Source: a virus. From it: DNA of 28,245 nucleotides. Positions 1-28,245 of the stretch are shown here, piece after piece. The stretch's first letter is position 1. Each line of letters opens with the position of its first letter. The stretch lies in the IMG/VR virus record IMGVR_UViG_3300017963_000650, positions 1 to 28,245 of that record, one strand, 5' to 3'. The notes beneath the pieces are model-generated. The model made no database searches and was not told the origin of the DNA. It saw nothing but the letters and a program-made list of their open reading frames with translations. Position numbers and translations under genes: made by a program.

Positions 1-1752
1 TAGTGGTTCTATGAATGAGCCGCCAAGAAAGTAAAGCATTGCTGTTTGTTGTGCCGTTCCTGAAGGATTAGCAAAGCGGTCAAGGCTTGTTATATCACCA
101 ACTATTTTAGAAAGTTTGTCCAGATCTTGGCTATATTGAGTAAGCCCCCTACCAAACAAAGCTTTTTTTGCTTCAGGTGCTAATGATTTCCAATTAGTCA
201 AAAAGGTTCTTGCGCTAAATCCAGGTTCTGCACCTCCAACCCCTGGCTTTTCTAGTCCTAGCCTATGCATAACGGTTGATCTTACTGCTTCACGCTCATT
301 AGGGTCTAAAGCTTTCATCACCTTGTTTATTCTTGTGCCGCCCTGCTTTGTGCGCTGTAAAATAGTGTCGTAAACAACTTCACTATCTTTTTTGACTATG
401 TTTTCAAGATCATCAATTCTTTCTACGCCTCTTTTGTAAAAATTGTTGGCACGATTCCATGCTTGTGCTGCTTTAGGATTTGCTTGCAATGCAGCTTGTT
501 CCATATCGTTGCTTATAGCTGTATATGCCTTTTTTAATACGGCTCTGTCTTCACTGCCCAATAGAGTAAAATCATTCAATTTCTTACCGACCAATGATCT
601 ATATTTTTTCAATGTGCCATAAGCCATATTACCATCGATTGAATCGTTTTTTATGTCTTCTAAAACTTTTATTCCTTCGTTTTTTTGTAGTCTAGCTGCA
701 AGTCCAGGTGTTAAAGTAGCATCTGTTAATTCTTGATCTAATGCTTGCAAGCTGCTTGCAACATTAACAGATCTTTTTGGGGGCAAAAAGTTATCTAGTC
801 TATTATATAATTTTTCTGACGTTTTTCTAAATCTATCAGCATATTTTGTAATTCCTTTTTTTACTAAAATTCCTGCTTCTTCTTTTGTAACCGCTTTTTT
901 TGCGCCCAATTCATCAACAAAATTTGTAATGTCATTTAAAGTTTTTTCAGTATTTTTTTGGATAACACCAGCACCACCAGGAAATTTTGATAACGTTCTA
1001 TCAAATAATTTAATAGCAGGTGAATCCGCTACCATAGCAAGTGATTGTTGAATGCCTGCGTCTAAAAACCTTTTTGAAGCTTCAGGATTTATTTTAACAA
1101 TTTTTCCAGCAAGATTTCCAGCACGATTAAATATAGCTTTTGATACTGGTTTAACAGCCTTAACTGCTCCTGGTGTTGCAGCCCCAATAGTTCCACCAAT
1201 TAAAGCTTGCTCGCCTCTTTCCGCAAGTGCTTCTTCAGGAGCTAGTTGTTGCTCTGTTGGTGCTAAACCTGAAGCAAGCCCACCACCCACGGCACCTGCA
1301 GCGGTTCTACCTAACAATGTTGCGCCTCCAGCTGGTAATGCTGCGACAAACGGCGCTGCCTCTCCAATAAATTCACCAACTTTTGCAGCCGTACTATCTC
1401 CAACTTGTGCTTCAAATTGCTGTCTGCCTCTTTTAACTGCTTCAGGTATTAATTCCCTAAATTGCTGCACACCTTCCGATTCTGGAAATAAAGCACCAGC
1501 CACATCCGCACCAGCTTGCAAAGCACCCGAAACCGCCCTTTTTCCCCCTTGTAACAAGCCTCTACCGAACGCCTCCCCCATTCCAGGCGCTTTAAAAGAA
1601 GGGGTAACAGTAGGTTTTTCTCTTTCAATTATGGCAGATAATTCTTCATCGGATAATTGGGTGATATCCCTCATAGGAGGGGTAACAGTAGGTTTTCCTC
1701 TGTTAATTATGGCAGATAATTCTTCATCGGATAATTGGGTAATATCCCTCAT
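1..1752 (-). CDS. Large ejection/internal virion-type protein, C-terminus cut by window edge
   Basis: An uninterrupted minus-strand frame of 584 codons runs from an ATG at 1752 to the window edge without a stop, so the gene is partial. The start is set by AGAGG seven bases upstream and by a 4-base ATGA overlap with the preceding gene. The N-terminus holds a tandem duplication of 26 residues beginning MRDITQLSDEELSAII. After it come Gly/Ala-rich stretches (about residues 60-170, including GGATLLGRTAAGAVGGG) that could be membrane-active, then a long charged, probably helical region. Gly/Ala-rich plus long helical segments at the end of a podophage structural operon fit the proteins ejected with DNA (P22 gp7/gp16/gp20 role). 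That role is inferred from layout and composition; I recognise no catalytic motif in the visible part. Confidence 0.8.
   Translation of the reverse strand, partial: MRDITQLSDEELSAIINRGKPTVTPPMRDITQLSDEELSAIIEREKPTVTPSFKAPGMGEAFGRGLLQGGKRAVSGALQAGADVAGALFPESEGVQQFRELIPEAVKRGRQQFEAQVGDSTAAKVGEFIGEAAPFVAALPAGGATLLGRTAAGAVGGGLASGLAPTEQQLAPEEALAERGEQALIGGTIGAATPGAVKAVKPVSKAIFNRAGNLAGKIVKINPEASKRFLDAGIQQSLAMVADSPAIKLFDRTLSKFPGGAGVIQKNTEKTLNDITNFVDELGAKKAVTKEEAGILVKKGITKYADRFRKTSEKLYNRLDNFLPPKRSVNVASSLQALDQELTDATLTPGLAARLQKNEGIKVLEDIKNDSIDGNMAYGTLKKYRSLVGKKLNDFTLLGSEDRAVLKKAYTAISNDMEQAALQANPKAAQAWNRANNFYKRGVERIDDLENIVKKDSEVVYDTILQRTKQGGTRINKVMKALDPNEREAVRSTVMHRLGLEKPGVGGAEPGFSARTFLTNWKSLAPEAKKALFGRGLTQYSQDLDKLSKIVGDITSLDRFANPSGTAQQTAMLYFLGGSFIEPL
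1601..1752 (-). repeat. Two tandem 78-bp copies at the start of the ejection-type gene
   Basis: Bases 1601-1678 and 1679-1752 are near-identical in-frame copies, differing at only a few positions, and encode two consecutive 26-residue units that both begin MRDITQLSDEELSAII. The second copy (protein order) begins with an internal ATG at 1674, but the bases before it read CCCCTCCT on the coding strand, which is not a ribosome-binding site, so it is unlikely to be a second start. High DNA identity suggests a recent duplication. Confidence 0.9.
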
Positions 1753-2984
1753 TGCAAACCTCTGCTTTTTCGTTTTGCTTCTTCCCTGCGTTTTTGTTCT
1801 GCTTCTGCTTCTTCCACTGTGTATTGAGGAAGTACAACTTGTTCTTCTCCAGTGTATTGAGGAAGTGCAAATAGTGGTTGCCCAACTTCTTCTTTTTGTG
1901 CTTGCTTAATCACAAAAGAGGCTTCTCTATTGTATGCAGTATCTAAACGTTTGCGGTCTTCTGCCAGTATTCTTTTTAATCTATTTAGGTTGCGCCTCAA
2001 TTGTTTAGGGCTTTGTGAGTTTTCTATATTTGCTTTTGCTGCTTGTAACAATTCCAACTCCCTAACTGCTACCTGACCTAATGCACCACCTGTTGGTGAA
2101 TTATCACGCATAACTTGTAATTCATTAAAACCAAGAAAAGCTAGTATACTGTCAATATCCTTTTTCAAGTTGAATGCTGGCGATCCTCGTTGACTAATTG
2201 CAGGCGTAAGGAAACCAGCCGTTAATATATTAACTCTTGGTAATATTTCATCGATTAATTGTAATGCGTTATCACTATTTGCCACCTTACTTTGATATGC
2301 AGCTTCTATTTTAGGAAATGCAGCAATTCTCTGTACTCGTATCTCTGCTTCTTTTTCTGCCTTTTTCGTTTCTGCTGCCCTAGCAGGTTCAAATTTTGTT
2401 TTAGCTTCTTGTTTTCCAGCCTCACGTGCTTGCGCTAATTGTTGCCTAACTGGTAAAGCTCCAGCTATTGGCATAATCTCACCTTCTTTAAAAGTAAGCC
2501 CTTGGCCTAGTCCAGATTTTGCAAGAGAAAGAGCAGTGACAAAGTCAATGGGTTCACCTTGCTCTGTGGATTCATTCATAATTCTACTAGCAATTCGTTC
2601 TAATGCACTTCCTTTAGCACTTGGTAACGACTGCTCACTCAATATATCAATCGCTTTAGGAGTTCCTAGCGAAGCTAATTGACGCATCATGCCTTGCTGG
2701 TATTGTTGTGGATCATATTCCGCACCACCAGGACGAAGAAAAGCAGGAGTTTGTTGGCCACCAAGAATGCGCCCTAATTCTTGTCTTTGTGCGCGTTCTG
2801 CTTCTAAAGCTTGTAATTGCCTTGCGCGTTCTGCTTCTAAAGCTTGTAATTGCCTTCCACGTTGCGCTGCTTGTTGCATTGGCTGTGTATCTCCACGAAA
2901 AGCACTACCTAGCAATGATAAACGTTCTGGAAACGATAAACTTTGAAATGGACTGCCTTGTGGCGCCTGGAAAAGACTTTTCAT
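1749..2984 (-). CDS. Helical virion protein, probable DNA-ejection component
   Basis: The product has 411 residues and is rich in Ala, Gln, Glu, Arg and Lys with long predicted helices. Residues about 40-70 hold a perfect duplication of an 11-residue unit (QLQALEAERAR). A better conserved-looking core lies around residues 235-330 (VNILTAGFLTP, FNLKKDIDSILAFLGFNELQ, then GGALGQVAVRELELL). I recall this core from other podophage ejection-type or virion proteins but cannot assign a named family. The ATG overlaps the stop of the upstream gene (TAATG), and its own stop overlaps the next ATG, so it is translationally coupled on both sides. No signal peptide or transmembrane segment is visible. The ejection role is inferred from position and composition. 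Confidence 0.82.
   Translation of the reverse strand: MKSLFQAPQGSPFQSLSFPERLSLLGSAFRGDTQPMQQAAQRGRQLQALEAERARQLQALEAERAQRQELGRILGGQQTPAFLRPGGAEYDPQQYQQGMMRQLASLGTPKAIDILSEQSLPSAKGSALERIASRIMNESTEQGEPIDFVTALSLAKSGLGQGLTFKEGEIMPIAGALPVRQQLAQAREAGKQEAKTKFEPARAAETKKAEKEAEIRVQRIAAFPKIEAAYQSKVANSDNALQLIDEILPRVNILTAGFLTPAISQRGSPAFNLKKDIDSILAFLGFNELQVMRDNSPTGGALGQVAVRELELLQAAKANIENSQSPKQLRRNLNRLKRILAEDRKRLDTAYNREASFVIKQAQKEEVGQPLFALPQYTGEEQVVLPQYTVEEAEAEQKRREEAKRKSRGLQ
2791..2856 (-). repeat. Perfect 33-bp tandem duplication
   Basis: Two identical 33-base units (2791-2823 and 2824-2856) lie in frame in the helical virion gene and encode QLQALEAERA twice. Identity at the DNA level suggests recent slippage, lengthening a charged coiled-coil segment by exactly three helical turns. 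Confidence 0.9.
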
Positions 2985-3940
2985 TATACACGCTCCATTG
3001 TTAAGCCTAGTTTGTTATAATCAACCGCTAGGAAGCCAAACAAAGACTTAATAGCTTCAGGTTTTACTTTAAGAATATCTTGCGCCATTACCCCACGGTA
3101 TTTAATTGTAGGTGCAAACTTGTAAACAAAGTCATAAAGTTTGTAGCCGTTCTTTTTACCAACATAGACAATATCTTTTTTCAGGCGTTTATCCGATCCA
3201 AACAAAGCGGCGGCAGATGCGGCTATTTGTAAAGCTTGTCCCATTTGCTCCGCCTCAGTTGGGGGTGCTGCGGTTTCTGTGACTTTTTGAGTACCTCCAC
3301 CAACTGGAATTCCTCTTAATAAATTTTGTAAAAATTCTGTTTGTCTTAATGGAGCTTGTATAGCTTGTTGTTGTATTCCACGCTGTGTTTCTGCTAGTGG
3401 GAATAGAGTAGCAGCGGTTTGACGCTGCCGTGCAATATCGCCAAGTGTTCTTTCAGCCGCCTGTTGAAAGCCAAGTGAGCGTAAACGTCCTGATACGTCA
3501 CCAATTTGTTGCCCCATTCTACGCAATGCATCAGATTCCAATAACGCTTGTCTTTGACCGCCAAAAGCTCCGAATTGCCCTGCTCTTGCTCCAATGTCGC
3601 TTAACTCTCCAAGCGTTCCTTCTCTAATATCTCTAATAGCTCCTTGTACAACTTGCTCCTCAAAAGGATCCTGAAAGGTTCTGAGGCCTGTTTGAAATGT
3701 TTCTGGGGTTAGGGGTGCTAAACCACCTGCAAGCGTCTGTAAGGCCATTTGCTGTTGTTCTGTGAGTGGTGCAGGTGCAAATAGTTCTGGCCTGTCTAAA
3801 AACTCCGTACCTCTACCAACAGTAGTTTTAAAAGCCTCTTGTGCAAAACCTGGCAAAGTTTCAAACCCTGTGGGTGCTTCTTTAACCGTAGTAGCAGGTT
3901 TTGGCTTGCCACCTAAAAAACTACCTATTCCACCGCCCAT
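2984..3940 (-). CDS. Virion protein with C-terminal peptidase S74 (self-cleaving chaperone) domain
   Basis: The product has 318 residues. Residues 1-245 are Gln/Ala/Arg-rich and probably helical. The C-terminal ~70 residues carry the S74 intramolecular chaperone signature: SDKRLKKDI with Ser249 and Lys254 at the spacing of the catalytic Ser-Lys pair known from endosialidase, followed by YDFVYKF, GVMAQDIL and LAVDYNKLG. In the family this domain assists trimer folding and then cuts itself off just before the Ser. The domain normally ends tail spikes and fibres; here the body is not beta-rich, so the partner may be a tail-tip or ejection component. I chose ATG 3940, with GAGG six bases upstream, over a GTG twelve bases earlier that overlaps the neighbouring gene. 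The stop forms TAATG with the next gene. Confidence 0.85.
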   Translation of the reverse strand: MGGGIGSFLGGKPKPATTVKEAPTGFETLPGFAQEAFKTTVGRGTEFLDRPELFAPAPLTEQQQMALQTLAGGLAPLTPETFQTGLRTFQDPFEEQVVQGAIRDIREGTLGELSDIGARAGQFGAFGGQRQALLESDALRRMGQQIGDVSGRLRSLGFQQAAERTLGDIARQRQTAATLFPLAETQRGIQQQAIQAPLRQTEFLQNLLRGIPVGGGTQKVTETAAPPTEAEQMGQALQIAASAAALFGSDKRLKKDIVYVGKKNGYKLYDFVYKFAPTIKYRGVMAQDILKVKPEAIKSLFGFLAVDYNKLGLTMERV

Positions 3941-3941
3941 A

Positions 3942-4364
3942 TTATACCTCACACAACATATGTACTTGATTTCGTTCTAAAGTTATAAAGCCAGCGTTTT
4001 CCAATTTTTTTATAAATGGCTTTGACGCTATAGAGATATAAATTAAATCATATCCCAGCTCTTTTGCTTTTTCTTTGATGGTTTCTATAAGATATTCAAG
4101 ACCGATCTTTCTTTTGTCTTTTGAGGCATCAGGATTGCAGACCATGAACTCGAACAAACATATAGTTGCATCTGTTCTATAGAGAAAGCCCGCACAAATT
4201 TGTTGACCTTCTACCTCCACCATAAATCCTGTCTTGCTGTAGTGTTGGGGTCTTGGTGAGCGAGACCCGTGTTTTAACCACCACGAACATAGTGTAGCAT
4301 AATCCATCGACATATCAATAGGTCTTGCACTTACCATGTTGTATTTAACGTCCTCCGATCCCAT
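3942..4364 (-). CDS. GNAT-like acetyltransferase-type phage protein
   Basis: The 140-residue product resembles the small GNAT-fold proteins often found in podophage structural operons. The visible pattern is an N-terminal WWLKHG segment, a beta-strand pair (GFMVEVEGQQICAGFLYRTD), a strand CLFEFMVCNP, then a helix with LEYLIETIKEKAKELGYDLIYISI and a final KKLENAGF turn typical of the GNAT C-terminal half. The classic acetyl-CoA loop (Q/RxxGxG/A) is replaced by DKRKIGLEYLI, so cofactor binding is uncertain. The start at 4364 has AGGGGG about ten bases upstream; ATG 4337 is an alternative with GGAGG 14 bases upstream. It overlaps the upstream gene by 34 bases. Substrate unknown. Confidence 0.7.
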   Translation of the reverse strand: MGSEDVKYNMVSARPIDMSMDYATLCSWWLKHGSRSPRPQHYSKTGFMVEVEGQQICAGFLYRTDATICLFEFMVCNPDASKDKRKIGLEYLIETIKEKAKELGYDLIYISIASKPFIKKLENAGFITLERNQVHMLCEV

Positions 4365-4624
4365 AACAAAACGCCCCCTATTTCTAATAGTTTATACTCG
4401 TATAAATCATCGTTTAAAATGTCGCCTAAATTGTCGGTTGATAAAACATCATTGGGAGCCGTAGGCGCACTACGCTGTTTGAAACGCCCTCGACCAGCAA
4501 CAAAACGATTATTAAGGTTTTCAAATTCCGACACATCCTCGTTTTCTCTGATTCGTGCAATTTCTTGTAACGCTGGAATGATATCACGATCAAATAAAAC
4601 TTCTGGATATAGGGTGGTTGTCAT
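4331..4624 (-). CDS. Small virion-operon protein of unknown function
   Basis: This 97-residue protein begins MTTTLYPEVLFDRDIIPALQEIARI and is acidic with a basic centre (RFVAGRGRFKQR). No family is recognised. Its ATG overlaps the stop of the large upstream tail gene (ATGA) and its 3' end overlaps the GNAT-like gene, so translation is coupled to both. Position between a large tail protein and the ejection-type genes suggests a tail assembly or completion role, which is inference only. Confidence 0.72.
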   Translation of the reverse strand: MTTTLYPEVLFDRDIIPALQEIARIRENEDVSEFENLNNRFVAGRGRFKQRSAPTAPNDVLSTDNLGDILNDDLYEYKLLEIGGVLLWDRRTLNTTW

Positions 4625-6675
4625 CTTCTACCACTCTTTGACACTGTTTCTTTCCATATACCCGAACGCCAAAATTGACCTAAACTTGACCCTGTTAGGG
4701 TATATTGCACATAACGATTATCAAGACGATATGACACAACTTCCGTATCTGGTTCAACATCAAAGCTTCTACTTCCATAAATCTGTGTGCTTTGTGGGTA
4801 TTTTTTGACATCAATCGTACAATTAATAGAACCATTTTGTAAGCTGTCTGGCTCTATTGTTAAGAAGTTTGCAGTGTCTAAACCAGTATCATAAAATGGT
4901 GTTTTGATATACCATGACAATGGCTCTCCATTTGCATCCGTTCCGTTTTCATGCTCGTAAACAACGCTATATGATTCATCTCTGAAAGCTTGTGTAACGT
5001 ATGGGAATTCTTGTAATTGTGTAGGATATTCACCAGCCGATCTATCGAACGTGTCAAAAGTCCATGTAAAATCTTTTACATTTAGACGTACAACTCTATC
5101 ACATTCAAAACTACCTGCACTTGGATAATGCCACCACACTTCGTTAAAGTCACGGTTATACCATGCGAATATTTTACTGGTCTGTGATGTTGTAATATTA
5201 TCAAAAACATATTTTTTGATAGTTGTTTCGCTAGTTGTATTAGATGGGATAATTTCAACATTTCCTGAGCGGTAGTAGTAAAAATTGTCTGTACCCATCC
5301 AATAAGCAACACCGTTATGTTGCACACGTGCGTTTTTACTTATAATTCCCGATTTTTCATCAAGAAGCCGTGTTTCCCAAACAAAAGGACGGCCAATATA
5401 TCGGTATGTGAAAACTTGCGAATTGGTAAAAAGTAAATTGATACGTTTTAAATTAATATGAGAAATGAAAGTTGATGCTTGCTCGATGTCGTCTTGTCCT
5501 GCTTGATTTGTAGCTAGTGGTGTCCATTCAGTCGGATTGCCTTGATCTGACCATTGAATACGATTACCTACGCCACTAGCACCCAATGTAACAACTATTT
5601 CATTACTTACAAAAACGTAATTAACTTCTGTAGGTGCATTTTGTAAAAGTATCGGGGCTTCTTCTGGGTTACTATCCCATATATACACACCTGTTTGCAC
5701 TCCTGGATTCATAACAACAGAATTACCATATCGATCAAGTATCCATGATCTAGCGTCAATTTCTCCTTGTTCTGATATTTTAGACACACCGTATAAGCCT
5801 ATTCCATATAAGCCAGCTCCATAACCTTGTGCTGCCGTTGCATCGCATAACCCTTCTGGTATTTGCCCTTGTACATTTGTTGCAGCTCCACCGCCATTGG
5901 TAACGCTACTAGTTGCGATTGTTGCAACAACAATATCATATGTATTTGTTGTTACATTCCTGATAATATGCTCTTTGTTTATGGCAACATCTGAAATCCC
6001 TGCAAAGCTAACAGCATCATTTATTTTAATACGTTCGCCATTAACAAAATCATGTACTGGTTGGTCAACAGTGATAATAGAAGTTGCTTGCGTTATAGTT
6101 GCACCGCCTCCACTGCCTGTTGAAGTTGCTGCCGTTGTTACTATAAATTCATAACTATTTGTATCTGCCGCAACAACACGATGGGTTGTGTTTAGCTCTG
6201 CCGCTGGTACGCCATTAAATCCAACTATTCCAGAAAGTTCGATAACATCACCAGCATGAATAATAGTTCCAGGGTCATTAACTGTAATGGTTGTTGATCC
6301 GCTTATTGTTATCAAAGCATTATTGACCAACAATCCATAATTACTATTTAGTGAATTTGGGATTGCTGTAGTTGCTGTATCAAGAGGGGTAATGTTTACA
6401 AGTTGTGAGGCAAACAAATAATAGAGATAAATATCACCACCTAAAATATAACGTACATTATTTTCTAAATTGTAACTGTAAACCGTACGAATACAGCCGT
6501 TTATTGGATCATCATTATCAATTAAAACTTGAACATAACCACCAATTTTTTCAGGAAAGCCATCTCTAAAGCGTATTTTATCAGCATCAACAAAGTGTGT
6601 GGTTGACGTTGTTGTAGAGTCAGTCGAAGGTTGTAAACCAGGGGTGGCTGTAATGTTTCTTTTTATAATTGCCAT
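4621..6675 (-). CDS. Large beta-rich tail protein (tail hub/nozzle position)
   Basis: The product has 684 residues. It begins MAIIKRNITATPGLQPSTDST and then reads HFVDADKIRFRDGFPEKIGGYVQ, a start seen in large tail proteins of environmental podophages that sit where P22 gp10 or T7 gp12 would be. The sequence is beta-rich with many Thr/Ser/Ile runs. Two imperfect internal copies of an Ig-like segment lie around residues 105-270 (both contain TITxxxxxH or IIHAGDVIELSG/FVNGERIKIND followed by NTHRVVAA/KEHIIRNV and TNSYEFIV/TNTYDIVV). The C-terminal half has aromatic-rich repeats (VWETRLLDEKSG, WWHYPSAGS). A start at 6675 has AAGGG upstream. A hub/nozzle role follows from size, position and beta content; I do not claim membership of a named Pfam family. 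Confidence 0.78.
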   Translation of the reverse strand: MAIIKRNITATPGLQPSTDSTTTSTTHFVDADKIRFRDGFPEKIGGYVQVLIDNDDPINGCIRTVYSYNLENNVRYILGGDIYLYYLFASQLVNITPLDTATTAIPNSLNSNYGLLVNNALITISGSTTITVNDPGTIIHAGDVIELSGIVGFNGVPAAELNTTHRVVAADTNSYEFIVTTAATSTGSGGGATITQATSIITVDQPVHDFVNGERIKINDAVSFAGISDVAINKEHIIRNVTTNTYDIVVATIATSSVTNGGGAATNVQGQIPEGLCDATAAQGYGAGLYGIGLYGVSKISEQGEIDARSWILDRYGNSVVMNPGVQTGVYIWDSNPEEAPILLQNAPTEVNYVFVSNEIVVTLGASGVGNRIQWSDQGNPTEWTPLATNQAGQDDIEQASTFISHINLKRINLLFTNSQVFTYRYIGRPFVWETRLLDEKSGIISKNARVQHNGVAYWMGTDNFYYYRSGNVEIIPSNTTSETTIKKYVFDNITTSQTSKIFAWYNRDFNEVWWHYPSAGSFECDRVVRLNVKDFTWTFDTFDRSAGEYPTQLQEFPYVTQAFRDESYSVVYEHENGTDANGEPLSWYIKTPFYDTGLDTANFLTIEPDSLQNGSINCTIDVKKYPQSTQIYGSRSFDVEPDTEVVSYRLDNRYVQYTLTGSSLGQFWRSGIWKETVSKSGRR

Positions 6676-6692
6676 TCAAGGTTTTTCCCTTT

Positions 6693-7130
6693 TTATTGCC
6701 ATGTAGCATCGTTTGTGAGATCAAGTTTATCTAATTCTTCTTGTGATAATGTATCGATAGAATTGGAAATGTCCGTTGCTTTGTTTTTAATGTTTCCTTT
6801 GCTGTCACGTGTAGCAAATAAAGCATTGATGATATTGTTTGGTTTTATATTTGCCTGATCGATAATTTCCTCAATAACCGCAACAATTTCTTGCATGTAT
6901 TCGTCACGATCCTTTGCAGATTCGATGCGTTTTTTTTTCTCGTTCTCTACTTCTTGTTTTTTACGTGTGCGTGTGTTTTTCAGCAATTCTATAGGAGCGT
7001 TATTTTTTGCCTCCTCAATAGCTTTTAACTCCTCATTAGATAACAAGTAAGCAACACCGTTTTTATAAGATGTTGGCGTATCTAGTGGTACTTCTACTTT
7101 TTTGCCGTTTTTATCAATTGCTTGTTTCAT
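6693..7130 (-). CDS. Charged coiled-coil protein, unknown function
   Basis: The 145-residue product is Lys/Glu-rich. It has a short N-terminal beta-like part (MKQAIDKNGKKVEVPLDTPTSYKNGVAYLLSNEEL), a long charged helix around residues 35-90 (many K/E, including KKQEVENEKKKRIESAK), and an acidic C-terminus ending DATWQ. An AGGAG site sits eight bases before the ATG, one of the best in the window. The place directly after a fibre gene is where fibre-assembly chaperones often lie, but the sequence does not show a known chaperone family. Confidence 0.72.
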   Translation of the reverse strand: MKQAIDKNGKKVEVPLDTPTSYKNGVAYLLSNEELKAIEEAKNNAPIELLKNTRTRKKQEVENEKKKRIESAKDRDEYMQEIVAVIEEIIDQANIKPNNIINALFATRDSKGNIKNKATDISNSIDTLSQEELDKLDLTNDATWQ

Positions 7131-7141
7131 TTATTTATCTC

Positions 7142-8509
7142 CTAATTGGGGAAGCCGTACATTATGATTGAGCCTGTCGCAGTGTTTGAAGTAAAGTTGC
7201 TATCAAAACCAAACCTTATAGCGGTGACTCGTTGTCCTAAAACTCTAGCAGCCGCATCGTCAACTGCTTGAATACTATTAATAGGACTTCCAGGGTTATT
7301 AGTAAAACCTTTGTTTACTAGAACAGACTGTTCAAATAAACGAGGTTGTAATAAACGAGAAATAACAGACCAATAGGTTGTTGCAGTGACACTGCCATTC
7401 AGCGCCTCACCAATCCACCCATAAGTTTGACCAGTTCCAGGTTTATTAGTGTTGCCATAATTATTAGCACTACTATCATAGGTAATACCACCATCGGTGC
7501 TGGTACGAAAATAAAGTCCTCGTTGTGCACTATTCAAATTTACATTTATTGAAAAAAGAAAATCTCTGTATGTTAGACCAAAAACTTCTAAGCCAGTAAA
7601 ATCAACATTTGTAGCATTTGTAAAATTTTGTGCAATTAACGCTTCTGGCTGTGGTGGTAAGTTTGTTAATTGACTACCGTCAACCGCTGGCAATCTGCCT
7701 GAGCCATCAAGGGCAACAATGTCATTTGGGTCAGTGCCTACATCGGCTGTAGAAAGATAATCAAGTATAATAGCAGAGTTCCAGTTGGTAAAACCATCAG
7801 CAATAATATTGATTAACTCATATTGTCTATCTAGCGTTCTAACACTTTGTCCGTCAATTGTTTCCGCACCATCAGCATTGATGTTAACTACGTTAGCACT
7901 AGCATCAATCTTTTTAACGATAATCTCAAAACCATTTCCAGCATTGCTTGAAGTGTTCAGATTAATGTTAACATCACCGCCACTAGCATCAACCAAAAGA
8001 ATTTTGTTCTGGTCACTTCCATCAACTGTATAAGGTGAAGCAGCAAAATCAATATCAACACTAGGGGTTAACAATGTGCTTTGATTGCTTGTTAGCGAAT
8101 TATAACCAGCCGTTCCATCAGAAACCAACATGTTAACGTTAAATGGACGGCCTAAAACAGACGATGCAACGCCATCAATATTACCAACAATTGTTACCGT
8201 GTTTTCTGTGCTATCTACTTTTTTTACAGATACCTTAAAACCATCGCCAGCACTCACAGGATCAAGTAGATTAACGGTAACATTTCCACCGCTAGCATCC
8301 ACCAATATTACTTTATTTTGATCTGTTGCCTGTACGTTATAGGGTGAATCACCAACATTAATTTGATTTGATAATTCATTCGTTGCAGTCAGTAAAAAAT
8401 CATCAGTGCTTGACCAGTTGCTATTAAGCTGGTCACCCCATTGATTTGCATCAACCAAGCTATTTACTAAAGGTAATTTAAAATTATAATTTGTTGTTAA
8501 GTTTGGCAT
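7142..8509 (-). CDS. Tail fibre-like protein with an internally duplicated beta domain
   Basis: The product has 455 residues. The N-terminus (LTTNYNFKLPLVNSLVDANQWGDQLNSNW) is a start common in phage fibre and virion-attached proteins. It is followed by two homologous segments of about 90 residues: residues about 55-140 (SPYNVQATDQNKVILVDASG, later VKKVDSTENTVTIVG) and about 155-245 (SPYTVDGSDQNKILLVDASG, later VKKIDASANVVNINA). The C-terminal 190 residues contain fibre-head-like sequence (FTNATNVDFTGL, RDFLFSINVNL, GITYDSSANNYG). The Shine-Dalgarno AAAGG lies within the last codons of the upstream 50-residue gene. The fibre call rests on repeats and composition; receptor unknown. Confidence 0.8.
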   Translation of the reverse strand: MPNLTTNYNFKLPLVNSLVDANQWGDQLNSNWSSTDDFLLTATNELSNQINVGDSPYNVQATDQNKVILVDASGGNVTVNLLDPVSAGDGFKVSVKKVDSTENTVTIVGNIDGVASSVLGRPFNVNMLVSDGTAGYNSLTSNQSTLLTPSVDIDFAASPYTVDGSDQNKILLVDASGGDVNINLNTSSNAGNGFEIIVKKIDASANVVNINADGAETIDGQSVRTLDRQYELINIIADGFTNWNSAIILDYLSTADVGTDPNDIVALDGSGRLPAVDGSQLTNLPPQPEALIAQNFTNATNVDFTGLEVFGLTYRDFLFSINVNLNSAQRGLYFRTSTDGGITYDSSANNYGNTNKPGTGQTYGWIGEALNGSVTATTYWSVISRLLQPRLFEQSVLVNKGFTNNPGSPINSIQAVDDAAARVLGQRVTAIRFGFDSNFTSNTATGSIIMYGFPN

Positions 8510-8512
8510 GTT

Positions 8513-8665
8513 TTACCTTTTCTTTTTTGCTGTTTTTGCTGCCTGTTTAAACGCCTTTGCTGTTGGTGCGCCCTTTGATCCAACTTTTCTCATTTTCTCA
8601 TTAGAGCCGCCTTTTATTCGCTTTCTTTTAGCGTGTATGTTCGCATATAAACCTTTTTTTGTCAT
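8513..8665 (-). CDS. Tiny lysine-rich protein A (50 aa)
   Basis: The 50-residue product reads MTKKGLYANIHAKRKRIK and continues GSNEKMRKVGSKGAPTAKAF, ending in KKKR. It is very basic (about a third Lys/Arg). I recall the GLYANIHAKRKRI start from small proteins in many environmental phages, without known function. Its ATG overlaps the stop of the upstream gene (ATGA at 8665-8662), supporting coupled translation, and its last codons supply the ribosome-binding site of the next gene. It is one of three overlapping basic mini-genes. Confidence 0.82.
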   Translation of the reverse strand: MTKKGLYANIHAKRKRIKGGSNEKMRKVGSKGAPTAKAFKQAAKTAKKKR

Positions 8666-8922
8666 GACGTTCTCTTTGATTTAGAGCCTGAACATTTCCA
8701 TCTTTTACGAGATAAGTTGTTCGGACTATTAGGGTCATTTGCTTTTTTAGCAGATTTACCGCCCTTAGATAACATATCACGCTTTATTCCTAACGATCTT
8801 GCACAATAAGAATCACCTTTTTTTGTGCCTGGCTTTACACTTGCACCTTTTTGTCCGTATGAAACTTTTTTGCCTGAGCTAGTAACCTTTACTCTTGCTT
8901 TTCCTTTTCTTGGTGCTGCCAT
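8662..8922 (-). CDS. Small lysine-rich protein B with Cys pair (86 aa)
   Basis: The product starts MAAPRKGKARVKVTSSGKKV and has 86 residues, strongly basic and Gly/Ser-rich. It contains GDSYCARSLGIK in the middle and SRKRWKCSGSK near the end, giving two Cys. I recall this middle-plus-end pattern from small uncharacterised phage proteins (DUF6321-like), but cannot verify the family. I chose ATG 8922, which has AAGGA seven bases upstream, rather than a longer frame starting MHYQQQ. The first 44 bases overlap mini-gene C in another frame. Candidate roles are DNA condensation inside the capsid or RNA/DNA binding; both are inference. Confidence 0.8.
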   Translation of the reverse strand: MAAPRKGKARVKVTSSGKKVSYGQKGASVKPGTKKGDSYCARSLGIKRDMLSKGGKSAKKANDPNSPNNLSRKRWKCSGSKSKRTS

Positions 8923-9049
8923 TTTTTTCCTTTTTAGCTGCTGTTGATAATGCAATTGCGACCGCTTGTTTTTGTGGTTTACCCGCCTTCATTTCTTTGC
9001 GGATATTTTCCGATATTACTTTTTTAGACTTACCTTTTTTCAATGGCAT
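8879..9049 (-). CDS. Tiny lysine-rich protein C (56 aa)
   Basis: The 56-residue product begins MPLKKGKSKKVISENIRKEM and continues KAGKPQKQAVAIALSTA before a very basic tail. The pattern MPLKKG-SKK-ISxNI-xEMxxGKPQKQAVAIA is one I recognise from a widespread family of tiny phage proteins of unknown function. It starts eight bases after the stop of the upstream gene and overlaps mini-gene B by 44 bases in a different frame. The core looks like a short helix-turn-helix-sized fold followed by a disordered Lys tail. Confidence 0.83.
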   Translation of the reverse strand: MPLKKGKSKKVISENIRKEMKAGKPQKQAVAIALSTAAKKEKNGSTKKRKSKSKGY

Positions 9050-9056
9050 AATTTAC

Positions 9057-9404
9057 CTATGCTGTTTCTGGAATTGGTATTGGGGCTTTATGCGTTAAAT
9101 ACGCATCATTAAGTGCTGCAAACTGTGTTTCTGTTAACTTTTCCTGATAATATACTTTCATAACTTGACCAGCTATCATTGAAGAAAACCACATGGTTTT
9201 AAATTCTGAATATGTTTTTAAATATAACGGCCATACCATGTCACGCTCGTCTGGTTGTCCAGGGTTGTATTTTTCAACGTAAGTCATGCCAGGGGGAGTG
9301 ATATTATAAAATACTTGTTCACTACCACCACGATAAGAATCACCTTCATAAACATGAAGCGTCATTGATCCGATTTGTAATGTGCTATATGTAAAATTTG
9401 CCAT
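9057..9404 (-). CDS. Small structural-operon protein (115 aa)
   Basis: The product starts MANFTYSTLQIGSMTLHVYE and is rich in Tyr, Met and Pro, with no Lys-rich tail unlike its downstream neighbours. No family is recognised. Aromatic beta-type composition and its place between a repeat fibre gene and the basic mini-genes suggest a virion component. The ATG overlaps the upstream stop by one base (TAATG), and AAGG lies five bases before it inside the upstream coding sequence. Confidence 0.72.
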   Translation of the reverse strand: MANFTYSTLQIGSMTLHVYEGDSYRGGSEQVFYNITPPGMTYVEKYNPGQPDERDMVWPLYLKTYSEFKTMWFSSMIAGQVMKVYYQEKLTETQFAALNDAYLTHKAPIPIPETA

Positions 9405-10462
9405 TATGACCTTGTATATTCACCTGTTACCGCAATATAGTTTAAAGTTCCACCAATGCCATTATGATCCAACTCAATACCAATTCTTGAACCTGGCACT
9501 TGCGCTGCTGGTGGCAAAAGCGCAAACAATAGCGTTAAATCTATTTCATAACCTGTATTAGCTGTAAAACTGTATGTCGTAGTCGTATCCGCTACGCTAT
9601 TTAGAGTGTATAATTGACCGCTAAGGTGGCTATTAATAGTCACATCAATATCAACAGCAACGCCTGTAAAAGCAGGTATAATAATCAATTGTAATGTATT
9701 GATTGAGGCAAAATCACTAGGCAAAACAAAAGACGTGTTAAAACTACCATTGCTCGCAACGGCGGACGATCCATAAGGTGCTATACTGTTGTTAAAATCT
9801 GTAATATTATAAGACAAAACCCCTGTTGATGGTGGAGTTGCTCCTGGACTTATACCGTCTAATTTTGTTTTGTCGCCTGGCAATAATAAGCTTGCATCTG
9901 TAGTACTTCCTGCTGGTATTGTTGCATTCGTTCCTACGTCACTTGTAACAGTGCCGTCTGTTGGTGATGCTGTATAACCAAGGTTAGCGGCATCAATAGC
10001 ACCTGCTGGGATTGCATCTAATTTTGTTTTATCACTAGGTAAAAGCAAACTAGCATCAATGGTACTTCCTGCTGGTATTGTTGCATTCGTTCCTACGTCA
10101 CTTGTAACAGTGCCGTCTGTTGGTGATGCTGTATAGCCAAGGTTAGCGGCATTAATAGCGTTTGCTGGGATACCATCTAGCTTAGTCTTATCGCCTGGCA
10201 ATAATAAACTTGCATCTGTAGTACTTCCTGCTGGTATTGTTGCATCGGTTCCAGTGTCACTTGTTACCGTTCCATCTGTAGGGGTAGCTGTATAACCTAA
10301 ATTAGTTCCACCACCACCACCGTTATCAAAAAAGGGCTTAGCATCTGTGGCCGTTACTTTTTTTAATATGCCATTTGTTTCAATTAGAAAATTATCCTCA
10401 CCAACCAAACTAGATAATGGGTTTAATCGTCTTACATGATTTGGAATAGGAATTTCTGTCAT
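9404..10462 (-). CDS. Fibre-like protein with three 53-residue repeats
   Basis: The 352-residue product starts MTEIPIPNHVRRLNPLSSLV, has a Gly5 hinge near residue 50, then three tandem 53-residue repeats, each containing NLGYTA-PTDGTVTSD, ATIPAGST-DASLLLP and DKTKLDGIP. The DKTKLDGI motif is a known element of phage tail fibre repeats, often seen as ADKTKLDGIAAGA. The C-terminal 120 residues form a beta-rich head (ITDFNNSIAPYG to YIAVTGEYTRS). I chose ATG 10462, thirteen bases after the upstream stop, over the upstream ATG at 10513, whose extra 17 residues are hydrophobic and encoded within the end of the previous gene. No strong ribosome site precedes 10462, so coupled reinitiation is likely. 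Confidence 0.78.
   Translation of the reverse strand: MTEIPIPNHVRRLNPLSSLVGEDNFLIETNGILKKVTATDAKPFFDNGGGGGTNLGYTATPTDGTVTSDTGTDATIPAGSTTDASLLLPGDKTKLDGIPANAINAANLGYTASPTDGTVTSDVGTNATIPAGSTIDASLLLPSDKTKLDAIPAGAIDAANLGYTASPTDGTVTSDVGTNATIPAGSTTDASLLLPGDKTKLDGISPGATPPSTGVLSYNITDFNNSIAPYGSSAVASNGSFNTSFVLPSDFASINTLQLIIIPAFTGVAVDIDVTINSHLSGQLYTLNSVADTTTTYSFTANTGYEIDLTLLFALLPPAAQVPGSRIGIELDHNGIGGTLNYIAVTGEYTRS
9827..10303 (-). repeat. Three tandem 159-bp repeats in the fibre-like gene
   Basis: Units at 10145-10303, 9986-10144 and 9827-9985 each encode 53 residues in frame. The central and third copies share long identical DNA runs, for example around the GTTCCTACGTCACTTG stretch on the plus strand, while the first copy has diverged. 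This points to recent duplication or gene conversion among units, a common way fibres change length. Confidence 0.92.
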
Positions 10463-10475
10463 TTTCAGTAATTTT

Positions 10476-11144
10476 TTAATAATAATAAAAATAATTGTTA
10501 CGATCACCATCAACGATATTTTCCGTTGTTAAATATCCCGTGGTAGATCTGTTTACGGTCTCACGTTTTATCTTTTTATATTCGTCTGCAACACGCACAT
10601 CATATATAGCTGCACGTTGGTTATCATCTCTATAATCTCTTAATAAATCAGCTATCGTTTTATATTCTATTAGCCGTGAAGCGTTTTCCGTAAAATCATT
10701 GCTATCATTATCATTTTCAAGCGGCGCGTATTTTTTGCGATAATATAATTTAACTTCGTATTCTTTATCTGGTGTATAGAATAATTCAAAACGACCATTG
10801 CGATAAGTATAGTAACGAGGCAAACCAGTAGCATTTTGTAAAAATGCAGATTCATATTGTAATGGTGTAAGTTTTTTTAATGGATAAGGCACTTGTGATT
10901 CAATAACAGTTAAGCCGTTTGGCATGATTTCCTGTCTAAAATCAAGTGGTATCCCTTGTAATATTGGGTCATCTTGTATTGTAACAAGTGTCACTATGTT
11001 TTCTGAAAACCAAAATTCATCAACGCCATAATATTCAATGGTTGAATTTATTTGGTCGTCAATCTGGGCTGCGGAGGGGTCAATAAGATTGCCATCCGCA
11101 AGTTTATTAGCAATCAAATTACGCAGCCCAGATAACGTCGTCAT
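10476..11144 (-). CDS. Head-tail adaptor-like protein
   Basis: The 222-residue product starts MTTLSGLRNLIANKLADGNL, then DQINSTIEYYGVDEFWFSEN. This is the layout of podophage adaptor proteins that bind below the portal: an N-terminal helix pair, a beta-hairpin domain and a helical C-terminus with LIEYKTIADLLRDYRDDNQRAAIYDVRVADEYKKI. It lies downstream of portal, scaffold and capsid genes, where P22 gp4 or the SU10-type adaptor is found. I chose ATG 11144, one base after the previous stop with CAGGGG upstream, over a longer frame. The extreme C-terminus is Asn/Tyr-rich (NNYFYYY), encoded by a TAT run. Confidence 0.8.
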   Translation of the reverse strand: MTTLSGLRNLIANKLADGNLIDPSAAQIDDQINSTIEYYGVDEFWFSENIVTLVTIQDDPILQGIPLDFRQEIMPNGLTVIESQVPYPLKKLTPLQYESAFLQNATGLPRYYTYRNGRFELFYTPDKEYEVKLYYRKKYAPLENDNDSNDFTENASRLIEYKTIADLLRDYRDDNQRAAIYDVRVADEYKKIKRETVNRSTTGYLTTENIVDGDRNNYFYYY

Positions 11145-11145
11145 A

Positions 11146-11589
11146 TTACCCCTGATACGAAATAGTTCCGTTGAAAGTAATATTTCCGTCTGTTGCTGTA
11201 GTGCCACCCGAAATGATAGCAGCTACAAAACCGTTCGCTTGTGCAACAAACGTTGCACCAGTAGCAATACTAGGTCGTAAAACAGCTCCAGCTTGATACG
11301 TTGTATCAGCTTGTGCAAAAATGCCTGGCTCATCTGGAAAATTGAAGTCATCATCATAAATAACTCCCCAATCAAGAAAACCTGCACCTCCTAAAGCATC
11401 ACAAGCAATGGCACTGCCATAATCAACAATTGCGCCTTTGTTAAAAGGTACTAAGCCAATAATGCCGTCTGAACCTGAAGGGATAAAAGCAGTTCTAACT
11501 ACTGAGCGTGGCCCGATTCCTTGTGAACCTGGTACGTTTAGATAGCTATTTTCGCCTTCACCGTTTGCGTAGATATTTGGTGTAGTCAT
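11146..11589 (-). CDS. Small beta-rich head protein, possible decoration protein
   Basis: The product has 147 residues, starts MTTPNIYANGEGENSYLNVP and is Gly/Ala/Thr/Ile-rich with few charges, the composition of a beta-sandwich virion protein. It lies directly after the major capsid gene, a usual place for head decoration or cement proteins. AAGGAG lies seven bases before the ATG, a strong site that suits an abundant product. No named family is recognised. Confidence 0.75.
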   Translation of the reverse strand: MTTPNIYANGEGENSYLNVPGSQGIGPRSVVRTAFIPSGSDGIIGLVPFNKGAIVDYGSAIACDALGGAGFLDWGVIYDDDFNFPDEPGIFAQADTTYQAGAVLRPSIATGATFVAQANGFVAAIISGGTTATDGNITFNGTISYQG

Positions 11590-11601
11590 GTTTTTATCTC
11601 C

Positions 11602-12747
11602 TTATGAAGTATGCGCTGCGGCATAAGTTGAAATAACGGAAGAACCATAATCTTCACTATCAAATTGCATCTTTTTCACACCGTAAATCATGCGTGCTTC
11701 AATACCTTTGATGTAATTATAGTCTGAAAGTTCTGTCTCGAAAATCATCGGAACATTGCCACGATCATCTGCTTTACCGTCTTTAAGGTCGCCACCGAAT
11801 TTAGAAGCGAATGCCAAGGCGTTTTTACCACAAAGAACCGCACGTTTCACAGTTGGAATAGCAGCATTGGTAATGCTGTCTACACCTGTTGCAACACGTG
11901 AACAAGGAATGATGTTAACATTAGCATATTTTCCAATTGGCTTAGTACCGTACTCGCTACCAGTCATAATTGGATTGTCTGCAATCATGCCACCAGCAAG
12001 GCCACTTAAATAGTTACCATACCATGTAATTTTACCAGACGTATCACGTTTTAAATCTGTTTCTTGTTCATAAGAAATATATAGATCAAACTCATCATCA
12101 ATTGATCCCGCATACGGATATGTACGCAATAATTGCTCCAAAGCAGCATCAACTAAATCAAGTGTGAATGTATCAGCCGAAGTTAAAGCTTCGTCTGTAG
12201 GTGCGCCACCAGCACGGATTATGCGATTAGCGGTTGGTGCATTGACAGCGTTTAAACCCTGTACATATTGCTTATCCGATCCTGTATAAACAGTTCCATC
12301 GGTAATAATTGTAGTTGAGTCAACACCAGCCAACTGATTGAAAACAGATGCATCAAGACGCGAAGCATGGAAAGAAGGTAATAACTCCCTTGCACGATCT
12401 TCAAAGTTAATCATTGAACGCACACCTTCAATTGTAGTACCGTCATTTGGTGAGCTAACAGCGTGACGGAATACATTGAATTTCATTGTGAAAGCTTGAT
12501 TATCAAGTGCTTCCTCATTGCCTTGTTGCGTGCCACCTTCACCAGTACCAACACCAGTTAAAATGCCAGTGAAATTGAAAGTAACTTCATCACCAGCCAT
12601 AGCGCGAGAAAGTTCATCTGCTTTTCTAATAGTTCCACGTTGAGCCATACGACCAAACGCAGTGTTTTTGTACATATCGACAAAACCAAGTTTTGCCCAT
12701 AGTTTGACCGTCAACGCATTGTCGGTCGTCATTTGAGTAGTAGCCAT
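11602..12747 (-). CDS. Major capsid protein, N4-gp56 family type
   Basis: The 381-residue product matches the N4-gp56-type capsid layout: N-terminal ALTVKLWAKLGFVDMYKNTAF, then KADELSRAMAGDEVTFNFTGILTG, GGTQQGNEEALDNQAFTMKFNVFRHAV, and MINFEDRARELLPSFHASRLDASVFNQLAG. The C-terminal half carries VDAALEQLLRTYPY and KRAVLCGKNALAFASKFGGD. It forms the HK97-fold shell. It follows the scaffold gene, and is the only virion gene in the operon with its own promoter and a long structured leader, in keeping with the high copy number required. AGGAG lies about nine bases before the ATG. Confidence 0.93.
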   Translation of the reverse strand: MATTQMTTDNALTVKLWAKLGFVDMYKNTAFGRMAQRGTIRKADELSRAMAGDEVTFNFTGILTGVGTGEGGTQQGNEEALDNQAFTMKFNVFRHAVSSPNDGTTIEGVRSMINFEDRARELLPSFHASRLDASVFNQLAGVDSTTIITDGTVYTGSDKQYVQGLNAVNAPTANRIIRAGGAPTDEALTSADTFTLDLVDAALEQLLRTYPYAGSIDDEFDLYISYEQETDLKRDTSGKITWYGNYLSGLAGGMIADNPIMTGSEYGTKPIGKYANVNIIPCSRVATGVDSITNAAIPTVKRAVLCGKNALAFASKFGGDLKDGKADDRGNVPMIFETELSDYNYIKGIEARMIYGVKKMQFDSEDYGSSVISTYAAAHTS

Positions 12748-12763
12748 TACAAGCTGCTCCTAT

Positions 12764-12794
12764 AAAAAAATTAACAAAAATTTGATTGTTAATT
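12764..12794 (-). terminator. Terminator/attenuator-like hairpin in the capsid leader
   Basis: On the minus strand a 9-bp inverted repeat (AATTAACAA at 12794-12786 and TTGTTAATT at 12777-12769, read on the coding strand) with an 8-base loop is followed by a run of U. The stem is all A/T except two pairs, so it is weak. It sits 17 bases before the capsid ATG, within the leader, so it may act as an attenuator rather than a full stop. Confidence 0.4.
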
Positions 12795-12900
12795 ATCCAA
12801 GTTACAGCCCGATTACAGCCCGGCGACGGCGAAGGATAATATGATAAGACACAAAGCTAATTACAGCCTAGCAAAGCGAGAACGATATGCGTCTTGTCTT
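12792..12900 (-). promoter_or_regulatory. Structured 5' leader of the capsid mRNA with three GGCTGTAA elements
   Basis: Between the promoter and the capsid gene, the minus strand shows two stem-loops. The first is closed by TAAGACA/TGTCTTA (12901-12895 with 12851-12845) and presents GCTAG-GCTGTAA-TTAGC inside. The second is closed by ATTATCC/GGATAAT (12840-12834 with 12798-12792) and contains two more GGCTGTAA copies, one in a CCG-CGG mini-hairpin. The three GGCTGTAA octamers lie at 12868-12861, 12820-12813 and 12809-12802. A repeated sequence shown in loops suggests a protein or RNA binding site controlling capsid translation or attenuation. Confidence 0.5.
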
Positions 12901-12903
12901 AAA

Positions 12904-12932
12904 ATATTCTCATAACAAGGGGGTTATGTCAA
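12904..12932 (-). promoter_or_regulatory. Promoter for the major capsid gene
   Basis: A perfect -35 TTGACA (12932-12927) is separated by 17 bases from GAATAT (12909-12904), which is preceded by TGA, the TGn of an extended -10. It begins two bases after the stop of the scaffold gene and drives toward the capsid gene. The -10 hexamer itself matches the consensus poorly. Confidence 0.55.
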
Positions 12933-12933
12933 G

Positions 12934-13914
12934 TTAACCTATCCTTATTTTTTTTACATAATCATCAATTGCAGCTCTGTTTTTTTCTAGCTCTTTGAAT
13001 GACATGTTTAAAATTTGTTCTGGAGTTGGCTTGCCATCTTGAGAACCTGCACTTGATCCACCGATAATAGAATCATGCTTGCGTTGATTTCTATTAATGG
13101 CTGCAATGTTTGGTTTTTGCTCTATAGGTTTTTTTTCAGCTTTTACATTTTCGCCACGATAACCATTTTCAAAAGCTAAAAACTCTATATATTTTAAAGG
13201 GTCTTGACCTGCTCGTGCTGCACTTCCCACCACAAGATATTCTTGTTCTTTTATATGTTGCGTTATTTGCATATCGGTAGCATGTGGATATTGTTTTTTT
13301 ATTTTTTGGATTTCTTGGTTTACTAGATATTTTTTAGCGTTTTCGTAATCTGGATTTGACAAGCTATATTCACGTTCCATTGCATCCCATTGACGTTCTG
13401 CTTTGAGGCGCGCGGCTTGGTCTTCATATTCTTTCTGCTTTGCTTGTAATTGCTTAATTTGATATTGTGTGTATCCGTCTGGGTCAATATCTGGGTCAGG
13501 TATTTCTTCTTGTGGCTCTGTTTGTTGTGTTGTTTGCGCTATTTGATTTGCCTCTTGCATACCTTCTAATCTGGCAATGCGTTCTCTTAGTTCCTGCGCT
13601 TCACTTTCCGCCCTTTTTCTTTCTTCTTTTTCACGCTTTAATTTATGGCGCAATCCTGCTGGTGTTTTTGGTTCTTCTTCTGTTTCTTCTTCTTGCCGTT
13701 CTTGCTCTTGCTCTCCTTCTAATTGCTCTTGCTCTACTACTTCTTGTTGGTTCTCCACCTCCCCAGATGGTTCCCCTTGCTCATCGTCTGTTAAATTTAG
13801 TTCTTGTTGTGATTCTTGCAACAAATCTTCTGTTGGTGTTGTTTCTTGTTCTTGCCCTTGCTGTAGTTTTTTTAACTCCTCAAGTGCTTCCTTTTCTGTT
13901 TCGTGAATACTCAT
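12934..13914 (-). CDS. Capsid scaffolding protein
   Basis: The 326-residue product is extremely Gln/Glu-rich for its first ~90 residues (for example EQEQLEGEQEQERQEEETEE), then forms a Lys/Arg/Glu coiled coil (KLKREKEERKRAESEAQELRERIARLEG). Its C-terminal part ends with FKELEKNRAAIDDYVKKIRIG, a basic helix typical of coat-binding ends of scaffolds. Such charge-rich, low-complexity proteins between portal and capsid genes act as internal assembly scaffolds that leave the procapsid. The ATG at 13914 has AGGAG about ten bases upstream and lies inside the end of the small upstream gene. The stop is directly followed by the capsid promoter. Confidence 0.85.
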   Translation of the reverse strand: MSIHETEKEALEELKKLQQGQEQETTPTEDLLQESQQELNLTDDEQGEPSGEVENQQEVVEQEQLEGEQEQERQEEETEEEPKTPAGLRHKLKREKEERKRAESEAQELRERIARLEGMQEANQIAQTTQQTEPQEEIPDPDIDPDGYTQYQIKQLQAKQKEYEDQAARLKAERQWDAMEREYSLSNPDYENAKKYLVNQEIQKIKKQYPHATDMQITQHIKEQEYLVVGSAARAGQDPLKYIEFLAFENGYRGENVKAEKKPIEQKPNIAAINRNQRKHDSIIGGSSAGSQDGKPTPEQILNMSFKELEKNRAAIDDYVKKIRIG

Positions 13915-14059
13915 CGTTTTTAGTCTCCTTAATTTTAAAAGGGGGTGAATACTTTTCGTTTAAAACCTTTTCTACTAGATTGTTAAATTCTGTTTTCAGT
14001 TGGTCAACTGATTTTTCCATTTCTTTTATTTTTATTCGCATTTTTGCAATATTGGTCAT
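13880..14059 (-). CDS. Small coiled-coil protein between portal and scaffold (59 aa)
   Basis: An ATG at 14059 overlaps the portal stop (ATGA), and the frame runs 59 codons to a TGA at 13880, overlapping the start of the scaffold gene by 35 bases in another frame. The product begins MTNIAKMRIKIKEMEKSVDQ, has a short amphipathic heptad-like helix (IKEMEKSVDQLKTEFNNLVEKVL), and ends in a basic tail. The tight double overlap supports a real, coupled gene. Function unknown; an assembly accessory or leader controlling scaffold translation are both possible. Confidence 0.7.
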   Translation of the reverse strand: MTNIAKMRIKIKEMEKSVDQLKTEFNNLVEKVLNEKYSPPFKIKETKNDEYSRNRKGST

Positions 14060-16152
14060 ATCACAAGATCAACTCCTGTTACGCCTCTTTGTTGTATTAC
14101 AGCGTTTTCAATGTCTTTTTGTTCCGCCTCTGATAATGTTTTAAGCGTGTTGGCTCTTGTGTTGTCCGCTTCACTTTCTGTTTTATCAATTTCAACAATA
14201 GTTTTTTGCGCTTTTGCCTCGTTATAAAGTGCCGCGCTTTTCTCTTTTGCAATATTTGCGAGAGCCGCTTCTTGTATAATCTGATTGCTTCTTTGTTCTT
14301 CCGCTATTTGTTCAGGTGTTGCGCCTTTAGGGGTCATAGCCTCAATCAATTTAATTTTATCTTCTTGCTTGATATTGAAATAAGGCACAATAAACGGATA
14401 AATATTTTGTCCAAGCTGTGCAACTTCACGTGCCATTGTTATCATGGTTTCTAGTGTTTGTTGTTTTTGTGTTGGTGTGCTTGGCGCTTCCTGAATATCA
14501 ACGTCATATTCTTCGGCAAGTTTTTGTGATGAAATTTCATCGTAGTTAATTGCTCCATCCCGACCAATAATTTTGAACAATCTACCTTGTGAGTTTTCAG
14601 CTATAGCACGTATAAGCGTTATCATGTAGCGTGCATGTTCTTTTTGATATAGTGCAATACTATCAAAATAGGTTGCTAATGTACTCACTGTTTGATTGAT
14701 TCTTTGCGCTTCTAACAATCCACTAACTTGTGAGGCTTGCGAATTTCCTAAAAACTCTTTGCTAATTCCGGTTACTTCACCAAGTGAATCATTTGACGCA
14801 TTGTAAATATTTTCGTAACCGCTTGGCAATGATGCAACGGCTTTAGGCTGTATTCTACCGCCCGATACCGCCCCATCTGCCACCCTGACAGCCGCTTTTG
14901 TGGTTGCCCATTGTTGCTCGAACCTTACTGGATCTTCAACGGCACTTTCTTCATAAATTACACCGCCTTTAGAATTGGAGGCGATGACGTAAAGCATTTC
15001 TGTTAATGATTTATTGGCGTATTTTGCTGGCTCTTTCAAAGCTGCAACCATTCCGAACCATTGATTACGTTCATAGTCATAATCTGCGGTTTTAAACTTG
15101 ATTGTAAAACCTTGTTGTTCTGGGCTTTTAAATTTGTTGAGTACGGTTTCACCTGTAATAATAGCAGTATAATAAACACGCTTTTTATGTATTTGATACT
15201 CGATATCATCAATGCCAAACGCATCAAAAGCAGCGTTTAAATCTCGTTTTATTTGTGGTGTCATTACGAGATATTTCGCAAGGGGATCAAAAGAGAAATA
15301 GTCGTCAATTTCGTTAGGGTCGTTTTCTTCTATACGTTTGTTTATCATGCTTTGCATGATTTGTGAAAGCTGTGCGGTTAAAACTGGGTTATCAGATTTA
15401 TAAAGTGGGTTTTCTGCTCGGTAATAGGTTTCTAATGTCCAGTATTGGTAATAATATACCTCAACTAAATCCTCATCTTGTCCAGCATCGCCAATAGAGA
15501 TTTTGTTGTAAGTACCGCCTTGTGGATTATAGACAAAATTACCTTGTAAGCCTTGATAAGTTTCAAAATCACCTGGATCAACTGAAGGCCATCTCATTTC
15601 AGCTTCATCACGGCTATATTTTTTGCGTCTAAATACCCACCTTGCATCTAATAAATTAGCCTCTCTTGCTTGCGGATCCCACCAAACATCACCAAAATCA
15701 ATATTTTCTGCTTTTATGTCTCCGTCTGGATTTGTTTCATAAATGATATTTGTATCTATTGCGCCATAGCCACAAATAAGCATGTCTTTATCTTGTCTCG
15801 ATTCTAGGTGGTCAAGATTTGCGTTAGAGCGTGCATAATCACTAATAGCGTTTAAGTATGATGAAAATTGCTCTTGTTCCTGATTGTTTGGGATTCTAGC
15901 TAAATAATTTGGCTTTCTTCTTAACTGAATCATAAAGCCCGATACGGCATCAATGTAGGGCTTTACTTTATTAAATACAACGGAATAACGTTGCCCTTTA
16001 TCCGTCACTGTGGCGGTATATGCCATTCTATCACCAGCAAAAAAAGCATGGTCGTTAGCTGCTTCTGCATGTTGGTTGTTTAAATCCCCTTTTGAGATTT
16101 TTTCGTGTTTTTCCCATTGCTCTAAAAGTTTTTCATTTTTTAATAAGGGCAT
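14056..16152 (-). CDS. Portal protein, P22-like
   Basis: The 698-residue product is close in length to P22 portal. It begins with a helical start (LLEQWEKHEKISKGDLNNQHAEAANDHAFFAGDRM), then RYSVVFNKVKPYIDAVSGF and NYLARIPNNQEQEQ, MLICGYGAIDTNIIYE, and DVWWDPQAREANLLDARWVFRRKKYSRDEAEMRWP, a combination typical of P22-type portals. A central stretch VTGISKEFLGNSQASQVSGL matches the pore-helix region. The C-terminus is a long Ala/Glu/Lys helix (about residues 610-690), like the P22 barrel. It forms the dodecameric DNA entry ring at one capsid vertex. It starts three bases after the terminase stop. Confidence 0.93.
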   Translation of the reverse strand: MPLLKNEKLLEQWEKHEKISKGDLNNQHAEAANDHAFFAGDRMAYTATVTDKGQRYSVVFNKVKPYIDAVSGFMIQLRRKPNYLARIPNNQEQEQFSSYLNAISDYARSNANLDHLESRQDKDMLICGYGAIDTNIIYETNPDGDIKAENIDFGDVWWDPQAREANLLDARWVFRRKKYSRDEAEMRWPSVDPGDFETYQGLQGNFVYNPQGGTYNKISIGDAGQDEDLVEVYYYQYWTLETYYRAENPLYKSDNPVLTAQLSQIMQSMINKRIEENDPNEIDDYFSFDPLAKYLVMTPQIKRDLNAAFDAFGIDDIEYQIHKKRVYYTAIITGETVLNKFKSPEQQGFTIKFKTADYDYERNQWFGMVAALKEPAKYANKSLTEMLYVIASNSKGGVIYEESAVEDPVRFEQQWATTKAAVRVADGAVSGGRIQPKAVASLPSGYENIYNASNDSLGEVTGISKEFLGNSQASQVSGLLEAQRINQTVSTLATYFDSIALYQKEHARYMITLIRAIAENSQGRLFKIIGRDGAINYDEISSQKLAEEYDVDIQEAPSTPTQKQQTLETMITMAREVAQLGQNIYPFIVPYFNIKQEDKIKLIEAMTPKGATPEQIAEEQRSNQIIQEAALANIAKEKSAALYNEAKAQKTIVEIDKTESEADNTRANTLKTLSEAEQKDIENAVIQQRGVTGVDLVI

Positions 16153-16155
16153 AGT

Positions 16156-17703
16156 CTACCATGTGCTAAAGTCACTTTCATCAAAGTCTTCTCTAAAAAG
16201 GTCAGCTTCTGTTTTACCGCCCTCAAGGTAAACAATACCAATTTTTGGAAATTTTGCGTTTAGATCCTTATCAAGTATTCTGGAAAAAGCGTCGATCATG
16301 TCGTCGTGCTTTCCTACTGGAAAAACTAATAATTCATCTTTTACAAAATTTTCTACTAAATTGTTTGTAGCTCCGTCAACACTATCATACATAATGCTCT
16401 TAGGCAAGTACACCCGATGATTTTCAAAGTAATGAATTAATTTTCTGATTCTATCTTCTTTTTTTACATTTCCTTTTACCTCTGTCATTGAAAAACGATA
16501 ATTTTTTTCTGTCATTTGTTCTTCAATAGTAAATGCGTCTGTCATCATTCCATATTGTTCAACGGCAACAACTGGTGATTTACCCGACTTTGTAAACCAT
16601 TTCATATGTAAATCAAAAAGGGCTTCTATTCGTTCAGTAGGATTAAGACGATCACGCAATAGATCAAGTATGTAATAATTATTGTCTTTTGCTAATCCTA
16701 CAACCACCATTGCAGTGTAGTCTGGGTCTGAATTTTTTTGTGATTTTTTTGTGTTTGCAGGGTCATATAAAATATATACGTTCATGCCCTTTGCTGTAAA
16801 TTTCCTAGATAAATTATTGTAATATTTAATATCATGGCGTTTAAACTCACCACCTCCCTGTGCGCTAGGTCTTTGCAAGTATTGGCCGACAAAGCCTTGC
16901 ATGCCTAACTCTGTTAATTTTTGATCTAGTTCATCCTCGCCAAGTCGTTCTTCATGCAAATATGTGTCTTGCTCGCATATCCACTTTTTTTTATTAACTT
17001 CTATGATTGTTCTTTTTTCAAAATATGCAGGTAATATTAATTGTTCCCAATTCCCCTTTTCCATCAGGTGACCTGCAACATCATTTTCATGCACACGTTG
17101 CATCACAATTAATGCCCTTGAGGTTTTTGGGTCGTTTTCACGTGTTAAAAAAGTTTGATCCAGCCAGGCGTTTGTTGTCGCTCTTATTGTTTCGCTTATT
17201 GCCTCATCTGGCTTGTTTAAATCGTCACCTATGAGAAAATCACCGCCTTCACCAGTTACGGAACCACCTACTGACGTTGCTTTTCTGTGGCCTCTCTTGG
17301 TAGTTTGGAATTTGCGTTTTTCGTTTTGGTCGGATGCAATTATCGTTTCAGGAAAGCAATTTTTATACCATTCACTTTCAACTATCAAACGAGTGTCAAC
17401 ACTGTGTTTTATTGATAAATCGTAACCGTATGAGCCTGTTATAATTTGTGTCGAGGGATTTTGACCAAGTAGCCATGCTGGCCACGCAACGGAAACCGTG
17501 ATAGACTTCAAACAACGTGGTGGCATATTAACTATTAAACGCCTTATTTCGCCTCGCTCCATAGCTTGCAGATATTCAATCAAGCATTCAATGTGCCAGT
17601 TGTGAGAATAGTCATGCGCTGGATCTACCGTATGAAAACACTGTTGCGTAAATGCAACTTGGTCACTTCTTAACAATGCTATTAGTTCTTCATTAGATAG
17701 CAT
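16156..17703 (-). CDS. terL: Terminase large subunit
   Basis: The 515-residue product has the two-domain TerL layout. The ATPase part has a Walker A-like PPRCLKS (residues 61-67; Leu replaces the usual Gly before Lys-Ser) and a Walker B-like FLIGDD (156-161). The nuclease part shows the RNase H-type acid triad: YDPA with Asp314, VEQYG with Glu382, and HDDMIDAF with Asp467/468/471. It cuts concatemeric DNA and drives packaging through the portal. The N-terminus has no strong ribosome site. It begins a long minus-strand operon; the small subunit is not adjacent but lies at 26139 on the other strand. Confidence 0.95.
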   Translation of the reverse strand: MLSNEELIALLRSDQVAFTQQCFHTVDPAHDYSHNWHIECLIEYLQAMERGEIRRLIVNMPPRCLKSITVSVAWPAWLLGQNPSTQIITGSYGYDLSIKHSVDTRLIVESEWYKNCFPETIIASDQNEKRKFQTTKRGHRKATSVGGSVTGEGGDFLIGDDLNKPDEAISETIRATTNAWLDQTFLTRENDPKTSRALIVMQRVHENDVAGHLMEKGNWEQLILPAYFEKRTIIEVNKKKWICEQDTYLHEERLGEDELDQKLTELGMQGFVGQYLQRPSAQGGGEFKRHDIKYYNNLSRKFTAKGMNVYILYDPANTKKSQKNSDPDYTAMVVVGLAKDNNYYILDLLRDRLNPTERIEALFDLHMKWFTKSGKSPVVAVEQYGMMTDAFTIEEQMTEKNYRFSMTEVKGNVKKEDRIRKLIHYFENHRVYLPKSIMYDSVDGATNNLVENFVKDELLVFPVGKHDDMIDAFSRILDKDLNAKFPKIGIVYLEGGKTEADLFREDFDESDFSTW

Positions 17704-17721
17704 AATTGTTGCTTTTTTAGG

Positions 17722-17751
17722 TTTAACGAAAGTTTTTCAAAATGATATTAT
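17722..17751 (+). promoter_or_regulatory. Promoter for the lone plus-strand membrane gene
   Basis: TTTAAC (17722-17727), 18 bases, then TATTAT (17746-17751), preceded by TGA as an extended -10. It lies 30 bases before the plus-strand ATG. The same A/T tract reads TATAAT on the minus strand toward terL, but without a convincing -35, so a terminase promoter here is uncertain. Confidence 0.5.
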
Positions 17752-17780
17752 ATATAAAAATTTATTGAAAGGTGTATGTT

Positions 17781-18026
17781 ATGAATCCTCATAAATTAGA
17801 ACTTTTAAAACGCATTGTTAAAACTTTTTTATTTAGTATGTCATTAATTGTTGTTGCCGTTAGTTTAGGATCACCAGTTGGTGTTATTGTTTTATTTTTT
17901 TATGCTTATTTGATTTTATTTCGACCTGATGAAGTTCAATATTTATTCAATAAGGTAACAACTACACCTTGGAGTTTATTTTTATTGATAGATAAGATTA
18001 AAAAACTTGTTATGTTTTGGAAATAA
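17781..18026 (+). CDS. Small two-pass membrane protein, moron-like
   Basis: The 81-residue product starts MNPHKLELLKRIVKTFLFSM. Residues about 14-47 are hydrophobic with a Gly-Ser-Pro-Val-Gly break, giving two short membrane segments, followed by FRPDEVQYLF and a basic C-terminal end. The ATG at 17781 has AAAGG eight bases upstream; a GTG nine bases earlier is less likely. It is the only plus-strand gene in a 22-kb minus-strand block, has its own extended -10 promoter, and ends tail-to-tail with a 17-base overlap against the next gene. This is the layout of a moron, often encoding exclusion factors; a holin is another possibility. Confidence 0.65.
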   Translation: MNPHKLELLKRIVKTFLFSMSLIVVAVSLGSPVGVIVLFFYAYLILFRPDEVQYLFNKVTTTPWSLFLLIDKIKKLVMFWK

Positions 18027-18231
18027 AATCCTCAAAATGTTCGTATGTTTTTTCCCATATTGTCTCTATAGTTTTGTAGGTTTTTTCGTCTACCTCAATA
18101 CGGCCTTTTATATATGATCTAAAAACTTCATCATAAAGGGAATCAATAGCCCATTTCATTTGATCCGCTATAAGCATGTTTCTTGCGGTTTCACCGTCAT
18201 ATGTTTCAAAAGTTACTTTGTTTTTAGTCAT
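18010..18231 (-). CDS. Small early phage protein (73 aa)
   Basis: The product starts MTKNKVTFETYDGETARNML and is helical and acidic with many Tyr and Trp. No family is recognised. I chose ATG 18231, overlapping the end of the upstream lipoprotein gene, over an ATG twelve bases earlier. Its 3' end overlaps that of the opposing membrane gene by 17 bases. Confidence 0.65.
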   Translation of the reverse strand: MTKNKVTFETYDGETARNMLIADQMKWAIDSLYDEVFRSYIKGRIEVDEKTYKTIETIWEKTYEHFEDFISKT

Positions 18232-18385
18232 TTGTTTCCGCATTTGCTAATATTATGCCATTACATTTGGCGCATAAATTTTTGTAATATTGCGCCTTAC
18301 TTTTTGTATCAATGTACGAATAAGAGCATCCGGACAAGTATAATATTAAGATGCAAATTATTGTGTTTTGGGATGACAACCGCAT
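18224..18385 (-). CDS. Small lipoprotein with lipobox (53 aa)
   Basis: The product reads MRLSSQNTIICILILYLSGC followed by SYSYIDTKSK: a basic start, a hydrophobic stretch and a lipobox LSGC with Cys20 as the lipid-bearing residue. The mature part would be 34 residues with a CAKC pair. The ATG at 18385 has GAGAGGGGG close upstream. It overlaps both neighbours. A small phage lipoprotein could be an outer-membrane spanin (Rz1-like) or an exclusion lipoprotein; no embedded Rz partner frame is seen, so I do not assign it. It implies a Gram-negative or at least lipoprotein-processing host. Confidence 0.6.
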   Translation of the reverse strand: MRLSSQNTIICILILYLSGCSYSYIDTKSKAQYYKNLCAKCNGIILANAETND

Positions 18386-18633
18386 TTCCCCCTCTCTTCT
18401 GGGTAACATTCCATGTCACATTGGTGTAAAAAAAATACTGCTTCTGAGTTTTTTACTCCTTGATCCGATAAGAATTTCATTAATTCTATTGTTACCTTTC
18501 TATGGGTATAAAATGTAGCTCCTGTAGTTGCTTTATGTTTTTCTATTTGATTTTTGTAATATATCAAAAAATCTTCAACTTTAATTTTTGAAGTGATTGT
18601 ATCACAAATTTTATGAATCCAATCTATTTCCAT
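18358..18633 (-). CDS. Small early phage protein, Cys-rich end (91 aa)
   Basis: The product starts MEIDWIHKICDTITSKIKVE and ends with a Cys/His cluster (HQCDMECYPEERGKCGCHP) that could bind a metal. The rest is helical. No family is recognised. ATG 18633 has GGTGA five bases upstream; a GTG start nine bases earlier is possible. It overlaps both neighbours by about 25 bases. Confidence 0.65.
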   Translation of the reverse strand: MEIDWIHKICDTITSKIKVEDFLIYYKNQIEKHKATTGATFYTHRKVTIELMKFLSDQGVKNSEAVFFLHQCDMECYPEERGKCGCHPKTQ

Positions 18634-18859
18634 GTCGTTCACCGATATTTGAAAAAATATTATTCACAACGTTTCTTTGTTCATCTAAGGCTTTAAAAAT
18701 TTCATGTTTACACACGTTGTTTTTGTATAGTTCACCTGCTATTTGCGCTTGTGTTGCTCCTAAAATGAAAAAAGCATCGTCTATAGGTATTGTTTTAAGA
18801 ATATTTTTTTTTAAGTTTTCAATAATATTTAAAAAGTTACTAACTTCCTTATCTTCCAT
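18611..18859 (-). CDS. Small early phage protein (82 aa)
   Basis: The product starts MEDKEVSNFLNIIENLKKNI and is helical, with DDAFFILGATQAQIAGELYK in the middle. No family is recognised. AGG lies nine bases before the ATG. It overlaps the next gene by 23 bases, part of a chain of overlapping minus-strand early genes. Confidence 0.65.
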   Translation of the reverse strand: MEDKEVSNFLNIIENLKKNILKTIPIDDAFFILGATQAQIAGELYKNNVCKHEIFKALDEQRNVVNNIFSNIGERHGNRLDS

Positions 18860-18882
18860 AATAACAAACCTATCGTTAAATT

Positions 18883-19098
18883 TTAATTTTTGGGGATGAT
18901 CCTATTCTTATTTTCATATTCAATAACATCATTTAATTTATATCGTATAATTGCCCTAGTTGGGGAGTCTTTTGTATTTATTTTAAAATAGGGCACTCCT
19001 TTATTTTCATATCTATATGAGTTCAATGTTTGCTCTTTTAGCTTCCATCTTTCCGCTAGTTCTTTTGTTGTTAGCCATATGTCGCTTGTATCTGTCAT
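18883..19098 (-). CDS. Excisionase/AlpA-like HTH DNA-binding protein
   Basis: The 71-residue product begins MTDTSDIWLTTKELAERWKL, a pattern typical of the MerR-type winged helix in excisionases and AlpA-like regulators: WLTTKELAERWKLKEQTLNSYR is the helix-turn-helix, followed by a wing VPYFKI and a C-terminal RYKLNDVIEYENK. GAGGG lies just before the ATG. It may be a recombination directionality factor, but no integrase is in the window, so a transcriptional role is equally possible. Confidence 0.75.
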   Translation of the reverse strand: MTDTSDIWLTTKELAERWKLKEQTLNSYRYENKGVPYFKINTKDSPTRAIIRYKLNDVIEYENKNRIIPKN

Positions 19099-19105
19099 GG
19101 TTCCC

Positions 19106-19294
19106 TCATTTTGTATTGGTAGCTATATAAATTTTATTGTTTTTTTCCAGCCAAAAGTGATGCACAAATAAACACTCTTTGTCAATTTTGTTACAATTTG
19201 GTGAAAAAACATACTCCATAATAATTATTGTAAAAATGCTTGATATTAAAAATAAAGTTAATATATTAATTGTGTATTCGATTGTTTTTATCAT
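19106..19294 (-). CDS. Small single-pass membrane protein (62 aa)
   Basis: The product starts MIKTIEYTINILTLFLISSI and has one strong membrane segment at residues about 8-28, then a Cys-containing soluble part (NCNKIDKEC). ATG 19294 follows GGA-A-rich sequence; a TTG twelve bases earlier is possible. It lies eight bases before the HTH gene. No family is recognised. Confidence 0.55.
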   Translation of the reverse strand: MIKTIEYTINILTLFLISSIFTIIIMEYVFSPNCNKIDKECLFVHHFWLEKNNKIYIATNTK

Positions 19295-19336
19295 TTTTTT
19301 TTCCAAAGTGATTATTGAATATTTTTAGGTTTTCTT

Positions 19337-19367
19337 AAAGCCCTGCTGCCTCGCAGGGCTTTTTTTT
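19337..19367. terminator. Strong GC hairpin terminator next to recT
   Basis: AAAGCCCTGC (19337-19346) pairs with GCAGGGCTTT (19353-19362) around a 6-base loop, followed on the plus strand by a T run through 19367. On the minus strand the hairpin comes directly after the recT stop but only CTTTAAG follows. The best U-tract is plus-strand, where it would stop antisense transcripts from the membrane gene at 17781; on the minus strand it can still end recT transcripts. Confidence 0.75.
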
Positions 19368-20244
19368 ATTGTTTTAATAAATCCCCTAAATTTTGCGGCT
19401 CTTCTTTTTTCTTTTTTTCTTCTTCTTTTTTCTCCTCTTTTGCTTCTTTTACATCATCGTCATTTAAGACAACATCTTCTAAATTTTGCGGTTTACTAGG
19501 TTTTTTTTCCTTAACAATTTCGCCTGTTTCATTATCGACAACAATTACATCATCAACCAAGCTTGCTTGTTTTCCTATGTCTGACTGGTCGCTAAGTGCT
19601 ATAGCGTTTTGCAGGTCAGTGTTTAAAGGGAGCATTTTGCATAAGCGTTTAATGGCGGTTTTTTTCCACATTTCTTCTTCAAAAGTGTGCCAAGGACTAT
19701 ATTTACTATCAGCAGCTTGTGAGGATTTTTTTATCTTCATCACGTCTTGCTTTGTAAGTACAACACGCTGAACTGCATCGTCTTTAAACTTTGCAATAGC
19801 ATAAACATACTGCATTGCGCCACGTTCTCCCAAAGTTGGGCGGTGTGTAATGCTTTCATTGTCTCCTAGTTCATAATCAAAATAGTCATTTTCATAAACA
19901 ACATGACAACTAATATTTGCTAGTTCTCCTGATTGTCTAGCAAGTTTTACAATTCCCCTATAGCCAGGTTGGAATTGAACATTTTTTTTGTATGGAACAA
20001 GATAAGCCTCACCAAGAAAACCATCAGTGTAAAGTCCTAGTTGTGCTGCCGTCATGGATGCAGCGAACAAGCTCTTTCTATTACATTCAAGTAATTGTGC
20101 GTTTTGTTGAATAGCGGATATAACCACACGTTGGAACTTTTCAACTTTAATGTGTGGCGGTAATGCGGATTGTAGCTCTTTTGTATAAGCAGGTGATTGT
20201 ATTGTTCGCCTTATTTCATCAATAGGTTGTAAAGCGTTTTTCAT
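19366..20244 (-). CDS. recT: RecT-family single-strand annealing protein
   Basis: The 292-residue product has the RecT core: PHIKVEKFQRVVISAIQQN, then SLFAASMTAAQLGLYTDGFLGEAYLVPY, FQPGYRGIVKLARQSGEL, and SPWHTFEEEMWKKTAIKRLCKMLPL. It anneals single strands made by the partner YqaJ-type exonuclease encoded three genes upstream. The C-terminal 60 residues form a Lys/Glu-rich low-complexity tail (KEEKKEEEKKKKEEPQN), longer than usual, with EPQNLGDLLKQ at the end. GAGGG lies four bases before the ATG, and a dedicated promoter precedes it. Confidence 0.94.
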   Translation of the reverse strand: MKNALQPIDEIRRTIQSPAYTKELQSALPPHIKVEKFQRVVISAIQQNAQLLECNRKSLFAASMTAAQLGLYTDGFLGEAYLVPYKKNVQFQPGYRGIVKLARQSGELANISCHVVYENDYFDYELGDNESITHRPTLGERGAMQYVYAIAKFKDDAVQRVVLTKQDVMKIKKSSQAADSKYSPWHTFEEEMWKKTAIKRLCKMLPLNTDLQNAIALSDQSDIGKQASLVDDVIVVDNETGEIVKEKKPSKPQNLEDVVLNDDDVKEAKEEKKEEEKKKKEEPQNLGDLLKQ

Positions 20245-20282
20245 TTTTCCCTCATTGTAATGTTATTATTGTATTATTATGT

Positions 20283-20311
20283 ATTATAATATATTATTAT
20301 ATATTAGTCAA
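20283..20311 (-). promoter_or_regulatory. Early promoter for recT with shared operator in the spacer
   Basis: -35 TTGACT (20311-20306), a 17-base spacer and a perfect -10 TATAAT (20288-20283). The spacer contains TATAATAATATAT, the element shared with three other promoters in the window. The -35 begins at the stop codon of the preceding pentapeptide gene. Confidence 0.75.
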
Positions 20312-20861
20312 CTTTATTTTTAAAATAATTTTCTATATTAAAACCAGCAGGCCAACGGGTTTTATCGTTGTAAAGTACATTTGAAAGATTAGCGAAAAAA
20401 AGATTGGCGTACCAAAAATACGCCCCATCAAGATTTGCCCCATCAAGATTTGCCCCATCAAAATTTGAGAATGAAAAATCGGTTTTTTCAAGATTAGCTC
20501 CCCCAAGGCTTGCATTTTCAAAATTGGCTCCTGAAAAATAAGCCCCTGAAAGATTACTCATTTTAAGATTTGCGCCCTTAAAATTTGCTTTTTCAAAACA
20601 AGCCCCCGAAAGATCAAGCCCCGAAAGATCAGCCCCTGAAAGATTAGCCTTTTCAAAATTAGCCCACCTAAGTTTAGCCCACCTAAGTTTAGCCCTTTTA
20701 AGATTAGCCCTTTCAAGATTAGCCCCTTCAAGCCAAGCCCTTTCAAGATTTGCCTCACTAAGATTAGCCCCTGAAAGATCAGCCCTTTTTCCTTCTTTTC
20801 CTTTACTTTCAAGCCACAACTCATGGTCTTTTAAAATGTTTTGTAATTCTTCTTTATCCAT
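20304..20861 (-). CDS. Pentapeptide-repeat protein, long paralogue (185 aa)
   Basis: After a start [20 protein letters not shown] come about 25 consecutive A(N/D)LXX-type pentapeptides (residues about 25-155), then a C-terminal cap with [15 protein letters not shown]. Such proteins form right-handed quadrilateral beta-helices; a few mimic DNA and bind gyrase, while most phage ones have no known role. It is clearly paralogous to the next gene upstream, with the same N-terminal and C-terminal caps. Its ATG overlaps that gene's stop by eight bases, with GAGG supplied by the upstream coding sequence. Confidence 0.88.
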
Positions 20862-21150
20862 TTTTAAGTACCTCTTCTATATTAAAACCAGTAGGCCAAA
20901 CGGTTTTATCGTTGTGAAGTACATTAGAAAGATAAGCCCACCCAAGATCAGCCCCTGCAAGATTAGCCTTTTCAAGATTAGCCTTTTCAAGATCAGCCCT
21001 CCTAAGATCAGCCCTCCTAAGATCAGCCCCCACAAGATAAGCCCTCCTAAGATTAGCCCCTGAAAGATTAGCCTTTTTTCCTTCTTCTCCTTCGCTTTTA
21101 ATCCATAACTCATGGTCTTTTAGAATGTTTTGTAATTTTTCTTTATCCAT
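20854..21150 (-). CDS. Pentapeptide-repeat protein, short paralogue (98 aa)
   Basis: The product starts [20 protein letters not shown] and has about ten pentapeptides ([20 protein letters not shown]), then the cap [15 protein letters not shown] shared with the downstream paralogue. It differs from that one mainly by loss or gain of helix coils. It lies three bases after the exonuclease stop, and the last two Glu codons of the exonuclease (GAGGAG) provide its ribosome-binding site, so it is coupled to the recombination genes. Confidence 0.88.
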
Positions 21151-21153
21151 TTT

Positions 21154-22095
21154 TTACTCCTCTGTTGTTTTATTTTTAATTTTTCTAAAACTAAAAGAGC
21201 GATAACCACTTCTTGTGTATGATATTTCTTTAGGCTTTATATTGTTTAAAGTTAGCCTAAAATCGTCACAAATAATTTTTTGGTGGTCTTTTACAAGGTC
21301 TAAAATTTCAGCTTTACACCCTGCTTTGCTTTTTTGAACCACCTTTTCTTGGTTACTTAAATCATCATATCTTTTTAGTAACTCGATTAGTTGAAAGTTT
21401 TCTGACATATCAGCAATTTTATCTTCTTCTGAATGTGGATATAATGAACTGATATAATCTGCGTCATTTTCAAAATCTGGTGACGGTTCGACATTATTGT
21501 CGATACTTTGCCAGAACTCTGTCACTTTCTTAAAAATCGCTTCCCCAATTTTTTTATTACGCTGCCGTTTGTAAATAACAACACGATTACCACCCACAAG
21601 CGCAACAATGCACCCCCAGTTAAGGTTTGCCACCTCTAACTGGTGTTGCAATTGCATTTCTATGTATAGGGGTACTTTGCCTTCTTCGTTATCCTCGCCA
21701 GGTTCTTCCCATATGTCTTTAAATCTAAACAGGTCAACATTTTTGATTTCCATGATACCCTCGCCAAATTCGCTTTTGGTAATATAAAAATCAAAAGAAC
21801 TCCCCATGCGGTCACAATCTTTGTGCTTTAAAAAGCAATTATCTAAATGCTTTACTTGCCAGCCGTTATCATCTGCAACGCCTTGACCAATAACCGCTTC
21901 AAGCCTTTTACCCCACTTCATGCGCTCCGATTCTATGCCAGTAACATAATTATTGTTGGCTTTTCTATGCCACAATTCATAGTAAGTTAGCCACGGCGAT
22001 ATATTAAAAAATGCGCTAACCTCGGTACTTGATACAGTAGATGCACGACATTGTAGCCATTCTTCATAGCTTGAAAGTTCAATAATATTTTCCAT
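21154..22095 (-). CDS. YqaJ-type recombination exonuclease
   Basis: The 313-residue product has a PD-(D/E)XK nuclease of the YqaJ/lambda Exo type: SSTEVSAFFNISPWLTYYELW at the start, Glu66 in KRLEAVI, Asp102 in GSSFDF, Glu116-Ile-Lys118 (EIK) as the catalytic core, and a QLQHQL helix around residue 150. The C-terminus is helical and basic. It resects double-strand ends for RecT. It is separated from recT by two pentapeptide genes, an unusual insertion in an otherwise paired module. Confidence 0.9.
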   Translation of the reverse strand: MENIIELSSYEEWLQCRASTVSSTEVSAFFNISPWLTYYELWHRKANNNYVTGIESERMKWGKRLEAVIGQGVADDNGWQVKHLDNCFLKHKDCDRMGSSFDFYITKSEFGEGIMEIKNVDLFRFKDIWEEPGEDNEEGKVPLYIEMQLQHQLEVANLNWGCIVALVGGNRVVIYKRQRNKKIGEAIFKKVTEFWQSIDNNVEPSPDFENDADYISSLYPHSEEDKIADMSENFQLIELLKRYDDLSNQEKVVQKSKAGCKAEILDLVKDHQKIICDDFRLTLNNIKPKEISYTRSGYRSFSFRKIKNKTTEE

Positions 22096-22097
22096 GA

Positions 22098-22256
22098 TTA
22101 ATTAGTCCCTTTGATAATGGTTGCTTGATTTCTTTTCAATAAGTCGTAGGCAGTCCAGTTATTAACTGGGTAAATTTCGCCTTTTTTGTAAATTAAGCAA
22201 TCATGCCCATTAAGGGTAATTATACGGGTTATTTTCATTTTTATGTGATATGTCAT
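22098..22256 (-). CDS. Small early protein preceding the exonuclease (52 aa)
   Basis: The product starts MTYHIKMKITRIITLNGHDC and is basic with a compact beta-type pattern (LIYKKGEIYPVNNWTAYDLLKR). I chose ATG 22256, preceded by GAGG nine bases upstream; the same GAGGCAAAAAA leader precedes two plus-strand genes. ATGs at 22271 and 22304 are less likely. It is two bases before the exonuclease. No family is recognised. Confidence 0.65.
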   Translation of the reverse strand: MTYHIKMKITRIITLNGHDCLIYKKGEIYPVNNWTAYDLLKRNQATIIKGTN

Positions 22257-22295
22257 TTTTTTTTGCCTCATAATAAAGTTTTTAGGTTGTTTATG

Positions 22296-22324
22296 ATTAA
22301 ACAATATTATTATATACTAGTCAA
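22296..22324 (-). promoter_or_regulatory. Early promoter for the recombination operon
   Basis: -35 TTGACT (22324-22319), 17 bases, -10 TTTAAT (22301-22296). The spacer has TATAATAATAT as in the recT, ardA and 25059 promoters. It drives the small gene, exonuclease and pentapeptide genes. Confidence 0.65.
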
Positions 22325-22345
22325 CAAAAAAAATAAAAAAAGTTA

Positions 22346-22374
22346 TTGACCTTAGAACGAGGTTTTTTTATTGG
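22346..22374 (+). promoter_or_regulatory. Possible promoter for the HTH regulator
   Basis: TTGACC (22346-22351) is followed 17 bases later by TATTGG (22369-22374), a weak -10. It lacks the shared spacer element of the divergent promoter 22 bases away. A short dyad ACCT-TAGAACG-AGGT overlaps the -35 end. Confidence 0.35.
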
Positions 22375-22407
22375 TTAATAAAACCTAATAAACAAGAGAG
22401 GCAAAAA

Positions 22408-22686
22408 ATGTTTTTTAAAAAACGACCGATAGACTTATACCTAAAATTAGTTCAAAAAAGGCTAAAAATCCTTGAGAATCAAGGCTTTAAAGTTAAAAAG
22501 CCTATACCTTATATTGCTGAAAAAATAAACTTACACCCCTCAACAGTTAGCAACTGGACGTATAAAAAAGATAAAAATAGAACGGCATCTACGGGTGGTA
22601 AAATTCCGCATAAACACATCCCGAAATTAATTAAGCTTGCCAGAGAGTTAGGTATTAAAAACTTGAAAGCAAAAGACTTGTTGTAA
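22408..22686 (+). CDS. HTH transcriptional regulator (Cro/CI-like role)
   Basis: The 92-residue product starts MFFKKRPIDLYLKLVQKRLK and contains a helix-turn-helix at about residues 36-53 (IPYIAEKINLHPSTVSNW). After it, GGKIPHKHIPKLIKLARELGI resembles the closing helices of Cro/YdaS-type repressors. It lies between two divergent transcription units and is followed by three operator-like repeats. The leader GAGAGGCAAAAA before the ATG is shared with the 22256 and ardA genes. No second repressor is visible, so whether it maintains lysogeny is unknown. Confidence 0.75.
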   Translation: MFFKKRPIDLYLKLVQKRLKILENQGFKVKKPIPYIAEKINLHPSTVSNWTYKKDKNRTASTGGKIPHKHIPKLIKLARELGIKNLKAKDLL

Positions 22687-22811
22687 AATTGATTTTTAAC
22701 ATGCGTTTAAATTGATTTTAAGGGGGCATACAGAGCAATAAATAGTTTTTATGACTCGACATACATAAAAAACTAAAATCGCTTGTAGCATATTTTAAAA
22801 TCGATTTAAAA
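22684..22811 (+). promoter_or_regulatory. Three operator-like near-palindromes before the replication gene
   Basis: TAAAATTGATTTTTAA (22684-22699), TTTAAATTGATTTTAA (22706-22721) and TTTTAAAATCGATTTAAAA (22793-22811) share the core AAATYGATTT. The first two are 23 bp apart, centre to centre. A 10-bp inverted repeat with one bulge (TAGTTTTTATG at 22743-22753 and CATAAAAAACTA at 22764-22775) lies between copies two and three. They fill the gap between regulator and initiator and probably bind the regulator. Confidence 0.5.
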
Positions 22812-22836
22812 GCCATATCAAAAAAAGGCGATAAAT

Positions 22837-23754
22837 ATGCGAAAAAAAACTAACAGTTGGTACAGGCGTTATCACGGAACTTGCAACGATCCTAAATTTC
22901 GTTTGATAGCTAAGCGATCCAATGCCCATTTGTGCTATGTACTCGCTTACTGGGATTTTATCCTAGAACACGCAAGCGCTCAAGACGATAGGGGGTGTTT
23001 GGCAAGCTTTGACACTGAATTAGCCGAAATTTCCTTAGATTTATCCGAAAAAGAAGCAAAAACTATATTTCAAAACTTTTGCAAAATGAAGCTTATCTGT
23101 GACAAGCGTGTTGCTGCATGGGATAAACGGCAATTTGCATCCGATACAAGCGCAGAACGTGTTAGAAGGCACCGAGAAAACAAAAAAAATCAACAAAAAA
23201 CGCCAGAAATCAGCGAAAACGATCAAAATGTAACGTTACATCGCAGTTACTGTGACGTGACCGTAACGCACCAGAGCAGAACAGAGAAGAACAGAGAAGA
23301 ACAGAGTAAGGAAAAAGAAAAAAAAGATTTAGTGAAATTTAATAAATTAAATTCCCCTAAACTTTTTTTACCAAAAAGCGAAAAAAATAAAAAAAATAAA
23401 ATTGATAACAAAAAAATTACAAATCAAACAAAAATATCAAACATTGATGATTTAAAATTAGAACATATTCAAGACTGGTTAAAAGAAGAAAGAACGAAGG
23501 GAAATTTTACAAAAATTAATGAAAAAGAAGTCTTTGATTATTTTGTTTTATATAGTAAAGGAAAAGAAAACGAAAACGAAAATAATGATTGTAATTCAAA
23601 ATCTTCAATAGACTATGTAAACCGATTGCAAAAGAGTTTTTACTGGGATAAATGGCAACCTAAAAATAAGGATAAAGAACATGATAGAACGAGAGAATTA
23701 TACAAAGCCTTTGAGCGAAAATATGGCGCACCACATCCAGAGTCCAACAATTAG
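22837..23754 (+). CDS. Phage replication initiator-like protein
   Basis: The 305-residue product has an N-terminal winged-helix-type domain (residues about 8-110: WYRRYHGTCNDPKFRLIAKR, then LCYVLAYWDFILEHAS, LAEISLDLSEKEAKTIFQNF, WDKRQFASDTSAERVRRHRE), a pattern common in phage replication proteins. The middle (about 115-200) is low-complexity, Lys/Asn/Glu-rich and probably a linker. The C-terminus (EHIQDWLKEERTKGNFTKIN to FYWDKWQPKNK) is helical. It is followed by a loader-like gene with a 74-base overlap, the lambda O-P arrangement. AAGG lies eight bases before the ATG. The linker DNA carries origin-like repeats. Confidence 0.8.
   Translation: MRKKTNSWYRRYHGTCNDPKFRLIAKRSNAHLCYVLAYWDFILEHASAQDDRGCLASFDTELAEISLDLSEKEAKTIFQNFCKMKLICDKRVAAWDKRQFASDTSAERVRRHRENKKNQQKTPEISENDQNVTLHRSYCDVTVTHQSRTEKNREEQSKEKEKKDLVKFNKLNSPKLFLPKSEKNKKNKIDNKKITNQTKISNIDDLKLEHIQDWLKEERTKGNFTKINEKEVFDYFVLYSKGKENENENNDCNSKSSIDYVNRLQKSFYWDKWQPKNKDKEHDRTRELYKAFERKYGAPHPESNN
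23229..23480 (+). other. Candidate replication origin inside the initiator gene
   Basis: A perfect palindrome TGTAACGTTACA (23229-23240) with related GTTAC/GTAAC words is followed by four tandem 10-bp units (23271-23310, consensus ACAGAGAAGA) and then about 170 bases of strongly A-rich DNA. Units of 10 bp do not keep reading frame, so selection is likely on DNA, not protein. The order iterons then purine-rich AT tract inside the initiator gene is that of lambda ori in O. Confidence 0.45.
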
Positions 23755-24295
23755 ATTTGAGACAATAAAAGAATTTTCTTTTACTAGTAATTTTTATCGC
23801 GCTAAAAAAATTTCAGATATTTCTATTATCGGAAAAAAATTGAGTTTAAGTGCTGCAAAAAATCTAGTCGATATTGGTTATTCAGAATTATCACGACCAT
23901 TAAAAATTGACGATAGAAAATATACGCATCCACTTGCTTTAAAAATTGACACGCCGCTATCATCTAAAGAATATTTTAACATACTTGTGTCTGCCTCTTA
24001 TGAATTAACAAGGGGTGAATATAAAGACGAAAACGCAATGGTTTTATATCGTGCTGGTATGTACGGACAACTTTGTGATTATCCCTTATCTATCATTGAA
24101 AGAGCATTTTTAAAACATATTAAAGAATCATCACAAAGAGCCACGCCACACGACATCATTAGACAAATTGAAGGTGATGAAGGCACATGGTGTACCAGAC
24201 AACAAAAACAAATAAATTCTATTACAGGATTATTACCCACAGTAAATTTTAACTTATGTCACTTAAAAAAATTAATAGAAAAAGAAGGTGGCTAG
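23681..24295 (+). CDS. Helicase-loader-like replication protein
   Basis: The 204-residue product lies directly after the initiator and overlaps it by 74 bases. The C-terminal part has YGQLCDYPLSIIERAFLKHI then RATPHDIIRQIEGDE, a pattern frequent in phage proteins next to initiators that are thought to load the host helicase or replace lambda P. ATG 23681 has AAGGA eight bases upstream; ATG 23723 is an alternative. No ATPase motif is visible, so it is not a DnaC/IstB-type loader. The loader role is inference. Confidence 0.68.
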   Translation: MIERENYTKPLSENMAHHIQSPTIRFETIKEFSFTSNFYRAKKISDISIIGKKLSLSAAKNLVDIGYSELSRPLKIDDRKYTHPLALKIDTPLSSKEYFNILVSASYELTRGEYKDENAMVLYRAGMYGQLCDYPLSIIERAFLKHIKESSQRATPHDIIRQIEGDEGTWCTRQQKQINSITGLLPTVNFNLCHLKKLIEKEGG

Positions 24296-24332
24296 TGTGG
24301 ATTAAATGAGGAATTTCTAAATTGCCACCTTC
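24284..24332. repeat. Inverted repeat over the stop of the loader-like gene
   Basis: GAAGGTGGC (24284-24292) and GCCACCTTC (24324-24332) form a perfect 9-bp stem with a 31-base loop. The left arm lies in the last codons. No T run follows on the plus strand. Confidence 0.6.
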
Positions 24333-24359
24333 CACGAAAAATTATAACTAAATAGGGGC

Positions 24360-24409
24360 AAGCGAGCAAGTATAGAAAGGAAAATCAAAAGCAAGGAACT
24401 TGCTCGCTT
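24360..24409. repeat. Perfect 12-bp inverted repeat in the convergent gap
   Basis: AAGCGAGCAAGT (24360-24371) pairs with ACTTGCTCGCTT (24398-24409) around a 26-base loop. It lies 28 bases before the end of the converging minus gene. Without a U tract it is not a textbook terminator; with the preceding inverted repeat it makes a two-hairpin intergenic element. Confidence 0.7.
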
Positions 24410-24437
24410 TGGTGTCGATTGTATTGATTAAAATATA

Positions 24438-24710
24438 CTACATAAATACAATTTCTTTTTCAATATCTTCTATTAAAAATTGTATTTCTTCATAATCGAT
24501 ATTTTTTTCATCAGAACGCAATAACAAATTTTTTAAAACGTGATTTATTTTTTCCGTTGTTGAAACATCATCTTTATAAGAACCACAAGACAATAACGGT
24601 TTATAAAGATTGATACAATTTTCTATAATATTATTTTTTATGCTGTTTTCATTTTGTCTACGTTTTATGCGCTCTAAAATTGTAATAGCTTCATTGATTG
24701 ACATTTTCAT
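24438..24710 (-). CDS. Small acidic early protein (90 aa)
   Basis: The product starts MKMSINEAITILERIKRRQN and is helical and Asn/Ile/Glu-rich. No family is recognised. GGAG lies about ten bases before the ATG, inside the upstream gene, which it overlaps by 20 bases. The two genes look like similar helical partners and are surely cotranscribed. Confidence 0.65.
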   Translation of the reverse strand: MKMSINEAITILERIKRRQNENSIKNNIIENCINLYKPLLSCGSYKDDVSTTEKINHVLKNLLLRSDEKNIDYEEIQFLIEDIEKEIVFM

Positions 24711-25059
24711 AGCGTTTTAACTCCCAATAGAGTTTTCTTATATTTTCGATCATTTTAGCACATGAATACTGTAACAAGAAGTCGTCTGCACTTTCACTAA
24801 TTAAATCATGTAAATTATATTCTAATTGTTTTAAATTACTAAGCTCTTTATTTTCTAAAAAGTGTATAATTTTTTCAGTGATTTTAACGTAACAAATTTC
24901 TTTTTGACATTTTGGAAAATGTAGCAACTCTTTTTCTAAAAATTCATCAGTAAAATCCAGTAAATAATTTGTTAATAATTGTTTGCTATCCTTATCTAAT
25001 TCTGAATTGATAATAATACATATTATTTTGTTATTAATATAATAATTTCCTTTATACAT
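24691..25059 (-). CDS. Small helical early protein (122 aa)
   Basis: The product starts MYKGNYYINNKIICIIINSE and is helical with several Cys (PKCQKEICYV). No family is recognised. ATG 25059 has AAGGGG five bases upstream; a GTG six bases earlier is possible. It is the first gene behind a well-formed early promoter that carries the shared spacer element. Confidence 0.68.
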   Translation of the reverse strand: MYKGNYYINNKIICIIINSELDKDSKQLLTNYLLDFTDEFLEKELLHFPKCQKEICYVKITEKIIHFLENKELSNLKQLEYNLHDLISESADDFLLQYSCAKMIENIRKLYWELKRYENVNQ

Positions 25060-25090
25060 AAACACCCCTTTTTAATTGTTTATATATATC

Positions 25091-25118
25091 ATTATATGTT
25101 ATTATAGGGTAAAGTCAA
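25091..25118 (-). promoter_or_regulatory. Early promoter for the 25059 operon
   Basis: -35 TTGACT (25118-25113), 16 bases, -10 TATAAT (25096-25091). The spacer contains TATAATAACA, continuing into TATAAT, so the shared element overlaps the -10. Confidence 0.7.
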
Positions 25119-25125
25119 GGTTTTT

Positions 25126-25431
25126 TTATAAATCAAATAAATTAGGCTGTATAAATTGCACATAATGCTTTGAACGTGCATACATCATTTTTTGAGATAA
25201 AAGTTTTCGCTTTTCTTCATCTTGGTATAATTCAGATAATATCTTTTCAATGCCGTTACTGTCTACGCCAGCAAGATCAAAAACAGTTTTGCCCTCACTC
25301 GATTTAGACCACATATAAGCGTCATAACTTTCTTGTGCATTCGTGCAAGCATCTCTGGCGACCTGTATAATAACATTTCGCCACAATCGCCTATAGTTTG
25401 TCAGTTCCTCCATTGAGTTCTTATCAATCAT
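25126..25431 (-). CDS. Conserved-looking small phage protein (101 aa)
   Basis: The product starts MIDKNSMEELTNYRRLWRNV and has the pattern YRRLWRNVIIQVARDA, then YMWSKSSEGKTVFDLAGVD, which I recall from small uncharacterised phage proteins with W-xSxxF-xxVCxLAGLD. Function unknown. ATG 25431 is preceded by only weak purines; a TTG twelve bases earlier is an alternative. A minus-strand TTGTTA-17-TAATAT promoter may lie just upstream, facing away from the SAP gene promoter. Confidence 0.7.
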   Translation of the reverse strand: MIDKNSMEELTNYRRLWRNVIIQVARDACTNAQESYDAYMWSKSSEGKTVFDLAGVDSNGIEKILSELYQDEEKRKLLSQKMMYARSKHYVQFIQPNLFDL

Positions 25432-25463
25432 TGTAAAACCCAATTTTTTCTTTGTATATTAGC

Positions 25464-25495
25464 GGTTTGACAAACCAATAACAACCCATTATAAT
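25464..25495 (+). promoter_or_regulatory. Consensus promoter with a dyad operator for the SAP-terS operon
   Basis: TTGACA (25467-25472), 17 bases and TATAAT (25490-25495): both hexamers match consensus perfectly. A perfect 13-bp dyad GGTTTG-A-CAAACC (25464-25476) covers the -35, so a repressor there would block transcription. It differs from the AT-rich operator at the four early promoters, suggesting another regulator. Confidence 0.8.
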
Positions 25496-25530
25496 ACATG
25501 AATCCTTTCCCAAAATAATGGCGTGATAAT

Positions 25531-26139
25531 ATGAAAAAAGATTATTCAGAACTAAGTTTTTTTGAATTGAAAACCGAATGTAAAAAGCAAGGTCTTTTTG
25601 CTAAAGGTACAAAAGTCGAATTACTCAAAAGATTAAACGGCGAAAACTCAACAAAAGAACAACAAAAAGAAGTTGTCGAAAAAATAGAACGCTCCGAAAA
25701 GAAAATAGAAGCACCCTCACCAACACCCGATGTTACTCCAATTGAAGCTTTGCAGCCATATCACAATACAAGAGTAAATAAGCTAGCGTCTTTTAAGCCT
25801 GATGTAAGGTTGAGTAATGTTCCCGATCCTGAATTTTATAAGGAGTGGGTTAATAGTGAACGGTTAGAAATTTTAGATAAAAAACTATCAATTATTGCTA
25901 GCGGTAAAGGTACATGGAAATTTTATCTCGATCCGCAACTTGTGCAATCTCAATACCCAAATAATGACAAAGTACAGCCGGGGTCAGCTGGTGCATATCA
26001 AGTAGAATTTAGAGGACGTTTACACGGCAATCAATCCACCACTTTAATTGATACCGACCAACAAATTTTAACCTATGCAGGCTATTATTTTAACAATCGC
26101 TATGAAACAGGAAAGAACAACCAAAAAACTGTTTTCTGA
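25531..26139 (+). CDS. SAP-domain protein linked to terminase small subunit
   Basis: The 202-residue product begins with a SAP motif (residues about 6-36: YSELSFFELKTECKKQGLFAKG-TKVELLKRL), a helix-turn-helix DNA-binding fold, then a charged linker, and a C-terminal domain (about 75-200) with YHNTRVNKLASFKPDVRL and QVEFRGRLHG. The C-terminal domain is not recognised. The stop overlaps the terS ATG (TGATG), so the two are made together. A DNA-binding partner of TerS, perhaps helping recognise the packaging site, is a reasonable inference. Confidence 0.78.
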   Translation: MKKDYSELSFFELKTECKKQGLFAKGTKVELLKRLNGENSTKEQQKEVVEKIERSEKKIEAPSPTPDVTPIEALQPYHNTRVNKLASFKPDVRLSNVPDPEFYKEWVNSERLEILDKKLSIIASGKGTWKFYLDPQLVQSQYPNNDKVQPGSAGAYQVEFRGRLHGNQSTTLIDTDQQILTYAGYYFNNRYETGKNNQKTVF

Positions 26140-26588
26140 TGAATTTATCGAAAAAACAACAAAACTTTGTTAAACGATATATTGAAACTGGCAATGCAAG
26201 CCAATCCTATAAAGATTCCTACGATGTGGACTTAAAACGGCCTTATAACTCTATTGCGAGAGACGCTTGCATCCTCTTGAAAAACCCTAAAGTCAGCCAA
26301 GTTATCAAGAAAGCTAAGAAAGAGCTAGAAGATACTTTCTTTGAAGACATCAGAATCACTAAAAAATACGTTACTGAGGGCATACTCAAAAACATTAAAG
26401 GAGCAGAGGCTAAATTTGACTATGCCGTGTCTCTAAAAGGCTATGCAATGTTAGCACAATTGTATGATTTAAATGACGACAAGAAAAACGATCGTATGAT
26501 TATCAATGAGAAAGAAAACATTGCCTTACTGGAAAACCTAAAAAAAAGAATTGTCGATGTAACACCAGCTTCGTCAGAACCTTGTTAA
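26139..26588 (+). CDS. terS: Terminase small subunit
   Basis: The 149-residue product begins MNLSKKQQNFVKRYIETGNA then SQSYKDSYDV, the start of Terminase_2-type small subunits (LTxKQxxFVxxYxxTGNAxxAY), followed by RDACILLKNPKVSQVIKKAK, an HTH-containing pattern. It binds the packaging start site and loads TerL. It lies about 8.4 kb from terL on the opposite strand, in an early-type operon with a SAP protein and behind a consensus promoter, not in the virion operon. Confidence 0.88.
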   Translation: MNLSKKQQNFVKRYIETGNASQSYKDSYDVDLKRPYNSIARDACILLKNPKVSQVIKKAKKELEDTFFEDIRITKKYVTEGILKNIKGAEAKFDYAVSLKGYAMLAQLYDLNDDKKNDRMIINEKENIALLENLKKRIVDVTPASSEPC

Positions 26589-26604
26589 TTTGTTTTTTTT
26601 TGTC

Positions 26605-26633
26605 TTGACTAATCTATAATAACATATTATTAT
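26605..26633 (+). promoter_or_regulatory. Early promoter for ardA with dyad operator
   Basis: -35 TTGACT (26605-26610), 17 bases, -10 TATTAT (26628-26633). The spacer and -10 contain TATAATAACATATTATTATA, an 8-4-8 inverted repeat (TATAATAA/TTATTATA). This is the most symmetric copy of the element shared by four promoters. Confidence 0.72.
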
Positions 26634-26677
26634 ACATTTAGACCTAATAAAACCTAAAAACAAACGAGGCAAAAAAA

Positions 26678-27193
26678 ATGACAAATTTAAACGATGATTC
26701 ACAAATTTATGTAGCGTGTTTGAGTTCTTACAACCACGGTATTTTACACGGTAAATGGATAACGCCTGAATCAGACAAACAATTATTACAAGATCAAATA
26801 AATGATATTTTAAAAAGTTCTCCTATTGAGAATGCTGAGGAGTGGGCAATACATGATTATGATAATTTCCCCAATCTTGGTGAGTATCCGGGGATAGACG
26901 CAATTATAAAAGTTCAGGAAGCTATCGAAGAGCATGGGATATATTTAGTTAACGCCTTTTTTGAGGTAGGTACTTTTGATAGTTTAGATGAAATGCAAGA
27001 CCGCTTTTATGGTGAATATGAAAGTTTCCAAATATTCGCCTATGAATTTGCACATGACACAATCCCCGAATTAGATCAAGATACCACATTAGCTCGATAT
27101 TTTGACTATGATGCTTTTGAAAGAGATTTGTCATTTGATTTTGATGAAGCTTATGGAGAAAATGGATCAAGTTTAATATTCTGTAATCGTTAA
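26678..27193 (+). CDS. ardA: Anti-restriction protein ArdA
   Basis: The 171-residue product matches ArdA along its length: QIYVACLSSYNHGILHGKWI at the start, AEEWAIHDYDNFP at residues 53-65, YGEYESFQIFAYEFAHDT in the middle and LARYFDYDAFERDL at 138-151. It is strongly acidic, as required: ArdA is a DNA mimic dimer that blocks type I restriction-modification enzymes. It has its own early promoter, fitting a need on DNA entry. The GAGGCAAAAAA leader before the ATG is shared with the 22256 and 22408 genes. Confidence 0.93.
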   Translation: MTNLNDDSQIYVACLSSYNHGILHGKWITPESDKQLLQDQINDILKSSPIENAEEWAIHDYDNFPNLGEYPGIDAIIKVQEAIEEHGIYLVNAFFEVGTFDSLDEMQDRFYGEYESFQIFAYEFAHDTIPELDQDTTLARYFDYDAFERDLSFDFDEAYGENGSSLIFCNR

Positions 27194-27200
27194 CCCAAAA

Positions 27201-27249
27201 TGTTGAGGCGGTGGTTTTTTATCCCCCTGAATCTCGCGCCGCCTCAACA
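27201..27249. terminator. Hairpin between convergent ardA and rusA genes
   Basis: TGTTGAGGCGG (27201-27211) and CCGCCTCAACA (27239-27249) form a perfect 11-bp stem with a 27-base loop. The right arm encodes the Val-Glu-Ala-Ala end of the RusA protein and the loop contains its stop. On the minus strand TTTTGGG follows, on the plus strand CTTTCTAAAAAA. It most likely ends both genes. Confidence 0.6.
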
Positions 27250-27647
27250 CTTTCTAAAAAAGAAGAACATAAATAAAAAAATTCTTCAATGTCCTCTGAC
27301 TTTTCCAACGAAAATATATTAATACCGACAAAATCTCCCTTGTCATCATTCCACACGGGGAAAACGCCTTTTACGTACTTGTAAGAATCATCTTTAATAA
27401 TGCCGTGTGTCACTAAAATATCAGTTAAAGCCTTTTCACAATTTCCACTGTCTCTTGATTTATTGGGGCATTGCATATCATAAACAATAATACACCTATC
27501 AGTCATATTAGGTGGCTTTTGTTCAAGTATCATTTGTGACGCTTCACCAATCCACATCTCATAACTATCAGTTTTTTTACGCTTTTTACCAAAATTCATA
27601 AACAAAGCATTTGCAGAGGGAGGAATTGGAAGAAGAAAGCGAATCAT
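27219..27647 (-). CDS. rusA: RusA-family Holliday junction resolvase
   Basis: The 142-residue product starts MIRFLLPIPPSANALFMNFG, a typical RusA start, with YEMWIGEA and then RDSGNCEKALTDILVTHGIIKDDS. In this segment Asp66, Asn69, Lys72, Asp76 and Asp86/87 fit the RusA active-site pattern; the usual DxD pair is DxG here, a variant I recall in phage members. It resolves branched DNA before packaging. ATG 27647 fits the family start but has no ribosome site; a longer frame to 27698 adds hydrophobic residues. The last codons form a hairpin arm. Confidence 0.85.
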   Translation of the reverse strand: MIRFLLPIPPSANALFMNFGKKRKKTDSYEMWIGEASQMILEQKPPNMTDRCIIVYDMQCPNKSRDSGNCEKALTDILVTHGIIKDDSYKYVKGVFPVWNDDKGDFVGINIFSLEKSEDIEEFFYLCSSFLESVEAARDSGG

Positions 27648-27713
27648 GAAGTAAATTGTGTTATAGTGAGAATAAAACAATAATAATCTAAAAAACATTA
27701 TGAGGTAATTAGT

Positions 27714-28046
27714 ATGAAAGGATTTATTTCTGAGCTTGGTTTCAAGGCTGCATCATCTAGCGGAATCATTTATAAAAAATTACTAAGACTAGACCACCAA
27801 CCATCGCCGCCAATACAAATAGAAAGCATTAGCATCGACAAAGAGTTGCACTGGCAAAACATAAGAGCGCATAATAACATGCAGATAAGAAGAAAGTTTA
27901 AAGCCTTAGAGGAGCCACAAGAAGACGATTATCAAATTTTCCAATTTAATGAAGCGCAACTGAACGGCAGAAACAACGTACAAGATTTTCAATTCACAGA
28001 GCGATACAAGCAAGAAACGCAAGAACACAAAACACAAGAAAGATAA
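27714..28046 (+). CDS. Unknown Gln/Glu-rich protein (110 aa)
   Basis: The product starts MKGFISELGFKAASSSGIIY and becomes charged and Gln-rich toward the end (FTERYKQETQEHKTQER), probably disordered. GAGG lies eight bases before the ATG. No family is recognised. It starts 66 bases from the divergent rusA start, and is followed by a non-coding repeat region. Confidence 0.62.
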   Translation: MKGFISELGFKAASSSGIIYKKLLRLDHQPSPPIQIESISIDKELHWQNIRAHNNMQIRRKFKALEEPQEDDYQIFQFNEAQLNGRNNVQDFQFTERYKQETQEHKTQER

Positions 28047-28069
28047 AGCAATCAGCAGTAACCAAAATC

Positions 28070-28099
28070 GACCATTTTGCCGACGTTAGCAAAATGGTC
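28070..28099. repeat. Perfect 11-bp inverted repeat
   Basis: GACCATTTTGC (28070-28080) and GCAAAATGGTC (28089-28099) flank an 8-base centre. No T run follows on either strand, so it is not a standard terminator. It may be a DNA-protein site or a structured RNA end. Confidence 0.75.
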
Positions 28100-28114
28100 A
28101 CCATCGGGTCAGGA

Positions 28115-28245
28115 GCCGATTTTCCAGTGAGTTTTCACCAGTCAGTGAAATTTCACCGAACACTATAAAGGAATCCATCCTTATAACGTAGCCGATCCTC
28201 CAGTGAGTTTTCACCAGTCAGTGAAATTTCACCGAACACTATAAA
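28115..28245. repeat. 76-bp direct repeat array with palindromic iterons at window edge
   Basis: A 76-base unit begins at 28115 and again at 28191; the second is cut by the window edge after 55 bases and differs at two positions. Each unit holds two iterons 18 bp apart: CAGTGAGTTTTCACC (28125, 28201) and CAGTGAAATTTCACC (28143, 28219). The core GTGAAATTTCAC is a perfect palindrome. There is no gene in 28047-28245. Spacing and symmetry suggest a site for a dimeric DNA-binding protein (origin, partition or packaging), but function is unknown. Confidence 0.85.

Follow-up and report, generated by a model that had tools for sequence, protein, structure and literature searches.

Pseudoknots compete with or gate the ribosome binding site (RBS) in riboswitches of the preQ1 and SAM-II types, and alternative folds, pseudoknot versus hairpin, form at the RBS of E. 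coli rpsO (S15). The leader of the MS2 maturation gene is controlled by the kinetics of its folding. For tailed phages, the balance between capsid and scaffold or other parts is mostly attributed to promoters and operon order. In T4, the mRNA leader of gene 32 carries a pseudoknot, 67 nt ahead of the start codon, that is tied to translation control (PMC3014915). This review of 2010, in which the rpsO operator pseudoknot is also mentioned, considers the pseudoknot of gene 32 to be perhaps the sole viral case in translational autoregulation (PMC3014915).

The capsid gene leader described here works, on present evidence, most like the gene 32 pseudoknot and translational riboswitches, being a member of neither. 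It shares with the gene 32 operator of T4, T2 and RB69 an H-type pseudoknot in a phage mRNA leader. However, in gene 32 a single pseudoknot nucleates the cooperative binding of gp32, the encoded protein, over an RBS region that lacks structure, whereas the capsid leader has one to four pseudoknots, an anti-RBS strand, a structured RBS region and the capsid gene downstream. The preQ1 and SAM-II riboswitches differ from the capsid leader, which has no Rfam match and no single conserved ligand pocket and stands before a structural gene. The rpsO pseudoknot includes the RBS region and traps the ribosome, while the pseudoknot of the capsid leader lies upstream. A kinetic version of the model proposed below would work like the MS2 maturation leader; MS2, in contrast, is an RNA phage without a pseudoknot array.

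No match was obtained with Rfam 15 at the gathering threshold for the window and 40 relative loci, and a permissive Rfam scan of the leader returned chance hits only. A likeness to the twister ribozyme was dropped, since the conserved flanks are absent and Rfam gave no match. No description of such leaders was found in the literature searched.

The capsid gene locus

The window, i.e. the whole stretch of 28,245 nt analysed here, is a 28-kb record of a podovirus-like phage. A P22-type portal, a major capsid protein (phrog_334/PF13252) and a terminase are all encoded on the minus strand. The scaffold-like protein of 326 aa has no Pfam or PHROG match. Scaffold and capsid genes are separated by a gap of 186 nt which holds the leader on the minus strand (Table 1). 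The original prediction regarded it as the sole leader of the operon. This is acceptable, as the 141-nt gap between portal and scaffold reads as a small ORF. This lysine-rich ORF (window 13915-14060) has ~50 codons and an ATG overlapping the portal stop codon (ATGACCAATATTGCAAAA...). The corresponding gaps of the relatives L001 and L002 are similar in length and show a similar coding-like stretch at the start.

A promoter for the capsid gene had been predicted as well. Its TTGACA at the scaffold stop codon is common to all four close phages (including L001, L002 and L015). The complete element TTGACA-18-AATATT (12932-12903) is a 10/12 promoter match, which on its own is not significant (8 in 3 kb versus 7.8 expected). 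A perfect inverted repeat, CATAAC-N6-GTTATG, lies between the -35 and -10 elements (window 12911-12928). It was rejected as an operator, being a single exact copy that is lost in relatives. L002 carries a different palindrome, TTCCATAATTATGGAA, over its -10.

Further repeats were seen elsewhere in the window. Positions 9858-10334 hold three tandem 159-bp repeats, 74-87% alike, within a structural gene of unknown function. Partly duplicated pentapeptide-repeat gene(s) adjoin RecT and YqaJ exonuclease at 20304-21150, and a 56-bp direct repeat (96% identical) is located at the record end (28114-28245).

Table 1. Features of the capsid leader and its neighbouring genes, in order of transcription (window coordinates)
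Feature	Position	Strand	Remarks
Scaffold-like gene, 5' of leader	12934..13914	(-)	326 aa; sits between portal and capsid
-35 TTGACA, presumed capsid promoter	12927..12932	(-)	At scaffold stop codon
-10 AATATT	12903..12908	(-)	Weak match; spacer 18
Module 1 outer stem P1, 5' strand AAGACGCA	12888..12895	(-)	Partner 12846-12853; 0/200 shuffled flanks reach it
Module 1 pseudoknot	12856..12877	(-)	S1 GCT(12875-12877)/GGC(12866-12868); S2 GCTA(12869-12872)/TAGC(12856-12859); loop 3 UGUAAU
Module 1 outer stem P1, 3' strand TGTGTCTT	12846..12853	(-)	
Module 2 outer stem P1, 5' strand ATTATCC	12834..12840	(-)	TTACTC in relatives
Module 2 pseudoknot	12807..12830	(-)	S1 GCC(12828-12830)/GGC(12818-12820); S2 GCC(12822-12824)/GGC(12807-12809); loop 3 UGUAAUCG
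Anti-RBS strand CGGGCUGU	12804..12811	(-)	Overlaps S2 3' strand and octamer copy 2
Module 2 outer stem P1, 3' strand GGATAAT	12792..12798	(-)	GAGTAA in relatives
AT-rich hairpin TTAACAA/TTGTTAA	12771..12792	(-)	Pairing kept, U-run not
Shine-Dalgarno AGGAG, capsid gene	12757..12761	(-)	From sequence
RBS strand GCAGCUUG	12750..12757	(-)	Paired with anti-RBS strand in the OFF fold; GAGCAG in all close relatives
Major capsid gene	11602..12747	(-)	381 aa; PF13252, phrog_334

Two pseudoknots in the leader of the window

Three copies of the octamer GGCTGTAA, two stems (TAAGACA/TGTCTTA and ATTATCC/GGATAAT) and an AT-rich hairpin had been predicted, and all of them were found at the expected sites. The octamers are located at 12861-12868, 12813-12820 and 12802-12809, like the stems on the minus (coding) strand. 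A fourth copy in the window is intragenic; the expectation for the whole window is 0.74. Plain folding energy is not decisive because the z score of the leader is only -1.8 on the coding strand (9/200 shuffles equally good) and -1.5 on the other strand.

The octamers turned out to be parts of H-type pseudoknots. These consist of S1 (GCC/GGC), S2 (GCC/GGC or GCTA/TAGC) and UGUAA in loop 3, with an outer stem around. The module 1 octamer and the first copy of module 2 each provide the S1 3' strand and loop 3. The second copy of module 2 provides the S2 3' strand plus UGUAA and can pair with the RBS, too. Within module 2, the GGC of the first octamer is the partner of the S1 GCC, and that of the second is the partner of the S2 GCC. 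The octamers had been placed in or near loops; they also form the 3' strands of the pseudoknot helices and are not simply loops. The assignment to H-type pseudoknots is based on the interleaved helices S1 and S2 with loop 3 crossing, on covariation in both helices and on the density compared to controls (see below).

Conservation among close relatives

The leader is kept in phages with capsid proteins 71, 76, 76 and 99% identical, although two of the scaffold proteins are only 41-44% identical to that of the window. A core CGCC-nnn-GCCGGGCTGTAATCGGGCTGTAAC is nearly invariant among them. When all contigs of IMG/VR were scanned, the strict core was found only in the four capsid leaders. One extra match of the first pattern (L008) is intragenic on an unrelated contig and was taken as chance.

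The helices vary in a compensatory manner. The stem enclosing module 2 changes from ATTATCC/GGATAAT to TTACTC/GAGTAA in close relatives, and S1 of module 2 in L015 is ACC/GGU instead of GCC/GGC. For S2, replacements are GCU/AGC, GUC/GAC, UUUCA/UGAAA, UCUUA/UAAGA, CGUGUUC/GAACACG and others. A sequence-based alignment of the window-type modules has 100% paired cells in S1 and 87% in S2, and the outer stems are better than most shuffled flanks in the majority of modules. Among GGYYGTAA sites in 13 leaders, 15/19 form this pseudoknot; the proportion is 7/79 at other sites of these loci and 7.7% once the flanks are shuffled.

Pseudoknot arrays across the clade

An alignment-based capsid search yielded 80 relatives, and 60 related capsid leaders (31-99% capsid identity) were compared. 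They exhibit one to four small pseudoknots with an A-rich loop 3 (UGUAA, UUUAAA, UCAAC, AUAAAA). Isolates with known hosts, namely Rhizobium, Paracoccus and Microcystis, also carry such folds. The sense strand of capsid leaders has 8.78 pseudoknots per kb with YAA in loop 3, compared to 1.23 for the antisense strand and 1.81 for the remaining gaps of these loci (1.27 after gap shuffling); the descriptor was derived from the same leaders it was later tested on, with the flat shuffle, antisense and coding controls as safeguard. At E<=-13 there are 1.10 pseudoknots per leader versus 0.14 in shuffled sequences and 0.16 in windows of capsid coding sequence. With control loop words, enrichment in the leaders is slight or absent.

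One pseudoknot can be aligned across 19 distant leaders (capsid identity ~41-48%). Here, 93.9% of the cells are paired versus 65.8% in shuffles, and the covariation score is 0.797 versus 0.268; neither value was reached in any of 500 shuffles, and slid controls give 19-46%. All six pairs (6/6) are changed on both sides, i.e. compensatory. The original prediction of a conserved structured leader with repeated elements is therefore borne out by covarying helices, and the architecture would suit a control element for capsid expression. The expectation that pairing or octamers recur in homologues survived as well: the octamers persist in near relatives, and the pseudoknot fold persists, with another loop word, in distant ones.

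The distant leaders L036-L070 share the order of pseudoknots and unpaired motifs (CTGCAAAACG..TCG..CAC, GCTTTAAA), which suggests one large RNA fold rather than independent knots. The relatives from Aeromonas and Vibrio (57-60 kb) have gaps of 24-71 nt without an array. Pseudoknot scans of whole single genomes did not single out the leader in 2/3 isolates; such scans lack power because short pseudoknots are too common for detection in a single sequence.

An HNH gene separates the scaffold-side genes from the leader in the phages of Rhizobium and Paracoccus, indicating that the leader stays with the capsid gene. HNH/homing endonuclease genes adjoin the capsid gene in L009 (2298-2873), L010 (2208-2786) and L012 (1306-2893). 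The capsid gene of L012 (ctDrO704) looks interrupted 5' of its annotated start, possibly by an intron.

Pairing of the last pseudoknot with the ribosome binding site

RNAfold was used to predict the leader structures of the four close phages. In each of them the last octamer is paired with GCAGYY adjoining the Shine-Dalgarno sequence (probability 0.97-0.998), so that the AT-rich hairpin grows into a long stem covering the site of ribosome binding. Inspection of both folds in the window revealed that this stem takes up bases which S2 and the module 2 outer stem also require.

The region from -85 to -36 is complementary to the RBS far beyond shuffles with a mean z of -1.57 and a Fisher p of 1e-11 in 36 leaders (1.9e-12 in 60), whereby the per-leader p values are not independent and overstate independence as the leaders are homologous. 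Three control pairings in the same leaders are flat (p 0.46-0.99). Only about one leader in three shows a clear signal, for instance L041 (UACCUAUAAAUAA paired to UUAUUUAUAGGUA), L043, L052, L054, L059 and L061. The window's own duplex is weak (20/200 shuffles), and the weight comes from the relatives. In 19/32 leaders, versus 9.7 expected, some bases of the anti-RBS strand also belong to the S2 3' strand of the last pseudoknot. Owing to this overlap, pseudoknot and RBS-sequestering hairpin would be mutually exclusive. Sequestration of the RBS is thus indicated by a conserved anti-RBS strand whose pairing excludes the upstream fold.

In distant relatives the AT-rich hairpin is kept as GTTGAA/TTCAAC, mostly without a U-run. 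Judged from this conservation, it is the tip of the RBS-sequestering hairpin and not a terminator. RNAfold ignores pseudoknots, and without their energies the OFF fold is favoured by about 5-10 kcal/mol. The ON state would hence need help, either from a bound factor or from co-transcriptional folding.

Discussion

We consider it probable that the leaders form a translational-control family for the phage capsid gene, in which a pseudoknot fold competes with an RBS-hiding hairpin. Sequence comparison lends good support to the pseudoknots, to their confinement to this leader and its sense strand, and to the anti-RBS complementarity. We infer a switch between the two folds in the cell, by which capsid translation is set. 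As the 5' leader of capsid mRNA, the region would be read from a promoter overlapping the end of the scaffold gene and fold into two (in relatives one to four) H-type pseudoknots, followed by the AT-rich hairpin and the RBS. The 3' part of the last pseudoknot would double as the anti-RBS strand. With the pseudoknot formed this strand would be held and the RBS free (ON); with the pseudoknot open it would pair with the RBS across the AT-rich hairpin (OFF).

A different role was proposed originally for the hairpin, namely that of an attenuator. A transcription attenuator ending in a U-tailed hairpin is hardly credible. In the window the hairpin is indeed followed by TTTTTTTAT, but the stem is all A-T except for one G-C pair, where an intrinsic terminator has a G+C-rich stem and a conserved U-run. 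The U-run is gone in L002, broken in L001 and L015 and mostly missing from distant hairpins, and a terminator scan makes no call at this site. As the RBS complementarity is conserved and the U-tract is not, the data point to translation rather than attenuation. The same complementarity is left unexplained by a processive antitermination RNA (HK022 put-like) that starts the late transcript. Such an RNA would be structured and near the presumed start of a many-gene transcript, as is the leader; yet the array is found only before the capsid gene and its units vary in number and sequence, so that we regard this role as very improbable.

The switch also has to be weighed against a purely structural leader, in which an array located at the mRNA 5' end, or close to it, protects the capsid message from decay and ribosome binding is assisted by the AT-rich region, with no regulated switch. 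The fold is kept while helix sequences and pseudoknot number vary, the first outer stem of the window is at the predicted transcript start, and capsid demand is high, capsid protein being required in high amount. All this would fit. However, a constitutive leader does not predict RBS complementarity that overlaps the last pseudoknot, and we consider it unlikely. Mutually exclusive folds with RBS sequestration, tandem units and some conserved unpaired bases in the distant group would equally be expected from a small-molecule riboswitch that combines pseudoknot aptamers with an expression platform acting on translation. Against this stand the loops, which differ between branches and leave no single conserved pocket, and the target, a capsid instead of a metabolic gene; a riboswitch therefore appears distinctly improbable.

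For the translational switch, a protein made during infection, or co-transcriptional folding leaving only fresh mRNA in the ON state, would be a more likely trigger than a small molecule. As a tentative extension, the tandem pseudoknots might sense the state of assembly, through free capsid or scaffold protein or some different signal of infection, and gate translation of the capsid gene via the anti-RBS strand, as a new class of RNA switch throughout this podovirus clade.

If the proposed control holds true, it would constitute a direct, testable layer of capsid control in phages of several hosts. The capsid leader would then provide a second viral pseudoknot in translational control after that of T4 gene 32, and a new RNA family for annotation.
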